Source of the DNA: Actinomycetota bacterium
GTDB taxonomy: Bacteria; Actinomycetota; Acidimicrobiia; Acidimicrobiales; JAJPHE01
DNA: 64,000 bases
Assembly: GCA_027315345.1 (NCBI GenBank)
Contig: DAHUYE010000085.1
Span: 62,001-126,000, forward strand
Direction: 5' to 3'
Shown: positions 1 through 64,000 of the stretch, in pieces
Layout of the letters: every line of letters starts with the position of its first letter
Numbering within the stretch: position 1 is the first letter of the stretch
Program-made: the position numbers and the translations under genes
The notes under the pieces: model-generated
Databases searched by the model: none
Told to the model about the DNA's origin: nothing
Seen by the model: only the letters and a program-made list of their open reading frames with translations

Positions 1-91
1 CAAAGGAGACCCCTCTGCCGATGAACAGCAGGCGCAGGTCCCGCGAGCGGCGCAGCGGGCCCAGATCGATGGCCAGCCGGGGGCCCGTCAC
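1..91 (-). CDS. MFS transporter, N-terminal fragment (runs off window start)
   Basis: Thirty codons are visible from a GTG at 91 down to the window edge. The peptide has the pattern LGPLRRSRDLRLLFIGRGVS, the usual cytoplasmic N-terminus plus start of helix 1 in actinobacterial major facilitator transporters of the EntS/MFS_3 type. It is divergent from the RNA methyltransferase that begins 28 bases away, so the two share an intergenic region. No other start codon lies in this frame closer to the methyltransferase. Substrate cannot be judged; most of the gene is outside the window, so the family call rests on a short but characteristic stretch. Confidence 0.5.
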   Translation of the reverse strand, partial: MTGPRLAIDLGPLRRSRDLRLLFIGRGVSF

Positions 92-118
92 CGCCGGAGT
101 CTGGCACTGTGGATCCCC

Positions 119-907
119 GTGGCCCGGGAGGTTTTCCTGCGTTCGGCCGATGACCGCTACCAGGTCTTGACCTCGCTGCTCACCAGCCGGACCAAGCGCC
201 GCCGCCGCCGCCAGTTCATCATCCAGGGGGTGCGGCCGGTCACCATGGCCCTGCAGGAGGACTGGCCGTTGGAGGCGGTGATCCACCGCACCGGCGGCCG
301 GGTGTCCAGCTGGGCCGCCGGGGTGCTGGAGCGGGTCGAGGTGGTCATCCGCTACGAGGTGACCGATGCCCTTATGGCCGGCCTCAGCGGTAAGGAAGAA
401 CCGGCCGAGGTGCTGCTGGTGGCGAGGATGCCCGACCGGAGCCTGGGCGGCCTGTCCATCGGGCCCGACAGCGTCGTCTGCGTGGTCGACCGGATCGCCA
501 GCCCGGGCAACCTGGGCAGCATCGTCCGCTCCGCCGACGCCTTCGGGGCGGCCGGGGTGGTCACGGTGGGACACGCCGCCGATCCCTATGACCCCACCTG
601 TGTACGGGCCTCGACCGGCTCCATCTTCTCCGTCCCGGTGGTGGCGGTGGCGGGCATGGAGGAGGTGGTCGGCTGGAGCGGCTCGACCGGTCTCCGCCTG
701 GTCGGCGCCGATGAGTCGGGCCCCGCCCTGGCGCCGGGCGATCTGGCTCCGCCGGTGGCCGTCGTCCTCGGCAGCGAGGGGAGGGGCCTGTCCCGGGCCG
801 CCGTCGAGTCATGCCAGCGGCTGGTGTCCATACCGATGCGCGGTGGGGCCTCCTCCCTGAATGTCGCCTCGGCCGCCACCGTCCTGCTCTACGAGAGCCG
901 CCGCTGA
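119..907 (+). CDS. TrmH/SpoU-family RNA 2'-O-methyltransferase
   Basis: This 262-residue protein has the arrangement of SPOUT-class 2'-O-ribose methyltransferases: a basic N-terminal substrate-binding region (run of Arg near residues 26-31) and a C-terminal trefoil-knot domain. The three SpoU motifs are visible: motif 1 as GNLGSIVRSADAFGAAGV, motif 2 as VLGSEGRGLS, and motif 3 as IPMRGGASSLNVASAA near the C-terminus. Members methylate guanosine or other riboses in 23S rRNA or tRNA with S-adenosylmethionine; the exact site cannot be read from sequence. Start is GTG 119, with no obvious Shine-Dalgarno sequence; a near-consensus -10 (CACTGT) lies 8 bases upstream. The gene stands alone, divergent from the MFS fragment. 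Confidence 0.88.
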   Translation: MAREVFLRSADDRYQVLTSLLTSRTKRRRRRQFIIQGVRPVTMALQEDWPLEAVIHRTGGRVSSWAAGVLERVEVVIRYEVTDALMAGLSGKEEPAEVLLVARMPDRSLGGLSIGPDSVVCVVDRIASPGNLGSIVRSADAFGAAGVVTVGHAADPYDPTCVRASTGSIFSVPVVAVAGMEEVVGWSGSTGLRLVGADESGPALAPGDLAPPVAVVLGSEGRGLSRAAVESCQRLVSIPMRGGASSLNVASAATVLLYESRR

Positions 908-960
908 ACGCCGGCCGCGGTGACGGGGCACGGTCGCTGGGCCTGTGCCAACGTGTCCCC

Positions 961-1866
961 ATGAAAATCGGCTGCGCAGTGGACACGTCCGCCACCATCG
1001 AGGAAGTGGTCGAGCAGGCCCGTACCCTCTCCGAGGCCGGGATCAAGGCCATCGGTTGTTCGCAGATCTTCGGCTACGACGCCATGACCCTGCTGGCCCT
1101 GGTCGGATCCCGGGTTCCCGACGTCGACCTCATGACGGCCGTGGTGCCTACCTATCCCCGCCATCCCATCGTCATGGCCGCCCAGGCCATGACCGTCCAG
1201 GCCGCCACCGGCGGGCGCTTCACCCTCGGCATAGGCCTGTCCCACCAGATCGTCATCGAGAGCATGTTCGGCTACAGCTTCGACCGGCCGGCCCGGCACA
1301 TGCGCGACTACCTCAGTGTGCTGATGCCGCTGCTGAGGGGCGAGAACGTCAACTACCAGGGCGAGACTCTGAAGGCGGCCACCATGGCGCCGCTCGAGAT
1401 CAAGGTGCCCGCCCCCGACGTCCTGGTGGCGGCCCTGGCCCCCCGGATGCTGGAGCTGGCCGGCTCCCTGGCCGACGGGACCGTCACCTGGATGACGGGC
1501 CCGGCCACGATTGCCGACCACATCGTGCCCAGCATCACCGCTGCGGCGGAGAAGGCGGGCCGGCCCGCCCCCCGGGTGGCCGTATGCCTGCCGGTGTGCG
1601 TGACCGCCGATCCTGACGCCGCCCGGGAGAAGGCCAACTCCACCTTCGCCATCTACGGTCAGCTGCCGTCCTACCGCTCCATGCTCGACCGGGAGGGCGC
1701 GGCCGGGCCGGGAGACGTGGCCATCGTCGGTGACGAGGAGTCGGTGGCAGCCCAGATCAGGAGGTTGAGTGAGGGAGGGGCGACGGACTTTGCCGCCTCG
1801 CCTTACGGCTCGGCCGAGGAGGTGGCCACCACCGTCAAGCTGGTGGGGAGCCTGGCTCGGAGCTAG
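961..1866 (+). CDS. LLM-class (F420-dependent) oxidoreductase
   Basis: The ATG at 961 gives 301 residues starting MKIGCAVDTS, the normal first beta strand of the luciferase-like monooxygenase TIM barrel. The open frame continues upstream but that part has no family resemblance. Typical elements are the QAMTVQAATGGRFTLGIG segment and the SHQIVIESMFGYSFDRP region, as in actinobacterial F420-dependent 'TIGR03564-like' oxidoreductases. In this class deazaflavin F420 or FMN is bound in the barrel; the substrate is unknown. The 3' end overlaps the convergent membrane-protein gene by 32 bases. Family assignment is firm, cofactor is by family inference. Confidence 0.85.
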   Translation: MKIGCAVDTSATIEEVVEQARTLSEAGIKAIGCSQIFGYDAMTLLALVGSRVPDVDLMTAVVPTYPRHPIVMAAQAMTVQAATGGRFTLGIGLSHQIVIESMFGYSFDRPARHMRDYLSVLMPLLRGENVNYQGETLKAATMAPLEIKVPAPDVLVAALAPRMLELAGSLADGTVTWMTGPATIADHIVPSITAAAEKAGRPAPRVAVCLPVCVTADPDAAREKANSTFAIYGQLPSYRSMLDREGAAGPGDVAIVGDEESVAAQIRRLSEGGATDFAASPYGSAEEVATTVKLVGSLARS

Positions 1867-2287
1867 AGGGCCGGTCGTCCAGGCCCACCAGATAGGCGAC
1901 CCAGCCGATCCCGGCGGCCAGGGCCAGCTGGGAGATGGTGTCGAAGATGGCGCTGGTGACCGAGGAACCGGCCCCGGGCAGATGGTTGGTCACGTAGGAA
2001 GCGGCGGTGGCGATGTCGAAGGCGGCGCTCAGGGCCCCGACGAAGAAGGCCGCCGCCATGAGCGCCAGGGGCACCCTCAGGGTCCGGCGGCTCCAGTAGG
2101 CGGGCGGCCGCGCCGCCGGGTGGCCCCAGGAGGTGGCCTGCGCCTCACAGACCGGGCAGACCTTGTGGCCGTTGCGGATGATCACCTGGTCCACGGACAG
2201 CACATGGCCGTTGGGGCACACGTCGGTCCCACCCCCCGGGAGGGGGAAGCCGGAACTCTCCAGAGGCCTAGTGAGGTCGTCACTCAT
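1835..2287 (-). CDS. small membrane protein with N-terminal Cys/His zinc-ribbon-like motif
   Basis: A 150-residue protein of unknown function. The N-terminal 50 residues contain C24-P-N-G-H28 and C44-P-V-C47, a CxxxH...CxxC arrangement that could bind zinc. Two hydrophobic segments follow at about residues 72-92 and 115-138, then a short Ser/Pro-rich tail. It lies 21 bases downstream of the HTH-TOBE gene on the same strand, so it is probably the fourth gene of the molybdate/tungstate operon, though no direct functional link is visible. Its stop lies inside the end of the convergent LLM oxidoreductase. I do not recognise a named family. Confidence 0.65.
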   Translation of the reverse strand: MSDDLTRPLESSGFPLPGGGTDVCPNGHVLSVDQVIIRNGHKVCPVCEAQATSWGHPAARPPAYWSRRTLRVPLALMAAAFFVGALSAAFDIATAASYVTNHLPGAGSSVTSAIFDTISQLALAAGIGWVAYLVGLDDRPSSSEPGSPPA

Positions 2288-2308
2288 ACCCGGGAGGATA
2301 AGCGCCCC

Positions 2309-2728
2309 TCAGCGCTCGGCCGGCAGCTCGACCACCACGTTGGTGGCTTTGACCGACGCCACCGCCATCATCCCCGGGGCCAGGCCCAGCTCATCGGCCG
2401 CCTCCCGGGTCATGAGGGACACCACCCGGTGGGGGCCGGCCTGGATCTCGACGTGGGCCGCCACCTTGTCCTTGACGACCTTGGTGATTATCCCTGGGAA
2501 GCGGTTGCGGGCCGACCGGCTCACGATGGGGTCCTGCCCGCTTCCGCCCACCTCGGGCAGATTGGCGGCGGCGAAGCCGGCCAGCTCCTTGCCCTCGAAC
2601 TCCCGCCGTCCTCCCGCCGCCCGCCGGAAGGGCAGGCGGCCGGAGTCGGCCCAGCGTCGGACCGTGTCCGGGCTGACCCCCAACAGTTCGGCCGCCTGTC
2701 CGATCTGGTACCAGGGCACGGGCGCCAT
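2309..2728 (-). CDS. MerR-type HTH plus TOBE (Mop) domain molybdate-responsive protein
   Basis: The protein (139 residues) joins an excisionase/MerR-like helix-turn-helix (residues 5-45, with LLGVSPDTVRRWADSGRLPF) to a single TOBE/Mop domain (about 68-136, beginning ARNRFPGIITKVVKDKVAAH). Mop domains bind molybdate or tungstate oxyanions, so this is plausibly a molybdate-sensing regulator or storage protein of the ModE/Mop kind with an unusual, MerR-like DNA-binding half. One base separates it from the stop of the fused transporter gene, so it is co-transcribed with the uptake system it probably regulates. The ATG start is fixed by this junction. The family is common in actinobacteria, usually annotated only as 'TOBE domain protein'. 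Confidence 0.82.
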   Translation of the reverse strand: MAPVPWYQIGQAAELLGVSPDTVRRWADSGRLPFRRAAGGRREFEGKELAGFAAANLPEVGGSGQDPIVSRSARNRFPGIITKVVKDKVAAHVEIQAGPHRVVSLMTREAADELGLAPGMMAVASVKATNVVVELPAER

Positions 2729-2729
2729 G

Positions 2730-4553
2730 CTAGGAACCCGCCGGCCACACGGTGATGGCGGCGGCGGGGAGGTCGAGGCGGCAGTCGGCCCCGGGCTCGA
2801 ATCCGGTCTCGTCGACGTGACGGGCCCGCAGGCGCAGACCCCCCTCCAATTCCAGGCTCAGGTCGGTCACCGCCCCCAGGTCGATCACATCCAGCACCCG
2901 GGCCGGGTGGGCGCCCCGGTCGCTGATCCGGATCTGTTCCGGGCGCAAGGCCCAGCTGACCGGGGCCCCCGTCGCCAGCCCGCCCGTGTCAGCGGCCAGG
3001 GTCACGGCGCCAGCCCGGATGCGTCCGGGGCCGGAGACCGTGGCCGAGGAGATGTTGTGGATACCGAGCAGCCTGGCCACCTCGGCCGAGGCCGGATGGC
3101 GGTACAGGTCGGAACGGGTCCCGGCCTGGAGAATCCGCCCGGCCCCCACCACCATCACCTCATCGGCCAGCAGGGCCGCCTCCTCCGGGTCGTGGGTGAC
3201 CAGGACGGTGGACAGGCCCGCCTCCCGCTGGAGCCGCCGCAACTCCAGGCGCAGCTCGGAGCGGACCGGGGCATCCAGGGCGGAGAAGGGCTCGTCCAGC
3301 AGCAGCAGCTCGGGCTGGCGACTGAGGGCCTGAGCGAGGCTGACCCGCTGGCGCTGGCCGCCGGACAGCTCCCGGGGGAGACGGCCGGCCAGCTCGGTCA
3401 GGCCCAGGGTCTCCATCCACCAGGCGGCCACGGCCGGATCGGCCCCCACCCCGAAGGTCACCTGCGGCCACACCGGCAGGTGGGGGAACAGCACCAGTCC
3501 CTGCGGTACGTACCCGATGGTCCGCACCTCGGGGGAGAGGGTGTCGATGGCCGTGCCGTCCAGGCTGACCCGGCCCACCCCGGTGCCGAGCAGTCCGGCC
3601 AGGGCCCGCAGGGTCATCGACTTGCCCGACCCGGACGGCCCCAGGATGGCCAGCTGGGGGCGGGTCGCCTGGTGGGTCAGCTGGAGGTTGAAGGTGCCGG
3701 CCCGGACGTCGAGGTCGAAGCCGACCCGGCGGGACTGACCCGGCCGCGGCGCCGAGGGGGCGGGCAGCCGGACTGGGCGCTGCTGGCGTCGGGCGGCGTG
3801 GATCCGAGCCGTCCCGGCCGCCACCAGGACCGCGCCCAGCGCCGCCATCACCGCCAGCACGGTGGGGGCCTGGGTGGTCGGGATGCCGGCCCCGGAGAAC
3901 TGGATGTAGGAGAACACCGGCAGGGAGTACGGGTGGTAGGCCAGCACGACCGTGGCCCCGTACTCCCCGAAGGCCCGCAGCCAGGTCAAGAGAAGGCCGG
4001 CCCGGATGCCGGGGGCGGCCAGAGGGAGGGCCACCCGCCAGAAGCGGGACAGAGGGTGGTGGCCGAGGGTGGCGGCCAGTTCGTCCAGGGCCGGGTCCAG
4101 GGCGGCGAAGGCGGAGCGGGCGGCGATGATCAGGAAGGGGGCGGACACGAAGGTCTGGGCCAGCACGATGGCGGCCACCGTCCCGGTCAAACGCCCTCCG
4201 AACAGCCGGCCGATGGCGGTGTAGGGACCGACCACGTAGACCAGGACGATCCCGCTCATGACCGGGGGGATGGCCAGGGGCAGCTGGACGGCCACCCCGG
4301 CCACCGCCGCCAGCGGACCCCGAGCCCGGGCCAGCCCGAAGGCCAGCGGAACGCCGAGAACGGCGATGATGCCCGTCGACACGGTGGCGCTCTCCACCGA
4401 GGTCCCCAGCGCCGCCCACAGGCCCGGAACCCCGAAGCCCCGCTGGCCCGATCCGGGGATCCGGGCCAGGAAGAGCAGCAGGGGCAGGGCCAGGTAGGCG
4501 GCCAGCAGACCGCCGAGCCAGGGGAGGGGGCTTCCTCCCAGCCCGGCCTTCAC
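2730..4553 (-). CDS. fused molybdate/tungstate ABC permease-ATPase (ModB-ModC/WtpB-WtpC fusion)
   Basis: One 607-residue chain carries both transporter parts. Residues 15-250 form a ModB/WtpB-type permease with about six hydrophobic segments and an EAA-type loop (ELAATLGHHPLSRFWRVALP, about 158-177). Residues 275-500 form the ATPase: Walker A GPSGSGKS (305-312), Q-loop Q351, signature LSGGQ (396-400), Walker B LLLLDEP (416-422) and H454. Residues 520-603 look like a TOBE-type regulatory tail. It should energise oxyanion import with the lipoprotein encoded just upstream. Start is GTG 4553, four bases from the binding-protein stop. Usually the two halves are separate genes; there is no frameshift and both halves look intact. 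Confidence 0.9.
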   Translation of the reverse strand: MKAGLGGSPLPWLGGLLAAYLALPLLLFLARIPGSGQRGFGVPGLWAALGTSVESATVSTGIIAVLGVPLAFGLARARGPLAAVAGVAVQLPLAIPPVMSGIVLVYVVGPYTAIGRLFGGRLTGTVAAIVLAQTFVSAPFLIIAARSAFAALDPALDELAATLGHHPLSRFWRVALPLAAPGIRAGLLLTWLRAFGEYGATVVLAYHPYSLPVFSYIQFSGAGIPTTQAPTVLAVMAALGAVLVAAGTARIHAARRQQRPVRLPAPSAPRPGQSRRVGFDLDVRAGTFNLQLTHQATRPQLAILGPSGSGKSMTLRALAGLLGTGVGRVSLDGTAIDTLSPEVRTIGYVPQGLVLFPHLPVWPQVTFGVGADPAVAAWWMETLGLTELAGRLPRELSGGQRQRVSLAQALSRQPELLLLDEPFSALDAPVRSELRLELRRLQREAGLSTVLVTHDPEEAALLADEVMVVGAGRILQAGTRSDLYRHPASAEVARLLGIHNISSATVSGPGRIRAGAVTLAADTGGLATGAPVSWALRPEQIRISDRGAHPARVLDVIDLGAVTDLSLELEGGLRLRARHVDETGFEPGADCRLDLPAAAITVWPAGS

Positions 4554-4557
4554 CGGG

Positions 4558-5496
4558 TCAGTACAGCACGTCGGCCAGGTCCGCCGGGGCGGTCCCGCTC
4601 ACCTGGATGGGCCGGGCCAGGACCAGTCCGGCCCGGTCCAGCGCGGACGCCCCGGCCGAACCCAGCAGATAGCGGACGAAGGCGGCGGCCGCCGCCGGGT
4701 GGGGGGCGTGGGCCAGCACGGTGATGGTGTAGCGGGCGGCCAGGGTCGAACCGGCCAGGCTGACGGTGGGGATGCCGGCCGTCTTGGCCTCCACCCCGTA
4801 GAAGAAGCCGGCGTCGAGCTGGCCGGCCTGGAGCCGTCCGACCAGGGTGTTCTCGGAATAGACGTTCGACGTGGACATGGCCAACTGGGCCAGGGACGGT
4901 TCGTGCTGGGCGGTAGCGGCCTGGTCCAGAGCCTCCACCGCCAGCCGGCCCTTGGGATCGGTGGCCGGATCGGTGCGCCCCAGCAGGAAGCCGGGCTGGC
5001 CCACCACCTGGTACCAGGGCTGGGTGGCCAGCTCAGCCGCGAATTTGCTCTTCGGGTTGTAGCCGATCACCAGCGGGGACGTGGCGAAGGTGGCGTACCA
5101 GGAGACCCAGCTGCCGTTGGCCGGCCCCTCCAACAGGGCGTCCTTGGCCGCCGAGGCGCTGATGTACACATCGCCCACCTCCACCCTGCCCTTGATCTCG
5201 TTGGCCAGGGACCCCGAGTCCCCGGAGGTACCCGTGAAGGCGTAGCCGGTGGCCGACCCAAAGGACGGCCCCACCTCGTTGTCCATGAGGCTCAGCAGAG
5301 ATCCGGCATAGAGGACGTCCACCGGACCCGACCCCCGGGTGGCGGCGCCGGGGGCGGTGGAGGGGGCCGACGCCGATCGGGCCGTGGCGCTTCCGCAGGC
5401 CCCCGCCGCCAGGCCCAAGGCCAGTAGGCCTGCGGTCCTCAGACGGTATCTGCGAGCCGAAAGGGGCCAACGACCTTGCACACGCCAGCTTCTCAT
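4558..5496 (-). CDS. molybdate/tungstate-binding lipoprotein (WtpA/ModA-like)
   Basis: This is a 312-residue extracellular solute-binding protein. A basic N-terminus and hydrophobic stretch end in the lipobox LAAGAC (C34), so the mature protein should be lipid-anchored. The mature part begins with VDVLYAGSLLSLMDNEVGPSF, the start of the WtpA/ModA-type oxyanion-binding fold, and later has GDVYISASAAKDALL and DAGFFYGVEAKTAGIP. It is the first gene of the operon with the fused permease-ATPase, the HTH-TOBE protein and the small membrane protein. The -10-like TAGGGT box lies 8 bases before the ATG, so the mRNA may be leaderless. Molybdate versus tungstate cannot be separated from sequence; WtpA-like is favoured. 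Confidence 0.85.
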   Translation of the reverse strand: MRSWRVQGRWPLSARRYRLRTAGLLALGLAAGACGSATARSASAPSTAPGAATRGSGPVDVLYAGSLLSLMDNEVGPSFGSATGYAFTGTSGDSGSLANEIKGRVEVGDVYISASAAKDALLEGPANGSWVSWYATFATSPLVIGYNPKSKFAAELATQPWYQVVGQPGFLLGRTDPATDPKGRLAVEALDQAATAQHEPSLAQLAMSTSNVYSENTLVGRLQAGQLDAGFFYGVEAKTAGIPTVSLAGSTLAARYTITVLAHAPHPAAAAAFVRYLLGSAGASALDRAGLVLARPIQVSGTAPADLADVLY

Positions 5497-5504
5497 GGCG
5501 CCGG

Positions 5505-5510
5505 ACCCTA
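5505..5510 (-). promoter_or_regulatory. -10 box TAGGGT, probable leaderless promoter of the Mo/W operon
   Basis: TAGGGT on the minus strand is followed by 8 bases and the ATG at 5496. The spacing would place the transcription start at or next to the start codon. It faces the aldehyde dehydrogenase -10 box 25 bases away, so the two divergent promoters share their upstream DNA. Confidence 0.5.
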
Positions 5511-5535
5511 CTCGTCACGGCTCCGGCGTCCTCGT

Positions 5536-5541
5536 TAGGCT
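5536..5541 (+). promoter_or_regulatory. -10 box TAGGCT with downstream ribosome site, aldehyde dehydrogenase
   Basis: TAGGCT lies 27 bases before the ATG at 5569, which would leave a short leader of about 20 bases. That leader contains the purine-rich GAAGGGA at 5557-5563, a plausible Shine-Dalgarno site. This supports ATG 5569 rather than the in-frame GTG at 5545. Confidence 0.45.
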
Positions 5542-5568
5542 GGCGTGGTCGCCAGAGAAGGGAAGCCC

Positions 5569-6975
5569 ATGGCTGAGATTTCGATGACCATCGACGGGAC
5601 GTCGGTCCCCACCGCTGACACGTTCGGGGTGGTCAACCCCGCCACCGGAGAGGTCCACGCCCAGGCCCCGGACTGCAGCAAGGAGCAACTCGACGCCGCC
5701 TTCGAGTCCTCCCAGAAGGCCTACCGGGACTGGAAGTCCGACGAGGGCCTGCGCCGGGAGCTGTTGCACAAGGCGGGCGACGCCCTGTTCGCCGCCGCCG
5801 GGGAGCTCGGCCCGATTCTCATGGCCGAACAGGGCAAGCCCCTCAACGAGGCCGCCACCGAGGCCTTCGGGGCCGGCATCTGGTTCAAGTACTACGCCGA
5901 CCTGGAGTTGCCCCGGGAGGTGATCCAGGACGACGCCAACGCCTTCGCCGAGGTCATCCGTCGGCCCCTGGGCGTGGTAGCGGCCATCACCCCCTGGAAC
6001 TTCCCCCTGGTCCTGGCCTCCTGGAAGATCGCCCCGGCCCTCCTGGCCGGTAACACCATGGTCCTCAAGCCCAGCCCCTATACCCCGCTCGCCACCCTAA
6101 AGATGGGCGAGATCCTCTCCGCCATCTTCCCCCCAGGTGTGCTCAACGTGGTCAGTGGCGGGGATGAGCTGGGCAAGTGGATGACCTCGCATCCGGTGCC
6201 CCGCAAGATCAGCTTCACCGGCTCGGTGGCCACCGGAAAGCACGTGGCCGCCGCCGCCGCTCCCGACCTCAAGCGGGTGACCCTGGAATTGGGCGGCAAC
6301 GACCCGGCCATCATCCTCGACGACGTCGATCCGGCCGCCATCGCCGACAAGTTGTTCTGGGGCGCCTTCCAGAACAACGGCCAGGTCTGCTCGGCCGTCA
6401 AGCGGGTGTACGTGCCCGAGAGCCTCTATGACGACGTGGTCGAGGCCCTGGCGGACAAGGCCCGCAACGTCAAGGTGGGGGAAGGCACCACCGAGGGTGT
6501 ACAGCTCGGGCCCATCAACAACAAGCCCCAGTTCGAGCGGGTCAGCGAGCTGGTGGCCGACGCCATCAAGGGCGGGGCCAAGGCCGTCACGGGCGGTAAG
6601 GCCATGGAGGGCAACGGCTACTTCTATGAGCCGACCATCCTGGCCGACGTCTCCGATGGAACCCGGATCGTGGACGAGGAGCAGTTCGGCCCGGCCCTAC
6701 CCATCATCTCCTACCGGAACCTGGATGACGCCGTGGAGCGGGCCAACGCCACCCACTTCGGTTTGTCCGGATCGGTGTGGAGCGCGGATGTGGAGCGGGG
6801 CGCCGAGGTGGCCGCCCGCCTGGAGTGCGGCACGGCCTGGGTCAACTCCCATCTCCAGCTGGCTCCCCATCAGCCCTTCGGCGGCGCCAAGTGGAGCGGC
6901 ATCGGGGTGGAGAACGGCCCGTGGGGCCTCTACGGCTTCACCGAGCTCCAGGTTCTCTTCCGGGCCAAGGGCTGA
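5569..6975 (+). CDS. aldehyde dehydrogenase family protein (NAD(P)+-dependent)
   Basis: The 468-residue product is a full-length ALDH-superfamily enzyme oxidising an aldehyde to the acid. The conserved residues are present: N144 in TPWNFP, K167 in LKPSPYTP, the base E240 in LELGG, catalytic C274 in NGQVCSAVKR, and the C-terminal EEQFGPALPI. ATG 5569 is preferred because it has a good ribosome site and the upstream codons are not conserved-looking. The esterase follows after 8 bases, so the two are probably co-transcribed. Sequence type resembles the 'aldehyde dehydrogenase family protein' group with broad specificity; the natural substrate is not deducible. Confidence 0.93.
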   Translation: MAEISMTIDGTSVPTADTFGVVNPATGEVHAQAPDCSKEQLDAAFESSQKAYRDWKSDEGLRRELLHKAGDALFAAAGELGPILMAEQGKPLNEAATEAFGAGIWFKYYADLELPREVIQDDANAFAEVIRRPLGVVAAITPWNFPLVLASWKIAPALLAGNTMVLKPSPYTPLATLKMGEILSAIFPPGVLNVVSGGDELGKWMTSHPVPRKISFTGSVATGKHVAAAAAPDLKRVTLELGGNDPAIILDDVDPAAIADKLFWGAFQNNGQVCSAVKRVYVPESLYDDVVEALADKARNVKVGEGTTEGVQLGPINNKPQFERVSELVADAIKGGAKAVTGGKAMEGNGYFYEPTILADVSDGTRIVDEEQFGPALPIISYRNLDDAVERANATHFGLSGSVWSADVERGAEVAARLECGTAWVNSHLQLAPHQPFGGAKWSGIGVENGPWGLYGFTELQVLFRAKG

Positions 6976-6983
6976 GCGCGGCC

Positions 6984-7739
6984 ATGGCTGAACCGAAGGT
7001 TCTCCCCGGGGCCGAAGCGTGGTCGGCTCCGGGCGGGCCCCATGGCGCCCTGGTCGTCCACGGCTTCACCGGCTGTCCCCAGTCGATGCGGGGCCTGGCC
7101 GAGGCCTTCGCGGCCGCCGGCTTCGCGGTGGAACTGCCCCGCCTGCCCGGCCACGGCACCACCGTGGAGGACATGGCCACCACCGGCTGGCCCGACTGGT
7201 CTGCCACCGTGGAGGAGGCCTACACCGACCTGGCCTCCCGCTGCGAGAAGGTGGTGGTGGCCGGCCTGTCCATGGGCGGCACCCTGTCGGTGTGGCTGGC
7301 CACCCGCCATCCGGAACTGGCCGGGGTCATCGCCATCAACGCCGCCCTGGGCATGGCCGACGACGCCATGCGCAAAGGCCTGGAGGAGCTGTTGGCCCAG
7401 GGCGTGGAGACCATCGACGGGGTCGGCAACGACGTGGCCGATCCGGAGGTCACCGAACTGGCCTACACCCAGGTTCCCGTCCGGCCCCTGCTGTCCTTCG
7501 GAGAGGCCATGGCCGAGTTGGATCCCTCCGAGGTCCACTGCCCGGTCCTGATCATGAACAGCCCCCAGGACCACGTCGTCCCGCCGGCGGCGGCCGACAC
7601 CCTGGCCGAATCCGTGTCGGGCCCGGTGGAGCGTCTCACCCTGGAGAAGAGCTACCACGTGGCCACCCTTGACTATGACAGGGGCCTCATCGAGTCGGCG
7701 GCGGTGGAGTTCGCCCGGAAGGTGTGCGCCGGGGGCTGA
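6984..7739 (+). CDS. alpha/beta hydrolase, Est30/monoacylglycerol-lipase-like carboxylesterase
   Basis: The ATG at 6984 gives 251 residues of alpha/beta-hydrolase fold. The triad is visible: nucleophile S96 in GLSMGG, D196 in SPQDHVVPP and H225 in SYHVATLD. The oxyanion region is VHGFTGCPQSMRGLAE, typical of Geobacillus Est30-type carboxylesterases and monoglyceride lipases. No signal peptide, so it acts in the cytosol, likely on short acyl esters. It follows the aldehyde dehydrogenase by 8 bases. Its last 53 bases overlap the convergent glucokinase gene. An upstream open frame exists but the ATG and family length favour this start. Confidence 0.88.
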   Translation: MAEPKVLPGAEAWSAPGGPHGALVVHGFTGCPQSMRGLAEAFAAAGFAVELPRLPGHGTTVEDMATTGWPDWSATVEEAYTDLASRCEKVVVAGLSMGGTLSVWLATRHPELAGVIAINAALGMADDAMRKGLEELLAQGVETIDGVGNDVADPEVTELAYTQVPVRPLLSFGEAMAELDPSEVHCPVLIMNSPQDHVVPPAAADTLAESVSGPVERLTLEKSYHVATLDYDRGLIESAAVEFARKVCAGG

Positions 7740-8547
7740 CCGGTGCCGGCCGGGCGGGAGCTTTCTTGGCGGGCGTGGACCCGGCCGTCCGGGTGCTGCC
7801 GAGCTCCTCGGTCTGCCACAGCTTGATGCCCCCCAGTAGGCCGGCGTCGTTGTCCACGATGGTCACGTCCGGACCCAGCTTGAACTTGACCCGCCCGGAG
7901 TTGCCCCCGCCGATGTAGAGGTGGTCGTAGTTGATGAGGCCCTGGAGGGTGCGCAGGGCCCGCCTGACCCGCCGGTTCCAGCGGCGCTTACCGATCTTCT
8001 TGCGGGCCGCCTCGCCAATGGCCTCGTTGTAGGTGCGGCCCTTCTCGAAGGGGTGGTGGGCGATCTCCAGATGGGGCGCCAGGTGCCCGTTGTAGAACAG
8101 GCCGGTCCCCACACCGGTGCCGAGGGTCACCACCAGTTCCAGGCCCTTGCCGCTGATCACGTCCGAGCCCTGCAGGTCGGCGTCGTTGGCCACCCGTACC
8201 GGCACACCCAGAGTCTCGGCCAGGGTGCCGGCCAGGTCGAAGCCGGACCACTGGGCGGCCAGGGCCGGCACCGTCTCGGTGCCGGGGCCCGACCGGGTGA
8301 CGAAGTGGGGGGCGGTGACCACCCGTCCCTCCCGGACCACCCCGGGGAAGCCGGCCGAGGCCCGGTCGTAGGCGGGCAGCTTGGCGGCCAGTCCGGAGAT
8401 GACCCGGATCAACTTGTCCGGGGGCATGGGATAGGTGGTGGCCACCCGCTGGCGCTCCCCGTCCATGGTGCCGTCGGCCTTGAGCACGGCCGCCTTGATC
8501 CCGGTCCCGCCGATGTCGATGGCGAGAGTCCGCTGGTTGGTGGTCAT
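7687..8547 (-). CDS. ppgK: ROK-family polyphosphate-glucokinase-like sugar kinase
   Basis: The 286-residue protein opens with the phosphate-binding loop AIDIGGTGIKAAVL and has VANDADLQGSD, VTLGTGVGTGLFYNGH and the late GGGNSGRVKFKLGP region, all matching actinobacterial polyphosphate glucokinases (glucose to glucose-6-phosphate using polyphosphate or ATP). ATG 8547 is chosen because longer starts would run into the divergent exporter. The last 30 or so residues are a Pro/Arg/Lys-rich low-complexity tail whose DNA is antisense to the end of the esterase gene (53-base overlap). Phosphodonor preference is inferred from family resemblance only. Confidence 0.87.
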   Translation of the reverse strand: MTTNQRTLAIDIGGTGIKAAVLKADGTMDGERQRVATTYPMPPDKLIRVISGLAAKLPAYDRASAGFPGVVREGRVVTAPHFVTRSGPGTETVPALAAQWSGFDLAGTLAETLGVPVRVANDADLQGSDVISGKGLELVVTLGTGVGTGLFYNGHLAPHLEIAHHPFEKGRTYNEAIGEAARKKIGKRRWNRRVRRALRTLQGLINYDHLYIGGGNSGRVKFKLGPDVTIVDNDAGLLGGIKLWQTEELGSTRTAGSTPAKKAPARPAPVSPRRTPSGRTPPPPTR

Positions 8548-8644
8548 CGGCCCATTGTTCACGCTGCGAGCGCCCCTGTCGCCTGGGAGGGCCGGCAGTG
8601 ACTCCCGGGCCGAGGCCGCGTAGTTCCCGGGACGGGGACCGCCC

Positions 8645-10222
8645 ATGCCAGCGTCTAACTTTTCCAGGGCCATGGACACGGCTCGGGAGGCGACCAGCGG
8701 GATCGACCGGCCCCTGATGCTCCTGGCCGGGGTGGTGGTGCTGGGCACCATCATGTCGATCCTGGACACCACCATCGTCAACGTCGCCCTGGACACCCTG
8801 GGCCGCGATCTTCACGCCAGCCTGTCCTCGGTCCAGTGGGTGGCGACGGGCTACCTGCTCTCCCTCTCCATGGTCATCCCCATGACCGGTTGGGCCATCG
8901 AACGCTTCGGTCCCCGTCGGCTGTGGATGGCCAGCCTGGTCCTGTTCCTCCTCGGCTCGGTCCTGTGTGGGCTGGCCTGGAACATCGACAGCCTCATCTT
9001 CTTCCGGATCCTGCAGGGCTTCGGGGGCGGAATGATCATGCCGGTGGGCCAGACCATCCTGGCCCAGGCGGCGGGGCCGTCCCGCATGGGCCGCATGATG
9101 AGCATCATCGGGGTGCCGATGATGCTGGGCCCGGTGCTGGGCCCGGTGTTGGGTGGCCTGCTGGTCCAGGACGCCAGCTGGCGGTGGATCTTCTATGTCA
9201 ACGTGCCCATCGGCATCCTGGCCCTGGTTTCGGCGGCGCGCATCCTGCCCCGCATGGAGGTGAGGGGCCACCACCGCCTGGATGTCCGGGGCCTGCTGCT
9301 GCTCTCGCCCGGACTGGCCCTGCTCGCCTACGGCCTGTCCGAGGCCGGGACCGCCGGCGGCTTCGGCGGGACCCGGACCCTGACCGGGGTCGGTGTGGGC
9401 CTGGTCCTGATCGTGGCTTTCGTCCTGCACGCCTACCAGCGGGGCGGCCAGGCCCTGCTCGACATCCGACTGTTCGCCAACCGGGCCTACTCGGCCGGGG
9501 CGGGCACGTCATTCCTCTTCGGGCTGGCTCTCTTCGGGGCCATGATCCTGCTGCCGCTCTACTACCAGATCGTCCGCCAGCAGGGCGCCCTGGCCGCCGG
9601 TCTACTGGTCTGTCCCCAAGGCATCGGCACGGCCCTGGTAATGCCGATCTCCGGCCGGCTGACCGATCAGATCGGCGCCGGTAAGGTCGTCCTCTTCGGC
9701 CTGGCCGTCACCTGTATCGGGACCTTCCCCTTCACCCAGGTCGGTCCCCACACCTCCTACGTTTATCTCCTGGGGGCGCTGTTCGTGCGCGGCATCGGCT
9801 TCGGCTTCACCATGATGCCGGCCATGGCCGCCAGCTACTCCAACCTCGACCACGCCGATGTCCCCCGGGCCACCACGTCGCTCAATATCGTGCAGCGGGT
9901 GGGGGGATCCATCGGCACCGCCTTCATGGCTGTCATGCTCCAGCGCCAGATGGTCCACAATCTCGCTTCCTTAGGCGCCCGGTCCGGCTCGGCCAACCTG
10001 AGCACCATCTCGGCCCTGCCATCCTCCCTGCTGGCCCGCATCGGCGCCCCCCTGGCCCACGCCTTCGGCACCACCTTCTGGTACTCGCTGGGCCTGGTGG
10101 CGGTGGCCTTCATCCCTGCCTCCTTCCTGCCCCGCCGGGTCGGCGCCCGGGTCACCCCGGGCCGGGCCGTGCCGTCCGGCCACGAGGACTCCGACCCGGT
10201 CCTCGTACTGGGACCGGAATGA
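8645..10222 (+). CDS. DHA2-family MFS multidrug exporter (EmrB/QacA type)
   Basis: A 525-residue membrane protein with about 14 hydrophobic segments. Family marks are motif D1 LDTTIVNVALDTLGRDL in helix 1, the helix 2-3 loop GWAIERFGPRRLWMAS (motif A) and the antiporter motif C GPVLGPVLGGLL in helix 5. Such proteins use the proton gradient to expel drugs or lipophilic compounds. It is divergent from the glucokinase and followed after 16 bases by the acyl-CoA synthetase. The pairing with an acyl-CoA ligase hints at an amphiphilic or lipid substrate, but this is only context. Confidence 0.9.
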   Translation: MPASNFSRAMDTAREATSGIDRPLMLLAGVVVLGTIMSILDTTIVNVALDTLGRDLHASLSSVQWVATGYLLSLSMVIPMTGWAIERFGPRRLWMASLVLFLLGSVLCGLAWNIDSLIFFRILQGFGGGMIMPVGQTILAQAAGPSRMGRMMSIIGVPMMLGPVLGPVLGGLLVQDASWRWIFYVNVPIGILALVSAARILPRMEVRGHHRLDVRGLLLLSPGLALLAYGLSEAGTAGGFGGTRTLTGVGVGLVLIVAFVLHAYQRGGQALLDIRLFANRAYSAGAGTSFLFGLALFGAMILLPLYYQIVRQQGALAAGLLVCPQGIGTALVMPISGRLTDQIGAGKVVLFGLAVTCIGTFPFTQVGPHTSYVYLLGALFVRGIGFGFTMMPAMAASYSNLDHADVPRATTSLNIVQRVGGSIGTAFMAVMLQRQMVHNLASLGARSGSANLSTISALPSSLLARIGAPLAHAFGTTFWYSLGLVAVAFIPASFLPRRVGARVTPGRAVPSGHEDSDPVLVLGPE

Positions 10223-10238
10223 GAGAACTGGGACCAAG

Positions 10239-11828
10239 ATGAAAGAGCTCGTCTACCCCCGCCTGTTCCTCCCCGCCTCGGAGCGCTTCTCCACCCGTCC
10301 GGCCGTGGTGGACGGGGACTACCGGGCCAGTTACGCCGAACACGCCGGGCGGGTCCTCAAGCTGGCCGGTGCCCTCCGGGAGATGGGCGTGGGCCGGCGG
10401 GACCGCTTCGCGGTCATGTCGACCAACAGTCACCAGTTCCTGGAGCTGTACCACGCCGCCTACATCGGGGCCGGCGTGGTCAACCCCCTCAACCTGCGCC
10501 TGGCCGGCGCCGAGCTGCGCTTCATCCTGGAGGACTCCGGGACGGAGGTGGTCTTCGTCGATGAACTGTTCTCCGCCCACCTGCTCAACAGCCTGGCCGG
10601 GGCTCTGCCCGATCTGAGGATCGTGTTCATCGGCGCGGCCGGCCGGGCGGAGGAACTGGGAGCCGATGGCCAACCCGGCCAGGGCCGCCGCTTGGTGGAC
10701 TACGAGGACCTCCTGGCTGGCGCCCGCCCGGTAACGCCGGAGGAGCCGGAGGAGGACGATCCCGTCATCCTCATGTACACCGGCGGCACCACCGGCCGGC
10801 CCAAGGGAGTGGTCCTCGACCAGCGGGCCGAGATGCTCAACCTGTACCACATCGCCTACACCTTCGGCCTGGGCGACCAGCGCGTCTACCTGCACCAGAC
10901 GCCGATGTTCCACGCCGCCTCCATCGGCGGTGTGATGGGCATCCCGGCCAGCGGGGGTGTGTCGGTGTGCATACCCATGTTCGATCCCGAGGCGGTGCTC
11001 AAGGCCACCGAGGACAACGCCGTCAACTGGACGGTGATGGTCCCCACCATGATCTCCATGGTCCTCGACCATCCGGCCTTCCGGCCCGAGCGGCTGGCCA
11101 GCATGCGGGACCTGGTCTACGGGGCATCACCCATGCCGGCCGCCCTGGTCGATCGCCTCATCGCCACCTTCCCCGAACTCAACATCTGGCAGGGCTACGG
11201 GATGACCGAGTCGGCTTCGGTGCTGACGGTGCTGGACGCCGAGGACCATCGGCGCGGCGGTGACCGCCTGCGCTCGGCCGGCCGGCCGGCCATGGGGGTG
11301 GTGGTCTCCATCCGGGACGAGAAGGGCGAGGCCGTCCCGGTCGGGACCGAAGGAGAGGTCTGCGCCCGGGCCGGGAATCTGATGACCGGGTACTGGCACC
11401 GTCCGGAAGAGACGGCCGAGGCCTTTCGGGGTGGGTGGTACCACACCGGTGACGCCGGCCGATTGGATGAGGAGGGTTATCTCTTCCTGGTCGACCGGGT
11501 CAAGGACATGATCGTGACCGGCGGGGAGAACGTGTATTCCGTGGAGGTGGAGAACGCCATCTCCACCTACCCGGGCGTGTCCCAGGTGGCCGTGATCGGG
11601 ATACCGGATGAGAAGTGGGGCGAGGCCGTCCTCGCCATTGTGGTGATGGATAAGGGCGCCTCGGCCACTGTCGAAGCGATTCAGGAGCATGCCCGCCAGA
11701 CGATCGCGGGCTACAAGGTGCCCAAGTCGATCGAGTTCCGTACCGAGCCTCTGCCATTGTCGGGCGCCATGAAGGTTCTCAAGCGCGACCTGCGCGCTCC
11801 GTACTGGTCCAACTCCGACCGGAAGTGA
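10239..11828 (+). CDS. AMP-dependent acyl-CoA synthetase/ligase (fatty-acid type)
   Basis: Acyl- or aryl-CoA synthetase of the ANL superfamily (529 residues). The P-loop is MYTGGTTGRPKGVV, the A5-type motif YGMTES, the ATP ribose/hinge motif GDAGRLDEEGYLFLVDRVKD followed by MIVTGGENVYS, and the C-terminal catalytic lysine lies in SGAMKVLKRDLR. The enzyme activates a carboxylic acid as acyl-AMP and transfers it to CoA. Chain length is not readable, though the sequence resembles FadD-type medium/long-chain ligases. The stop overlaps the GTG of the carboxypeptidase by 4 bases (GTGA), indicating translational coupling. Confidence 0.92.
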   Translation: MKELVYPRLFLPASERFSTRPAVVDGDYRASYAEHAGRVLKLAGALREMGVGRRDRFAVMSTNSHQFLELYHAAYIGAGVVNPLNLRLAGAELRFILEDSGTEVVFVDELFSAHLLNSLAGALPDLRIVFIGAAGRAEELGADGQPGQGRRLVDYEDLLAGARPVTPEEPEEDDPVILMYTGGTTGRPKGVVLDQRAEMLNLYHIAYTFGLGDQRVYLHQTPMFHAASIGGVMGIPASGGVSVCIPMFDPEAVLKATEDNAVNWTVMVPTMISMVLDHPAFRPERLASMRDLVYGASPMPAALVDRLIATFPELNIWQGYGMTESASVLTVLDAEDHRRGGDRLRSAGRPAMGVVVSIRDEKGEAVPVGTEGEVCARAGNLMTGYWHRPEETAEAFRGGWYHTGDAGRLDEEGYLFLVDRVKDMIVTGGENVYSVEVENAISTYPGVSQVAVIGIPDEKWGEAVLAIVVMDKGASATVEAIQEHARQTIAGYKVPKSIEFRTEPLPLSGAMKVLKRDLRAPYWSNSDRK

Positions 11829-13099
11829 GGCCCATAGATAGTCGTTGGGCCCGAGACTGGGGCCGCCGGGATCGACGCGGCCCCTCGGCCCGTTCCGTGC
11901 TGGGCCTGATGGCGGTCATCGTCGTCATCGTCGTGATCCTGGGCGCCGTGCAGCTCTTCGTCCGGGCGGTGCCGCCGGTGCGTTATGTCAGCACCGCCCC
12001 GGCCTCCTTCCGGGTCCCCGGGCCGGCTCCCGTCCTACCCTTTCCCGGTCAGGGCGAGGCCACCGTCGGATTGCTCGGAGTGGGGACGATGGGGTCCTCC
12101 GGCGGTGACGGGCCCGTCCCCATCGCCAGCCTCACCAAGATGATGACCGCCTATCTGATCCTGCACGACCACCCGCTCACCGACGGCCAGGAAGGCCCTT
12201 CCCTCACCGTCGGGGCCGCCGACGTGGCCACCGAGGCAGCCGATGCCGCCGGCGCCCAGTCGGTGGTCAAGGTCCAGGCCGGGGAGCAGCTCACCGAGCA
12301 CCAGGCCCTGGAGGCGCTCCTGGTCGCCTCGGCCAACAACATCGGCACTCTGCTGGCTGAATGGGATGCCGGCTCCCAGGCCGTCTTTGTCAGCCGCATG
12401 AACACCGAGGCGGCCCGCCTGGGCATGACCGCCACCCACTACGCCGACCCGACCGGCATCAGCTCCGCCTCCGTCTCCAGCGCCGGGGACCAGGTCCGCC
12501 TGGCCGAGGTGGCCATGACCAATCCCGTCTTTGCCGGGATCGTGGATCTGGCCCAGGTCAACCTGCCTGTGGCCGGGACCGTCTACAACTACGACTACCT
12601 GGTCGGCCATGACGGCATCATCGGCATCAAGACCGGCTCGACCGCCCAGGCCGGCGGCTGCTTCGTCTTTGCCGCCATCCGGGCCGTGGGCCCGGTCCCC
12701 ATCGTGGTCATCGGTGCGGTTCTCGGCCAGCAGGGCCCCTCCATCCTCCAGGCCGCCCTCAACGCCAGCCTGGCTCTGATCAACGCCGCCGGCGCCGCCG
12801 TGCACCCCATCAGCCTCTCCCTCCCCGCCGACGGGACGGTCGCCAGGCTCTCCACCGCCTGGTCGTCCCCCGTGCCGGTGATGGCGCCTGGCACCTGGTC
12901 GACCATCGGCTGGGGCGGGATGACCGTCGGGGTCAGCGTCAGCCGCACCACCCCGCTGGCCCCGGTCAGCCATCTGACCGCCGGTACCCGGCTGGGCTCG
13001 GTCACCCTCAGCCTGGCCGGTCAGCATCACACCTTCCCAGCCACCCTCCAGGCCACTGTGCCGGTGGCATCGGCCCGCTGGCGCCTGGAGCGCCTCTGA
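11825..13099 (+). CDS. D-alanyl-D-alanine carboxypeptidase (S11, DacA-like), membrane-anchored
   Basis: A low-molecular-mass penicillin-binding protein of 424 residues. A basic cytoplasmic tail and single hydrophobic segment (about 24-46) anchor it. The active-site motifs are S102-L-T-K105, S169-A-N171 and K269-T-G271, in the expected order and spacing for peptidase family S11. It would trim the terminal D-Ala of peptidoglycan stem peptides outside the membrane. After the catalytic domain comes a beta-rich C-terminal part from about residue 310. Start GTG 11825 overlaps the ligase stop by 4 bases; the coupling to an acyl-CoA ligase is unexplained. Transcription converges on the transketolase gene. 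Confidence 0.9.
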   Translation: MRPIDSRWARDWGRRDRRGPSARSVLGLMAVIVVIVVILGAVQLFVRAVPPVRYVSTAPASFRVPGPAPVLPFPGQGEATVGLLGVGTMGSSGGDGPVPIASLTKMMTAYLILHDHPLTDGQEGPSLTVGAADVATEAADAAGAQSVVKVQAGEQLTEHQALEALLVASANNIGTLLAEWDAGSQAVFVSRMNTEAARLGMTATHYADPTGISSASVSSAGDQVRLAEVAMTNPVFAGIVDLAQVNLPVAGTVYNYDYLVGHDGIIGIKTGSTAQAGGCFVFAAIRAVGPVPIVVIGAVLGQQGPSILQAALNASLALINAAGAAVHPISLSLPADGTVARLSTAWSSPVPVMAPGTWSTIGWGGMTVGVSVSRTTPLAPVSHLTAGTRLGSVTLSLAGQHHTFPATLQATVPVASARWRLERL

Positions 13100-13112
13100 G
13101 CCGGGCCGTCTC

Positions 13113-14957
13113 TTAGGCCGAGGCCAGGGCGCGGACGGCGGCGGCTATGTGCCCGGCGTCGATGCCGGCCAGGTCCAGCAACTCGTCCGGGGTGCCGGAA
13201 GTGGGCATGCCCTCCACGGCCAGGCGGGTGACCCGCAGGGTCAGGCCCGCCCCGGCCAGGGCGCCGACGACGGCTTCACCGATGCCGCCCTCGGGCCAGT
13301 GGTCCTCGACCGTCACCAGCCGGCCGTCCGTGGCCCGGGCCGACTCGATCAGGCCGGCCTCATCGATCGGCTTCAGCGAGTACAGATCGACCAGGCGCAC
13401 CGAGATTCCCTCCGAGGCCAGGACCTCGGCCGCCTGGACCGCCTCGTGCAGGGTGATGCCGGCCGCCACCACCGTGACGGCGTCATCGGCGGAGGAGCGC
13501 AGGACCCGGCTGCCCCCGATGGCAAAATCCTCGTCCGCCTCGTAGAGGACGGGGGTGTCCCCCCGGGTGGTGCGCATGTACACGACGCCGCGCCGATCGG
13601 CCATGGCCGAGACCAGCTTGGCCGTCTGGTTGGGATCGGAGGGGTACAGGACGGTGCTGCCGTGGATGGCGCGGAAGGAGGCCAGATCCTCCAGGCCCAT
13701 CTGGGAGGGGCCGTCCTGGCCGATGGAGACCCCGGCGTGGGAGCCGACCAGGCGGATGTCGGCCCGGCTGACGGCGGCCATGCGGGCGAAGTCGTAGGCC
13801 CGGGTGAAGAAGGCGGCAAAGGTGGACGCATACGGCTTCCACCCCCGCACCTGCATACCGACGGCGGCGGCCACCATCTGCTGTTCCGCGATGAACATCT
13901 CGAAGAAGCGGTCGGGGTGGGCCCGCTTGAAGATGTCGGCGAACGTGGAGTTGCTGACTTCGGCATCCAGGGCGACCACGTCGGGATGGAACGCGCCCAC
14001 CGCCGCCAGCGCCTCCCCGTAGGCCTTCCGGGTCGACATCTTGGTGCCGAGCTCGTAGCGGGGGAGGGCGGCCTCGGGTGGGGTCGTTTCGAAGCGGTGA
14101 GGGGTCACCCCGGCCGGCGGTGCGCCCACCTTGACCCTCAGGTTGCGCTCCCCGCCCAACTCGGCAATGGCCTCCTCGGGGTCATCCAGCGGCTTTCCGT
14201 GGGCGCCGGGCTGGTCATCGACGGCCTTGACGCCCTTGCCCTTGTGGGTGCGGGCCACGACCACCGTGGGTCGGCCCTTGGTCTCGGCGGCGTCGGTGAA
14301 AGCCCGGTCCACCTCGTCCACGTCGTGGCCGTCGATCTCGATGGCCCGCCAGCCGCAGGCCTCGGCCCGAGCCGCGTAGGACGTGAGATCCCAGCCGTGC
14401 ATGGTCTCGCCCCGCTGGCCCAGCCGGTTGACGTCGACTATGACGGTGAGGTTGTCCAGGCCCTCGTTGGCGGCGTGGTCGAAGGCCTCCCAGATGGAAC
14501 CCTCGGCCATCTCCGAATCCCCGCAGAGGACCCAGACCCGGTAGTCGATCCGATCCAGGTTCTTACCGGCCAGGGCCACGCCGACGCCCACGGGCAGGCC
14601 GAAGCCGAGCGAGCCGGTGGCCACGTCCACCCAGGGCAGCATGGGGGTGGGGTGGCCTTCGATGCGGGAGCCGAGCTTGCGGAAGGTCAGCATCTCCTCA
14701 TCGCTGATGGCCCCGGCCGCCTTGTAGAGCGCGTACAGCAACGGGGAGGCGTGGCCCTTGGAAAAGATGAGGTGGTCATTGCCGGGATTGTGGGGAGCGT
14801 CGAAGTCGTAGCGGAGATGACCGGCGAAGAGAACCGCCATCAACTCGGCCGCCGACATGGAAGAGGTGGGGTGGCCGGAGCCGGCCGCCGAGCTGGAGCG
14901 GATGGAATCCACCCTCAGCTGCTGGGCCAGCTCCTTGCAGAAATCCTGGTCGATCAC
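13113..14957 (-). CDS. tkt: transketolase (single-chain, mammalian-like type)
   Basis: Transketolase moves two-carbon ketol units in the pentose phosphate pathway using thiamine diphosphate and Mg2+. The chain has the N-terminal ThDP motif CGDSEMAEGS...VDVNRLGQ, SKGHASPLLYALY, the pyrimidine domain with catalytic Glu in FIAEQQMVAAAVGM, and a C-terminal domain (VEDHWPEGGIGEAV). At 614 residues it fits the shorter animal-like transketolase clade rather than the 660-residue TktA type. GTG 14957 is preferred: a GGAAGGAAGG ribosome site sits six bases upstream, whereas ATG 14999 (42 bases earlier) has none. It is divergent from the 124-residue hypothetical gene. Confidence 0.92.
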   Translation of the reverse strand: MIDQDFCKELAQQLRVDSIRSSSAAGSGHPTSSMSAAELMAVLFAGHLRYDFDAPHNPGNDHLIFSKGHASPLLYALYKAAGAISDEEMLTFRKLGSRIEGHPTPMLPWVDVATGSLGFGLPVGVGVALAGKNLDRIDYRVWVLCGDSEMAEGSIWEAFDHAANEGLDNLTVIVDVNRLGQRGETMHGWDLTSYAARAEACGWRAIEIDGHDVDEVDRAFTDAAETKGRPTVVVARTHKGKGVKAVDDQPGAHGKPLDDPEEAIAELGGERNLRVKVGAPPAGVTPHRFETTPPEAALPRYELGTKMSTRKAYGEALAAVGAFHPDVVALDAEVSNSTFADIFKRAHPDRFFEMFIAEQQMVAAAVGMQVRGWKPYASTFAAFFTRAYDFARMAAVSRADIRLVGSHAGVSIGQDGPSQMGLEDLASFRAIHGSTVLYPSDPNQTAKLVSAMADRRGVVYMRTTRGDTPVLYEADEDFAIGGSRVLRSSADDAVTVVAAGITLHEAVQAAEVLASEGISVRLVDLYSLKPIDEAGLIESARATDGRLVTVEDHWPEGGIGEAVVGALAGAGLTLRVTRLAVEGMPTSGTPDELLDLAGIDAGHIAAAVRALASA

Positions 14958-14963
14958 GCTCGG

Positions 14964-14973
14964 CCTTCCTTCC
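14964..14973 (-). promoter_or_regulatory. ribosome binding site deciding the transketolase start
   Basis: GGAAGGAAGG on the minus strand lies 6 bases before the GTG at 14957. It lies inside the coding sequence if translation started at ATG 14999, so it argues for the shorter protein. Confidence 0.5.
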
Positions 14974-15046
14974 GGTTGCTCCTGGGGGACAGTACCCATT
15001 GGGGACGCCGCCCATTGACGGTCCTACGGGCGCCCCGAGGGGCCAT

Positions 15047-15052
15047 TACCTT
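15047..15052 (+). promoter_or_regulatory. -10 box TACCTT, probable leaderless promoter
   Basis: TACCTT is followed by 7 bases and the ATG at 15060. No Shine-Dalgarno-like purine run is found in between, consistent with a leaderless mRNA. Confidence 0.45.
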
Positions 15053-15059
15053 CATCCGG

Positions 15060-15434
15060 ATGGACATCGAGGCGTTCTATTCCCAGGACGAGCGGCGCCG
15101 TGCGTCGGAGGAGATCGAATACGGCCGGAACTGGAAGGACGAGCACGGCAACCGTTACGAGATCTCCTACATCGTGGACACCGGGGAGCTCTACGCCATG
15201 CGGGACCCGGCCGGCGGCTTGGTCCCGGTCACCTGGTTCGGGGAGCTCTTCTCCACCCCGGTGCAGATGAGTGAACTGGCCGTGGCCGTCCTGGCCCGAG
15301 TGGACGATCCCGATGCCCTGGCCGACGCCCTGGAGGGCTGGAACGAGGCCATGGAGCGCCCCGACAGCATCGGCTGGCTGGCCGACCGCCTCCACCGCAC
15401 CGGCATCCGCCCCGACCCGGGTGGCCCGAAGTAG
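15060..15434 (+). CDS. conserved hypothetical protein, 124 residues
   Basis: A small soluble acidic protein with no signal peptide or membrane segment. The first half is rich in charged and aromatic residues (EEIEYGRNWKDEHGNRYEIS) and looks like a beta-rich fold, the second half is helical (MSELAVAVLARVDDPDALAD, then a Trp-containing helix). I do not recognise a family. It is divergent from transketolase and converges on the PAP2/kinase-like membrane protein. The same frame is open far upstream on the transketolase antisense strand, but the -10 box at 15047 and ATG 15060 mark a sensible beginning. Confidence 0.6.
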   Translation: MDIEAFYSQDERRRASEEIEYGRNWKDEHGNRYEISYIVDTGELYAMRDPAGGLVPVTWFGELFSTPVQMSELAVAVLARVDDPDALADALEGWNEAMERPDSIGWLADRLHRTGIRPDPGGPK

Positions 15435-15449
15435 GCCCCGAGCTGGGGA

Positions 15450-17822
15450 TCAGACGATCTGGCGGAACTGGAGATAGCGGAGCACGCCCAGGCCGGGGAG
15501 GATGGGCAGCCAGAAGGTGAGGAGGCGGAAGGTGAGCACGGCCGCCACCGCCGACTCGGGATGGACGCCGATACCGGTCAGTCCGGCCACCAGGGCGGCC
15601 TCCAGCGCCCCCAGGTTGCCCGGGGTGGGAGCTGCCGAGGCCAGGGCGGCCCCACCTACGTAGACGGCCAGGACGGACACCAACGAAAAATGGGGGTCGA
15701 AGGCGGCCAGGCTGGCCACCAGGGCCAGGCCGTTGCCCAGGGTCACGCCGGCCGATCCCCCGAACAGGGCCAGGGCCCGGAGCGGATGACCCAGGGTCGC
15801 GACCAGCTCCCGGCCCACCCGCAGGCCCGGGACCAGGACCCGGCGCCGCCCCAGGGGCGAGCCCACCAGCACCCCGGCCACGATGAGGGCGCCGGCCACC
15901 CCGGCCAGGAACGGCCAGCCCGAGGGCAGGGGGGCCTTGCCCACCAGGCCGCTGGTGCCGAGGATGGCGGCGGCCAGGAAGAACCCGGTGGCGTGGACCA
16001 CCACCCCGGCGGCCTGGTTGAGGGCGATGGACCCCACCGCTTCGGCCCGGGGGGACCCGGAGCGCTCCAGGTAGATGAGGTTGAGCCCCATGCCGCCCAG
16101 GCCGCCGGGGGTCAGGCGACTGGTGAAGGCGGAGGCGATCTGGGTCAGGGTGGTCCGGGCCAGGGACAGCCGGCGCCGGACGGCGCCCAGGTAGGAGGCG
16201 GCCGCCATGGGAAAGGTCACGGCCCCGGCTCCGAAGGCCGCTATCAGCCACCAGTAGTTGGCCTGGCGCATGGCGTCGAGAAGGCGGGGGACAGTGCCGA
16301 TCTGGGGCAGCAGCAGGTAGACGGCGCCGCCGCCCACCACCAGGGACAGCACGGTGGTGGCTCGGATGCGGGGCCGGAAGGATGGCCGGGGGGCGTCCAG
16401 GTTCTCGGCCAGCCGGGAGGAGATGTCGCCCAGAGCCAGGCGCTGGCGGGCCGTCTGGGGGGCGAGCTGGCGCCGGATATGCACCGGCAGGGCCAGGGGC
16501 TGTAGGAAGCTGAGAGCCGGGAGCAGATCCTCCCGGTCGCTGCCGCGCAGGGCCGAGCCCACCGCCCGTTCCACCCCGACCACAGAGGCCAGGGACACCA
16601 GCATCTCGGCCCGGTCCTGGGCCAGACGGCGGTCGGTGGCGCCGGCCTTGGCGAAGGTGAAGTCGAGCAGCCAGGGTGCGCCGGACGGGTCGACCAGGAC
16701 GTTGTTGGCAGTCAGCTCATGGTGGGCGATGCGGGCGGTCCCCAGGGCCCGGACCTGGCCCCAGATCTGCTCCAGCAGGCAGTCGTCCACCGCCTCGGCG
16801 CCGAGGGAGGCCAGCCGGCAGCCCTCCACCTTGCGCCGGACCAAAAGGGCCGGTCCGTGGCCCATCTCCAACCCGAAGACGACCTCGGGGGTCCTGACCC
16901 CGGCCCGCTCGGCCAGCAGGGTGACGAAGGCCTCGTGGTCCACCTCGTGGCTGGGCGAGGACAGGCCCGGCTCGTCCTCCACCTCCAGGGACGCCAGCAG
17001 GCGGCGGGCCTTGTAGGCCCAGCCGGCCCGGCGCTGGCCCCGCCGCACCACCTCGACCACGAAGCACTGGCCCTCCCCGGTACGGGCTTCGAAGTGCCGG
17101 GGCCCGAAGCCGGCCCGGCCGATGGGCTCGACCCGCATCACCTCCAGGCCGGACCGGCGCAGTACGGCCGTAACGGCGTCGGTCGAGGTGGCCCGGCCCG
17201 GCGCCCCCCAGACCAGGTGCAGCCCGCTGCCGATGGCGAAGCCGATGAAGGCCCCGGCGGCCAGTTCCAGGGCCAGATGCCCGCCGGTGAAGTCCTGGGC
17301 CGCCGCCACCAGGGCCACTCCGATGAGCGGGACCAGGCGCATGGAGCGGGGGAGATAGGGGGTGACCACGGTGGCCAGGGCGGCGGCCACGGCGGTGTGG
17401 TCGGAGGGAAAGACACTGTGGAGGACTACGGAGTGGGTGGCCCCGTTCCCGTTGGGCACCCCGTTCACCACCACCGCCCGGCGGGGGGCGAAGACGGACA
17501 GGAAGTGGCAGGCCAGCCAGCCGGCCGTGCCGGCCACGATGAGTTTGAGGGCGGCCCGGATGCGCCGGACCAGCAGGGCGATCCCGGCCGCGCCGGCTAT
17601 GCCCACCACCGAGCCGGCCAGCGAGATGGCCCGGGAGGTCTCGTCCAGCCAGGACGGCAGCAGGGCCAGATCCCGGTAGATGCCCGCCTCCAGCGGATCG
17701 ACCCGGTGCGACCGGGCGACGAAGAAGCCGGCCGTGACCAGAAGGGCGGATAGGACTATCCGGGCGACATCTCGCGGATGCCGGCCCATGGCCACTTCGG
17801 CCGGCGCCCGGGGGACAGCCAC
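15450..17822 (-). CDS. three-domain membrane protein: PAP2-like + kinase-like + YbhN/UPF0104 flippase-like
   Basis: A 790-residue fusion. Residues 20-205 are a PAP2-type membrane region with a degenerate phosphatase signature: P139-S-D-H142 for PSGH and GGH181...E for the third motif, without the usual Arg/Asp. Residues 215-470 resemble small-molecule/ABC1-type kinases: catalytic loop H367-H-E369-L...N374 with Glu replacing the usual Asp, and metal-binding D387 in LLDFTFA. Residues 490-790 match the multi-pass lysylphosphatidylglycerol-synthase membrane domain (TIGR00374/YbhN), with RLTPGGLGGMGLNLIYLERS and APTPGNLGALEAALVAGLTG. It lies 22 bases downstream of the UbiB-type kinase gene. Likely role is handling a lipid-linked phosphate compound; substrate unknown. 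Confidence 0.8.
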   Translation of the reverse strand: MAVPRAPAEVAMGRHPRDVARIVLSALLVTAGFFVARSHRVDPLEAGIYRDLALLPSWLDETSRAISLAGSVVGIAGAAGIALLVRRIRAALKLIVAGTAGWLACHFLSVFAPRRAVVVNGVPNGNGATHSVVLHSVFPSDHTAVAAALATVVTPYLPRSMRLVPLIGVALVAAAQDFTGGHLALELAAGAFIGFAIGSGLHLVWGAPGRATSTDAVTAVLRRSGLEVMRVEPIGRAGFGPRHFEARTGEGQCFVVEVVRRGQRRAGWAYKARRLLASLEVEDEPGLSSPSHEVDHEAFVTLLAERAGVRTPEVVFGLEMGHGPALLVRRKVEGCRLASLGAEAVDDCLLEQIWGQVRALGTARIAHHELTANNVLVDPSGAPWLLDFTFAKAGATDRRLAQDRAEMLVSLASVVGVERAVGSALRGSDREDLLPALSFLQPLALPVHIRRQLAPQTARQRLALGDISSRLAENLDAPRPSFRPRIRATTVLSLVVGGGAVYLLLPQIGTVPRLLDAMRQANYWWLIAAFGAGAVTFPMAAASYLGAVRRRLSLARTTLTQIASAFTSRLTPGGLGGMGLNLIYLERSGSPRAEAVGSIALNQAAGVVVHATGFFLAAAILGTSGLVGKAPLPSGWPFLAGVAGALIVAGVLVGSPLGRRRVLVPGLRVGRELVATLGHPLRALALFGGSAGVTLGNGLALVASLAAFDPHFSLVSVLAVYVGGAALASAAPTPGNLGALEAALVAGLTGIGVHPESAVAAVLTFRLLTFWLPILPGLGVLRYLQFRQIV

Positions 17823-17844
17823 CGGGCCTACCGGGAGGCGGGAC

Positions 17845-19491
17845 TCATCGGCGCCGCCGGGACGAGCGCCGCTCCTTGCGGTGGGCTTCCATGCGGCGCT
17901 CGATGATGGCCCGGCGCTCGTTCAGCTGGCGGGCGGTGACCGGGGTGGTTTCGTCGACGATCCCGAAGGACGCTCGGATGCCGGACAGGTCGATGGCCTC
18001 CACGTCGATGCTCATTCCCACGTCGGCGCTGATGCGCTCACCGTGGTGCTCGGCCATGTAGAGGGCGATGTCCCCGATGAGGGAGATGATGTCAACGTCC
18101 GGGGCCAGGGTCTGAATGGCATTGGAGCAGAACAGCATGTCCTTGACGAAGAGCATCAGTTCCTTGGGCATGCGGGCCCCATAGCCGAGTAGGGCCTTGG
18201 TCACGTTGCGAATCTCGTTGGTGATCTCCTCGGCCGTCATCTGGGTCGGATCGAGCGGCGGGGCGTCGAGGTTGAGATCCCGGATGACACCTTCGATGTC
18301 GACATCGGCGGGCAGGGCCCCGAGATCCCGTAGGGCGGCTATCTGGGCCCGGATGTCATTTCCGGTGGCGCCCATCAACAGGCGCAGGAAGGCCAGCCGG
18401 CGGGGCTCGTCCAGCCGGCCGGTGATGCCGTAGTCGAGCAGGGCGACCCGGCCGTTCTCCTGGACGAACAGGTTCCCGCCGTGGAGGTCCCCGTGGAAGA
18501 CGCCGAAGAGCATGGCCCCTTCCAGGAACGACACCAGGCTGGCCCGGACCACCTGGCTGGTGTCGATGCCGGCCGCCTTCATGCCGGCCACGTCATCGAA
18601 GCCGAATCCGCTGAGTCGCTCCATGACCAGCACCCGGCGGGTGACCAGTTGGGGGTGGGGCCGGGGCACGACCAGGGAGCGCTGGCCGGTGGCGGCCAGG
18701 ATCTGGGCCACGTCCAACATGTTCTGGGCTTCGAGGCGGAAGTCGAGTTCCTCCACGATGGTCTCGGCAAACAGATCGACCAGGGCGGGCGGGTTGGCCA
18801 GGGCCGAGATGGGGATGCGGCCGATCAGGGCCGGAGCGATCCAACTCATGGCAGCCAGGTCCCGGCGCACCATGGCGGCCACGGTGGGCCGCTGCACCTT
18901 CACCACCACGTCCCGGCCGGCCCCGATCCCGGAGCGCAGGGTGGCGGCATGGACCTGGGCGATGGAGGCCGCCGCGATGGGGGCTTGGTCGAAGGAGGAG
19001 AAGACCTCCTCCAGGGGCCGGCCCAGGTCGGACTCCACAATGCGCCTGACAGTGCTGAACGGCTCGGCCGGCACCCGGTCCCGGAGGTACTTGAACTGGC
19101 TGACCAGCTCGTCGGGGAAAATGCCCTCGCCCGAGGAGAGGATCTGGCCCAGCTTGATGTAGGTGGGCCCCAGCTTCTCGAAGGCCTTGCGCAGCCGCAG
19201 GGATACGCCGGCCCGGGACTCGGTCTGGGTCAGGCGCTTCTCCCGCAGGTACCAGTTGCCCAGAGCCCAACCAAGGCTGCCGCCGACTGTGACCACCCGG
19301 GCCCCGGGCGGTAGCCGGCGGCGGCGAACCATGCGGGGCACGTCGTGGCGGGTCCGGGACCGGAGGGCGTCGATACCCCGGCGCCAGCGCATCTCCTCCG
19401 GCACGACCAGCCAGGGTGGATCCTCGGTGAAAGCCCCCAGGCTGAGGTCGGCCGGCGCGGTCGGATCCTCCTGCGCCGCCTCCACTCCCAT
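17845..19491 (-). CDS. ABC1/UbiB (AarF) atypical kinase family protein
   Basis: The protein (548 residues) shows all family signatures: K113-L-G-Q in the N-terminal extension, the Ala-rich loop AAASIAQVH (173-181) in place of a glycine loop, K198 in VVKVQRP, the EELDF motif (247-251), catalytic loop HGDLHGGN (333-340) and D353-Y-G. UbiB proteins are ATPases linked to isoprenoid-quinone or other lipid metabolism. Unlike E. coli UbiB there is no obvious pair of strong C-terminal membrane helices; the last 20 residues are very basic (KERRSSRRRR). It leads a two-gene operon with the PAP2/kinase-like/flippase-like protein, a striking pairing of two kinase-like proteins. A TAGGTT box lies 6 bases before the ATG. 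Confidence 0.88.
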   Translation of the reverse strand: MGVEAAQEDPTAPADLSLGAFTEDPPWLVVPEEMRWRRGIDALRSRTRHDVPRMVRRRRLPPGARVVTVGGSLGWALGNWYLREKRLTQTESRAGVSLRLRKAFEKLGPTYIKLGQILSSGEGIFPDELVSQFKYLRDRVPAEPFSTVRRIVESDLGRPLEEVFSSFDQAPIAAASIAQVHAATLRSGIGAGRDVVVKVQRPTVAAMVRRDLAAMSWIAPALIGRIPISALANPPALVDLFAETIVEELDFRLEAQNMLDVAQILAATGQRSLVVPRPHPQLVTRRVLVMERLSGFGFDDVAGMKAAGIDTSQVVRASLVSFLEGAMLFGVFHGDLHGGNLFVQENGRVALLDYGITGRLDEPRRLAFLRLLMGATGNDIRAQIAALRDLGALPADVDIEGVIRDLNLDAPPLDPTQMTAEEITNEIRNVTKALLGYGARMPKELMLFVKDMLFCSNAIQTLAPDVDIISLIGDIALYMAEHHGERISADVGMSIDVEAIDLSGIRASFGIVDETTPVTARQLNERRAIIERRMEAHRKERRSSRRRR

Positions 19492-19497
19492 CGGGCG

Positions 19498-19503
19498 AAC
19501 CTA
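19498..19503 (-). promoter_or_regulatory. -10 box TAGGTT, probable leaderless promoter of the UbiB operon
   Basis: TAGGTT on the minus strand is followed by 6 bases and ATG 19491. It is back-to-back with the bcp -10 box at 19537, 33 bases away. Confidence 0.45.
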
Positions 19504-19536
19504 CCGCGCCCGGCGCGTGGCGCCCAAGCCGGTCAC

Positions 19537-19542
19537 TACCAT
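19537..19542 (+). promoter_or_regulatory. -10 box TACCAT, probable leaderless promoter of bcp-fabZ
   Basis: TACCAT is followed by 8 bases (CCGTCGCC) and ATG 19551. There is no ribosome-site-like sequence between the box and the start codon. Confidence 0.5.
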
Positions 19543-19550
19543 CCGTCGCC

Positions 19551-20015
19551 ATGACGCAACTCACGGCGGGGGACAAGGCCCCGTCCTTCACCCTGGCCGA
19601 CCAGGCCGGTGCCAAGGTCTCCCTGACCTCGTTCAAGGGCCGGCCGGTGTTGATCTACTTCTATCCCAAAGCGGATACGCCCGGCTGCACCACCCAGGCC
19701 TGCGGACTGCGGGACGTGTCCGGGGACGTCGGTGACACGGTGATCATCGGCATCAGCCCCGATGCCCCGGACAAGCAGGCCAAGTTCGACCAGAAGTACG
19801 GGCTGGGCTTCCCCCTCCTCTCCGATCCAGACCACGCCGTGGCCGACGCCTACGGCGTGTGGGGGGAACGGAGCATGTACGGACGGAAGTACATGGGCAT
19901 CGTCCGCTCGGCCTTCCTGATCGATGCCAAGGGCAAAGTGGCCGAGGCCTGGTACAAGATCTCGCCCAAGGACACCCCGGCCCGCCTGACCGAGTGGGTC
20001 AGGAAGAACGGGTGA
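19551..20015 (+). CDS. bcp: thioredoxin-dependent thiol peroxidase (Bcp/PrxQ peroxiredoxin)
   Basis: A 154-residue peroxiredoxin of the PrxQ subfamily, reducing H2O2 and organic hydroperoxides with thioredoxin. The peroxidatic C46 lies in ADTPGCTTQACGLRD and the resolving C51 five residues later, the classical atypical two-Cys PrxQ spacing. The thioredoxin-fold strand VLIYFYPK precedes it. Full length with a short C-terminus. Its stop overlaps the GTG of fabZ by 4 bases, so antioxidant defence and fatty-acid dehydration are translated from one mRNA. Confidence 0.95.
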   Translation: MTQLTAGDKAPSFTLADQAGAKVSLTSFKGRPVLIYFYPKADTPGCTTQACGLRDVSGDVGDTVIIGISPDAPDKQAKFDQKYGLGFPLLSDPDHAVADAYGVWGERSMYGRKYMGIVRSAFLIDAKGKVAEAWYKISPKDTPARLTEWVRKNG

Positions 20016-20446
20016 CCGTCGAGCTGCCCCGGCCGGCCGATGTGTTGCCGCACCGGCCGCCCTTCCTCCTGGTGGATGAGGTGACGGCGGTGGTGCCCGG
20101 GCAGTCGGCCTCGGGCCTCTGGCGCCTCACCGGGGAGGAGTGGTTTTTCCCCGGGCACTTTCCGGGCCGGCCGACCCTGCCCGGGGTGCTGATGGTGGAG
20201 GCGGTGGCCCAGCTCGGGGCCGTGGCCGTCCTGCTCGATGAGCGCTTCACGGGGAAGCTGCCGCTCTTCGGCGGAGTCGACTCCGCCCGCTTCCGCCGGC
20301 AGGTCGTCCCGGGCGACAGCCTGGACCTGGAGGTGGAGCTGGGCCGGATGTCGGCCCGGGCCGGCAAGGGCCACGGCCGCGCCTCGGTCGGCGGTCAGAC
20401 CGCCTGCGAGGTCGACCTGCTGTTTGTAATCGCCGATGGGTCCTGA
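20012..20446 (+). CDS. fabZ: 3-hydroxyacyl-ACP dehydratase, FabZ type
   Basis: Hot-dog-fold dehydratase of 144 residues that removes water from 3-hydroxyacyl-ACP to give trans-2-enoyl-ACP. The signature FPGHFPGRPTLPGVLMVEA contains catalytic H49 and E63; LPHRPPFLLVDEV is the typical N-terminal strand. GTG 20012 overlaps the bcp stop (GTGA). It converges on fabF with a 6-base gap, so it is next to the fab operon yet transcribed against it, driven from the bcp promoter. FabA-like isomerase function cannot be excluded, but FabZ fits better. Confidence 0.9.
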   Translation: MTVELPRPADVLPHRPPFLLVDEVTAVVPGQSASGLWRLTGEEWFFPGHFPGRPTLPGVLMVEAVAQLGAVAVLLDERFTGKLPLFGGVDSARFRRQVVPGDSLDLEVELGRMSARAGKGHGRASVGGQTACEVDLLFVIADGS

Positions 20447-20452
20447 CGGGGC

Positions 20453-21652
20453 TCAGTCCCGGTAGGGGAGCAGGACCAGGGTGCCGTTGTGACCGCCGAA
20501 GCCGAAGGAGTTGGAGAGAGCGGGGCCCGGCTCCCAGGCCCGGGGCCGGCCGACCACCAGGTCCAGATGGATGTCGGGATCGGGATGGTCGTGGCCGGCG
20601 GTGGGGGGGATGAGGCCCCGGTCGATGGTGAGGGCCAGGGCGACGGCCTCGATGGCGCCGGCCGCTCCGAGGGCGTGACCGGTGACTCCCTTGGTGGAGG
20701 TGACGGCCGGCCCGGGCGTGCCGAAGACCTTGTTGATGGCCTCGGCCTCGGCGGCGTCGTTGAGCGGGGTGGAGGTGCCATGGGCGTTGATGTGGCCCAC
20801 CTCGGAGGGATCGAGGCCGGCATCCTCCAGGGCCAGTTCCATGCAGGCCGCCGCCCCGGCCCCACCCGGCGAAGGCGCCGTGATGTGGTGCGCATCGGCA
20901 TTCGACGCCGCCCCGGCCACTATGGCGTAGATGTGCGCTCCCCGGGCCAGGGCCCGGTCCAGGTCCTCGAGCAGGAGCACCCCGGCCGCTTCGGCCATCA
21001 CGAAGCCGTCCCGCTCCGAGTCGAAGGGGCGGGAGATGCCCGAGCCGGACAGGGCCGTCATGTTTCCGAAGCCGGCCATGGCCACCGGGGTGGCGGCTGA
21101 CTCGGCTCCGCCGGCCAGCACCACGTCACAGCGGCCGGTGGCCACCAGCCGGGCGGCGTTGCCCACCGAGTGGGTGCCGGCCGCGCAGGCGGTGACGGTG
21201 GTCTCGCACGGGCCCCGCCAGCCGTTACGGATGCTGACGTTCCCGGCGGCGGCGTTGCCCATCATCATCGGGACCAGGAACGGGGACACCCGTCGGGGCC
21301 CCTTCTCATGGTGGATGAGGATCTGTTCCTCCAGGGTGGCCAGGCCGCCGACCCCGGTGCCGATGATCACCCCGGCCCGGTCCGGATCCACCTCGGGCCG
21401 CCCGGCGTCGTCCAGAGCCATCTCGGCCGCGGCCACGCCCATCTGGGCGAAGCGGTCGACCCGCCGGACGTCCTTCGGGCCGAACCAGGGGGTGGGGTCG
21501 AAGTCGGTGACGATGCGGGTCCCCTCCGGCGCCGGCCGGCACAGGCCGTCGAAGAAGGCGTCCTTACCGATGCCGGCGGTGGTAACGACCCCCAGGCCGG
21601 TGATGGCCACCGCCCGACCCTGGGTGCCTCCGGGCAGGAACGAGGTCTTCAC
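20453..21652 (-). CDS. fabF: 3-oxoacyl-ACP synthase II (FabF)
   Basis: Condensing enzyme of 399 residues with thiolase fold, elongating acyl-ACP with malonyl-ACP. The triad is intact: C156 in TVTACAAGTHS, H291 in NAHGTSTPLND and H326 in KGVTGHALGAAG. Length is normal (about 410). It is the last gene of fabD-fabH-fabG-acpP-fabF, 9 bases after the ACP gene. Catalyses the later elongation steps after FabH priming. Confidence 0.95.
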   Translation of the reverse strand: MKTSFLPGGTQGRAVAITGLGVVTTAGIGKDAFFDGLCRPAPEGTRIVTDFDPTPWFGPKDVRRVDRFAQMGVAAAEMALDDAGRPEVDPDRAGVIIGTGVGGLATLEEQILIHHEKGPRRVSPFLVPMMMGNAAAGNVSIRNGWRGPCETTVTACAAGTHSVGNAARLVATGRCDVVLAGGAESAATPVAMAGFGNMTALSGSGISRPFDSERDGFVMAEAAGVLLLEDLDRALARGAHIYAIVAGAASNADAHHITAPSPGGAGAAACMELALEDAGLDPSEVGHINAHGTSTPLNDAAEAEAINKVFGTPGPAVTSTKGVTGHALGAAGAIEAVALALTIDRGLIPPTAGHDHPDPDIHLDLVVGRPRAWEPGPALSNSFGFGGHNGTLVLLPYRD

Positions 21653-21661
21653 CTCGGGCCC

Positions 21662-21904
21662 TCAGGAAACCTTGGACAGGACCAGGTCGAAGGCCTGCCC
21701 GACCGTCTGGACCCCTTCCAGCTCGGACTCGTCCACGGTGATGTCGAAGCTCTCTTCCAGAGCCATCACCAGTTCAACCAGGTCCAAGCTGTCGGCATCG
21801 AGGTCGTCCCCGAACTTGGCCTCGATGGTGACCTGATCGGGTTGGACCTGGAGCACCTCGACGGCGCAGGTCTTGAACTTCTCGAAGGCAGTGTCTCGAT
21901 CCAC
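21662..21904 (-). CDS. acpP: acyl carrier protein
   Basis: Eighty residues, strongly acidic, with the 4'-phosphopantetheine attachment serine S39 in DLDADSLDLVELVMALEE. It carries the growing acyl chain between the enzymes encoded on both sides. The position between fabG and fabF is the common one. Start ATG 21904. Confidence 0.96.
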   Translation of the reverse strand: MDRDTAFEKFKTCAVEVLQVQPDQVTIEAKFGDDLDADSLDLVELVMALEESFDITVDESELEGVQTVGQAFDLVLSKVS

Positions 21905-21937
21905 GGTTCCCTTTCTAGTTCGTCCGGTGACGATGCA

Positions 21938-22684
21938 TCAGTGGCCCATGGCCAGGCCGCCGTCGACGGGCAGGACGGCGCCGGTGATGTAGGAGGCGTC
22001 GTCCGAGGCCAGGAAGGCCACCACCCCGGCTATCTCCTCGGGCCGGGCCACCCGGCCCAGGGGCACCCGGTCCACCAGTTCGGCCATCTGGGCCTCGTTG
22101 AGGGCGCCCAGCATGTCGGTGTCCACCGTGCCGGGGGCGACCACGTTGACCAGGATCGAGCGGGAGGACAGCTCCCGGGCCATGGAACGGGCGAAGCCGA
22201 CCAGCCCGGCCTTGGCGGCGGCGTAGTTGGCCTGCCCGGCCTGGCCGGCCAGACCGGAAACGGAGGAGACCAGGATGACCCGGCCCTTCCGGGCCCGCAT
22301 CATCGGCCCCACCACCCGCTTGACCAGCCGGTAGACGCCGGTGAGGTTGGTCTCGATCACGTCGGACCAGGCTTCCTCGCTCATGCGCATGAGCAGGCCG
22401 TCCCGGGTCAGGCCGGCGTTGGCCACCAGCACCTCGACCGGCCCCCATTCTTTCTCGATCAGATCGAGGGCGGCCGTGACCGCCTCGGGTCGGCTCTGGT
22501 CGCAGGCGAGGTGCCAGGGCCCCTCGGCCGGGGGGCCGGAGCCGCCGGCCGGGCCGGAGCGCGACGTGTAGGCGACCCGGTCGCCTCGGGCCGCGAAGCG
22601 CTCGACGCAGGCGGCGCCTATACCCCGGGATCCGCCCGTCACCAGGACGACGCGGCCGGGACCTTCCGGGACTTCAGGGCTCAA
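21938..22684 (-). CDS. fabG: 3-oxoacyl-ACP reductase (FabG)
   Basis: Short-chain dehydrogenase reducing 3-oxoacyl-ACP with NADPH. The nucleotide-binding TGGSRGIG, the NAG motif VANAGLTRDGLLMRM, the catalytic Ser (VSSVSGLAGQAGQ) and YAAAK are all present. The start is uncertain: no ATG or GTG fits ahead of the first beta strand without entering fabH. TTG 22684 overlaps the fabH stop in a TTGA arrangement and yields 248 residues, the usual FabG size, so it is my choice. A longer frame reads into fabH and is unlikely. Confidence 0.92.
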   Translation of the reverse strand: MSPEVPEGPGRVVLVTGGSRGIGAACVERFAARGDRVAYTSRSGPAGGSGPPAEGPWHLACDQSRPEAVTAALDLIEKEWGPVEVLVANAGLTRDGLLMRMSEEAWSDVIETNLTGVYRLVKRVVGPMMRARKGRVILVSSVSGLAGQAGQANYAAAKAGLVGFARSMARELSSRSILVNVVAPGTVDTDMLGALNEAQMAELVDRVPLGRVARPEEIAGVVAFLASDDASYITGAVLPVDGGLAMGH

Positions 22685-23610
22685 GCCGCCGCGCTCCAGC
22701 GCACCAAGGCGCTGGCCCAGGTCATCCCGGCCCCGAAGCCGCACAGCAGCACCAGGTCACCGGGGGAGAGCCGGCCGGACTCGGCGGCGTCGGCCAGGGC
22801 CAGGGGGATGGATGCGGAAGAGGTGTTGCCCGTCCGGTGCAGCACCACGGCGGTGCGCTCCATGGGGATGCCGAGGCGCTGGGTGGCCGCCTCGATGATG
22901 CGGATGTTGGCCTGGTGGGGCACCAGCAGGGTCACCTCGGCGGCGGACACCCCGGCCCGCTCCAGGGTGGCCTGGGCCGAATCGACCATCGCCCGGACCG
23001 CCCGGCGGAACACCTCCCTACCGTTCATGGTGATGTACCCGTGCAGGTCGGCGTAGAGGATGGGCCGTAGGGAACCGTCGGCGCCGAGATCCCAGGCCAG
23101 CAGATCCCCCGGGCCGTCCACCGCCTCGAGCACCACCGCTCCGGCGCCGTCCCCGAACAGCACGGCCGTGCTGCGGTCCTCCCAGTCGGTGATGCGGCTG
23201 AGCCGCTCGGCTCCGATGAGCAGGACCCGGCCCACGTGGCCCCCGACCATGCCCGACGCCGCCACCAGGGAGTAGACGAAGCCCGAGCAGGCGGCGTTGA
23301 GGTCGAAGGCGCCGCAGGTGAGGCCGAGTTCGAAGGCGACGTGGGCCGAAGTGGCCGGCACCGACTGGTCGGGAGTGGTGGTGGCCAGGGCCAGTAGGTC
23401 GATGTCGGCCGGGGCCACGCCGGCCCGGGCCAGGGCCGCCCGTCCCGCCCCGATGGCCAGCTCGGCGCAGCTGTCCCCGATCCGGCGCTCCCGGATCCCT
23501 GAACGCTCGGTGATCCACTCATCGCTGGTGTCGAGGCGGGCCTCGAGATCGGCGTTGGTGATCACCTTGTCCGGCAGGGCCGTGCCCCACCCGGTGATGG
23601 TGACACCCAT
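22681..23610 (-). CDS. fabH: 3-oxoacyl-ACP synthase III (FabH)
   Basis: Primes fatty-acid synthesis by condensing an acyl-CoA with malonyl-ACP. The Cys-His-Asn triad is C108 (LNAACSGF), H232 (PHQANIRI) and N262 (RTGNTSSASIPLA). The length of 309 residues is slightly short but complete, with the N-terminal DEWITERSGIRERR signature. ATG 23610 shares one base with the fabD stop (TGATG) and the fabG start overlaps its stop, so the three are tightly coupled. Primer preference (acetyl versus branched) cannot be told from sequence. Confidence 0.95.
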   Translation of the reverse strand: MGVTITGWGTALPDKVITNADLEARLDTSDEWITERSGIRERRIGDSCAELAIGAGRAALARAGVAPADIDLLALATTTPDQSVPATSAHVAFELGLTCGAFDLNAACSGFVYSLVAASGMVGGHVGRVLLIGAERLSRITDWEDRSTAVLFGDGAGAVVLEAVDGPGDLLAWDLGADGSLRPILYADLHGYITMNGREVFRRAVRAMVDSAQATLERAGVSAAEVTLLVPHQANIRIIEAATQRLGIPMERTAVVLHRTGNTSSASIPLALADAAESGRLSPGDLVLLCGFGAGMTWASALVRWSAAA

Positions 23611-24812
23611 CAGCGGTCGGTCCCGCAGCGCAGCCAGGCCACCGGCTGGCCGTCGGTGACCCGCTCCCCGTCCACGGCCAGCAGCCCCTGCAACGTCCCG
23701 GCGAAGGGACTCCGCACTTCGCTACTCCCCACCGTCCCCAGGAGCTGGCCGACCTCGATCTCCTGGCCTGTCCGCAGAGGACCGTCAACGGGCTTGGCGT
23801 AGACGCCGGTCATGGGGCTGACCACCACCCGTTCGGACACGTACAGGTGCTCGCCCTGGTGCTGGGCCACATAGGCCTGCAGCGGGCTGGCTCCGGCCAG
23901 GCTCTCCACCAGGGTGTCGAGATCGTCCGGGCCCGACACGCTGACGGCCCGCACTTCCGGGGCGATGCGGCGCACCAGCCCGGTCAGCACCGCCCCCGGG
24001 CCGACCTCGACGAAGGCGGGGGAGTCGGGGTCGGACGCCACCAGGGCGTCGATGGTCTGGCGCCAGCGGACCGGGGAGCAGAGCTGGGCGGAGAGAAGCG
24101 AGGACCACTCATCGGCGGAGGAATGGACCCGGGCGTCGACATTGGCGGTGACCGGCACTTCCAGGGAGTGGAAGCTCACCTCGGCCAGGGCTTTGCGCAG
24201 CCGGCTGCGGGCCGGCTCCATGAGCGGGGTGTGGAAGGCCCCGCCGACGGGCAGGCCCATGACCCGCTTGGCTCCCATCTGCTTGGCGACCTCACCGGCG
24301 GCGGCCACGCCGTCAGCGGAGCCGGCTATGACCACCTGGCCCGGGGCGTTGTAGTTGGCCACCCAGGCCTCGGCCTCGGCCCGCACGCAGGCGGCCTCGA
24401 CGTCATCGTCCTCCAACCCCAGCACGGCCGCCATGGTCCCGGGGTGGTCCTCGGCGGCAGCCTGCATCGCCTCGCCCCGTTCGGTGACCAGCCGGACCCC
24501 GTCCTCGAAGGAGATGGCTCCGCTGGCCACCAGGGCCGAGTACTCACCGAGGGAATGCCCGGCGCAGGCCGAGGGGGACAGCCCCAGCCGCTCGATGGCA
24601 TCGAGCACCACCAGGCTGAGGGTGAAGGTGGCCAGCTGGGCGTTGCGGGTCTGGGTCAGCTCGTCCTTGTCGGCGTGGAGTAGGAGACGGGTCACGTCGC
24701 GCTCGGCTGCCTCCGAGGCATCGCCTACCAGCTCCCAGGAGGGGTGGTCCGCCCAGGCCTCGCCCATGCCGGGCTTCTGGGATCCCTGACCGGGGAAGGT
24801 GAAGGTCAGCAC
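23610..24812 (-). CDS. fabD: malonyl-CoA:ACP transacylase (FabD) with C-terminal biotinyl/lipoyl-like domain
   Basis: Residues 1-305 are a complete FabD that loads malonyl groups on ACP: FPGQGSQKPGMG, nucleophile S87 in GHSLGEYSAL, H194 in GAFHTPLM and the C-terminal VEVGPGAVLTGLV. Residues 325-397 are extra: two half-repeats, VVVSPMTGVYAKPV and EVRSPFAGTLQGLLAVDGER, ending GQPVAWLR, as in biotinyl/lipoyl barrels. At the hairpin where such domains carry the modified Lys (EAMKM or equivalents) the sequence reads VGSSEV, so it should not be biotinylated or lipoylated. Start GTG 24812 has GGAGG 7-8 bases upstream. Normal FabD is about 310 residues; the extension is in frame with no stop. Confidence 0.9.
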   Translation of the reverse strand: MLTFTFPGQGSQKPGMGEAWADHPSWELVGDASEAAERDVTRLLLHADKDELTQTRNAQLATFTLSLVVLDAIERLGLSPSACAGHSLGEYSALVASGAISFEDGVRLVTERGEAMQAAAEDHPGTMAAVLGLEDDDVEAACVRAEAEAWVANYNAPGQVVIAGSADGVAAAGEVAKQMGAKRVMGLPVGGAFHTPLMEPARSRLRKALAEVSFHSLEVPVTANVDARVHSSADEWSSLLSAQLCSPVRWRQTIDALVASDPDSPAFVEVGPGAVLTGLVRRIAPEVRAVSVSGPDDLDTLVESLAGASPLQAYVAQHQGEHLYVSERVVVSPMTGVYAKPVDGPLRTGQEIEVGQLLGTVGSSEVRSPFAGTLQGLLAVDGERVTDGQPVAWLRCGTDR

Positions 24813-24887
24813 GGCGCCGCCTCCAGGGGCCCGACCTCTCGGGCCCCGGGCCCGGGCCGGGTGCCCACGGCCACGGTGGCGGTTCCC

Positions 24888-25001
24888 TCAGCGACGGCTG
24901 CCACGGCCCTCGTTCAGGGTCAGCAGGATCTGGCGGAGGGTGGAGAGGAAGCCGAGCAGGGCGACCGGGACCAGCCAGCGCAGGCGGGTAGCGGTGGACA
25001 T
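24888..25001 (-). CDS. candidate 37-residue single-pass membrane protein
   Basis: A short frame from ATG 25001 encodes 37 residues: a short basic N-terminus (MSTATRLR), one hydrophobic helix (about 9-21, WLVPVALLGFLSTL), then a more polar helix and a basic tail ending GRGSRR. It lies upstream of fabD on the same strand (75-base gap). A TAGCCT box sits exactly 7 bases before the ATG, the same arrangement as at clear genes in this window, which is the main reason for calling it. It may be the promoter-proximal ORF of the fab operon. No family recognised. Confidence 0.4.
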   Translation of the reverse strand: MSTATRLRWLVPVALLGFLSTLRQILLTLNEGRGSRR

Positions 25002-25008
25002 CGGCTCG

Positions 25009-25014
25009 AGGCTA
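25009..25014 (-). promoter_or_regulatory. -10 box TAGCCT ahead of the 37-residue ORF/fab operon
   Basis: TAGCCT on the minus strand is followed by 7 bases and ATG 25001. It is the best promoter candidate seen for the fabD-fabF operon. Confidence 0.4.
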
Positions 25015-25100
25015 CGGGACCACCGCCGGCTTGTCATCGCTACTGTGCGGTAACCACCCCGGCCGGCCCTTAGTAGCCTGACCGGTACCTTGTCGGGCGC

Positions 25101-25187
25101 GCCCGGATGATGGAACCGGCAGACATGATGGTCTCAAACACCATTGCCCGAGAGGGCGTGCGGGTTCGAATCCCGCTCCGGGCACCA
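25101..25187 (+). tRNA. tRNA-Leu (anticodon CAA), CCA encoded
   Basis: A class II tRNA folds by eye: acceptor GCCCGGA pairs with TCCGGGC, the anticodon stem ATGGT/ACCAT encloses loop CTCAAAC with anticodon CAA, a long variable arm TGCCCGAGAGGGCGT follows, and the T arm GCGGG-TTCGAAT-CCCGC is perfect. The CCA end is encoded at 25185-25187 after discriminator A25184. It reads UUG leucine codons, rare in this GC-rich genome. Confidence 0.95.
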
Positions 25188-25198
25188 AACCCCGCCGT

Positions 25199-25204
25199 TA
25201 GACT
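25199..25204 (+). promoter_or_regulatory. -10 box TAGACT, probable leaderless promoter
   Basis: TAGACT lies 12 bases after the tRNA end and is followed by 9 bases and ATG 25214. The same hexamer and spacing occur before the AftD-like gene at 47083. Confidence 0.45.
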
Positions 25205-25213
25205 CGCCTGACG

Positions 25214-25498
25214 ATGTCGTCGAGGTCACTGGTGGAGCGCCGCCTCATGGATGTGCATGCCCGCCTGAAGGAGGCCAGGGCCGAATTGGGCGTGCTCAAC
25301 GAGCAACTGGCCGTCCTGGCCGAGGCCGCTGACGATGCCCGTATCCGCTCGCTCGTGTCCGAGACCCCCGGCGCCGACCGGGAGCACCGGGACGCCCGCC
25401 GTCACGCCGAGGCCATGGCTCGCAGCCGGGCCGCGGTCGAATCTACCATCGCCGAGTTGGAATCGGCCCAGGACAAATTGCTGGAGCGGCTGCCGTGA
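25214..25498 (+). CDS. coiled-coil conserved hypothetical protein paired with ANTAR regulator
   Basis: Ninety-four residues, almost entirely helical and charged, with heptad-like leucines (LVERRLMDVHARLKEARAEL; ELGVLNEQLAVLAEAADDAR) and a second helix ending ELESAQDKLLERLP. It is probably a coiled-coil dimerisation or partner protein. Its stop overlaps the GTG of the ANTAR response regulator by 4 bases, so the two are made together and may interact. No enzymatic motif seen. ATG 25214 is supported by the upstream TAGACT box. Confidence 0.75.
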   Translation: MSSRSLVERRLMDVHARLKEARAELGVLNEQLAVLAEAADDARIRSLVSETPGADREHRDARRHAEAMARSRAAVESTIAELESAQDKLLERLP

Positions 25499-26109
25499 CT
25501 GCCCCCGAATCGATCCAGTCCGAGCCCACCGGCACCGGGGTGCGGGTGGTGATAGCCGAGGACGAGGCCATCATCCGACTCGACCTCAAGGAGATCCTGG
25601 AAGAGGAGGGCTACCAGGTAGTGGGGGAGACCGGGCGCGGTGACGAAGCCGTGGACCTGGTCCGCCAGCATCGCCCCGACCTGGCCATCCTCGACATCAA
25701 GATGCCGGGCAAGGACGGCCTGGAGGCGGCCCGGGAGATCACCTCCGAGCGCCTGGCCGGGGTCCTGATCCTCACCGCCTTCAGCCAGCGCAACCTGATC
25801 GAGGACGCCCGGGATGCCGGGGTGGTCTCCTATCTGGTCAAGCCGTTCCAGAAGGCCGAGCTGGTGCCCGCCTTGGAGGTGGCCCTGGCCCGCCATGCCG
25901 AGATCCGGGCCCTGGAGGACGAAAACCGTTCCCTGGCCGAGCAACTCGAGACCCGCCGCTTTCTGGACCGGGCCAAGGGCAAGCTGATGGACGACTTCGA
26001 CATGAAGGAGAACGACGCCTTCGGTTTCATCCGCAGCGCCGCCATGCGCCAGCGCATCACCCTGAGGGCGGCATCGGAGCAAGTGCTGGAGGGCGCTCTG
26101 CTCCCGTAG
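25495..26109 (+). CDS. response regulator with ANTAR RNA-binding output domain (PdtaR-like)
   Basis: A 204-residue two-component regulator. The receiver domain (15-130) has acidic E22-D23, phosphoacceptor D67 in AILDIKMPG, and the conserved Lys in LVKPFQKAE. Residues 140-198 form an ANTAR domain (LETRRFLDRAKGKLMDDFDM, then AFGFIRSAAMRQRITLRAAS) that binds dual-hexaloop RNA to prevent transcription termination. It resembles PdtaR of mycobacteria, whose kinase PdtaS is encoded elsewhere; no histidine kinase lies nearby here. GTG 25495 overlaps the preceding gene by 4 bases. Confidence 0.93.
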   Translation: MTAPESIQSEPTGTGVRVVIAEDEAIIRLDLKEILEEEGYQVVGETGRGDEAVDLVRQHRPDLAILDIKMPGKDGLEAAREITSERLAGVLILTAFSQRNLIEDARDAGVVSYLVKPFQKAELVPALEVALARHAEIRALEDENRSLAEQLETRRFLDRAKGKLMDDFDMKENDAFGFIRSAAMRQRITLRAASEQVLEGALLP

Positions 26110-26115
26110 CGGCCG

Positions 26116-26121
26116 TACCAT
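26116..26121 (+). promoter_or_regulatory. -10 box TACCAT, probable leaderless promoter of polA
   Basis: TACCAT overlaps the first in-frame ATG (26120) and is followed by 7 bases and the in-frame GTG at 26129. The box therefore favours the GTG as the true start. Confidence 0.5.
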
Positions 26122-26128
26122 GGCCGGA

Positions 26129-28834
26129 GTGCGCCGGCTCATGCTCCTGGATGGCAACTCCCTGGCCTATCGGGCCTTTTTCGCTCTGCCCACCGACATG
26201 GCCACCGCCTCGGGCCAGGTCACCAACGCCGTGTTCGGGTTCACCTCCATGCTGGTCAACCTGTTGCGCGACCATCAGCCCGACGGCGTGGCCGTGGCCT
26301 TCGACCGGCCCGAGCCCACCTTCCGCCATGAGATGGCCGACGACTACAAGGCCGGCCGGGCCGAGACACCGGACATCCTGCGCCAGCAGATGGGCCTGGT
26401 CCGCCAGTTGGTGGAAACGCTGCAGCTCCCCATGCTGGAGTTGGCCGGTTACGAAGCCGATGACATCATCGCCACCCTGGCCACCCGGGCCCGCGACGAG
26501 GGGGTCGAGGTAATCGTGGTCACCGGGGACCGCGACGTTTACCAGTTGGTCGAGGACCCCCTGGTGAAGGTCCTCTACAACCGCCGGGGCGTCTCCGACT
26601 ACGTCCTCTACGACGAAGCCGGTATCAAAGAACGCACCGGCGTCACCCCTGATCCGTATCCGCAGTACGCCGCCCTGCGCGGCGATCCGTCCGACAACAT
26701 CGCCGGCGTTCCCGGGGTGGGGGAGAAGACGGCGGCCAAGCTGCTCAACGACTACGGAAGCCTCGACGGCGTTTTCGCCAACCTGGAGAAGTGCACCCCC
26801 AAGCTGCGCCAGAGCCTGGGCGAGAGTGAGGCCCGGGTCAGGAAGAACGTGTTGCTCACCCCGCTGGTGCGCGACGTCCCACTCGATGTGGCCATCGAGG
26901 ACCTCCGCATGGGCGACTGGGACCGCGACGCCACCCGCCAGCTGTTCAACTTCCTGGAGTTCCGCACCCTGTGGGACCGCCTCATCGAAGCGGTGGGTGA
27001 CAGTTCGGCGGTGGCGTCCGGCCCGATGCCGACGGTAGAGGCCGCCGTCTCCCGTCCCGAGGACCCCCAGCTGGCCGTGGCGGACATCGAAGCCCTGGCC
27101 GCCCACCCGGCCCTGGCCGTGGAGGCGGCGTGGGAAGGGGCGCCGGCCCGGTCCCTGCTTACCGGCCTCGCCCTGAGCCCGGCCGTCGTCGCCGGCGGGA
27201 CCGGAACCGCCGATCCGCAGGCGTCGGGCCACGTGCTGTGGCTCTCCTCCGAGTTGCTGGCCCATCCCTCCGTGCGGGACGCCCTGGGGGCGCTGCTGCG
27301 CACCCGGCCCGTCATCGCCCACCGGGCCAAGGAACTCATGCGGGGCCTGATGGAGATGGGCGTCGAGGTGGGCGCCCTGGCCATGGACACCGCCGTGGCC
27401 TCCTACCTGCTGGATCCGGCCGACACCCAGTACCTGTTGGAGGACATCACCGTCCGCTACGCCCAGATGGAGGTGGCCCCGCCCGGATCGGCGCCGTCGG
27501 GCCAGTTGGATCTGGATGGGGACGGGGTGGACCCGGCCGAGGCCGCCGCCGTGCGGGCCGTGGCCGTGGCGGCTGTGGCCGTGCCTCTGAGCGCTGCCCT
27601 CGACGCCCAGGGTCTGCGCCTCCTGCACGATGAGATCGAGACGCCCCTGGTCCGGGTCCTGGCCCGCATGGAGGTGGTCGGGGTAAGGGTCGACTCCGAT
27701 TACCTGCGGGAGCTCAGCACCGGCCTCAACGAGGCCTGCGCCCGCCTGGAGGCCTCCATCCACGATCTGGCCGGGGAGAGCTTCAACGTCAACTCCACGC
27801 CCCAGCTGCGCGCCGTGCTGTTCGAGAAGCTCGGCCTCAGCCCTCTCAAGCGCACCAAGACCGGCTTCTCCACCGACGCCCAGTCCCTGGAACGCCTCCG
27901 GGGCCAGCACCCCATCATCGACGCTCTCCTCCAGTACCGGGAAGTGGAGAAACTGCGCTCGACCTACGGGGAGGGTCTGCTCAACGAGGTCGGTCCGGAC
28001 GGGCGCATCCACGCCACCTTCAATCAGACGGTGGCCCGCACCGGCCGGCTCTCCTCCGATCAGCCCAACCTGCACAACATCCCGGTGCGCAGCGAGGAGG
28101 GCCGGCGCTTCCGCCGGGCCTTCATCCCCTCCGACGGGTTCCGTTTCCTGGTGGCCGACTACAACCAGATCGAGCTGCGCGTCATCGCCCACCTCTCCCA
28201 GGACCCGGGCCTGGTGGCCGCCTTCACCGAGGGCCTGGACATCCATCGGGCCACGGCGGCGCGCATCTTCAACGTGGAGCCGGAAAAGGTGGACATCGGC
28301 CAGCGCTCCAAGGCCAAGATGGTCTCCTACGGCCTGGCCTACGGCATGGAGGCATTCGGCCTGGCTCAGCGCCTGGGGGTTCCGGTGTCGGAGGCGACCG
28401 TCATCCTCGACGCCTACTTCGAGGGCTTCCCGTCGGTGCGGAGTTACATGGATGCCACCGTGGCCGAGGCCCGGAAGAAGGGCTACACCGAGACCATCTT
28501 CGGCCGTCGCCGCCAGATCCCCGAACTGGCCTCGGGCAACCCTCGGGTCCGCCAGGCCGGGGAGCGCCAGGCCATGAACGCTGGCATCCAGGGCCTGGCC
28601 GCCGACATCTTCAAGGTGGCCCTGGTGCGGCTGGACAACGGTCTGGAGTCGACCGGCATGCGCTCCCGGCTCATCCTCCAGGTCCATGACGAGGTCATCC
28701 TGGAGGTCCCGCCCGAGGAGGAGGACCAGGCGGCCCAGCTCACCGTCGACGCCATGACCAACGCCGCCGACCTGACCGTCCCGCTGGTGGCCGAGGTCAG
28801 CTGGGGCGCCAGCTGGGCCGACGCCAAGGGATGA
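26129..28834 (+). CDS. polA: DNA polymerase I
   Basis: About 901 residues: an N-terminal 5' nuclease domain (LMLLDGNSLAYRAFFALP, AFDRPEPTFRHEM, YEADDIIATLA, GDPSDNIAGVPGVGEKTAAK), a middle 3'-5' exonuclease-like domain, and a C-terminal polymerase with motif A DYNQIELRVIAHLS, motif B RSKAKMVSYGLAYGM and motif C QVHDEVILE. In the middle domain the first exonuclease motif reads AVEAAWEG where an Asp-x-Glu pair is expected, so proofreading is probably lost, as in many actinobacterial PolA. I prefer GTG 26129 (7 bases after a TACCAT box); ATG 26120, 9 bases earlier, is the alternative. The stop overlaps the methyltransferase start by 4 bases. Confidence 0.95.
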   Translation: MRRLMLLDGNSLAYRAFFALPTDMATASGQVTNAVFGFTSMLVNLLRDHQPDGVAVAFDRPEPTFRHEMADDYKAGRAETPDILRQQMGLVRQLVETLQLPMLELAGYEADDIIATLATRARDEGVEVIVVTGDRDVYQLVEDPLVKVLYNRRGVSDYVLYDEAGIKERTGVTPDPYPQYAALRGDPSDNIAGVPGVGEKTAAKLLNDYGSLDGVFANLEKCTPKLRQSLGESEARVRKNVLLTPLVRDVPLDVAIEDLRMGDWDRDATRQLFNFLEFRTLWDRLIEAVGDSSAVASGPMPTVEAAVSRPEDPQLAVADIEALAAHPALAVEAAWEGAPARSLLTGLALSPAVVAGGTGTADPQASGHVLWLSSELLAHPSVRDALGALLRTRPVIAHRAKELMRGLMEMGVEVGALAMDTAVASYLLDPADTQYLLEDITVRYAQMEVAPPGSAPSGQLDLDGDGVDPAEAAAVRAVAVAAVAVPLSAALDAQGLRLLHDEIETPLVRVLARMEVVGVRVDSDYLRELSTGLNEACARLEASIHDLAGESFNVNSTPQLRAVLFEKLGLSPLKRTKTGFSTDAQSLERLRGQHPIIDALLQYREVEKLRSTYGEGLLNEVGPDGRIHATFNQTVARTGRLSSDQPNLHNIPVRSEEGRRFRRAFIPSDGFRFLVADYNQIELRVIAHLSQDPGLVAAFTEGLDIHRATAARIFNVEPEKVDIGQRSKAKMVSYGLAYGMEAFGLAQRLGVPVSEATVILDAYFEGFPSVRSYMDATVAEARKKGYTETIFGRRRQIPELASGNPRVRQAGERQAMNAGIQGLAADIFKVALVRLDNGLESTGMRSRLILQVHDEVILEVPPEEEDQAAQLTVDAMTNAADLTVPLVAEVSWGASWADAKG

Positions 28835-29544
28835 GCGTCTACCGGGAGTTATCGGCCTACACCGGCGCCTCCTACCTGCGTTACTCCTTCACCAAAGGCA
28901 CTGAGCAGGAGGTGGATTTTCTGATCGGTACGCTCGGCCTGGCCCCCGGCACGCGGGTCCTCGACGCCGGCTGTGGCCCGGGGCGCCACTCCCTGGACCT
29001 GGCCCACCGGGGTATGGAGGTCGTCGGTGTCGATCTGGCCTTTCCCTTCCTGGAAGTGGCCCGGGACACGTCCGGAGAGTCCCGGGCCGGCTTCGTCCAG
29101 GGCGACGTCCGGCGCCTGCCGCTCCGGCCCGGCTCTTTCGACGCCGCCATCTGTCTGTGCCAGGGCGGCTTCGGGCTCCTGGGTGGGTCCGAGGACGAAG
29201 GAGCCGCCCTGGGTGAGCTGGCCCGGGCATTGCGCCCCGGCGGGCGCTTGGCCCTGACCGCCTTCTCCTCCTGGTACGCCGTCAAGTGGCTGGCCGAAGG
29301 GGAGGCCTTCGATGCCGGGACCGGCGTTCTCCATGAGACGGCCCGGGTCCGGGACCGGACCGGGGACCGGGAGGCGGAATTCGCCCTGGAGCACACCTGT
29401 TTCACCCCTCGGGAGCTGCGGCTGATGGCCGCCGCCGCCGGCCTGCGGGTCGAGGCCCTGTGGTCGGTGGAGCCGGGCCGTTACGAGGCCAGGGCCCCGG
29501 AGGTGGACCGGCCCGAGTGGCTGATGGTGGCAGTGGTAACCTGA
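28831..29544 (+). CDS. class I SAM-dependent methyltransferase
   Basis: A 237-residue Rossmann-fold methyltransferase. Motif I is RVLDAGCGPGRHSLDLA, motif II GMEVVGVDLAF, the VQGDVRRLPLRPGSFDAAIC segment marks motif III/IV, and LRPGGRLALTAF the later strand. The acceptor is unknown; similarity is to the small-molecule (UbiE/Methyltransf_11/25) group. ATG 28831 overlaps the polA stop (ATGA), so it is translated with DNA polymerase I, and rpsA follows 46 bases later. Confidence 0.85.
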   Translation: MSVYRELSAYTGASYLRYSFTKGTEQEVDFLIGTLGLAPGTRVLDAGCGPGRHSLDLAHRGMEVVGVDLAFPFLEVARDTSGESRAGFVQGDVRRLPLRPGSFDAAICLCQGGFGLLGGSEDEGAALGELARALRPGGRLALTAFSSWYAVKWLAEGEAFDAGTGVLHETARVRDRTGDREAEFALEHTCFTPRELRLMAAAAGLRVEALWSVEPGRYEARAPEVDRPEWLMVAVVT

Positions 29545-29590
29545 CGGGCTTTCTGTCCGCCTACCGAAAACTGAAGGTTCCCTACCCCCG

Positions 29591-31039
29591 ATGTCCGATC
29601 CCACCGCTACTTCCGAACTCCCCGACGGCGCCGGCACGGCCACCGCCACCATGCCCGATCCGGCCGCTTATGTCCCCCGGGAGATCGTGAGCGATGACCT
29701 GGACGGGATGAGTTTCGAGGATGCCATCTCCGCCACCATCGTCGAGTTCGACGACGGTGACATTGTCAAGGGCACCGTGGTCAAGGTGGACAAGGACGAG
29801 GTTCTCCTCGACATCGGCTTCAAGTCCGAGGGTGTAATCCCCAGCCGGGAGCTCTCCATCCGCCACGACGTCGACCCCTCCGAGGTCGTCACCCTGGGCG
29901 AAGAGATCGAGGCCCTGGTCCTCCAGAAGGAGGACAAGGAAGGCCGGCTGGTCCTGTCCAAGAAGCGGGCCCAGTACGAGCGGGCCTGGGGCACCATCGA
30001 GCGGATCAAGGAATCCGACGGCATGGTCGAGGGCCCGGTCATCGAAGTGGTCAAGGGTGGCCTCATCCTCGACATCGGCCTGCGCGGCTTCCTGCCCGCC
30101 TCCCTGGTCGAGTTGCGCCGGGTGCGGGATCTTCTGCCCTACGTGGGCAAGAAGCTCGAGGCCAAGATCATCGAGTTGGACAAGAACCGCAACAACGTCG
30201 TGCTCTCCCGCCGGGCCTGGCTGGAGGAGACCCAGCGAGAGCAGCGCGAGGAGTTCCTGGTCAACCTCAAGCCAGGGGAGGTGCGCCGGGGCGTCGTCTC
30301 CTCGGTGGTCAACTTCGGCGCCTTCGTCGACCTGGGGGGCATGGACGGCCTGGTCCACGTGTCCGAGTTGTCCTGGAAGCACGTCGACCACCCGTCCTCG
30401 GTGGTGCAGGTGGGCGATGAGATCGACGTGCAGGTCCTCGATGTGGACCTGGACAAGGAGCGGATCAGCCTCTCCTTGAAGGCCACCCAGCAGGATCCCT
30501 GGCAGGAGTTCGCCACCGCTCACCGGGTGGGCGAGCTGGTCTACGGCCGGGTCACCAAACTGGTTCCCTTCGGCGGCTTCGTCCAGGTCGGAGAGGGCAT
30601 CGAAGGCCTGGTGCACATCTCCGAGATGGCTGTGCATCACGTGGATCTGCCCGAGCAGGTGGTCACCCCGGGTGAGGAGCTGTGGGTCAAGATCATCGAC
30701 ATCGACCTCCAGCGCCGGCGCATCAGCCTGTCCATCAAGCAGGCCGCCGAGGGCGGTGAAGTTGCCGCCGAGTACCAGGAGCACTTCGGTGAGCACGCCT
30801 ATGACGATCAGGGCAACTACATCGGCACGGCCGAATACAGCGCCGGCGAATTCACGCCCGAGACCGAGGGGCAGGAGGCCTGGGCCGACTACGCCGCCGA
30901 GTTCGGCCACGTGGCCGGCCAGAGTGAGGGCGAGGCCCCCAGCACGGAGCCCACCGCCGCCGAGCCCACTGCTGCCACTGAGCCGGTCGAGCCGACCGCC
31001 GCCACTGAGCCGGTCGAGCCGACCGCTGAGGCCGAGTAG
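29591..31039 (+). CDS. rpsA: 30S ribosomal protein S1 (four S1 domains)
   Basis: 482 residues with four S1/OB RNA-binding repeats: about 52-122 (GDIVKGTVVKVDKDEVLLDI), 140-205 (GPVIEVVKGGLILDIGLRGF), 225-295 (GVVSSVVNFGAFVDLGGMDG) and 310-380 (GRVTKLVPFGGFVQVGEGIE). This matches the shorter actinobacterial S1, which lacks the last two domains of the E. coli protein. It helps load mRNA on the 30S subunit. The C-terminal 100 residues are acidic and end in Thr/Ala/Glu/Pro repeats partly created by a 27-base tandem duplication. No strong ribosome site precedes ATG 29591. Confidence 0.96.
   Translation: MSDPTATSELPDGAGTATATMPDPAAYVPREIVSDDLDGMSFEDAISATIVEFDDGDIVKGTVVKVDKDEVLLDIGFKSEGVIPSRELSIRHDVDPSEVVTLGEEIEALVLQKEDKEGRLVLSKKRAQYERAWGTIERIKESDGMVEGPVIEVVKGGLILDIGLRGFLPASLVELRRVRDLLPYVGKKLEAKIIELDKNRNNVVLSRRAWLEETQREQREEFLVNLKPGEVRRGVVSSVVNFGAFVDLGGMDGLVHVSELSWKHVDHPSSVVQVGDEIDVQVLDVDLDKERISLSLKATQQDPWQEFATAHRVGELVYGRVTKLVPFGGFVQVGEGIEGLVHISEMAVHHVDLPEQVVTPGEELWVKIIDIDLQRRRISLSIKQAAEGGEVAAEYQEHFGEHAYDDQGNYIGTAEYSAGEFTPETEGQEAWADYAAEFGHVAGQSEGEAPSTEPTAAEPTAATEPVEPTAATEPVEPTAEAE
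30971..31024 (+). repeat. 27-bp tandem duplication in the rpsA 3' end
   Basis: Two adjacent 27-base copies (30971-30997 and 30998-31024) differ at one base and encode AATEPVEPT twice in the acidic S1 tail. It is in frame, so copy-number change would lengthen or shorten the tail by nine residues. Confidence 0.85.
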
Positions 31040-31043
31040 GGCT

Positions 31044-31280
31044 CTAACCGGTGATGGCGACTTCGCCGGCCTGTCTCAGCAGGTCGGCCACCGCTTCAGC
31101 CGGATAACTGCGGATTCCCCTCGGTCCGACCACCGTCGGAAGCCGCCCCCGCCGGCTCCACTCCAGGACGGTCCGCTCGGAGACCTGGAACAGCACGGCC
31201 ACCTCCCGGCCTCTCAGGGTGCGGGCCGCCAGGCCGCCGGCCGTCAGTTCGTCCAGCAGTTCGGTCCGGGTGGCGACCAA
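31044..31280 (-). CDS. BldC-like MerR-type HTH DNA-binding protein
   Basis: From TTG 31280 the product is 78 residues with one winged helix-turn-helix: LRGREVAVLFQVSERTVLEW followed by SRRGRLPTVVGPRGIRSYPA and a final helix, the same plan as the developmental regulator BldC and excisionase-like small MerR proteins. TTG 31280 is chosen because GGGAGG lies 5 bases upstream; longer starts, up to 31373, would overlap the glycosyltransferase start on the other strand. It converges on rpsA (4-base gap) and is divergent from the envelope glycan operon, so it could regulate that operon, which is inference from position. Confidence 0.75.
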   Translation of the reverse strand: MVATRTELLDELTAGGLAARTLRGREVAVLFQVSERTVLEWSRRGRLPTVVGPRGIRSYPAEAVADLLRQAGEVAITG

Positions 31281-31285
31281 GGATT

Positions 31286-31291
31286 CCTCCC
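31286..31291 (-). promoter_or_regulatory. ribosome binding site (GGGAGG) deciding the TTG start of the BldC-like gene
   Basis: GGGAGG on the minus strand lies 5 bases before TTG 31280. It is the only strong Shine-Dalgarno-like run upstream of the HTH core. Confidence 0.5.
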
Positions 31292-31345
31292 ACGTCTTGA
31301 GAGTCGGTGCTTTGGAAAGAGTGATGATTGCGCGCCGGACCTGAA

Positions 31346-32920
31346 ATGAGCAAGCAGACTCCGCCGCTACCATCCCGGCCCGTGACCGGGACGGCCGTGG
31401 ACGCCACCGTTCCGGCCCGGGTACGGCCCTGGCTCTACGCCGGGGGCCTGATCGTGCTGGCCGGGACCATCGTCCTGCGGTACTGGACCCGATCCGACCT
31501 CTGGCTGGACGAGGCCCTCACCGTCAACATTTCGCGGCTGCCCCTGGGTCAGTTCCCTTCGGCCCTGCGCCAGGACGGCAGCCCGCCGCTGTACTACTTC
31601 CTCCTCCACTTCTGGATGAAGATCTTCGGCCAGAGCGATCTGGGTGTCCGCTCCCTCTCCGGGACCCTGGGCGTGATCAGCCTGCCCCTGACCTGGGTGG
31701 CCGGCCGTCGCCTGGGCGGGCGGGCGGTGGCGTGGTCGGCCACCCTGCTGGTGGCGACCAGTCCCTTCGCCGTGCGGTACTCGACGGAAAACCGCATGTA
31801 CATGCTCATAGTCGTCCTCACCCTGCTCGGGTTCCTGGCTCTGGACTCGGCCCTGCGGCGGCCGGCCTGGTGGCGCCTGGGGCTGGTGGCGCTGGACAGC
31901 GGGCTGCTGCTGCTGAGTCACTACTGGTGCCTGTACCTGATCGGGGCGGTGGTCCTGATGCTGGCCTGGATGGCCCGGCCGGGTATGCCCCGGGCCCCGG
32001 CCGCCCGCCGGTGCCTGGCGGCGGTGATGGCCGGCTTTGTCTTCCTGGCCCCCTGGGGCGGCATCCTGGCGTTCCAGCTCCTGCACACCGGTACACCGTG
32101 GTCCCAGCCCGCCAGTTTCGCGGCCATGGTCAACGCCGTCAGCAACTTTGCAGGCGGGGGCACCTCGGCCGGGCGGGCGCTCGGGTTGATCTTCTTCGGC
32201 TTGGCCGGCCTGGCCATCTTCGGCCGGGCCATCGACCGCTTCCGGGTGGAGTTGGACCTGCGCACCCGGCCCCGGGGGAGGGCCGTGGGCTGGATAGCCG
32301 GCGGAACCCTGGTTTTGGCCATCCTGGGCGGGCTTGTACTGCGCAGTGCGTTCACCGAGCGTTACACGGCGGTCATGTTTGCCGCCTTCATCCTGTTGGT
32401 GTCGCTGGGCCTGACCGTCCTGGTCGACGCCCGCATCCGCTACGCCCTGCTGGCCGTGGCCACCGCTCTCGGTCTGGCCGGGTCGATCCCCAACGTCACC
32501 ACCAACCGGACCCAGGCGGCGTCGATCGTGCACACCATCGAGGCCCAGGGTTCCCCCGGGGACGTGGTCGTGTATTGCCCCGACCAGCTCGGCCCGGCCG
32601 CCAGCCGGCTCTTGAAGGGCGATTTCGTCCAGACCACCTACCCCCGCGGCATCGGCCCCTACCGGGTGGACTGGGTCGACTACGCCACCGTGGCGAAGAA
32701 CTCCAAGCCGGGAGCCTTCGCCCGGAAGGTGCTGGCCCAGGCCGGACCTTCGCACAACGTGTGGCTGGTCTGGTCGCCCGACTATCTGACCATCGGGATC
32801 AAGTGCCAGAGCCTGGAGTCCGACCTGGCCATCCTGCGCCCCCACTCGAAGCTGATCATCGCCCAGCAGCCGGGCAAGTACTTCGAGCACGCCAACCTGG
32901 TTCGTTACTGGGGATCATGA
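31346..32920 (+). CDS. GT-C/PMT_2-type membrane glycosyltransferase (GT39/ArnT-like)
   Basis: A 524-residue multi-pass protein with roughly ten hydrophobic segments. After the first helix comes LWLDEALTVN (D55-E56), the acidic first-loop motif of GT-C transferases that use polyprenyl-phosphate sugars. Also typical are the GSPPLYYFLLHFWM segment and SPFAVRYSTENRMYML. The C-terminal 150 residues form an extracytoplasmic domain. It likely transfers a sugar outside the membrane to a glycan, lipid or protein. ATG 31346 is chosen over TTG 31328. It begins the plus-strand glycan gene run, with the next gene overlapping its stop by 4 bases. Confidence 0.83.
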   Translation: MSKQTPPLPSRPVTGTAVDATVPARVRPWLYAGGLIVLAGTIVLRYWTRSDLWLDEALTVNISRLPLGQFPSALRQDGSPPLYYFLLHFWMKIFGQSDLGVRSLSGTLGVISLPLTWVAGRRLGGRAVAWSATLLVATSPFAVRYSTENRMYMLIVVLTLLGFLALDSALRRPAWWRLGLVALDSGLLLLSHYWCLYLIGAVVLMLAWMARPGMPRAPAARRCLAAVMAGFVFLAPWGGILAFQLLHTGTPWSQPASFAAMVNAVSNFAGGGTSAGRALGLIFFGLAGLAIFGRAIDRFRVELDLRTRPRGRAVGWIAGGTLVLAILGGLVLRSAFTERYTAVMFAAFILLVSLGLTVLVDARIRYALLAVATALGLAGSIPNVTTNRTQAASIVHTIEAQGSPGDVVVYCPDQLGPAASRLLKGDFVQTTYPRGIGPYRVDWVDYATVAKNSKPGAFARKVLAQAGPSHNVWLVWSPDYLTIGIKCQSLESDLAILRPHSKLIIAQQPGKYFEHANLVRYWGS

Positions 32921-34056
32921 ACCGGGCGTCCCTGCGGGCCGTGGTGGCGCCCTGGTTGCTGGCCCGGGTGGTGGTGATCGGCGCCCTGGCTCTGGCCCGT
33001 TACCTCGCCAGCCACCTCCACCCGGGTCCGGCCGTGGTCACCCGGGTCCACGAGGGCCTGTTGGGCTGGGACGCCGGCTACTACCGGGACATCGCTGTTA
33101 GGGGCTACGCCGCCCTGGGCCATGCCTCGTTGCGGTTCTTTCCTCTCCTCCCGCTGGCGACCCGGGGTCTGCGCGACGTGCTGCGCCTCTCCGTGGACGA
33201 TTGCCTGCTTCTCATCACCAACGCCTCGGCCCTGGCCGCCGGCTTCCTGCTCCATCGGCTGGCCCTGGCTGAGACGGGGGACAGGGACCTGGCCCGTAAC
33301 GCCGTGTGGATCCTCTACCTGGCCCCGTCCGCCTTCGTCCTGGTCATGGGGTACTCGGAGGGTCCGATGATTCTCCTGGCTGTGGCCAGCTTCCTCGGGC
33401 TGAGGACAGGCCGGTGGTGGACGGCGGCGGCCTGCGGTTATCTGGCCGGCCTCACCCGCCCCATCGGGGTCCTGCTCGCGCTACCGGCCCTGATCGAGGC
33501 CATAGGACTGACCGCCTTCGGCGCCGGCCACTCCGGGAGACTCGGCGGCCCCCGTGGCGCCGGGCCCTCGGCCATTCTCGGCCGGGCCGCCGCCGTCGTG
33601 GCCCCGGCCGCCGGCTGCGCCACCTACCTGGGCTGGACCGCCTACCGCTTCGGGAGCTTCTGGGCCCCGGTTCGGGTGCAGGAGCAGGGGAACCTCCGGG
33701 GTCGCTTCGCCGATCCGGTCGCCACCTCTCTGAACGACCTCCGGGGCCTGGCCCACGGCCACCTCGGGACCGGGCTGCACATCCCGTGGCTCATCCTGTT
33801 CCTGGGTCTGGCCGTGGTGCTTCTGGCCCGCTGGCCTCTGTCCTACGGCGCCTTCGCGGTGGTCACACTGGGGCTGGCCATCAGTTCGTCCAATTTCGAC
33901 TCTCTCGAGCGGTATGCCCTTTCCGCTTTCCCTCTGGCCCTGGCCGCCGGGGGCCTGGTGCGGGAGGAGTCCCGCTTCCGCCTGGTGTTGCCCCTCCTCG
34001 GGGGCGCCCTGGTGTCCTATTCGCTCCTGGCCTTCATGAACGCCTACGTCCCCTAG
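32917..34056 (+). CDS. PIG-V-like GT-C mannosyltransferase family membrane protein
   Basis: A 379-residue polytopic protein with the hallmarks of the PIG-V/GT76-like group: W51-D-A-G-Y-Y in the first extracytoplasmic loop, RFFPLLPLATRGL, MGYSEGPMILLAVASFLG and LAGLTRPIGVLLALPAL. Bacterial members are mannosyltransferases that use lipid-phosphate sugars, though specificity here is unproven. The ATG overlaps the preceding stop (ATGA), so the two GT-C enzymes are coupled and may act on the same acceptor. Confidence 0.85.
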   Translation: MNRASLRAVVAPWLLARVVVIGALALARYLASHLHPGPAVVTRVHEGLLGWDAGYYRDIAVRGYAALGHASLRFFPLLPLATRGLRDVLRLSVDDCLLLITNASALAAGFLLHRLALAETGDRDLARNAVWILYLAPSAFVLVMGYSEGPMILLAVASFLGLRTGRWWTAAACGYLAGLTRPIGVLLALPALIEAIGLTAFGAGHSGRLGGPRGAGPSAILGRAAAVVAPAAGCATYLGWTAYRFGSFWAPVRVQEQGNLRGRFADPVATSLNDLRGLAHGHLGTGLHIPWLILFLGLAVVLLARWPLSYGAFAVVTLGLAISSSNFDSLERYALSAFPLALAAGGLVREESRFRLVLPLLGGALVSYSLLAFMNAYVP

Positions 34057-34085
34057 CCGTTCCCGGGCTGTGCCACGCACAGCAC

Positions 34086-34091
34086 TAGCCT
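34086..34091 (+). promoter_or_regulatory. -10 box TAGCCT with AGGAG ribosome site, flavoprotein gene
   Basis: TAGCCT lies 29 bases before ATG 34121. A clear AGGAG at 34112-34116 stands 4 bases before the ATG, so this promoter would give a short leadered mRNA. Confidence 0.4.
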
Positions 34092-34120
34092 CAACCGACC
34101 CTGGGAACAACAGGAGAACG

Positions 34121-35641
34121 ATGTCCCAAGTCCAACCGACCTCCCCAGGCGACGACGTCGTCGTCATTGGTGCTGGCCCGGCGGGCCTCACCGCCGCCTA
34201 CCAACTGGCCAAGCACGGCCGGCGGTCGGTGGTCCTCGAGGCCGATGACATCGTCGGGGGGATAAGCCGCACCCCGGAGCGGGACGGATGGCGCTTCGAC
34301 ATCGGCGGCCACCGGTTCTTCACCAAGGTCAAGCCGGTCGAGGACCTCTGGCACGAGATCCTTCCGGATGAGGACTTCCTGCTGCGTCCCCGCATGAGCC
34401 GCATCTACTACGACGGCAAGTTCTTCGACTACCCCCTCAAGGCCGGCAACGCCTTGCGCAACCTGGGCGTAATCGAAGCCGTTCTGTGCGTTCTGTCCTA
34501 CGTCTGGGCTCGCATCCGTCCCCCCAAGGACCAGTCCAGCCTGGAGGGCTGGGTGGTGGCCCGCTTCGGCTGGCGGCTGTACAGGACCTTCTTCAAGACC
34601 TACAACGAAAAGGTCTGGGGGGTACCGGCCTCGGACATCGCCGCTGACTGGGCAGCCCAGCGCATCAAGAACCTCTCCCTGTCCAAGGCCGTCATCAACG
34701 CCCTTCTGCCCAAGCGCAACCAGAAGGAGATCACCAGCCTCATCGAGGAGTTCCAATACCCGAAGTTCGGCCCGGGGATGATGTGGGAGCGGGCCGCTCA
34801 ACTGGTGCAGGGGGCCGGCAGCGAGGTGCGGATGCAGAACCGGGCCGTGCGCATCGAGCGGACCGGGGGCCGGGCGGTGGCGGTGGTGGCACAGGACCGG
34901 GAGGGCACCGAGGCCCGAATCGAGGCCTCGCACGTGGTCTCCACCATGCCCATCTCCGAGTTGATCGAGGTCATCAGCCCGCCGGCTCCCGAGGAGGTGC
35001 TCAGGGCGGCCAAGGGGCTGTCCTACCGTGACTTCCTGACCGTGGCCCTGGTGGTGCCGGCCACCGCCAGCTTCCCCGACAACTGGATCTACATCCACGC
35101 CCCCGAGGTGCGCATGGGGCGCATCCAGAACTTCGGGTCCTGGTCCCCCTACATGATCAAGGAGGGCCGGACCTGCCTGGGGCTGGAGTACTTCGTCTTC
35201 GAGGGCGATGAACTCTGGAACTCCGCCGATGAGGACCTCATCGCTCTGGGCACCAGGGAGCTGGAGGCGCTCGGACTGGTGGGGAAGGGCGCCGTCGAGG
35301 TCGGATACGTGGTCCGCATGCCGAAGGCCTATCCCGTCTACGACGAGGGCTACGCCGAGCGGGTGGACATCATCCGCCGCTGGCTGGAGGCCGAAGTCCC
35401 CAACGTCCACCCGGTCGGGCGTAACGGCATGCACCGCTATAACAACCAGGACCACTCCATGTACACGGCCATGCTGAGCGTGGAGAACATCGTCACCGGC
35501 TCCCATCACGACGTCTGGTCGGTCAACGTGGAGGAGGAGTACCACGAGGAGGTCTCGACCGGTGCCTCCGCCGGCGCCCTGTCCTCCGCCGGGACGGGCC
35601 GATCGGCGCCGGTGCTGCCGGGCCGCCGCTCAGAGCCCTGA
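34121..35641 (+). CDS. FAD-dependent oxidoreductase, UDP-galactopyranose-mutase/PPO-like
   Basis: A 506-residue flavoprotein. The dinucleotide motif VVVIGAGPAGLTAAYQLAKH is followed by GGISRTPERDGWRFDIGGHR and FFTKV, the arrangement of the UDP-galactopyranose-mutase and protoporphyrinogen-oxidase-like amine oxidase group. A C-terminal FAD contact resembles GMHRYNNQDHSMYTAML. Sitting among glycosyltransferases, it may modify a nucleotide- or lipid-linked sugar, but classical mutase residues were not verified. The last 35 residues are Ser/Gly/Arg-rich and probably disordered. ATG 34121 has a strong AGGAG site. Confidence 0.82.
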   Translation: MSQVQPTSPGDDVVVIGAGPAGLTAAYQLAKHGRRSVVLEADDIVGGISRTPERDGWRFDIGGHRFFTKVKPVEDLWHEILPDEDFLLRPRMSRIYYDGKFFDYPLKAGNALRNLGVIEAVLCVLSYVWARIRPPKDQSSLEGWVVARFGWRLYRTFFKTYNEKVWGVPASDIAADWAAQRIKNLSLSKAVINALLPKRNQKEITSLIEEFQYPKFGPGMMWERAAQLVQGAGSEVRMQNRAVRIERTGGRAVAVVAQDREGTEARIEASHVVSTMPISELIEVISPPAPEEVLRAAKGLSYRDFLTVALVVPATASFPDNWIYIHAPEVRMGRIQNFGSWSPYMIKEGRTCLGLEYFVFEGDELWNSADEDLIALGTRELEALGLVGKGAVEVGYVVRMPKAYPVYDEGYAERVDIIRRWLEAEVPNVHPVGRNGMHRYNNQDHSMYTAMLSVENIVTGSHHDVWSVNVEEEYHEEVSTGASAGALSSAGTGRSAPVLPGRRSEP

Positions 35642-36870
35642 GCGCCCCGGCCACCCGGGCCCTACCCGCCACCGAGGCTACCCAGGGCCTGCCGGCCCAC
35701 TTCGCCTGCTTCGACGGGCTGCGGGCCTTCGCGGCCGTGTCGGTCGTCGGCATCCACACCGCCTTCGTGTCCGGCTTCACCTCCCGCTCGACCTGGGGGA
35801 TCTACACGGCCCGGCTGGAGATCGGGGTCTCGGTCTTCTTCCTGATCTCCGGGTTCCTGCTCTACCGGCCCTTTGCCGTCGCCCACCTGACCGGGGCGGC
35901 GTCGCCTGACCTCAAGCGCTTCTGGGCCCGCCGGCTCCTCCGCATCGTCCCCGCCTACTGGCTGGTCATGACCGTCACCAGCTACGTCATGCGGGTCAAC
36001 ACCAACGTCCGGGGCTGGAAACCGACTCTGATCCTCTACGCCTTCGGACAGATCTACTTCCCCAACACGGTCTTCAAGGGAGTTACCCAGGCCTGGTCTC
36101 TTTGTACGGAGATGAGCTTCTATCTGTTCCTCCCGCTGCTGGCGGCCCTGCTGGTGTGGCGCCGGGGGTCGCTGCGCTCGCAGCTGGCCCGGGAGATGTC
36201 GGCCCTGGCTGTCATGGTGGCGGTCAGCTTCGCCTTCCGGATGTGGGCCCTGACCGAAGCCGCCCACCACCCCGGCAGCACGTACGGGACCATGGGCGAC
36301 TGGCTGCCGGCCAACCTGGATCTCTTCGCCCTAGGCATGTTCCTGGCTGTGAGCAGCGCCTGGATGCATCAGCAGGGCCGGCGGCCCGGCTGGCTCTGGC
36401 ATCCGGTGATGCCCTGGCTCAGCTGGGCGCTGGCGGCGGTGGCCTTCTGGGCCGTCTCCCACCTGCACATCCCCCTGACCCCGCTCTACCAGATCAGCCC
36501 GGGAAAGAACCTGCTCCGCCAGAGTCTCTACGGGTCCTTTGCCTTCTTCATGCTCCTGCCCGCCGTCTTCGGGCCTCAGCACCGCGGTCTGATCCGCCGC
36601 TTCCTACGGATGCGGCTGGTAGCGGCTACCGGGGTGGTGTCCTATGGGATCTACCTCTGGCACCAGGGCTGGGTGGCCATGTGGCTCAACTGGACCCACG
36701 GTCCTCTCTTCCGCGTCCGCTGGTGGCTTCTCTTCTTGGTTGTCCTGGCCCTGGCCCTGGCCTCCGCCTCCGGCAGCTACTTCCTGTTCGAGCGTCCGGT
36801 GCTGCGCCTCAAGGACCGGCTCAGCTGGTTTGACCGCCCGCCTTCCACCCCGAGTGAGCCGACCCCGTGA
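35638..36870 (+). CDS. acyltransferase 3 (OafA-like) membrane protein, start codon uncertain
   Basis: A 10-helix acyltransferase-3 protein that would O-acylate a surface glycan. The family's N-terminal motif is present as CFDGLRAFAAVSVVGIH with GVSVFFLISGFLLYRPF, and WSLCTEMSFYLFLPLLA further on. The first standard start, GTG 35737, would cut off the DGLRA motif coded at about 35713-35727. No in-frame ATG, GTG or TTG occurs from 35521 to 35736. I place the start at CTG 35638, which overlaps the flavoprotein stop (CTGA) and gives a sensible 410-residue protein beginning with SAPATR. A -1 shift out of the flavoprotein frame is an alternative. No SGNH domain. The GT4 gene overlaps its stop. Confidence 0.78.
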   Translation: MSAPATRALPATEATQGLPAHFACFDGLRAFAAVSVVGIHTAFVSGFTSRSTWGIYTARLEIGVSVFFLISGFLLYRPFAVAHLTGAASPDLKRFWARRLLRIVPAYWLVMTVTSYVMRVNTNVRGWKPTLILYAFGQIYFPNTVFKGVTQAWSLCTEMSFYLFLPLLAALLVWRRGSLRSQLAREMSALAVMVAVSFAFRMWALTEAAHHPGSTYGTMGDWLPANLDLFALGMFLAVSSAWMHQQGRRPGWLWHPVMPWLSWALAAVAFWAVSHLHIPLTPLYQISPGKNLLRQSLYGSFAFFMLLPAVFGPQHRGLIRRFLRMRLVAATGVVSYGIYLWHQGWVAMWLNWTHGPLFRVRWWLLFLVVLALALASASGSYFLFERPVLRLKDRLSWFDRPPSTPSEPTP

Positions 36871-38042
36871 GCGATCTGGCCGCCGTGGCCGCCGAGGCCG
36901 GCCTGTCCCGGGTGATGATCCTGGCCTGGCGCGACCTCGATGATCCCGAGGCGGGGGGATCCGAGGTTCACGCCGCCCGCATAGCCGCCCTGTGGGCCGA
37001 GGCCGGCATCAACGTGGTCATGCGGACCTCGGCCGTCGCCGGCGCCGTGGACGTGGTCGTCCGGGACGGGTACCTGGCCGTGCGCAGAGCCGGGCGGTAC
37101 TCCATCTTTCCCCGCGCCGCCGCCTGGGGCTGGCTGTCCCCGGCCGACCGGGACGGACTGGTGGAGATCTGGAACGGGATGCCCTTCATGTCCCCGGTCT
37201 GGTCCCGCAACCCCCGCATCGTCTTCCTCCATCACGTGCACGGTCAGATGTGGCGGATGGTGATGAATCCTCCGGCCCTGGGCCGGCTGGGCGAGGTGCT
37301 GGAGAGCCGGATCGCTCCTCCCTTCTACCGCAACACGCCCGTGATCACCCTTTCCGAGTCGTCCCGCCAGGAGATCATCTCCGCCCTGGGCCTGCCCGCC
37401 GCCAACATCTCGGTGGTCCCTCCCGGCGTCGAACCCCGCTTCCGGCCGGGAGGAGTCCGGGCCCCTGCTCCTCTGGTGGTGGCGGTGGGCCGCCTGGTCC
37501 CGGTCAAACGCTTCGACCTCCTCATCGAGGTGCTGGCCCGCCTGCGCCCCCGCCACCCCGGCCTGGAGGCGGTCATCGTGGGGGAGGGATACGAGCGACC
37601 GGCCCTGGAAGAGCGGATTCGGACCCTGGGCGCATCCGGATGGTTGTCCCTGCCGGGCCGGCTGGATGAGTACGACCTGGTCGACCTCTACCAGCGGTCC
37701 TGGGTGGTGGCGTCGGCCTCCTCCCATGAGGGCTGGGGTATGACCCTGACCGAGGCGGGGGCCTGCGCCACGCCGGCGGTGGCCACCCGCATCACCGGAC
37801 ACGCCGATGCCGTGACCGATGGGGTGACCGGCCTGTTGGCCGGCTCACCGGCCGACCTGGAAGGGGCCCTTGACTCGGTCCTGTCTGATCCGGCCCTCCG
37901 TCAGCGCCTGGGGGCGGCGGCCCGGGAGCGGGCCGCGGAATTGACCTGGGAGGCAACGGCCCGGGGGACGCTGGGCGTTCTGGCCGCGGAGACCCTTCGC
38001 CGTCGGCAACTGGCGGGCGGACCTCCCCGGCGGCGTCGCTGA
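36867..38042 (+). CDS. GT4-family glycosyltransferase (GT-B fold)
   Basis: A 391-residue cytoplasmic transferase. The N-terminal half has the acceptor loop DDPEAGGSEVHAARIAALWA and FLHHVHGQMW; the C-terminal half carries VVAVGRLVPVKRFDLLIEVL, VIVGEGYERPALEERI and the E-x7-E region SSHEGWGMTLTEAGACATPA that grips the nucleotide sugar. It adds a sugar retaining its anomeric configuration. GTG 36867 overlaps the acyltransferase stop by 4 bases. It ends the plus-strand glycan run, facing DUF2304 across two hairpins. Confidence 0.9.
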   Translation: MSDLAAVAAEAGLSRVMILAWRDLDDPEAGGSEVHAARIAALWAEAGINVVMRTSAVAGAVDVVVRDGYLAVRRAGRYSIFPRAAAWGWLSPADRDGLVEIWNGMPFMSPVWSRNPRIVFLHHVHGQMWRMVMNPPALGRLGEVLESRIAPPFYRNTPVITLSESSRQEIISALGLPAANISVVPPGVEPRFRPGGVRAPAPLVVAVGRLVPVKRFDLLIEVLARLRPRHPGLEAVIVGEGYERPALEERIRTLGASGWLSLPGRLDEYDLVDLYQRSWVVASASSHEGWGMTLTEAGACATPAVATRITGHADAVTDGVTGLLAGSPADLEGALDSVLSDPALRQRLGAAARERAAELTWEATARGTLGVLAAETLRRRQLAGGPPRRRR

Positions 38043-38079
38043 CCTACGCCCGCGCCGGCCGCTACGGCCCGTGATCCAC

Positions 38080-38126
38080 CGCCACCGACAGTGGCGCGGC
38101 ACGGGTGGTGGTCGTCAGCCACGACC
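38080..38126. terminator. two perfect hairpins between convergent operons
   Basis: CGCCAC-cgaca-GTGGCG (38080-38096) and GGTCGT-cagcc-ACGACC (38110-38126) each have a 6-bp perfect stem and 5-base loop. They lie in the 96-base gap between the GT4 gene and DUF2304, which converge. There is no T-tract, so they would be factor-assisted or U-less terminators. Confidence 0.5.
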
Positions 38127-38138
38127 GGCGGCCATCGG

Positions 38139-38480
38139 TCAGTGGCCGGCGCCAACGTCCCGGCGCAGGAGGGCGACTTCCTCGGCCAGCCGGCGGGTGC
38201 GGTCCTCCAGCCGGCCCAACTCCCAACTCATGTAGACGCACACCACCAACAGGAACAGGCAGGCCAGCACGGTCAGCAGATCGGGAGGGTTGATGACCCC
38301 GATGGCGTGGGCCAGCCGGTTGAACAGGTTGGGGGCGATGGCGAAGACGATCATGGGTAGGCAGACGGCCAGCCAGACGACGGCGTATTTCTCCCGCAGG
38401 TGACGACGGCGAAGCAGCTCCACCACGGCGGCCACCGCCGCTCCCGTAGACAGCAGCACGGTCAGATGAACACCGGTCAT
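38139..38480 (-). CDS. DUF2304 small membrane protein
   Basis: A 113-residue protein with two or three hydrophobic segments (about 5-20, 31-50, 66-86) and a C-terminal coiled-coil-like helix (LGRLEDRTRRLAEEVALLRR). The pattern REKYAVVWLAV and the INPPDLLTVLACLFLLVVCV stretch fit DUF2304, which is regularly encoded beside GT2 polyprenyl-phosphate sugar synthases. The ATG overlaps the GT2 stop (ATGA), and it is the last gene of the minus-strand glycan operon. It is probably a membrane partner of the GT2; no catalytic motif is visible. Confidence 0.82.
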   Translation of the reverse strand: MTGVHLTVLLSTGAAVAAVVELLRRRHLREKYAVVWLAVCLPMIVFAIAPNLFNRLAHAIGVINPPDLLTVLACLFLLVVCVYMSWELGRLEDRTRRLAEEVALLRRDVGAGH

Positions 38481-39250
38481 GGCTTCTCCTCGATGATCGG
38501 ACGGGGGTTGGTTGGCGCCGGCGAAGGCAGGGCGGGGCGACGGGGCCGGATGGCCTGGAGGAACAGCATCAGGGCGACGCGGGACAGATACAACAGCGCC
38601 CTGGGCCGGGACTGGCTGGGCGTCCCGGCTATGCGGGGTCGCATCACGGTGGACAGCTGGCTGATGCGGGCTCCCGCCTCGGAGGCGATGATCAGGGACT
38701 CGACCGTGTCGGACAGATAGTCGGCGGGATAGGTGCGGGCGAACAGGGCGATGGCATCGCGGTTGTAGGCCCGCAAACCGGAGGTGGCGTCGGTCAGCCG
38801 GCAGCCGGTGAGCCTGGACAGGTAGGCGGCCAAGAGGCGCATGGCCCACCGCCGGGCCCGGGGCACCGGGTAGTCCTCGGATGAATCGAAGCGGGCTCCG
38901 ATGACAACGGCCGGACCGGGAGAAGAGTCGAGCGCTTCGAGTAGGGCGGGGACGGAGGCGGGATCGTGCTGACCGTCGGCGTCGATCTGCACCAGGGCGT
39001 CGTAGCCGCGGTCGGCTCCGTACCGGAAGCCGACCCGCATGGCCCCGCCCACGCCGAGGTTGAAGATGTTGGAGATGACATCCACGCCGGTGGCCCGGGC
39101 GATGGCGGCGGTGGCATCGGAGGAGAAGTCGTCCACCACCAGCACATCGGCGGCGGGCAGCGCGCTGGCGATCTCGTCGAGGACCGAGGCGATCGCTCCC
39201 GCCTCGTTCCAGGCCGGCACCACCACCAGCACGCGGCGCCGATCGGTCAT
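38477..39250 (-). CDS. GT2 glycosyltransferase, dolichyl/polyprenyl-phosphate mannose-synthase-like
   Basis: A 257-residue GT-A enzyme. VVVPAWNEAGAIASVLDEIA and VLVVDDFSSDATAAIAR are the nucleotide-binding strands and LVQIDADGQHDPASVPALLE holds the metal-binding DxD. A C-terminal hydrophobic stretch (about residues 213-229) may contact the membrane. Such enzymes charge polyprenyl phosphate with a sugar from a nucleotide donor, which would supply the GT-C transferases of this region. The next gene, DUF2304, overlaps it by 4 bases, as does the upstream GT-C gene. Confidence 0.9.
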   Translation of the reverse strand: MTDRRRVLVVVPAWNEAGAIASVLDEIASALPAADVLVVDDFSSDATAAIARATGVDVISNIFNLGVGGAMRVGFRYGADRGYDALVQIDADGQHDPASVPALLEALDSSPGPAVVIGARFDSSEDYPVPRARRWAMRLLAAYLSRLTGCRLTDATSGLRAYNRDAIALFARTYPADYLSDTVESLIIASEAGARISQLSTVMRPRIAGTPSQSRPRALLYLSRVALMLFLQAIRPRRPALPSPAPTNPRPIIEEKP

Positions 39251-40665
39251 GAGGCGACGGGTTGAGGCGACGGGCGCCACCCTCGACGGTGACGCCACAG
39301 GAAGACGCCGATCAGATCGAGACCGATGGCGCCGGTGAGTGCCAGGCACAACTCGAAAGGAGACCGGTAGCGGGTCTGGCCCAGGGTGATGGCGACGGAG
39401 ATGACCACATCGGCCAGAACGAAGAAGAGGGGGTAGGTGGGGATGCGGCGTCTTCGCAGGGTGATGACGGCGGGGATGGAAAGAAGCAGAAGGGCGTAAT
39501 AGGAGTACAGGCCGACCTCAGCCCAGTGCAGGGGCCGCGTCTCGACCTGGGCGTCCTGACGGATCTGCAGGCTGGGATTCCAGAAGGCGAAGGTGCGACC
39601 CTCCCGGTCGAAGATGACCCGGGGCAGAGCGGATTCGTGGGCGCGGATGAAGCGCATGGCGTAGGCCTGGGCTTGGGCCGAGGTGACCGAGGCGTCCTGG
39701 TACTGATTGTGCGGAGCGGCCAAGGCGCAGGCCAGTGACCAGTAGCCGGCCTTGGGGCCGCTGAAGGTGGTGGCGCAGTCGGCCGAGGCCAGGGTGTTGC
39801 CGAGGCCGGTGCTGATGAAGACGGGCTTATCGAAGCGAGCCAGGTTGAAGCCGACCCAGGGTCCGACCACCACACAGAAGGCCGCCGCGGCCAGGCCCAG
39901 GCGGCCCCAGCGGACCCGCCCCGTGAGGGAGCGGGCGCCCAGCATCAGAGGCACGGCCATCAAGGTGAGCAGGCTGAGTTCGTCCCGGGCCAGGGCCGCC
40001 ACGCCGAGGGCGGCGCCGAAGGCCACCGCCGTCCAGGGGCGGGGCCGCCGCCAGAAGCGGTAGGCGGCCAGGAGCACCAGGCCGACTACCAGCGGATCAA
40101 TGGTCTCGGACATGACCTGTTCGTTGCTCATCCAGATGTTGGGATAGAGGGCGACGATGAGACCGACCAGGATGCCGATTCGTCTTCCCTGGCGGCCGCC
40201 GCCGATGACGTCGCGTCCCAGGTAGGCGGCCACGGGCACGGCGGCGGCGCCGAGGACACCGGACCAGATGCGGTGGGCGAAGAAGGACTTGAAGCCGAAG
40301 ACCGAGGAGATGGCCAGCAGCACCGTGAACAGTGGCGGGTAGGCGGCCGACTGATAGTGCAGGTGCAGGTTGTGGCCGTAGTACAGCCACGGGTCGATGA
40401 AGCCGTAGCCCTCGGCCAGCAGGTTGGCGCCTGAGTGGTACGAGAACGGATCCCCGCCCGGGCTGCGGTGGGGCCGGCCGATGACGGTGGCGATGCGCAC
40501 CGCCAGCGCCACCAGAGTGTCGAGTCCGACCCAGGCCAACCAGAACCATCCCGATTGGGAGGAGGTCGGAGTCGGTTGCCCGGCATCGGAGGTGTCGGAC
40601 CCGTGGGTTTCGAGACGTCCAAGGGCCGGGTCGACCCGGGTCGGGGGCGGGGCGGTGGTCGTCAT
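39247..40665 (-). CDS. GT-C family membrane glycosyltransferase
   Basis: A 472-residue polytopic protein. After the first helix, RSPGGDPFSYHSGANLLAEG (D72) is the acidic first-loop motif, followed by LHYQSAAYPPLFTVLLAISS and a second-loop LYPNIWMSNEQVMSETI, all standard for dolichyl/polyprenyl-phosphate-sugar dependent transferases (GT39/GT83-like). It would act on the outer face of the membrane. It is fourth in the operon behind the AftD-like gene, and overlaps its neighbours on both sides by 4 bases (ATGA). Confidence 0.83.
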   Translation of the reverse strand: MTTTAPPPTRVDPALGRLETHGSDTSDAGQPTPTSSQSGWFWLAWVGLDTLVALAVRIATVIGRPHRSPGGDPFSYHSGANLLAEGYGFIDPWLYYGHNLHLHYQSAAYPPLFTVLLAISSVFGFKSFFAHRIWSGVLGAAAVPVAAYLGRDVIGGGRQGRRIGILVGLIVALYPNIWMSNEQVMSETIDPLVVGLVLLAAYRFWRRPRPWTAVAFGAALGVAALARDELSLLTLMAVPLMLGARSLTGRVRWGRLGLAAAAFCVVVGPWVGFNLARFDKPVFISTGLGNTLASADCATTFSGPKAGYWSLACALAAPHNQYQDASVTSAQAQAYAMRFIRAHESALPRVIFDREGRTFAFWNPSLQIRQDAQVETRPLHWAEVGLYSYYALLLLSIPAVITLRRRRIPTYPLFFVLADVVISVAITLGQTRYRSPFELCLALTGAIGLDLIGVFLWRHRRGWRPSPQPVAS

Positions 40666-41675
40666 GGCCCGGCCGGGGAAGGGTCCAGGGCGCTGCCTCC
40701 GGCCGGAGGCTGGGCCTCGGGCTCGGCGTACACGGGCGGATAGGTGTCGGCCACCGAGCGGGCTCCGGCCAGCACGGCCATACCGGCCAACACGCCGGCA
40801 AAGCCCACGATGCGCAGGGCCACCCGCCACCCGGCCGTGGGCAGGTGCTCCCCGAACAGCGCCGTGCCGGCCGCCACCACGAAGGCGGAGGAGATCACGT
40901 TGGAGACTGGTACCACCACCGAGGCCGGGCAACGCTGCAGGGCGGTCTGGAACAGGAGCAGGCCCGCCGCCGAAGTGATGCCCAGTAGGTAGAGGTACGG
41001 CGAAGAGAGTACGTGGGGCACGCCGGTCACTATTCCTCTCGTCTCCAGCTGGGAAGAGACGGCCTTGGCGGACAGGGACGCCACGCCGTAGACCAGACCC
41101 GCCGACAGTCCGTAAAGAGGGGCCCGGAGATGACCGCGGGAGTGGGGAACCGAGTCGGGGGCGTGGCCCAGGCGATCGGCGGTGACGAAGATCCACAGGG
41201 CGACCAGGATGGTCGGCGCCCCGGTGGCCAGGATGCCGGTGATGGTGCCCCGGGTCCCGGCCTGGTCGGAGTGCGAGTCGAGGGAAAGGCTCAACAGGAA
41301 GAGGGCGGCACCCACCACGCCGACGCCGGCCCACTCCCGGCCGCCGAGGTGCTCGCCCAGGGCGAGGTGGGAGAGGACGAGCAACAGCACGATCCCGGAG
41401 ACGAATATGGGCTGCACCACCGACACCGGGATCAGGGACAGGGCGATGATCTGAAGTCCCAGCCCCCCCAGCATGGAGATGAAGCCCACCAACCAAAGGG
41501 GCGAGGAGGCCACCGAGCGCACCAGGTGGACCAGGCGCCGGGCGTGCACCTCCGGCAGGCCGCCCAGTCCGTGCTTCTCCAGCACGAAGCCGACGTTGTA
41601 GAGAACGGCGGAGGCGACCGTGATGCCGACCCCCACCAGGGTGTGGGAGGAGGCGACGTGATCGGGACTGGTCAT
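40662..41675 (-). CDS. DMT-superfamily (EamA-like) transporter
   Basis: A 337-residue protein with about nine or ten hydrophobic helices arranged as two EamA-like halves; SLIPVSVVQPIFVSGIVLLL ends the first half's helix and PASVVVPVSNVISSAFVVAA its counterpart in the second half. The C-terminal 30 residues are Pro/Ala-rich. Drug/metabolite transporters move small solutes, and some EmrE-like relatives flip undecaprenyl-linked sugars; its place in a glycan operon makes a lipid-sugar flippase role worth considering, but not shown. Coupled to both neighbours by ATGA overlaps. Confidence 0.78.
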   Translation of the reverse strand: MTSPDHVASSHTLVGVGITVASAVLYNVGFVLEKHGLGGLPEVHARRLVHLVRSVASSPLWLVGFISMLGGLGLQIIALSLIPVSVVQPIFVSGIVLLLVLSHLALGEHLGGREWAGVGVVGAALFLLSLSLDSHSDQAGTRGTITGILATGAPTILVALWIFVTADRLGHAPDSVPHSRGHLRAPLYGLSAGLVYGVASLSAKAVSSQLETRGIVTGVPHVLSSPYLYLLGITSAAGLLLFQTALQRCPASVVVPVSNVISSAFVVAAGTALFGEHLPTAGWRVALRIVGFAGVLAGMAVLAGARSVADTYPPVYAEPEAQPPAGGSALDPSPAGP

Positions 41676-42559
41676 GAGCCGTTCCGGATGGCAGCCGGAG
41701 CTGGCCGGCGCCGCATCACCAACAGGAGGTTCCAGGTGGCCACCTCCCGTAGTCCGGGCACCTTCACCACCCAGTCCAGCCATGAGGGGTAGTAGCGGGG
41801 GATGGCCTCGAGGATGTCCAGGTCGGCCCGGCTCCGAGCCAGACGCAGGACCGGGCCGACGTGCTGGGCGAAGAGGGAGCGGCCGAAGAGGTTGCCCGGA
41901 GGGCGGTGGTTGATGCGCTCGTAGCGGGCGGCGGCCCGGCGGCCTCCCAGGTAGTGCCAGGGGGAGGTCTCGTGGCCGCCCCAGGGCGAGAACCAGGCCG
42001 TGAAGGAGAGATAGAGGAGGCCGCCGGGCCGGGTGACCCGCACCATCTCGGCCAGGAACGGTTCGGCGGCGGGTACGTGCTCGAGGACGTTGGAGGAGAA
42101 GGTCAGGTCGGCCAGGCCGGAGGGGAACGGGAGGTGGTATCCGTCCCCGGCCAAGGTGCCCCCCGGTATCAGCCGTCCGGGCCGCACCGCTTCGGCGTGG
42201 GTCCGGCGCCTCTCCTCCTCCACCGTGGCGTTGGTCGGCAGCGGGGCACCTTGGGCGCTGTCCGCCAGGGGAGCGGCGGGCAATCCCGCCTCCGGCTCGA
42301 TCAGGTAGGAGCGCGCCCCCGCCCCCCGGAAGGCCTGGCTGAAGTACCCGGCGCCGCCCCCGATGTCGATGACCAGGCGACCGTCGAGGTCGAGGTGCCT
42401 GGCCACCTGGGCCAGGGTGTCGGCGGCCTGGGTCCGGTAGAAGGTGTCGGGGTCGGATTGTTCGACCAGGAAGGCCCGGAACATGCCGACCGAGCGGCGC
42501 AGGCCCGTCCCCAACGGGGATTGAAGGGCCGCCGAGGGGGGGCCGGGCGCTGGGGACAT
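41672..42559 (-). CDS. class I SAM-dependent methyltransferase in glycan operon
   Basis: A 295-residue methyltransferase: motif I is LVIDIGGGAGYFSQAFRGAG, with SSNVLEHVPAAEPFLAEMVR and TRPGGLLYLSFTAWFSPWGG later. The insertion between motif I and the catalytic strand is long (about 60 residues). Related proteins in actinobacterial glycan clusters are annotated as type 11/12 methyltransferases; O-methylation of a surface sugar is a reasonable guess. It follows the AftD-like gene after 24 bases and overlaps the DMT gene. Confidence 0.83.
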   Translation of the reverse strand: MSPAPGPPSAALQSPLGTGLRRSVGMFRAFLVEQSDPDTFYRTQAADTLAQVARHLDLDGRLVIDIGGGAGYFSQAFRGAGARSYLIEPEAGLPAAPLADSAQGAPLPTNATVEEERRRTHAEAVRPGRLIPGGTLAGDGYHLPFPSGLADLTFSSNVLEHVPAAEPFLAEMVRVTRPGGLLYLSFTAWFSPWGGHETSPWHYLGGRRAAARYERINHRPPGNLFGRSLFAQHVGPVLRLARSRADLDILEAIPRYYPSWLDWVVKVPGLREVATWNLLLVMRRRPAPAAIRNGS

Positions 42560-42583
42560 GGCCCCAGGAGAGTAATAAAGGCC

Positions 42584-45500
42584 TTACGCCGGCTGGTCAA
42601 TGCCGGCCCGCCGCCGCACCAGCTCGACCAGGGCGTCGGCGGCCAGCAGGATCACCGCCGCCCAACCCAGGGAGTTGGCCACCGGAAAGTTCCCGGGCCA
42701 GTCGATGTTGGAGAGGTAGCGGTGGAACCACTGGGCATCGATCATGTAGCCGGCCGTGGCCAGAACCAGGCCCACCGCCGCCCCGCCCAGTAACAGCCGG
42801 CCATAGGGCACGAACAGGCCCAACAGGACCATTCCGGCCACGACCGGCGCCGCCAGGGGAGCGGTCAGGACGCCGGCCGCCACCCCGGCGCCCAGCGCCC
42901 AGGCCAGCGCCCGTGGCCAGGCCGGCCGGCTCCCGTCAAAGGAGAGCGGAGTGCCCAACACGGGCTCGACGGACTCGACGGACTCGACGGACTCGGCGGG
43001 CTGGGCGGGCTGGGCGGGCTGGGCGGAGCGCCGTCGCCGCAAGGGAACCAGGGCAAGGGCGGCACAGGCGAGCAGACCGGCGGCGGAGAGGCCCAGAGCG
43101 ACCCAGACCACCCGCTGGGGGGCCCAGTCGATCTGGGCGACCAGGGCCGGTCCGGCCAGGGAGGCGGGGACGTACCAGCCGTTGGCGTACCCGTCTATGA
43201 GGGTGGGCGCTCCGAGCGAGTGGGCCGGACCTCCCCCGGCGGGGCGGATGCTGGCCCGCCAGCCCCGGCTCAAACTCTCCCCCAGGATGAGCCAGAAGCC
43301 CTGGCCCTTGCCATGGACCGAGACGGTCTCCTGGGTGCGGCTCTGGTGGGTGACGGTCACGGCCGGCGCCGGCCCGGTGGGCACGGCCGGAAGGGCCCCG
43401 GCCCCGGGAGTCCCGGCCCCGGCAGCCCCGGTCCGCAGGGCCCCACCGCCGGCGGCCGAGCCCAGCCAGAGCTGATCCACCTCGAAGCCGGAGGGCAGCC
43501 TGGGGCTGGTGTGCACGGTGTGGCTCCCCGGTGCCAGCCGGATCCCGCCGGCCGAGTTCCCGCAGGGGGTGATGGCCAGGGGCCGGCCGGCCAGGGCGGC
43601 GGCGCTGGTCCCGCTGATGCGGATGTCAATCGGCCGGCCGTCGATGGTCAGGAGGTGGGTGTGGCAGACCGAAGGGATGCGGGCCGGGGGCGGAGCGATG
43701 CTCACCCCGGGCAGGCCTACCTCGGCCAGGGCGACGGGGAGGACGTCGGTGTTCCCTGACTGGCCGCCGTAGTAGTCGAGGGTCGTGAGCTGATGCACGG
43801 TGTCGATGGTGATGCGAACCGTGCTGCCTCGCAGGGTCGGAAAGCTGACGTCGACCGGGCTGACCGCTCCCTGAGGCCGGCCCATGCCGACGGCCAGAGC
43901 GGGTAGCGAGACGGTGCGGGACACGGCCCCGGCCGAGACGGTGATGGAGGTCGGCAGCGAGTGCCGGCCGTCATTGACGATCTGCATGTCGAGATGGTCG
44001 AACGAGAGCGGTCGGGCCAGGTTGTACTGCAGCCACTCACCGTCCTGAGGGGCCAGAGCGGCCGACCAGGAGGTGTCCGGATTACCGTCCACGGCGGCAT
44101 CGGCCCGGGCGTAGCGGTCGCCCGGCAGGCGGGTGGAGGAGTTGGCTGACACCACCGGGTCGGCGCTGACCCCGGCCGTGCTGCGCCCGCCGGCAACGAC
44201 CGGGCCGGGGGACCCGATGTCGAAGTCGATGAGGGCGTCGGAGTCCTTGGCCGAGATGCGGGCCTGTCCGCCCACGGTGAAGGTGCGGGAGGTGGGAAGG
44301 CTGAAGCCGCGGACCATGTCCAGCTCGGGATCGGTGCGGGGCGGGGTGTCCGGGGCGCGGTTGCGGTCCATGAGGACCACCAGTTGATGGGACTGGGACG
44401 CGGGGCCGGCCAGGCGGAGCAGATCCCCCGGCATGTCGATCACCTCTTGCAGGTTCACCCCCGGAATGCCCACCTCGGCGAAGCCCACCCCGGACAGCCC
44501 ATCCAGGCTGTGATTGCGTCCGCCCTGGTTGTTGGTCCCGAGGATGGTGATGTCCAGAGTGGAGAAGGTCCGAGAGGAGAAGCGGACGGTCTGGCCGGGC
44601 TCGACCAGGGAGGCCGCCCCCAGGGCCACGGTCATGGAGCGTCGGCCGTCGAAAGTCAGGCGAACCCGGGTGATGTGGCGGTTCGGATGGCCGACCTGAG
44701 GCTGAAGAAGCACGATGTGATCGGTGGTCACCGGTGTGCTCAACTCGGCCTGGAGCCGTTCGTTGACCGGATCGCTGAAGGCGTCCACGGTCCAGGCCGT
44801 GGCCGGGTTCCCGTCGAAGGCGTTGGCGGGGCGGTCCTCGGGGGTGAAGGTGACCGGGTTTCCGTAGCGGGTGGCCTGGACCGACTTCACACCGACCTGG
44901 TCGGTGGTGGTCTGGGCGTCGGCGGCTGACCGGGGGAAGACGGGCAGCCGGGCGTCGGACGGGTCCGCCTCCAACGGCTTCTCCCCGGGTTGCTCGACAT
45001 AGCCGTAGTTGTTCTGCAGGCCGCCCCACCGATGACCCTGGGAGGCGTTGGTGTCGGTGAGGACGAGCACGGCGCCTTTGTTCATGAGCCGGGCGAACCC
45101 GGCCGGGTCCTGATCGAACGAGGCGCTGTAGAGAACGGTCGGATTTCCCCCCAGCAGGCCGGCATCGGCGGCGTCCACAATGCCCTGACCATTGCCGGCC
45201 AGGACCAGTGGCGCCGTGGCCGATTCAGCCCGGGTGATGGGACGGGCCCCAGGGACGGACAGGACGGCGAGGGGCGGCGGATAGGGAGTGCCGTCGGGCA
45301 GGGCCAGCGACGTCTCGTCCACCAGGGGGAACTTGATGACCGGAGTGGGAGCGGGGGTGCCGAAGGTCGCGGCCAGCGCCGTCCCTTTGGGGGCCGGAGT
45401 CAGCTGGGCCCAGAAGGCCTTGGGTTGGGGCAGGGCGTAACGCTCGTATTGGAGGTCGTTCTGAATCAGGATGTCCCCGGCGCTGATCAGGCGGGCCACG

Positions 45501-47083
45501 CCGGCCAGGCCGTTGGGATCGAACACGCCGTTCTGAATGCTTCCGTCCAGGGCGGCCATCAGGTCGACGCTGCCGGGTTCGCCCTGGGGCACCACCTGGC
45601 GGGCCACGTAGGGACGGGTCATGAGGCCGGGGGGAATGGGGTCCTCGGTGACGCCCCAGCGGTAGGCGGCGAAGTCCTCTCCGGGCAGTCCCAACACCCG
45701 GGTGGCATTTCCTTGGGCATCCAGATAGGAGGCGGCCTGGGTCCAGTAGGAGGGGATGCCGGACGGCCGGGCCAGGTTGGCGGCCACCAGGCCGCCGTCC
45801 CACAGAGGCGGCATGCCGGCCAGCACGAGCCCCACGCCGGCCACGCCCGCCAACACCCCGAGCCGAGGCCGGCCCTTCAGCAGCGCCCCTACGCCGGCGC
45901 CGAGGAGAAGGGCCAGGCCCATCACGATGATGGGTACCACCCGATTGCTCGAGCGCATGGCCAGGCCGATGGACGACCCGCTGGAGGCCGCCTCCAGAGC
46001 TCGCCCGGCCGGGCTCGGATCAGCGAAGGGATACGTCCCCACCGCCACCGCCGTGCCCACCAGGACCAGGCCGATGGCAAAGGCCCGGTACCGCCAGCGG
46101 GCCAGCAGCCCCATGAACATGGAGAAGGCCGGCACGGCGAAGCTGACCCCCAGCAGCCACAGGGACTGCATGTACGGGACGGCGGCGGTGGTCCAGGGCT
46201 GGACCTTGTCCTGGCCATAGAAGAACCAGTAACCCAGGCCCCGGAGGGCTTCCGAGGCCAGCGAGGTCCGGGCCACCGTCTGGACCGTCTCGGTGTACTG
46301 GAGGATGGCCAGCCCGTAGGACCCCTCCGCCCACAGACCGGCTATCCACCACAGGGACACGGCCAGGCTCAGGACGGCAATTCGCCACAGGGCGGCCCAG
46401 GCCGCTCCCAGGGGGATCTCCCGGGTCACCCAGATGGCGTAGAGGACCCAGAGAGCCGGGGCCAGGCCGGCCAGGAGGATGGAAGTGGCGTTGACCCCGC
46501 CCACCACCGCCACCACCAAGGCGAAGAGGGCCGGATATCGCCAGCCCCCCCGCCGCACGGCCAGGATGACCAGGCCCAGCATCCAGCCCAGCGCCGCCCA
46601 GGGCATGAGGATGGCCGAGATGCGGGCGATGTAGTCGATGATGAAAGGGGTGGCCGTGTAGGCCACGGCCGCCACCAGCCGGGCCGCCCCGGTCAGGCCC
46701 AGGTGGCGCGAACACCACCACAGCCCGGTCCCGGCCGCGAACAGGAGGCTCCCCATCCAGATCCGCTGACCGATCCACATCGGGATGCCGAGAGCGTGCA
46801 CGGCCCAGAAGAACGGACCCATGGGGAACAGGTAGCCGATGTTCTGGTGGGTTACCGTCCCCATCCCGACGCTGGGGTCCCACATGGAGGCAGCCGACTG
46901 GGTGAGGCGGCCCGGGTCCAGGTAGAGGTAGGCCTTGGTGTCGGCCGCCACCATCCCCGGCTTGGAGGTGAACAGGGGCAGGTAGGACAGCACGGCCAGC
47001 ACCGCCCAGGACGCCAGGGAGGATGCAGGGGGCAGCCGGAACCGGGGCCCGCCGGGCTGGGGGCGGGAAGTCTCGGGGGGCAC
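42584..47083 (-). CDS. AftD-like alpha-(1,3)-arabinofuranosyltransferase family (DUF3367) protein
   Basis: A 1499-residue membrane protein. The N-terminal third is a GT-C core of about ten helices with the acidic loop GMVAADTKAYLYLDPG (D48) and THQNIGYLFPMGPFFW, which is the mycobacterial AftD signature. The large extracytoplasmic middle has two F5/8-type-C-like sugar-binding modules: NAFDGNPATAWTVDAF (about 757) and AAVDGNPDTSWSAAL (about 998). A last helix block (about 1335-1480) follows a Gly/Ala/Pro linker. Known AftD adds arabinofuranose to arabinogalactan and lipoarabinomannan; here the acceptor is unknown. Start GTG 47083, with a TAGACT box 9 bases upstream. It leads the minus-strand operon. 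Confidence 0.85.
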   Translation of the reverse strand: MPPETSRPQPGGPRFRLPPASSLASWAVLAVLSYLPLFTSKPGMVAADTKAYLYLDPGRLTQSAASMWDPSVGMGTVTHQNIGYLFPMGPFFWAVHALGIPMWIGQRIWMGSLLFAAGTGLWWCSRHLGLTGAARLVAAVAYTATPFIIDYIARISAILMPWAALGWMLGLVILAVRRGGWRYPALFALVVAVVGGVNATSILLAGLAPALWVLYAIWVTREIPLGAAWAALWRIAVLSLAVSLWWIAGLWAEGSYGLAILQYTETVQTVARTSLASEALRGLGYWFFYGQDKVQPWTTAAVPYMQSLWLLGVSFAVPAFSMFMGLLARWRYRAFAIGLVLVGTAVAVGTYPFADPSPAGRALEAASSGSSIGLAMRSSNRVVPIIVMGLALLLGAGVGALLKGRPRLGVLAGVAGVGLVLAGMPPLWDGGLVAANLARPSGIPSYWTQAASYLDAQGNATRVLGLPGEDFAAYRWGVTEDPIPPGLMTRPYVARQVVPQGEPGSVDLMAALDGSIQNGVFDPNGLAGVARLISAGDILIQNDLQYERYALPQPKAFWAQLTPAPKGTALAATFGTPAPTPVIKFPLVDETSLALPDGTPYPPPLAVLSVPGARPITRAESATAPLVLAGNGQGIVDAADAGLLGGNPTVLYSASFDQDPAGFARLMNKGAVLVLTDTNASQGHRWGGLQNNYGYVEQPGEKPLEADPSDARLPVFPRSAADAQTTTDQVGVKSVQATRYGNPVTFTPEDRPANAFDGNPATAWTVDAFSDPVNERLQAELSTPVTTDHIVLLQPQVGHPNRHITRVRLTFDGRRSMTVALGAASLVEPGQTVRFSSRTFSTLDITILGTNNQGGRNHSLDGLSGVGFAEVGIPGVNLQEVIDMPGDLLRLAGPASQSHQLVVLMDRNRAPDTPPRTDPELDMVRGFSLPTSRTFTVGGQARISAKDSDALIDFDIGSPGPVVAGGRSTAGVSADPVVSANSSTRLPGDRYARADAAVDGNPDTSWSAALAPQDGEWLQYNLARPLSFDHLDMQIVNDGRHSLPTSITVSAGAVSRTVSLPALAVGMGRPQGAVSPVDVSFPTLRGSTVRITIDTVHQLTTLDYYGGQSGNTDVLPVALAEVGLPGVSIAPPPARIPSVCHTHLLTIDGRPIDIRISGTSAAALAGRPLAITPCGNSAGGIRLAPGSHTVHTSPRLPSGFEVDQLWLGSAAGGGALRTGAAGAGTPGAGALPAVPTGPAPAVTVTHQSRTQETVSVHGKGQGFWLILGESLSRGWRASIRPAGGGPAHSLGAPTLIDGYANGWYVPASLAGPALVAQIDWAPQRVVWVALGLSAAGLLACAALALVPLRRRRSAQPAQPAQPAESVESVESVEPVLGTPLSFDGSRPAWPRALAWALGAGVAAGVLTAPLAAPVVAGMVLLGLFVPYGRLLLGGAAVGLVLATAGYMIDAQWFHRYLSNIDWPGNFPVANSLGWAAVILLAADALVELVRRRAGIDQPA
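42965..43027 (-). repeat. seven 9-bp tandem units in the AftD-like gene
   Basis: CTCGACGGA (three copies), CTCGGCGGG, then CTGGGCGGG-type units (three, the last with a terminal A) run without a break. On the minus strand they encode (PAQ)3-PAE-(SVE)3 in a linker between membrane segments near the C-terminus. Confidence 0.85.
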
Positions 47084-47092
47084 GGGCGGCGC

Positions 47093-47098
47093 AGTCTA
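47093..47098 (-). promoter_or_regulatory. -10 box TAGACT, probable leaderless promoter of the AftD-like operon
   Basis: TAGACT on the minus strand is followed by 9 bases and GTG 47083. No ribosome site lies in the 9-base spacer. The opposite-strand coaE start lies 50 bases away. Confidence 0.45.
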
Positions 47099-47148
47099 GA
47101 TAGGACCGGATTACCCGCCGGGGCAGCTGGACGTGTCACCATGAGCCC

Positions 47149-47769
47149 GTGGCCGTGGTGGGGCTGACCGGGGGAATCGGCTCCGGAAAATCTACGGTCG
47201 TGTCCCTTTTGGCCGAGAAAGGGGCAGTGATCGTCGACGCTGATCGCATCGCCCGTGAGGTCATGGCCCCCGGGGGGGAGGCCTACCAGCCGGTCATCGA
47301 CCGGTTCGGGCCGGGCGTGGTCAGCGCCGACGGCACCATCGACCGGGCGGCGGTGGCGGCCATCGTCTTCAACGACCCGGCCGCCCTGGCCGACCAGCAG
47401 GCCATCACCTGGCCCGCCATAGGAAAAGTGATGGCCGAGCGGGTAGAGGCCGGCCAGGCCGGCGGCGGCATCGTGGTCATGGACATCCCGCTGCTGCGGG
47501 AGGGCAAGGGCGGAGTCCGCTACGGCCTGGCCGCCGTGATCGTGGTGGACACTCCGGTGGAGGTGGCCCTCGCCCGGTTGGTGAACCAGCGGGGCATGAG
47601 CGAAGAGGATGCCCGGGCCCGGATCGCCAACCAGATCAGCCGGGAGGAACGGGTGGCCATCGCCGACCTCGTGATCAACAACGCCGGAACCATCGAGGAA
47701 CTGGGGGCGCAGGTGGACGCGGTCTGGGCGGAGCTGGTGGCCCTGACCGCTACCGACCCCGGGGCCTGA
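47149..47769 (+). CDS. coaE: dephospho-CoA kinase
   Basis: A 206-residue P-loop kinase making CoA from dephospho-CoA and ATP, the last step of the pathway. Walker A is VVGLTGGIGSGKSTVV; DADRIAREVMAPGGEA and the LVVMDIPLLREG-like strand (VVMDIPLLREGKGG) are conserved family segments, and RMSEEDARARIANQI matches the lid region (as RGMSEEDARARIANQI). GTG 47149 is the start; the nearby ATG 47141 is out of frame. A near-consensus -10 (CACCAT) lies 6 bases upstream. The first SGNH-acyltransferase starts at the very next base after its stop. Confidence 0.93.
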   Translation: MAVVGLTGGIGSGKSTVVSLLAEKGAVIVDADRIAREVMAPGGEAYQPVIDRFGPGVVSADGTIDRAAVAAIVFNDPAALADQQAITWPAIGKVMAERVEAGQAGGGIVVMDIPLLREGKGGVRYGLAAVIVVDTPVEVALARLVNQRGMSEEDARARIANQISREERVAIADLVINNAGTIEELGAQVDAVWAELVALTATDPGA

Positions 47770-49719
47770 GTGCCGGTCAGCACCCGAATCCCGGGTCTGG
47801 ACGGCCTGCGGGCCCTGGCCGTATGCGCCGTGTTGGCCTTCCACTTCGGGGTGCCCGGGGTGGGCGGGGGCATGCTGGGCGTGGACATCTTCTTCGCCCT
47901 GTCCGGGTTCTTGATCACCACCCTGCTCCTGGCCGAACGGGCCGAGACCGGAGGGGTGTCCCTGGGCCGTTTCTGGCAGCGGCGGGCCCGCCGGCTGCTA
48001 CCGGCTCTGATCCTGACCCTGGCCGGGACGGCCGTCCTCAGCCACTGGGTCGCCCTGGTCCCGGCCGCCCAGCTGCGGGGCGATCTGTTGGCGGCGGTGT
48101 ATTACGGATCCAATTGGCACTACGTGGCGGCGGGGGAGAACTACTTCAGCCAGTACGGGGCGCCTTCGCCGTTGCTGCATCTGTGGTCGCTGGCGGTGGA
48201 GGAGCAGTTCTACCTGGTCTGGCCGCTGGTGGCGGTGCTGGTCCTGCGGCGCTGGGGCCGGGTCGGGGTGATGGCCGTAGCCGGGGCCGGCACGGTGGCT
48301 TCGACCGTGTGGACCCTGGTCCTGTACCGCCACGGAGCCGGCGTCTCCCGGCTCTACTACGGGACCGACACCCGGGCCCAGACCCTGCTGGCCGGGGCCA
48401 CTCTGGCGGCGGCGCTGGCCGGGGGCGTCCCGGCCTGGGTCCGGTCGGCGGCCCGGTGGGCGGGGCCGGCCGGCCTGGCCGGCCTGCTGTGGTGCCTCCA
48501 TGACGTGAGCGGATCGGCGGGCTTCCTCTACCAGGGAGGTTTCCTGGTGGTGGCCGTGGCCGCCGGCGCGGTGGTGGCCGCCGCCGCCCTGCAACCCGGG
48601 GCCGGCCTGGCCCGGGCCCTGTCCCTCCGCCCCGTCCGCTACCTGGGCCGCATCTCCTACGGGCTCTACCTGTACCACTGGCCGCTGTTTCTCCTCCTGG
48701 ACCACGCCCGGACCGGGCTGAGCGGGCCCGGCCTGCTGGGTCTGCGGCTGGTGGCCACCGGGACCACGGCGGCCGTGTCGTTCCACCTCATCGAGGAGCC
48801 GATCCGCTCCGGGCGGCTGGGCCGGGCCCGGGGTCGGTGGCGGGCCGCCGGCGCGTTGTCCGCCGGGGCCGTGCTGGGCTCCGCCGGACTGCTGGCTGTC
48901 ACAGCCGGGCCGGCCACTGCCTCGGCGGTCACTCCGCCCACGCCGGTCACTCCCGCCCAGGCCCGGGTGGCCACCGCCCTCCTGGCTCCGGGGCCGCCGC
49001 CCAGCACCACCAGGCCGGTGCGGGCCATGCTGGTCGGTGACTCCATCGGCGTGACCCTGGCCCAGGGTCTCCAGGTCGGCAGCCTCGGGTGGGGGGTCGC
49101 CCTGGACGATCAGGCCGCTCTGGGTTGCGACCTGGACCCCGGCACCACGGTGAACATCAACGGAGCGCCGGGCCCGGCCGGCCAGGGGTGTCCCGACTGG
49201 GCTTCCCAGTGGGCCCAGCTGGTCCAGAGCCAGGACCCGGATGTGGTGGCGGTCGAGCTCGGCCGTTTCGAGACCGCTGACCGGCTCTATGAGGGGCGGT
49301 GGGTGAGCGTCGGAGACGCCGTCTTTGCGGCCCATCTGCAGGCCGAGGTGGTCGAGGCCATCGACATTCTCTCCGCCCGGGGGGCCAAGGTCGTGCTCAT
49401 GACCCTGCCCTACGTCGACCAGACGACCGAGGAACCGGACGGGTCACCCTTGCCCATCAACGACCCGGCCCGGACCCGGGCCTGGAACGCTCTCCTGGGC
49501 CGGGCGGCCGCCCAGCGGCCCGGGGTCGCCTCCGTGCTGAACGTGAACGCCATGCTCGACCCCGGGGGCCACTACGCCGATTTCATCGACGGCATACGGG
49601 TCCGGTCGACCGACCGGGAGCACATCTCGGCCGCCGGGGGAATGCTCGTGCGGCACCTCGTCCTGCCCGTCCTGGCTCAGGTGGGGCTCGCCCACGCCGA
49701 CGCCAGGGTTGATGGCTGA
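47770..49719 (+). CDS. OafA/YrhL-type acyltransferase with C-terminal SGNH domain (first copy)
   Basis: A 649-residue fusion. Residues 5-375 are an acyltransferase-3 membrane domain: GLDGLRALAVCAVLAFHFGV, GVDIFFALSGFLITTLLL, LWSLAVEEQFYLVWPLVA and YLGRISYGLYLYHWPLF. Residues 415-640 are an SGNH-hydrolase-like domain with GDS at about 423-425 and the C-terminal D-x-x-H motif in TDREHISAAGG (H618). The membrane part brings an acyl group across and the SGNH part transfers it, for example acetyl or succinyl to surface sugars. GTG 47770 follows the coaE stop directly. The stop overlaps the next, related gene by 8 bases. Confidence 0.9.
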   Translation: MPVSTRIPGLDGLRALAVCAVLAFHFGVPGVGGGMLGVDIFFALSGFLITTLLLAERAETGGVSLGRFWQRRARRLLPALILTLAGTAVLSHWVALVPAAQLRGDLLAAVYYGSNWHYVAAGENYFSQYGAPSPLLHLWSLAVEEQFYLVWPLVAVLVLRRWGRVGVMAVAGAGTVASTVWTLVLYRHGAGVSRLYYGTDTRAQTLLAGATLAAALAGGVPAWVRSAARWAGPAGLAGLLWCLHDVSGSAGFLYQGGFLVVAVAAGAVVAAAALQPGAGLARALSLRPVRYLGRISYGLYLYHWPLFLLLDHARTGLSGPGLLGLRLVATGTTAAVSFHLIEEPIRSGRLGRARGRWRAAGALSAGAVLGSAGLLAVTAGPATASAVTPPTPVTPAQARVATALLAPGPPPSTTRPVRAMLVGDSIGVTLAQGLQVGSLGWGVALDDQAALGCDLDPGTTVNINGAPGPAGQGCPDWASQWAQLVQSQDPDVVAVELGRFETADRLYEGRWVSVGDAVFAAHLQAEVVEAIDILSARGAKVVLMTLPYVDQTTEEPDGSPLPINDPARTRAWNALLGRAAAQRPGVASVLNVNAMLDPGGHYADFIDGIRVRSTDREHISAAGGMLVRHLVLPVLAQVGLAHADARVDG

Positions 49720-51823
49720 GGAGGACAACAGCTCACCGGTTCCGGTCCGGAGGTCGAGTCCAGTCGGGGTGATGCCGGCCCTGGACGGGCTGAGGGCCCT
49801 GGCCGTCCTGGCCGTCATCGGGTACCACGGCGCCCTGGGCTGGCTGCAGGGTGGCTTCTACGGGGTGGATGCCTTCCTGGTCCTCTCCGGCTTCCTCATC
49901 ACCACCCTGCTGATCTCGGAGTGGGACCGCTCCGGCGGCATCTCCCTGGCCGGTTTCTGGGTCCGCCGGGTCCGCCGCCTGCTGCCGGCCCTCCTGTTGA
50001 TGCTGGCCGGGGTGGCCGCCGTGGTCGGGCTGTTCCCTGGGGTGCTGTCCACGGCCCACCTGGAGGCCGATGCGGTGGCCTCTCTCTTGTACTTGGCCAA
50101 CTGGCACCTGGCCGCCGAGCACGCCAGCTACTTCAGCGCCTATCAGGCCCAGTCACCGCTGCTGCACACCTGGACCTTGGCCATCGAAGAGCAGTTCTAT
50201 GTCGTCTGGCCGTTGGTCATGCTGGCCATCATCAGCCGGCGCAGCCCCCTGGCCCGGGTCCTCTGCACCCGGAACCGCCGGTTGGGGGCGGTGCTGGCCG
50301 TGGCCGTGGCCGGCGCCCTGGCCTCGGCGGCCTGGATGGCCCACCTGGTGCCGGCCGGTGATCCCGATCCGTCCCGGGCCTACTACGGCAGCGACAGCAG
50401 GGCTCAGGGTCTGCTCATCGGGGCGGCGGCGGCGGTGCTGTGCGCTCTCTGGGGCCCGGTCCGGACCCGCCCGGGGCGGTGGGTTCTGGGGGCGGTGGGT
50501 TTGGGCGGGGCGGGGGCGGTGGCGGCCATGTGGAGCCTGGTACCGGACACGTCCCCCCTGGCCTTCCACGGCGGGTTCCTGCTCATCGCCCTGGCCTGCG
50601 CCGGCGTGGTGACCTCGGGGGCCAGGGTGCCGGCCGCCCCGCTCAGCCGGCTGCTGTCCCTCCCACCGGTCCGGTACCTGGGCCGGGTCTCCTACGGGAT
50701 GTACCTGTGGTACTGGCCGGTGCTCCTGGTCATGACCGGGGCCCGGACCGGGGTCCGGGGCTATGCGCTGCTGGGCCTTCGCCTGGTTGTCATAGTGGCC
50801 CTGGCCTCGGCGTCCTACCGGTGGGTGGAGACCCCGGTCCGGCGGGGCGCCCTGCCCGGCTGGCGGGCCCTGGTGGCGCTGCCGGTCACGGCCGGAGCGG
50901 CCGCGGTCGGGATGCTGGTAGCGGTGACGGCCGCCCCGGCGGCCTCGGCCGCCCCCGCCTCCTCGCTGAGTTACCTGGCCGCTCTGGCCCGGCCGGCCCC
51001 CTCCCGGCCGGCGCCCTCCTTCCCGGCCCAGGGGAGCCGGACGGGGACCGGGCCGGTGCGGATCCTCCTGGTGGGGGACTCCATGGCCGGGACCCTCGGA
51101 GTGGGGCTGGCCCAGGTGGCGGGGGAGTACGGGGCTCAGATCGTCAACGAGGGCCAGGCCGGCTGTTCCATAGCCATGTCCGGCCAGATCAAGGTTCTCG
51201 ACTTCCAGCTGGATCCGTCCGCCCCCTGCGTGGTCAATGACCCGGCGGCGCTCCTGGCCGACATGGCCGGCTGGGTCCGCCACTACGACCCCGACGTGGT
51301 GGTCTATCTGGCTCGCAGCGAGGTTCTCACCCAGAACCTCGGCGGCCGGTGGCTGCACCTCGGAGACCCGGCCTTCGACACCTGGGTCCGCAGCCGGTTC
51401 CGGGCCATGGTGCCGGTGCTGGCCTCGAGCGGGGCCAAGGTGGTCCTCATGACCACCCCCTACTACGACACCGGCGAAGAAGGCAGCGGTGACGCCTGGC
51501 CCGAGGACGCCCCCTCCCGGGTGGTGGAGGACAACTCCATCATCACCTCGGTGGCCGGCGCGTCCGGAGCCACGGTGGTGAACCTGAACGGATTGGTCTC
51601 CCCGGAACGGGCCTTCGCCCGGACGGTGGGCGGGGTGACGCTGCGCTGCCTGGACGGGGCCCACTTCACCACCGCCGGCGGCCGGTGGCTGGCAGCCAAG
51701 GTCCTACCCGGGCTGGTGAAGCTGGGCCGGGGCCACGCCGCCGCTCCAATTACCGCCAACCGGACGAATCTCCTGCCCTCCAGCGTTCCGGTTTGGTGGC
51801 CCAAGCTGCCCTGCGCCTCCTAG
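49712..51823 (+). CDS. OafA/YrhL-type acyltransferase with C-terminal SGNH domain (second copy)
   Basis: A 703-residue paralogue of the preceding protein with the same plan: MPALDGLRALAVLAVIGYHG, GVDAFLVLSGFLITTLLISE, TWTLAIEEQFYVVWPLVMLA, LGRVSYGMYLWYWPVL, then an SGNH domain with VGDSMAGTLGVGLA (about 453-466) and H in CLDGAHFTTAGG (about 650). The membrane half has an extra Thr/Arg-containing loop. Tandem duplication with divergence suggests two acyl decorations or two acceptor positions. ATG 49712 lies inside the end of the first copy. Followed by two hairpins. Confidence 0.9.
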   Translation: MAEEDNSSPVPVRRSSPVGVMPALDGLRALAVLAVIGYHGALGWLQGGFYGVDAFLVLSGFLITTLLISEWDRSGGISLAGFWVRRVRRLLPALLLMLAGVAAVVGLFPGVLSTAHLEADAVASLLYLANWHLAAEHASYFSAYQAQSPLLHTWTLAIEEQFYVVWPLVMLAIISRRSPLARVLCTRNRRLGAVLAVAVAGALASAAWMAHLVPAGDPDPSRAYYGSDSRAQGLLIGAAAAVLCALWGPVRTRPGRWVLGAVGLGGAGAVAAMWSLVPDTSPLAFHGGFLLIALACAGVVTSGARVPAAPLSRLLSLPPVRYLGRVSYGMYLWYWPVLLVMTGARTGVRGYALLGLRLVVIVALASASYRWVETPVRRGALPGWRALVALPVTAGAAAVGMLVAVTAAPAASAAPASSLSYLAALARPAPSRPAPSFPAQGSRTGTGPVRILLVGDSMAGTLGVGLAQVAGEYGAQIVNEGQAGCSIAMSGQIKVLDFQLDPSAPCVVNDPAALLADMAGWVRHYDPDVVVYLARSEVLTQNLGGRWLHLGDPAFDTWVRSRFRAMVPVLASSGAKVVLMTTPYYDTGEEGSGDAWPEDAPSRVVEDNSIITSVAGASGATVVNLNGLVSPERAFARTVGGVTLRCLDGAHFTTAGGRWLAAKVLPGLVKLGRGHAAAPITANRTNLLPSSVPVWWPKLPCAS

Positions 51824-51843
51824 ATAGCTCCAGATAGGAGGAA

Positions 51844-51892
51844 GCCGCCCTCTCGGCGGCGAAAGAGGTCCACAGCGCCCCCCTTGCGGGGC
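51844..51892 (+). terminator. two hairpins after the acyltransferase operon
   Basis: GCCGCC-ctctc-GGCGGC (51844-51860) and GCCCC-ccttgc-GGGGC (51877-51892) fall in the 80-base gap between the second acyltransferase and the secreted hydrolase. Neither is followed by a T-run. Confidence 0.45.
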
Positions 51893-51903
51893 CCACCGGA
51901 CCC

Positions 51904-52788
51904 ATGCGACGCAGACTTCTCCTCCTGGCCACCGCGGCCGCCGCCGTCATCGCCGCGGCGGTGCCTTCCCTGGCCGCCGGCGCCGCTTCCCCGGACACTT
52001 CGGTGGCTCCGGGCCCGGGCTACGTCGAGTTGAGTTCCCTCTCCTACGGTCCCGACCCCGCCGAGGGACTGGATGCCTATCTACCGACGCAGGCCGCGGC
52101 CTCCCCCCGCCCGGCGGTCATCGTCATCCATGGGGGCGGCTGGGAGTCGGGCCGCCGGGCCGACATGGCCACCGAGGCCCAGGCCCTGGCCCGGTCCGGC
52201 CTGGTGGCGGTCAACATCGACTACCCCCTGGATGCCGACGCCGGCCGGGGCTTCCCCCAGGAGCTGACTGCCGCCGAGGCTGCCGTGGCCTGGGTCCGCT
52301 CCCACGCTGCCGTACTGCACGTGGATCCGGCCCGGATCGGGGCTCTGGGCGCCTCGGCCGGGGGCAATCTGGCCCTGGAGCTGGGGGCCGCCGGCCAGGT
52401 TTCCGCCGTCGTGTCCTGGTCGGGCCCGACCCGGCTGGCCGCCTACGAGGAGGCGCCCTATTCGCCGTGCACCCAGCCGGCCTGCGGGGCCCTGTCCCTC
52501 TCCTATGCCGTCTACCGCTACCTGGGCTGCCTCCCGTCGTCCTGTCCCGGCCTCTACGACGCCGCCAGTCCGGAATCCCACCTGGCCGGCACCCACGCCA
52601 CCTACCTGGTGTGGAACTCCTCGGACGAGCTGGTCCCGCTCAGCCAGGCCGACGGCTTCGTGGCCGCCGCCCGCCGGGCCGGCCTGAAGGTGGAGGAGCG
52701 GGTCATTCCCGGACACCTCCATGCCGGCCAGTACGAGGGCAAGGCCCTGGCCCGGTCGGTCGATTTCCTGGTCTCCCAACTGGGCTGA
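51904..52788 (+). CDS. secreted alpha/beta hydrolase (HGGGW-type esterase/lipase)
   Basis: A 294-residue exported esterase of the hormone-sensitive-lipase-like group. A Sec signal (MRRRLLLLATAAAAVIAAAV, cleavage likely after the Ala-rich AAGAA near residue 28) precedes the hydrolase fold. The oxyanion motif is HGGGW (76-80), nucleophile S151 in GASAGGN, D241 in NSSDELVP and His in GHLHAGQ (H271 or H273). Four cysteines (C189, C194, C209, C214) in the lid region could form disulfides outside the cell. ATG 51904 follows the paired hairpins with no clear ribosome site. Substrate unknown; deacylation of surface glycans or lipids is only a thought from context. Confidence 0.87.
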   Translation: MRRRLLLLATAAAAVIAAAVPSLAAGAASPDTSVAPGPGYVELSSLSYGPDPAEGLDAYLPTQAAASPRPAVIVIHGGGWESGRRADMATEAQALARSGLVAVNIDYPLDADAGRGFPQELTAAEAAVAWVRSHAAVLHVDPARIGALGASAGGNLALELGAAGQVSAVVSWSGPTRLAAYEEAPYSPCTQPACGALSLSYAVYRYLGCLPSSCPGLYDAASPESHLAGTHATYLVWNSSDELVPLSQADGFVAAARRAGLKVEERVIPGHLHAGQYEGKALARSVDFLVSQLG

Positions 52789-52821
52789 TCAGGTCCCGTC
52801 CGGCCCGTCACAGGCCCCCGG

Positions 52822-52827
52822 TACCAT
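52822..52827 (+). promoter_or_regulatory. -10 box TACCAT, probable leaderless promoter of uvrB-uvrA
   Basis: TACCAT is followed by 9 bases (CGGGCCCTG) and ATG 52837. The same hexamer precedes bcp and polA at matching distances. Confidence 0.5.
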
Positions 52828-52836
52828 CGGGCCCTG

Positions 52837-54858
52837 ATGCCCGATTTCAAGGTCCGGAGTGATTTCGACCCGGCTGGGGACCAGCCCACGGCCATCGAGG
52901 CGCTGGCCCGCGGCGTGCAGCGGGGGGATCGGTTCCAGACCCTCCTGGGCATAACCGGCAGCGGTAAGAGCGCCACCATCGCCTGGACCATCGAGGCGGT
53001 CCAGAAGCCGACTTTGGTCATTGCCCCCAACAAGTCCCTGGCTGCCCAGCTGGCCAACGAGTTCCGGGAGTTCTTCCCGGACAACCGGGTCGAGTACTTC
53101 GTCTCCTACTACGACTACTACCAGCCCGAGGCCTACATACCCTCCAGCGACACCTATATAGAAAAGGACTCGTCCATCAATGACGAGGTGGAGCGGCTGC
53201 GTCATTCCACCACCGAGGCCCTCCTCACCCGCCGGGACGTGATCGTGGTGGCGTCGGTGTCCTGCATCTACGGCCTGGGATCGCCCGAGGAGTACCGCAA
53301 CCGGAACCTGGTCCTGACCGTGGGCCAGGAGCGCGACCAGCGGGAGATGCTCTCCCGGCTGATCGACATGAGCTACGAGCGCAACGACGCCAACCTGGTC
53401 CGCGGCAAGTTCCGGGTCCGGGGCGACACGGTCGAGATCCACCCCGCCTATGACCCCACCGCCGTTCGCGTCGAGCTGTTCGGGGATGAGATCGAGCGGA
53501 TCACCAGCTTCGACACCCTGACCGGTGAGCAGCTGGGCGAGTTGACCGAGTTGGTCATCTTTCCGGCCACCCACTATGTGGCCGGCCAGGAGAGGATGCG
53601 CCGGGCGATCCTGGGCATCGAGGAGGAGCTGCAGCAGCGTCTGGCCTGGTTCGAGAAGGAGGGCAAGCTGCTGGAGGCCCAGCGGCTCCGGATGCGGACC
53701 CAGTACGACCTGGAGATGATGCAGGAGGTCGGCTTCTGCAGCGGCATCGAGAACTACAGCCGTCACATCGACGGGCGCAGCGCCGGCCAGCCCGCCCACA
53801 CCCTGATCGACTTCTTCCCGGACGACTACCTCCTGGTCATCGACGAGAGCCACGTAACCGTGCCCCAGCTGCACGGCCAGTACGAGGGGGACCGTTCCCG
53901 GAAGGAGACCCTGGTCGATCACGGCTTCCGTCTCCCTTCGGCGGTGGACAACCGTCCCCTGCGCTTCGATGAGTTCTACGAGCGGGTCAACCAGTGCATC
54001 TTCCTGTCGGCCACCCCGTCGCCCTACGAGATCGCCCAGTCGTCCCAGGTGGTGGAGCAGATCGTCCGGCCCACCGGCCTGGTCGACCCCGAGGTGGTGG
54101 TCAAGCCGACCAAGGGCCAGGTGGACGACCTGATCGAGGCCATCAACGAGCGCACCGAGCGGGGCGACCGGGTCCTCGTCACCACCCTGACCAAGAAGAT
54201 GGCCGAGGACCTTACCGACTACCTGCTGGAGATGGGTCTCAAGGTCCGCTACCTCCACTCCAACATCGACACCATCGAGCGCATCGAGATCCTCCGGGAC
54301 CTGCGCCTGGGGGAGTTCGACGTCCTGGTCGGCATCAACCTGCTGCGGGAGGGCCTGGACCTGCCCGAGGTGTCCCTGGTGGCCATCCTGGATGCGGACA
54401 AGGAGGGCTTCCTGCGCAGCGAAACCTCGCTCATCCAGACCATGGGAAGGGCGGCCCGGAACGTGGACGGGGCGGTGTTCATGTACGCCGACACCGTCAC
54501 CGACTCCATGCGGCGGGCCATCTCCGAGACCCAGCGCCGCCGGGCCGTGCAACAGGCCTACAACGCCGAGCACGGCATCGATCCCCAGACCATCCGGAAG
54601 GCCGTCACCGACATTTTGGCCCAGCTTCGCCCGGCCGAGGGGGGCAAGGGGGGCAAGGCGCCCACGCCTAATCGGGAACGCAGAGGGAAGCGGGTGCGGA
54701 GCGATTTCGCCGAGCTGCCCCGAGAGGAGCTCGACCGGCTCATCCGCACCCTGGAGGACGAGATGAAGGACGCCTCGGCCGATCTGCGCTTCGAATACGC
54801 CGCCCGACTGCGGGACGAGATTAATGACTTGAAGCGCGAGCTGAGGGAGCTGGTCTAG
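52837..54858 (+). CDS. uvrB: excinuclease ABC subunit B
   Basis: Helicase-like damage-verifying subunit of nucleotide excision repair (673 residues). Walker A is [14 protein letters not shown], the damage-probing beta-hairpin region is [20 protein letters not shown], the DEAD-type box is [11 protein letters not shown], motif VI is [19 protein letters not shown], and the C-terminal UVR/coiled-coil motif ([20 protein letters not shown]) binds UvrC. It is immediately upstream of uvrA with a one-base overlap (TAGTG). Confidence 0.97.
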
Positions 54859-57689
54859 TGGCTGACAAGCTGGTCGTGCGCGGGGCGCGCGAACACAACC
54901 TGCGCAACGTTTCCATCGAGTTGCCCCGGGACAAGCTCATCGTCTTCACCGGCCTTTCCGGCTCGGGCAAGTCGTCCCTGGCCTTCGACACCATCTATGC
55001 CGAGGGGCAGCGCCGCTACGTCGAGTCGCTGTCCTCCTACGCCCGGCAGTTCCTGGGTCAGATGGACAAGCCCGACGTCGACTTCATCGAAGGCCTCAGC
55101 CCGGCCATATCCATCGACCAGAAGTCCGCCTCCCGTAACCCGCGTTCGACGGTCGGGACCATCACCGAGGTCTACGACTACCTGCGGCTTCTCTACGCCC
55201 GCATCGGGGTCCCCCACTGTCCGAACTGCGGTGAGACCGTCACCCGCCAGACTCCGCAGCAAATCGTGGACCGGGTCCTGGAGTTGCCCGACGGAACCCG
55301 CTTCCAGGTGCTGGCCCCGGTGGTGCGGGGCCGCAAGGGCGAGTACGAGGGTCTGCTGGAGGAGCTGGCCCAGTCCGGCTACGCCCGAGCCCGCATCGAC
55401 GGGGAGCTGGTCGAGCTCTCCGATCCACCCAAGCTGGCCCGCTACGAGAACCACACTATCCAGGTGGTGGTGGACCGCCTGGTGCGCCGGGGCGGGATCG
55501 AGCGCCGCCTCACCGATTCCCTGGAGACCGCCCTGCGCCTGGCCGAGGGCGTGGCCGAGGTCCAGCTGTTCACCGATACGGACACCGATGAGGTCCTCAC
55601 CTTCAGCCAGCACCTGGCCTGTCCCAAGTGCGGCCTGTCCTTCGATGAGTTGGCGCCCCGCAGCTTCTCCTTCAACTCCCCCTACGGGGCCTGCCCCAAC
55701 TGCGCCGGTCTGGGCACCAAGTTCGAGGTGGATCCGGAGCTGGTCGTCCCCGACGTCGACCTGTCGGTGGAGGAGGGTGCCATCCATCCCTGGTCGGGGG
55801 CGAGGGGGGAGTACTTCTCCCGGGTCCTGGAGGCGGTGGCCGACGCCTACAAGTTCAAGACCAGCGTGGCCTGGAAGAAGCTCAAGAAGTCCGACCAGCA
55901 GGTGCTCCTGCACGGCTCGGGCGCCAAGCAGGTCCACGTGCAGTACAAGAACCGTTATAACCGGGTCCGCTCGTACCACACCACCTACGAGGGGGTCATC
56001 CCGTATCTCACCCGGCGCCACTCCGAGGCCGACTCGGATCACATGCGGGAGCAGATCGAGGGCTACATGCGCGAGGTGCCCTGCCCGGTGTGCGACGGCG
56101 CCCGCCTCAAGCCTGAGTCCCTGGCGGTCACGGTGGACGGCCGGAATATCCGCGAGCTGTGCGACTTGTCCATCGCCCTGGCCTCGGAGGCCATGGCGGC
56201 CCTGGAGCTGACCGAGCGCGACCATCTCATCGCCGATCGGGTGCTCAAGGAGATCCGGGCCCGTATCCAGTTCCTACTGGATGTCGGCTTGGACTACCTC
56301 ACCCTCAACCGCTCGGCCGCCACCCTGGCCGGCGGGGAGGCCCAGCGCATCCGGTTGGCCAGCCAGATCGGCAGTGGGCTGGTGGGGGTGCTCTACGTGC
56401 TGGACGAGCCCTCCATCGGGCTGCACCAGCGGGACAACCGCAAGCTCATTGACACCCTGATCCGCCTCCGGGACCTGGGCAACACCGTGATCGTGGTCGA
56501 ACACGATGAGGACACCATCCGGGTGGCCGACCACGTGGTCGACATCGGCCCCGGGGCCGGTGAACACGGTGGCGAGGTGGTCGTCTCCGGGCCGCTCAAG
56601 TCGCTGCTGGCCAACAAGCGCAGCATGACCGGCCAGTACCTCAAGGGGACCAAGAAGATCCCGGTCCCGGCCATGCGGCGGGAGCCGGGCGAGGAATGGT
56701 TGACGGTCCGGGGCGCCAACGAGCACAACCTGCGGGATGTCGACGTGGAGTTCCCCCTGGGCTGTTTCGTGGCCGTCACCGGCGTGTCGGGGTCGGGCAA
56801 GTCGACCCTGGTCAACGACATCCTCTACCACGCCCTCATGCAGAAGATCTACAAATCCAAGACGGTACCGGGCCGGCACAAGCGGGTGGAGGGCATCGAG
56901 TACCTGGACAAGGTCATCAACATCGACCAGTCACCCATCGGCCGCACCCCCCGGTCCAACCCGGCCACCTACACCGGGGTGTTCGACTCCATCCGCAAGC
57001 TGTTCTCCCAGACCCAGGAGGCCAAGGTCCGGGGCTATCAGCCCGGCCGCTTCTCCTTCAACGTCAAAGGGGGACGGTGCGAGGCCTGCGCCGGGGACGG
57101 CACCATCAAGATCGAGATGCACTTCCTGCCCGACGTGTACGTCCCGTGCGAGGTATGCAAGGGAGCCCGGTACAACCGGGACACCCTGGATGTCACCTTC
57201 AAGGGCAAGAACATCGCCGAGGTGCTGGAGATGTCCTGCGAGGAGGCGACCGACTACTTCTCCAACCAGCCCTCCATCGCCCGGCACATGGCCACCCTGG
57301 TCGACGTCGGCCTCGGCTATGTCCGCCTGGGCCAGCCCGCTCCCACCCTGTCCGGAGGTGAGGCCCAGCGGGTCAAGCTGTCCTCCGAGCTGTCGAAGCG
57401 CTCGACCGGCCACACCATCTACATCCTGGACGAGCCCACCACCGGCCTTCATTTCGAGGATGTGCGCCGCCTGCTCATCGTCCTGTCCCGCCTGGTCGAT
57501 CAGGGCAACACCGTGCTGGTCATCGAACACAACCTGGACGTGATCAAGACGGCCGACTGGATCGTGGACCTCGGTCCCGAGGGCGGGGACGGCGGGGGGC
57601 TGGTCGTGGTGGAGGGAACGCCCGAGACGGTGGCCAAGACCTCCGAGAGTCACACCGGACGCTTCCTGGCCCCGGTCCTCGGGCTGTAA
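54858..57689 (+). CDS. uvrA: excinuclease ABC subunit A
   Basis: Damage-recognition ATPase (943 residues) with two ABC modules: Walker [20 protein letters not shown] and [19 protein letters not shown], signatures [19 protein letters not shown] and [19 protein letters not shown]. Zinc-binding cysteines are seen in [16 protein letters not shown]...CPNCAG and CEACAG...CEVCKG. GTG 54858 shares a base with the uvrB stop. The gene ends with a hairpin facing nadA. Confidence 0.97.
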
Positions 57690-57691
57690 CC

Positions 57692-57707
57692 CCGGGGTAG
57701 CCCCCGG
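57692..57707. terminator. hairpin between convergent uvrA and nadA
   Basis: CCGGGG-tagc-CCCCGG is a perfect 6-bp stem with a 4-base loop, placed 3 bases after the uvrA stop and 14 bases before the nadA stop. It could serve both directions; there is no T-tract. Confidence 0.45.
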
Positions 57708-57720
57708 ATCGGGTCCGGCC

Positions 57721-58851
57721 TCAGACGATGGCCAGCATCCGCTCCAGGGCCAGGCGAGCCGAGCGGGCCGTGGCCGGGTCCACCGTGATCCGGTTCCTGA
57801 CCTCACCCTCCACCAGCCCGTCGAGAATCCAGGCCAGGTGGGGGGCGTCGATGCGGAACATGGTCGAACACGGGCAGACCAGCGGGTCCAGGCAGACGAC
57901 GCTGCGGTCGGGGTGCTCGGCCGCCAGGCGGTTGACCAGATGGATCTCAGTGGCCACGCCGATGGTGGAGCCCGGGGCGGCCGCCTCCACCATGCGGATG
58001 ATGTGATCGGTGGAGCCGACCTGGTCGGCCATCTCCACCACCTCATGGGCGCACTCGGGATGGACCAGGACCAGGCCGTCAGGATGATCGGCCCGGAACG
58101 CCTCGACGTGAGCGGGCCGGAAGCGCTGATGGACCGAGCAGTGGCCCTTCCAGAGCAGCAGGGTCGAGCCCTTGACAGTGGCCTCGTCCAGGCCGCCCAG
58201 ATCGGCCCGGGGATCCCACACGGCCATGTCGGCCGCCCCGTAGCCGAGCTGGTAGCCGGTGTTGCGGCCCAGGTGCTGATCGGGGAAGAAGAGGACCTTG
58301 TCCCCCCGGGCGGCGGCCCGGTCGCCCAGACCGAGCGCCCAGGACAGCACGGCCCGGGCGTTGGAGGAGGTGCAGACGGCTCCACCGTGGTCGCCCACGA
58401 AGGCCTTGAGGGCGGCCGAGGAGTTCATGTAGGTGACGGGCACGACCCGCTCGATGTCGGTGACGCCGGCCAGGGACTCCCAGGCCTCCTCCACCGAGTC
58501 CAGGTCGGCCATGTCGGCCATGGAGCAGCCGGCATTGAGGTCGGGCAGCATCACCACCTGGTGCCCGGCGGTGAGCACGTCAGCGGACTCGGCCATGAAG
58601 TGGACCCCGCAGAAGACGATCCACTCCGCCTCCCGGTTGTCCGCCGCCAGGCGGGACAGGCCGAAGGAGTCACCCCGGGCGTCGGCCCAGGCCATCACCT
58701 CATCCCGCTGGTAGTGGTGGCCGAGGATCATGAGCCGGGAGCCCAGCCTCCGGCGGGCCCCCCCGATCCGGCCGGCCAACTCTTCCGGGGATGCGGACGT
58801 GTAAAAGTCGGGCAGGGGGACCTGAAGCCTGAGCCGAGCCGATTTGGTCAT
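57721..58851 (-). CDS. nadA: quinolinate synthase A
   Basis: A 376-residue [4Fe-4S] enzyme that condenses iminoaspartate with dihydroxyacetone phosphate to quinolinate in NAD synthesis. Likely cluster cysteines are in FCGVHFMAESADV, WKGHCSVHQRF and PLVCPCSTMFRID, the three-Cys pattern of the longer (B. subtilis-like) form. ILGHHYQRDEVMAWAD, DLNAGCSMADMAD and YMNSSAALKAFVGD are family segments. ATG 58851 has an AGGAGG site about 10 bases upstream. nadB and nadC are not in the window. Confidence 0.95.
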   Translation of the reverse strand: MTKSARLRLQVPLPDFYTSASPEELAGRIGGARRRLGSRLMILGHHYQRDEVMAWADARGDSFGLSRLAADNREAEWIVFCGVHFMAESADVLTAGHQVVMLPDLNAGCSMADMADLDSVEEAWESLAGVTDIERVVPVTYMNSSAALKAFVGDHGGAVCTSSNARAVLSWALGLGDRAAARGDKVLFFPDQHLGRNTGYQLGYGAADMAVWDPRADLGGLDEATVKGSTLLLWKGHCSVHQRFRPAHVEAFRADHPDGLVLVHPECAHEVVEMADQVGSTDHIIRMVEAAAPGSTIGVATEIHLVNRLAAEHPDRSVVCLDPLVCPCSTMFRIDAPHLAWILDGLVEGEVRNRITVDPATARSARLALERMLAIV

Positions 58852-59017
58852 AGCGGGACTGCCTCCTGTTGGAGGAAGGCTCCGGACTACGGCCGGCGGG
58901 GACAGCCTGGTCGCCCATCCGCGGGGGTGTCGGCCCCGGAGCTGAATATGTCACCGGTCACCAGGCCGGTGTGAGGACAGTGTACGCCACCGGCGCCGGC
59001 CGCGGCAGAGTAGGAGC

Positions 59018-60883
59018 GTGGTGAAGCGTCCGCCGGCCGGGACCATCCCCGACGCCCCCGGCTCCTACCAGTTCAAAGACGCCGAGGGCCGGGTCATCTA
59101 CGTGGGCAAGGCCCGGTCCCTGCGCCAGCGTCTCTCCAACTACTTCCAGAATCCTGCGGCCATGCCGGCCCGGACCGCCCAGATGGTGGCGGCGGCCGAG
59201 AGCGTCGAGTGGATCCAGGTCCGCAATGACGTCGAGGCCCTCATGCTGGAGCACAACCTGATCAAGGAGCACCGCCCCCGGTTCAACGTGCGGCTCCGGG
59301 ACGATAAGAGCTACCCCTTCCTGTCCATCACCCTGGACGACGAGTGGCCCCGGGCCATGGTCATGCGGGGTCAGAAACGCAAGGGGGTCCGCTACTTCGG
59401 CCCCTACGCCCACGCCTACGCCATCCGGGAGACCCTGGACCTGCTGCTGCGCTCATTCCCCATCCGGACCTGCTCGGACAACAAGCTGGCCCGCCACCAG
59501 CGCAGCGGACGGCCCTGCCTCCTGTTCCACATCGAGCGATGCAGCGGCCCCTGTGTCGGGGAGGTGGCCCGGGAGGACTACGACCGGCTGGTGGGGGAGT
59601 TGATCGACTTCCTGGACGGGAGCACCGAGCCGGTGATCCGCCGCCTGGAGACGGCCATGGCCGAGGCCGCCGGCGCCCTGGAGTTCGAGCGGGCCGCCCG
59701 GCTCCGGGACCGGCTCACCAGCGTGCGCAAGGCCATCGAGCGCCAGCAGATGGTGACCGAGCGCAGCGAGGACCTTGACGTGGTCGGCCTGGCCGAGGAC
59801 GATCTGGAGGCGGCCGTGCAGATCTTCTTCGTCCGCCGGGGCCGGGTGGTCGGCCGGAAGGGGTTCGTGCTCGACAAGGTCGAGGACCTGACCCGTCCCC
59901 AGCTGGTGGCCAACGTGCTCGAGCAGCTCTACGGGGAGCCCATCCTGGACATCCCCAAGGAGGTCCTGGTCCCGGACCTGCCGGAGGACCCCGATCTCTA
60001 CACCGAGTTCCTGTCCGAGATGAAGGGGAGCCAGGTGGCGGTCCGGGTTCCCCAGCGGGGCGACAAGCGCAGCCTGCAGGAGACGGTCACCCGCAACGCC
60101 ACCGAGGAGTTCACCCGCCACCGGCTCCGGCGCTCCGCCGACCACAACGCCCGGGCCCGGGCCCTGACCGCCCTCCAGGATGCCCTGGGCCTGCCCGAGG
60201 CCCCCCTGCGGATCGAGTGCTTCGATATGAGCCACCTGCAGGGCAGCGACTACGTCGGATCCATGGTCGTCATGGAGGACGGCCTACCCAAGAAGTCCGA
60301 CTACCGGCGCTTCAAGGTCCAAAGCGTCCCCGGAAACGATGATTATGCGGCCATGGAGGAGGTCCTGACCCGTCGTCTCAACGCCCTCCTGGCCGAGAGG
60401 GACCGGCCGGTCTCGGACCGGCCCCGGCGATTCTCCTATCCCCCCCAGCTCCTGCTGGTCGATGGCGGCCGGGGCCAACTCAACGTGGCCGTCCGGGTCC
60501 TGGAGGAGCTGGGCCTGGAAGAGGAGATCCCGGTGGCCGGTCTGGCCAAGCAGTTCGAGGAGGTCTTCCTGCCCGGACGGGCCGACCCGGTGCGAATCCC
60601 CCGCCAGTCCGAGGCCCTCTACCTCCTCCAGCAGGTCCGGGACGAGGCCCACCGCTTCGCCATCACCTATCACCGTCAGCTGCGGGACAAGCGGATGACG
60701 AAGAGCGTGCTCGACGACATCCCCGGCCTGGGGCCGACCCGCCGGGCCCGCCTGGTCAAGGAGCTGGGCGGGGTTAAAGCCGTCCGCCAGGCCGACGTGG
60801 TCAGTCTGAAGGCGCTGCCCTGGCTGCCCGACCCGGTGGCCGACGCCGTCCACGCCAAGATTCACGGGCCGGCCGGTGGCTGA
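59018..60883 (+). CDS. uvrC: excinuclease ABC subunit C
   Basis: The dual-incision nuclease of excision repair (621 residues). The GIY-YIG 3'-incision domain is at the N-terminus (PDAPGSYQFKDAEGRVIYVG), the UVR motif follows (ALEFERAARLRDRLTSVRKA, about 215), then the RNase-H-like 5'-nuclease (ECFDMSHLQGSDYVGSMVVM, about 405) and a C-terminal helix-hairpin-helix (DIPGLGPTRRARLVKELGGV, about 569). Start is GTG 59018 or 59021, after TAGGAGC. The end overlaps a methyltransferase gene by 8 bases. It is separated from uvrBA by nadA only. Confidence 0.97.
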   Translation: MVKRPPAGTIPDAPGSYQFKDAEGRVIYVGKARSLRQRLSNYFQNPAAMPARTAQMVAAAESVEWIQVRNDVEALMLEHNLIKEHRPRFNVRLRDDKSYPFLSITLDDEWPRAMVMRGQKRKGVRYFGPYAHAYAIRETLDLLLRSFPIRTCSDNKLARHQRSGRPCLLFHIERCSGPCVGEVAREDYDRLVGELIDFLDGSTEPVIRRLETAMAEAAGALEFERAARLRDRLTSVRKAIERQQMVTERSEDLDVVGLAEDDLEAAVQIFFVRRGRVVGRKGFVLDKVEDLTRPQLVANVLEQLYGEPILDIPKEVLVPDLPEDPDLYTEFLSEMKGSQVAVRVPQRGDKRSLQETVTRNATEEFTRHRLRRSADHNARARALTALQDALGLPEAPLRIECFDMSHLQGSDYVGSMVVMEDGLPKKSDYRRFKVQSVPGNDDYAAMEEVLTRRLNALLAERDRPVSDRPRRFSYPPQLLLVDGGRGQLNVAVRVLEELGLEEEIPVAGLAKQFEEVFLPGRADPVRIPRQSEALYLLQQVRDEAHRFAITYHRQLRDKRMTKSVLDDIPGLGPTRRARLVKELGGVKAVRQADVVSLKALPWLPDPVADAVHAKIHGPAGG

Positions 60884-61646
60884 GGACGCCTCCGGCCCGG
60901 GGGAGGACCGGGCCCTCTGGGAGAGCCACGCCGGGTGGTGGCAGAAGAATTTCACCGATGGCGCCGACGCCGAGTATGAGGAGCAGATTCTTCCCCTGGC
61001 CGCCGGGGCCCTGGCCGGGGCCCGCCGGATCCTCGACATCGGGACGGGGGAGGGCCAGGTGGCCCGCCTGGCGGCTGCGGCCGGCTCCTGGGTGGCCGGG
61101 CTGGACCCGTCCGAGGCCCAGCTGGTGGTGGCGGCCCGGCGCTCGGGCGGCCCCGCCTATCTGCGGGGCGAGGCCGGGCGGCTCCCCTTTGGGGACGGTG
61201 CCTTCGATGCGGCCGTGGCCTGCCTGGTCTTCGAGCACATCGAGGACGCCGCCGGGGCCCTGGCCGAGGTGGCCCGGGTGCTGGCGCCGGGGGGTCGCTT
61301 CGTCTTCTTCCTCAATCACCCCCTCCTGCAGACCCCCGGCAGCGGCTGGATCGATGACCGGATCCTGGAGGAGCAGTACTGGCGGATCGGGCCCTATCTG
61401 AGCGTGGACCGGACCATGGAGGAAGTGGACAAGGGGATCTTCATCCCCTTCGTCCACCGCCCCCTGTCCCACTACGTCAACGCCATGACCGGGGCCGGGC
61501 TGTGGATCACCCGGATGGAGGAGCCGGCCCCTCCGCCGGGCTTCCTGGCCCGGGCCGAGGAGTACTCGGCCGCGGCCAGCATCCCCCGGCTGCTGATGCT
61601 GGTCGCCATCCGGCCCGGCGGACCTGGGACAATGGGCGGGCAATGA
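60876..61646 (+). CDS. class I SAM-dependent methyltransferase between uvrC and rapZ
   Basis: A 256-residue methyltransferase with motif I ILDIGTGEGQVARLAAAAGS, acidic motif II GLDPSEAQ, VACLVFEHIEDAAGALAEVA and LAPGGRFVFFLNHPLL. The typical UbiE/type-11 fold is complete; the acceptor is unknown. GTG 60876 is inside the end of uvrC and its stop overlaps the rapZ ATG, so it is built into the uvrC-rapZ-yvcK-gap transcript, a position where other actinobacteria usually have no gene. Confidence 0.85.
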   Translation: MAEDASGPGEDRALWESHAGWWQKNFTDGADAEYEEQILPLAAGALAGARRILDIGTGEGQVARLAAAAGSWVAGLDPSEAQLVVAARRSGGPAYLRGEAGRLPFGDGAFDAAVACLVFEHIEDAAGALAEVARVLAPGGRFVFFLNHPLLQTPGSGWIDDRILEEQYWRIGPYLSVDRTMEEVDKGIFIPFVHRPLSHYVNAMTGAGLWITRMEEPAPPPGFLARAEEYSAAASIPRLLMLVAIRPGGPGTMGGQ

Positions 61647-62496
61647 TCGACTTCGTGGTGGTGGCCGGCCTGTCCGGGGCCGGCCGGTCGACGGCGGCGG
61701 CCACCCTCGAGGACCTGGGCTGGTTCGTCATCGACAATCTCCCGCCCAGCCTGATGGGGAAGGTGGCCGAACTGGTGGGCACCTCCGGCTCGGAAACGGA
61801 AAAGGTCGCCCTCGTCATCGGCCGGGGCGGTGGAGAGGAATACGTCGAGGACGTCAGCCCCGCCCTCCAGTCCCTGCGCTCCACGGGCAATCGGGTCCGG
61901 GTCCTGTTCCTGGAGGCGGCCGACGACGTCCTGATCCAGCGCTTCGAAGGCACCCGGCGCCGTCACCCCCTGGCCGCCGAAGGAGTGGTCGAGTCCATCG
62001 CCCGGGAGCGGACCCTGCTCGAGCCCATCCGGACCGAGGCCGACCTGCTCATCGACACCAGCGAGCTCAACGTCCACCAACTCCGGGACCGGCTGGTCGT
62101 GCTCTTCGAGCGGGGCGATCCCTCCGCCGCCATGCAGACCCAGGTGGTCTCCTTCGGCTTCAAGTACGGAATCCCCCGGGACGTCGATCTGGTCTTCGAC
62201 TGCCGGTTCCTGCCCAACCCCCACTGGGTAGAGGAACTCCGACCACAGTCCGGACTCGAGGCGCCGGTGCGCGAATACGTCATGAACCAGCCCGAGACGG
62301 GCGCCTTCCTGGAGAGGCTGGAGTCCCTGATGGAGCTGCTCCTGCCCGCCTACGTGAAGGAGGGCAAGACCTACCTGTCGGTGGCCATGGGCTGCACCGG
62401 GGGCCATCACCGCTCTGTCGTCCTGGCCGAGGAGATGGGCGCCATCCTGCGCCGTCACGGCTTCGACCCCGCCGTCAGCCACCGGGACATCGAGCG

Positions 62497-62500
<4 letters not shown>
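61643..62500 (+). CDS. rapZ: RapZ/YvcJ-family nucleotide-binding protein
   Basis: A 285-residue RNase-adapter family P-loop protein. The loop is VAGLSGAGRSTAAATLEDLG, with Arg15 where the classical Walker A has Lys; this replacement is common in actinobacterial members. DLGWFVIDNLPP, FLEAADDVLIQRFEGTRRRH, VFDCRFLPNPHWVEELRPQS and the C-terminal VAMGCTGGHHRSVVLAEEM are diagnostic. E. coli RapZ binds small RNAs and controls glucosamine-6-phosphate synthase; the actinobacterial role is less clear. ATG 61643 overlaps the preceding stop (ATGA). Confidence 0.95.

Positions 62501-64000
<1,500 letters not shown>

Follow-up and report, generated by a model that had tools for sequence, protein, structure and literature searches.

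The 790-residue product of gene P0001, which lies in the window (the whole 64,000-nucleotide stretch of DNA analysed here), is in our judgement probably a YbhN/MprF-type lipid flippase or scramblase carrying an N-terminal pseudo-PAP2 domain and a cytoplasmic Bud32/APH-like pseudokinase. Its C-terminal domain would most likely carry a membrane lipid, bulk or modified, from one leaflet to the other; the two apparently dead enzyme domains would bind a ligand or partner, setting location or gating. In the window's clade, both enzyme domains have lost catalytic residues while the gate residues of the translocase stayed fixed. A search of the literature found no experiment on any member of this three-domain family.

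All features described here are on the minus strand. P0001 (15450..17822) begins with a GTG codon, with an alternative ATG at residue 12, and follows a UbiB/ABC1 atypical kinase gene, P0002 (17845..19491; 548 residues), after 22 bases. Both open reading frames were checked, and this spacing is as given in an earlier, sequence-only reading of the region. That reading had also divided the protein into PAP2, kinase-like and YbhN parts, an anatomy confirmed by the open reading frames, by Pfam and NCBIfam matches and by the predicted structure of the kinase; its numbering of FPSDH 138-142, GGHLALE 180-186, HHELTANN 367-374, E369, N374 and D387 is likewise right. P0001 is not a chance reading frame, because orthologues occur at 65-66% identity in two further genera and at 55% outside the window's family. 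A contig scan with a single-protein query returned seven loci, such a query reaching close relatives only. Motif states were scored in 60 three-domain homologues across Actinomycetota (L207 and L212 are not among the classified members). The joining of all three folds is a genuine architecture passed on by descent, and the family is widespread in actinobacteria. No description of a PAP2/kinase/YbhN fusion was found in the literature, though Hauser 2022, said to survey PplT-domain fusions and cited in PMC11980842, may list the architecture.

The lipid-translocase fold suggested earlier is upheld by the C-terminal third of the protein (residues 485-790; 15453..16370), its most constrained part in the window's clade. 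PF03706 matches residues 491-777 with E=3.3e-26 and 92.9 bits (cut-off 33.4), covering profile positions 2-302 of 302. Pro734, Glu741 (15600..15602) and Arg766 (15525..15527) are invariant in all 60 homologues and align with gate residues of MprF (PMC8131360); the glutamate (RtMprF E280, PaMprF E295) and the arginine (RtMprF R304, PaMprF R319) were placed by profile alignment to Pseudomonas MprF (PMC8131360, PMC11980842). MprF was reached only with the family profile, and phmmer comparison of the whole protein or of the YbhN part alone with PDB sequences gave no useful match. In MprF, the bifunctional LysPG/AlaPG synthase-translocase (PDB 9goe, RtMprF), a translocase of the PF03706 type, whose gate motif (P, PGG..G..E, R) is shared with the window protein, is fused to further domains; the window protein, however, lacks the aminoacyl-transferase domain and has PAP2-like and kinase-like domains at its N-terminal side instead. 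The YbhN/UPF0104/'PplT' domain proteins belong to the same Pfam family as the C-terminal third; YbhN itself stands alone, whereas the window protein is a larger fusion. In vitro, PaMprF scrambles lipids promiscuously, and scramblase domains of its kind are often fused to lipid-modifying enzymes; the dispensability of its gate salt bridge for transport in vitro counts against the explanation preferred here (PMC11980842).

The N-terminal region (residues 14-205; 17208..17783) is a degenerate PAP2-like membrane domain, assigned from PF01569 and motif states. The PF01569 match to the window protein (residues 135-204, E=1.2e-5) falls slightly short of the curated Pfam cut-off, and relative L070 matches with E=7.2e-20; homology to PAP2 is accepted on both matches. 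Scored against the catalytic signature (C1 K-x6-RP, C2 PSGH, C3 SR-x5-H-x3-D), the window protein lacks the C1 Lys and the C3 Arg, reads PSDH at C2 (residues 139-142; 17397..17408), where relatives have PADH, PSVR or AATH, and has Glu for the C3 Asp (Q176...H182...E186; 17265..17297). The C1 Lys and canonical C3 Arg are gone throughout the window's clade, a loss independent of the uncertainty, by a few columns, in the alignment of the C1 Arg/Pro there. R115, invariant within the clade, may be the C1 Arg. The active-site face of this domain would lie outside the membrane and the kinase-like domain inside.

The middle region (residues 210-480; 16383..17195) is a predicted pseudokinase of the Bud32/PRPK/WaaP/APH fold. 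Pfam matches over residues ~305-395 are to APH (0.008) and Kdo (0.07), and NCBIfam matches Bud32 (E=7e-7). The predicted structure of residues 201-444 is a bilobal kinase fold whose top match is Bud32/PRPK (Z 16.5 over 204 residues), with Z 14.9 against WaaP and 14.6 against APH(3')-IIa; pLDDT is about 75-91 across most of the domain, the kinase part alone having been used from a whole-protein model of pTM 0.41. Unlike those enzymes, the window protein has Glu in place of both the beta3 Lys and the catalytic Asp, and only the metal-binding Asp of the triad is kept (E257, E369, D387). The beta3 loss, a refinement absent from the sequence-only reading, falls at Glu257 (17052..17054), a position occupied by Glu in f1 and L068, Arg in Pseudonocardia and Lys in intact relatives. 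In the catalytic loop (HHELTANN; 16701..16724), N374 is conserved in 8/8 members of the clade, but position 369 is Asp in 6/8, and on these motif states Glu369 is a recent Asp-to-Glu change. Asp403 (16614..16616) is probably the alphaF structural Asp. Some pseudokinases are active through altered chemistry, and the window copy retains E297, N374 and D387 as well as both PAP2 histidines (C2 and C3), all of which counts against our explanation.

The distribution of losses across the family is matched by a shift in constraint. Of the 60 homologues, 5 have a complete PAP2 catalytic set and 11 a complete kinase set, and no member of the window's clade is in either count; a sister group and the copy on a Mycolicibacterium plasmid are among the members with intact sets. 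The window's clade, with eight members (SH-aLRT 99), is nested together with the intact group in a set of 13 rows (99). The tree is unrooted, and which way the family as a whole has changed is judged from motif logic. Constraint tracks catalysis: with both sets intact the order is PAP2>kinase>YbhN, and in the window's clade it is YbhN>kinase>PAP2. Mean pairwise identities for PAP2, kinase and YbhN are 0.46, 0.58 and 0.70 in f1 plus L068 and take the reversed order in intact members (0.53, 0.46 and 0.41), bootstrap intervals for YbhN minus PAP2 being 0.17 to 0.30 and -0.19 to -0.06, respectively. Near-invariant positions number 14 in YbhN, four in the kinase and two in PAP2. For pairs within the window's family, YbhN has the lowest pN/pS (0.33 to 0.48; PAP2 and kinase give 0.53 to 0.71), values which are rough because pS, near 0.4-0.6, is partly saturated.

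How the pseudokinase might regulate transport can be given a specific form, conceivable though somewhat short of even chances: a partner or Ser/Thr kinase would act on the pseudokinase and so gate lipid movement, as in MviN (Rv3910) of M. tuberculosis. MviN combines a MurJ-type membrane domain with a PknB-like pseudokinase. It is likewise a lipid-flippase-type membrane protein with a pseudokinase domain, and that domain is known to recruit an inhibitory partner (PMC12599244). In the present family, the kinase fold has been kept (D403 in 60/60, H367 in 58/60) despite the catalytic losses. However, the kinase lineage differs, being Bud32/APH-like here and PknB-like in MviN; MviN has no PAP2 domain, and the membrane domain of the window protein is PF03706 and not of MurJ type. 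Moreover, no partner gene is conserved beside the three-domain gene across the family, and no neighbours shared across families were found outside the Streptomyces-like f80 group and Pseudonocardia.

That UbiB is a functional partner acting on the same lipid seems to us unlikely. The sequence-only reading called P0002 a canonical UbiB, which is apt for its kinase core: it has the ABC1 domain (PF03109, E=1.9e-61), KxGQ, an Ala-rich loop and kinase motifs (KLGQ, AAASIAQ, VKVQRP, HGDLHGGN, DYG). Against the TIGR01982 equivalog, however, it scores 300 bits where the cut-off is 488, and hydropathy gave no C-terminal transmembrane pair; P0002 belongs under ABC1, not under the UbiB equivalog. The gene adjoins the three-domain gene co-directionally in 3/3 genomes of the window's family examined; two leave about 20 bases between the genes, and one has a divergent open reading frame there. 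Close to family members, G211 has a further ABC1 gene (L076) and ABC1 fragments (L074), and genus g115 has L082 and L085; we estimate that, with some three such genes per genome, about 0.6 would be expected in 730 kb. A UbiB orthologue is found in 14/14 genomes of the order with a full or near-full three-domain copy and in 31/44 without one (Fisher p 0.016, uncorrected for relatedness and genome size). Yet almost all of the order has the UbiB orthologue even where the partner is missing, and adjacency is absent in Pseudonocardia and at the 55%-identical three-domain orthologue, which has other neighbours. Of 20 further UbiB loci in the order, 0 have the three-domain gene nearby and 9 have fabF beside UbiB. 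For the most part, the pairing reflects chance in local gene order: UbiB is a core gene of the order in its own right, frequently next to fabF, and in one family the three-domain gene came to lie behind it. Both grounds on which the sequence-only reading could be refuted, lack of conservation in the kinase-like residues and of the UbiB pairing in related genomes, were therefore found in part, because E369 is unconserved and the pairing is confined to one family.

That reading's central proposal was a lipid- or isoprenoid-phosphate handling module; in its active form, the window copy would work with UbiB to phosphorylate a lipid, flip it and dephosphorylate it. This can draw on H142, H182, E297, N374 and D387, all present in the window copy, on the intact relatives and on the UbiB adjacency within the family, but we think it very improbable, since active phosphatase or kinase chemistry is unsupported for a copy whose whole clade is without the C1 Lys, C3 Arg and beta3 Lys, whose relative L109 (65% identical) also lacks the C2 His, whose E369 is unconserved and whose PAP2 part changes fastest, UbiB adjacency being absent outside the family; what survives of it is the translocase domain and the inherited architecture.

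Relatives with intact catalytic sets allow a further, doubtful suggestion. WP_013470206.1 of Mycolicibacterium gilvum pMSPYR101, annotated as a 'lysylphosphatidylglycerol synthase domain-containing protein', belongs to the same three-domain family at 37% identity; unlike the window protein, it retains every catalytic residue scored in the two enzyme domains, and its neighbour is an intact stand-alone PAP2 gene. This protein and L069-L072 might be one-chain lipid pumps, the window's lineage having kept the translocase and turned the enzymes into regulators. The cytosolic Bud32/APH-like kinase would phosphorylate a membrane lipid, the MprF-type domain would move it and PAP2 would remove the phosphate on the outer face, so that a scramblase that is otherwise passive would gain a direction, paid for in ATP. 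Among six members with an intact kinase and a dead PAP2 domain, two adjoin an intact stand-alone PAP2 gene and a third adjoins broken PAP2 fragments; by our own tally, such a neighbour, intact or fragmentary, occurs in 0/49 members with neither set intact.

The UbiB link, which at first seemed key, is mostly local gene order. The family itself bears on how cells make MprF-type domains, passive scramblases in vitro, directional or regulated. By fusing such a domain to a kinase and a phosphatase predicted to face outward, it supplies a graded natural set, fully catalytic at one end and fully dead at the other, in which lipid movement by intact and degenerate members may be compared directly.

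The 790-residue protein (15450-17822, reverse strand) comprises a PAP2-like membrane part (residues 14-205), a kinase-like part (residues 210-480) and a YbhN/PF03706 part (residues 485-790), and its gene lies 22 bases behind one for a 548-residue UbiB/ABC1 protein. Open reading frames and profile matches bear out this anatomy as drawn in the sequence-only reading, whose residue numbering was likewise right. Profile searches matched PF03706 (3.3e-26), PAP2 (1.2e-5, slightly below cut-off), Bud32 (7e-7) and APH (0.008). In an AlphaFold2 model built from seven sequences, the kinase-like part was modelled well (pLDDT about 75-91 across most of the domain), and the structures closest to its prediction were PRPK/Bud32 (Z 16.5), followed by WaaP and aminoglycoside phosphotransferase.

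Full-length homologues occur in two other genera of the window's family (65-66% identical), in one genome outside it (55%), in Pseudonocardia (43-46%) and in many other Actinomycetota (about 23-42%), including families f85 (putative Mycobacteriaceae) and f80 (putative Streptomycetaceae). A further copy on Mycolicibacterium gilvum plasmid pMSPYR101 (L197:7224-10355) bears the sole annotation 'lysylphosphatidylglycerol synthase domain-containing protein'. The three-domain architecture therefore constitutes a family, not a one-off; no paper on it was found in the literature, though it is nonetheless visible in databases. In the f80 genomes (L092-L099) the family member keeps conserved neighbours, including an oppositely transcribed ORF of about 1200 residues, UvrD-like by eye.

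The sequence-only interpretation gained partial support; active kinase and phosphatase chemistry in the window copy was not supported by residue-level comparison. We scored six PAP2 residues over motifs C1, C2 and C3 and, for the kinase, the beta3 Lys, alphaC Glu, catalytic Asp, Asn and DFG Asp. Complete PAP2 sets were found in 5/60 aligned members and complete kinase sets in 11/60, with neither present among the eight members of the window's clade. All eight lack the C1 Lys and C3 Arg, and two have lost the C2 His (Arg in L109, a 65% identical family member; Gln in L063). In place of the beta3 Lys, the window's family and the 55% identical homologue have Glu; Pseudonocardia has Arg. Among the residues flagged earlier, N374 is kept in 8/8, but the D387 position is Asn in three Pseudonocardia genomes and position 369 is Glu solely in the window and its clade relative L108. 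Since the other six carry Asp369 and the beta3 Lys is lost across the clade, the eye-catching Glu369 arose recently, in a kinase that was impaired beforehand. D403, probably the alphaF Asp, is invariant (60/60) and H367 nearly so (58/60), as expected if the kinase fold, not its chemistry, has been kept.

In the YbhN part, P734, E741 and R766 are invariant in all 60 members and G735 in 59. When a profile built from 26 YbhN domains was aligned to Pseudomonas MprF (E 1.3e-5), its PGG..G..E motif and Arg fell on identical residues of that protein. The equivalent Glu280-Arg304 pair of Rhizobium MprF acts as a gate between two lipid cavities, and P273 stands seven residues ahead of the gate Glu, as does P734 in the window protein (PMC8131360). 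In vitro, Pseudomonas MprF scrambles lipids promiscuously, and does so even without the salt bridge (PMC11980842).

The UbiB orthologue (E<1e-130) is near-universal in the order Acidimicrobiales (45/58 relatives). At other UbiB loci, fabF lies within about 4 kb in 9/20, usually with fabG, fabH or fabD, and a BCP peroxiredoxin is near in 6/20; the window has the same genes on the UbiB side away from the three-domain gene. UbiB sits within an order-wide FAS-II neighbourhood (17845-24812; fabD, fabH, fabG, fabF) with BCP, the fabF count coming from other families. The FabD ORF (23610-24812, 400 residues), matched full-length in locus L182 (66% over 405 residues), ends in a biotinyl/lipoyl-like stretch showing, by eye, no obvious attachment Lys. 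The proposed pairing with UbiB was kept in 3/3 family genomes, once with a divergent ORF (MarR-like by eye) between, but at 0/20 other UbiB loci. ABC1 genes of other subfamilies near distant members (L076, L082, L085; fragments at L074) are a weak sign that something other than chance may lie behind the link.

From hydropathy and the positive-inside rule, the N-terminus is predicted to lie inside and the PAP2 part to have six helices; the kinase would then be cytosolic, with the PAP2 active-site face directed outward. Arranged in this way, intact members could phosphorylate a lipid inside, flip it and dephosphorylate it outside. Six members combine an intact kinase with a dead PAP2 domain. Beside two of these lies a complete stand-alone PAP2 gene, and beside a third there are broken PAP2 remnants; none of the 49 members in which neither set is intact has such a neighbour (our tally, which ignores relatedness and includes some contigs ending nearby). 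Two tandem PAP2-like ORFs at L113:4833-5830, adjacent to a three-domain gene, look truncated or frameshifted and are either true pseudogenes or assembly errors. The M. gilvum copy, with all scored catalytic residues, combines an intact fused PAP2 with an adjoining intact stand-alone PAP2 gene; a metal P-type ATPase and a phosphoketolase are encoded nearby.

Constraint across domains follows chemistry, yet not universally. Mean pairwise identities for PAP2, kinase and YbhN were 0.53, 0.46 and 0.41 with both sets intact (four members), 0.30, 0.50 and 0.45 with the kinase set alone intact (six members), and 0.46, 0.58 and 0.70 in the window's family plus its clade relative L068; bootstrapping the YbhN minus PAP2 difference gave an interval below zero for the first of these groups and above zero for both others. 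Exceptions are f85 and f80, which have also lost both sets, yet in which PAP2 and YbhN are conserved to about the same degree. In three family members pN/pS was lowest in YbhN (0.33-0.48, a rough guide as synonymous sites are partly saturated). Within its family the window protein is degenerate, a new variant among MprF/YbhN proteins; domain identities and pN/pS make it look like a translocase that retains its enzyme domains as scaffolds.

Follow-up and report, generated by a model that had tools for sequence, protein, structure and literature searches.

By its sequence, the FabD protein encoded in the window (the whole analysed stretch of 64,000 nucleotides, from a genome of the order Acidimicrobiales) is one member of an order-wide fusion of malonyl-CoA:ACP transacylase to a BCCP-like, unmodifiable domain. 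The same domain is also encoded by a separate gene, some 90 codons long and most often placed between fabD and fabH; both forms are referred to here as X. The predicted fold of this domain, the absence of a modifiable lysine, its conservation, its placement between fabD and fabH, and the repeated changes between the fused and the separate state were all established computationally. X is probably a conserved, previously undescribed docking part of the fatty-acid machinery, and no description of either X or the FabD-X fusion was found in the open-licence literature. The original prediction for this DNA contained neither the order-wide fusion, nor the separate gene in other families, nor the near-invariant GEHL..ER motif of the tail.

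The fused transacylase and its tail

The fabD ORF is the first in a gene run of the order fabD-fabH-fabG-acpP-fabF (Table 1), and its TGA stop codon overlaps the ATG of fabH (TGATG). As listed, the start of fabG produces a 64 nt overlap with fabH; the true start is probably later. In E. coli K-12, FabD is 309 aa long and the operon reads fabH-fabD-fabG-acpP-fabF, with no X-like gene annotated in between.

Table 1 Features of the fab region, in positions of the window
Feature	Position	Strand	Remarks
fabD ORF with C-terminal barrel	23610..24812	(-)	400 aa, GTG start, TGA stop
Malonyl-CoA:ACP transacylase part	23898..24812	(-)	residues 1-305
Variable linker	23859..23897	(-)	residues 306-318
Conserved motif QGEHLYVSER	23829..23858	(-)	residues 319-328
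BCCP-like barrel	23628..23828	(-)	residues 329-395; Pfam, AlphaFold2, Foldseek, VIA-align
Hairpin VGSSEV	23715..23732	(-)	residues 361-366; replaces the AMKM lysine site of biotinyl domains
fabH	22681..23610	(-)	PF08541 + PF08545
fabG	21938..22744	(-)	PF13561
acpP	21662..21904	(-)	PF00550
fabF	20453..21652	(-)	PF00109 + PF02801
tRNA-Leu (caa)	25101-25187	(+)	upstream of fabD; sole tRNA in the window by ARAGORN

The protein shares the whole catalytic part of the FabD family TIGR00128 (NCBIfam), whose model matches residues 1-285 with 282.8 bits, over the curated cut-off of 260.9, and its FabD is 39% identical to that of E. coli (1mla). Ser87, Arg112, and His194, which we take to be the catalytic residues, are invariant across 56 sequences. 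For the whole-chain AlphaFold2 model (mean pLDDT 92.9, pTM 0.77; alignment of 56 sequences), the 50 best Foldseek rows are FabD or other acyltransferases, mostly aligned over 280-320 columns. A single match of the 400-aa protein is present in its own genome (3.84 Mb, 97.7% complete). The span 23610-24600 first assigned to the gene does correspond to this ORF, but omits its first 70 codons.

The claim that a complete FabD is followed by a biotinyl/lipoyl-like domain is borne out by the TIGR00128 match and by the predicted fold, and both half-barrels originally quoted are present letter for letter in the translated ORF. As modelled alone with AlphaFold2 (mean pLDDT 91.6), the tail adopts the barrel-sandwich fold of Biotin_lipoyl domains; in the whole-chain model, blocks with pLDDT of 90-95 extend across residues 331-390 behind a low-confidence linker, and strands are formed by residues 327-331, 336-339, 357-361, 364-367, 372-377, and 390-395. 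BCCPs come first among the 22 Foldseek matches of the tail-only model at E <= 1e-3 (2evb, E 1.3e-5; 1bdo, E 6.8e-5). The top three VIA-align rows are BCCPs of acetyl-CoA carboxylase (ACCase): two from E. coli (4hr7, Z 11.9, rmsd 1.4, 69 aligned residues; 1bdo, Z 11.7, rmsd 2.6, 72 aligned) and Arabidopsis BCCP1 (9a87, Z 11.5, rmsd 2.1, 71 aligned). An archaeal BCCP (Z 11.0) is tied with them within 1, and efflux adaptor proteins reach a Z of about 10.

The Biotin_lipoyl HMM search that had been proposed as a check gives a divided answer: PF00364 recognizes the tail alone (E 5.3e-5; 23.4 bits, gathering cut-off 22.1), but stays under the cut-off with the whole protein (19.0 bits); the genome search returned 22.1 bits. 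Among 15 relatives, 3 pass the gathering cut-off of PF00364 and 3 have no match to it at all; a Pfam scan of ten separate or fused X proteins yielded 3 that pass PF00364 and 1 that passes HlyD_3.

The hairpin reads VGSSEV as first reported and, compared with that of the separate X proteins, lacks 4 columns. A column-by-column search of residues 311-400 in 56 orthologues found no conserved lysine. In alignment A5, which comprises 32 rows (31 separate X proteins and one from a fusion, L220), the biotinyl column contains Lys in 0/32 X proteins, as against 23/23 AccB and 8/8 other biotinyl domains; Gly occupies it in 18/32 X. Lysines elsewhere near the hairpin are found in a few X proteins (L036, L213, L217, L233, L311). 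A plain search of the 125 X domains of fab operons for the MK biotinylation motif found none; a pattern search had flagged three of them (L231, L309, L310) as possible biotinylated or lipoylated relatives, a candidate that was rejected, the match being LKN in the second half-barrel. In these alignments, neither the tail nor the fab-operon X has the modifiable lysine of biotin and lipoyl carriers.

Between the two folded parts lies a linker of variable sequence (mean pairwise identity 0.27 over residues 301-318), for which the pLDDT blocks of the whole-chain model fall to 76 and 47 (residues 301-320). It is followed by a short motif in which Gly320, Glu321, Leu323, and Glu327 occur in 56/56 sequences, and His322 and Arg328 in 55/56. 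Mean pairwise identity across the 56 sequences is higher in this motif (0.75, residues 319-329) than in FabD (0.63) or the barrel (0.58). The predicted order of the motif is low in both models (pLDDT below 50 at residues 318-323 of the whole chain; mean pLDDT 62 in the opening ten residues when the tail is modelled alone), and such a combination of conservation and low order would be expected of a peptide that becomes ordered on, or binds, a partner. The variable linker and the pTM of 0.77 suggest that the domain is tethered, not packed against FabD. Divergent fused tails of one family (L037-L039; f29) are without the usual GEHL..ER and differ in their last strand.

X as a fusion and as a separate gene

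An assembly or annotation error, with orthologues ending near residue 310, was considered as an explanation of the long FabD. In the class survey, the window protein has a match in 270/296 genomes; within its own order, 66 of the 91 genomes with a match (own genome included; a manual count from the listing) continue into the tail, which in one of them (L042) is matched no further than residue 343, owing to an insertion. A search of named-species genomes by tail patterns returned 544 stretches, 473 of which encode a relative; the best 80 of these were kept, and comprise 77 full-length fusions and 3 partial matches. Their record titles are mostly Acidimicrobiia, Acidimicrobiales, Acidimicrobiaceae, Ilumatobacteraceae, Microthrix, or plain Actinomycetota. 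With the tail present in 77/80 named loci and 66/91 genomes of the order, the error reading is rejected and the fusion is real. L134, one of these fusions, has masked bases at its end and was excluded later; the structure alignment (A4) contains 55 of the 77 and the window protein, and the tail alignment (A6) contains 42 and the window protein. Six loci with an acidimicrobial-type FabD-X (L122, L149, L166, L167, L168, L174) are titled 'Acidobacteria' or 'Bifidobacterium breve' and are possibly mislabelled metagenome bins. In the plasmid search, the ten FabD matches listed end at residue 292-307, and 22/575 records have a place covering at least 80% of the query, a figure of coverage alone.

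The clue to X came from other families, in which some tail matches ran beyond the stop codon of fabD; the separate gene is present in further families at the level of order, class, and phylum alike. A1, a profile built from tails of both forms, had matches in 83/296 genomes of the phylum sample, some of them true biotinyl domains. The A5 profile matched 241/396 genomes at E <= 1e-5, which is not a count of X, because the weaker A5 matches are ordinary carrier domains. The survey covered Actinomycetota, with loci sampled rather than collected exhaustively, and loci were annotated using the window's own fatty-acid synthesis proteins and the X profile (fabD, fabH, fabG, acpP, fabF, X). The resulting 148 loci from 144 genomes comprise 61 fusions, 54 fabD-X-fabH, 2 fabD-X (no fabH within 600 bases), 8 X-fabH (no fabD upstream), 15 fabD without X, and 8 matches elsewhere, proportions that should not be read as frequencies, since the loci were picked largely for a tail match; L031 and L247 are the same gene. 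The 125 fab-operon X domains derive from 124 genomes and 50 family codes, with fusions in 24 codes and fabD-X-fabH in 23. All 61 fusions place X after FabD; none joins it to FabH.

The less common arrangements are varied. The eight X-fabH-acpP-fabF loci (L231, L234, L239, L245, L308-L310, L314) belong to families f80, f87, and f94; all eight genomes were searched, and each has, elsewhere, a fabD-like match that stays below the family cut-off (that of G463 adjoins the X-fabH genes on the opposite strand). The 15 loci with fabD and no X represent 11 family codes: fabH follows directly in 8, is missing from the operon in 4, and the other 3 are second FabDs in genomes that also carry a fused FabD. 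The fabD-fabH order without X is found in f27, f32, f35, f43, and f46. Operons of the type fabD-fabG-acpP-fabF, with neither fabH nor X, were seen in f50 (L257) and f5 (L264-L266), and second FabDs without a tail, with no fabH found downstream, in f17 (L049, L050, and L052 in G285, G193, and G289, respectively). The 8 matches outside the counted operon types divide into 5 with biotinyl-type hairpins (L306, L312, L313, L315, L316) and 3 that are X-like. At two X-like loci, L227 and L228, no fab gene of the five was found in the stretch; the third, L243 (G563, f71), is an X-like frame of 83 codons directly before fabD, not after it.

A quick-search FabD tree with SH-aLRT support, 121 rows in size, has 6 changes of the fused label, at least 3 of them forced by starred branches. 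The order of the window, f29 (a family of the same class), f69, and f103 all contain fused rows, f103 being represented by a long branch (L226) of unsure placement; a further fusion in f86 (L305) lies outside the tree. Given that further families, in the order as well as in the class and phylum, have X as a separate gene, the fusion is likely to be the derived state. In five loci of the class (L032-L036), X lies in the frame of fabD, so that fusion would need little more than the loss of a stop codon.

A putative docking role at initiation

Of the readings considered, a putative docking or scaffold role of X at the initiation of type II fatty-acid synthesis (FAS II) is tentatively favoured. 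Docking had also been suggested in the original prediction; its description of a FabD with an unmodifiable barrel stands, while docking itself is retained only as the most natural reading. The tail would be a fused copy of X, a non-catalytic BCCP-like protein from the FAS II operon of many Actinomycetota, which may act at the initiation step as a module for docking or scaffolding, tethered to FabD through the flexible linker. Its partner might be bound through GEHL..ER together with the second half-barrel (VRSPF.G, GER, QP.AWLR), leaving the hairpin uninvolved. Biotinyl domains have their two termini on the side away from the hairpin, so that the last strand and the conserved motif probably share one face. 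The likeliest effect would be to keep FabD next to the enzyme that supplies or consumes its substrate; as partner, FabH and/or ACP stand slightly ahead of acetyl-CoA carboxylase, and in the window's order fusion would have turned this association into a permanent one.

The gene order points to the FabD/FabH step, and a tie to FabH is visible in f80, f87, and f94, where X keeps its place before fabH-acpP-fabF. Neither enzyme is a strict partner: X occurs in an operon without fabH in L261, with which a strict FabH link fails, and the X-fabH loci of the three families have no fabD upstream. X is also dispensable, since 15 of the 148 loci have fabD without it. Against docking, it must be counted that the conserved residues could serve folding alone.

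Kinship with biotinyl and lipoyl carriers, and alternative roles

Profile comparison indicates that X belongs within the biotinyl/lipoyl superfamily. In profile-profile searches against carrier-domain sets (three rows re-labelled and one dropped by hand), A5 matched AccB with a probability of 98.2% (score 73.9), other biotinyl domains with 97.5% (62.7), and lipoyl domains with 97.6% (64.1); the fused tails scored 52.5, 46.9, and 57.4, respectively. As these scores differ little, descent of X from AccB rather than from another biotinyl domain is a suggestion only.

X resembles AccB/BCCP of bacterial ACCase (TIGR00531) in the barrel fold, and the hairpin of most A5 rows is about as long as that of AccB. 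For the thumb the comparison is divided: most A5 rows have a thumb-like insertion at the AccB thumb position, about 3 residues shorter, but it is absent or short in L219, L223, L246, and L062, and variable, often shorter, in the fused tails. X differs from AccB in having no AMKM lysine and in scoring far under the TIGR00531 cut-off of 115.2: members with a match reach 15.2-16.7 bits (best E 5.8e-4 among 32), and for the tail of the window protein no match appears at E <= 1. The commonest NCBIfam match of X is NF005457/PRK07051, a BCCP-like small protein family (16/32 A5 members at E <= 0.01), but the ten members shown reach at most 26.9 bits against its cut-off of 87, and no NCBIfam family covers X at its own cut-off among the proteins scanned.

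To our knowledge, the closest described working analogy to X is provided by plant BADC proteins, none of which we know to be fused to a transacylase. These plastid ACCase subunits, tied to fatty-acid synthesis, are homologous to BCCP yet have no biotinylation motif; they bind BC and BCCP, and their effect is debated, between aid to ACCase assembly and inhibition (PMC11926652). Going by that description, X shares with them both BCCP homology and the missing motif. A role of this kind, less probable than docking at initiation and itself doubtful, would make X a biotin-less BCCP paralogue that binds ACCase (BC, the BCCP domain, or carboxyltransferase), with the effect of either assembling or restraining it; placed on FabD, X would couple the supply of malonyl-CoA to its use. 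The three ACCase BCCPs at the head of the VIA-align rows, the highest A5 score being that with AccB, the insertion at the thumb position, and the precedent of biotin-less BCCP homologues acting on ACCase (PMC11926652) are in its favour, whereas for the fused tails the lipoyl score is slightly above that for AccB.

The distribution of AccB bears on the same question. Across 119 phylum genomes, AccB is found over its cut-off in 1/27 with X versus 46/92 others, as if X accompanied the absence of AccB (Fisher p 4e-6), a contrast that ignores shared ancestry and relies on a manually compiled, non-exhaustive list of X; the 27 include four f65 genomes, and G319, with an X-like match outside a fab operon, was uncounted. 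The window's own genome has no AccB over the TIGR00531 cut-off: EAMKM carrier domains are present in two frames, one of 598 codons (its length is the basis for calling it AccA3-like) and one of 1173 codons that includes a carboxyltransferase domain as well, and there are four other carboxyltransferase matches. Two genomes of the class without X, G001 (f27) and G007 (f32), likewise have no AccB over the cut-off, so that ACCase type does not explain X; together with G365, which has both X and AccB, they weaken the idea that X is there because AccB is missing. Docking at the initiation step remains favoured over a carboxylase partner.

A structural role inside FabD, in which the barrel stabilizes or oligomerizes the enzyme or shields its active site, appears decidedly unlikely: X is fused to FabD in 61/148 loci and the tail is compact and confidently predicted, but X is separate in 54 loci and accompanies fabH, with no fabD upstream, in 8, and the variable linker and pTM of 0.77 suggest a tethered domain. 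Still less probable is a sensor or regulator whose barrel binds a small metabolite (e.g., acyl-CoA or biotin) and tunes FabD; barrel-sandwich folds do occur in many non-carrier proteins, as the weak HlyD, RnfC, and NqrA matches illustrate, but no ligand site was identified and nothing specific supports it. That X is a relic, a decayed and functionless AccB left in the operon, is scarcely credible despite the missing lysine and the shortened hairpin of the fused form, as the barrel is conserved nearly as well as the enzyme, the motif more so, and X is kept in 50 family codes.

In a bolder reading, rather unlikely as a whole, X would be an ancient, unnamed FAS II subunit of actinobacteria: a biotin-less BCCP that ties ACCase to FabD (and FabH), with malonyl-CoA handed over within the complex and the tie made covalent in the window's order. 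X would then be a bacterial counterpart of BADC at the boundary between ACCase and FAS II.

The usual picture of type II fatty-acid synthesis is one of separate soluble enzymes that meet through ACP. A conserved, non-catalytic BCCP-like partner encoded between fabD and fabH across many families of Actinomycetota, and fused to FabD more than once, suggests physical assembly at the malonyl step. X could be a FAS II scaffold or a bacterial BADC-like partner of ACCase, alternatives that are open to direct tests on small, soluble proteins.
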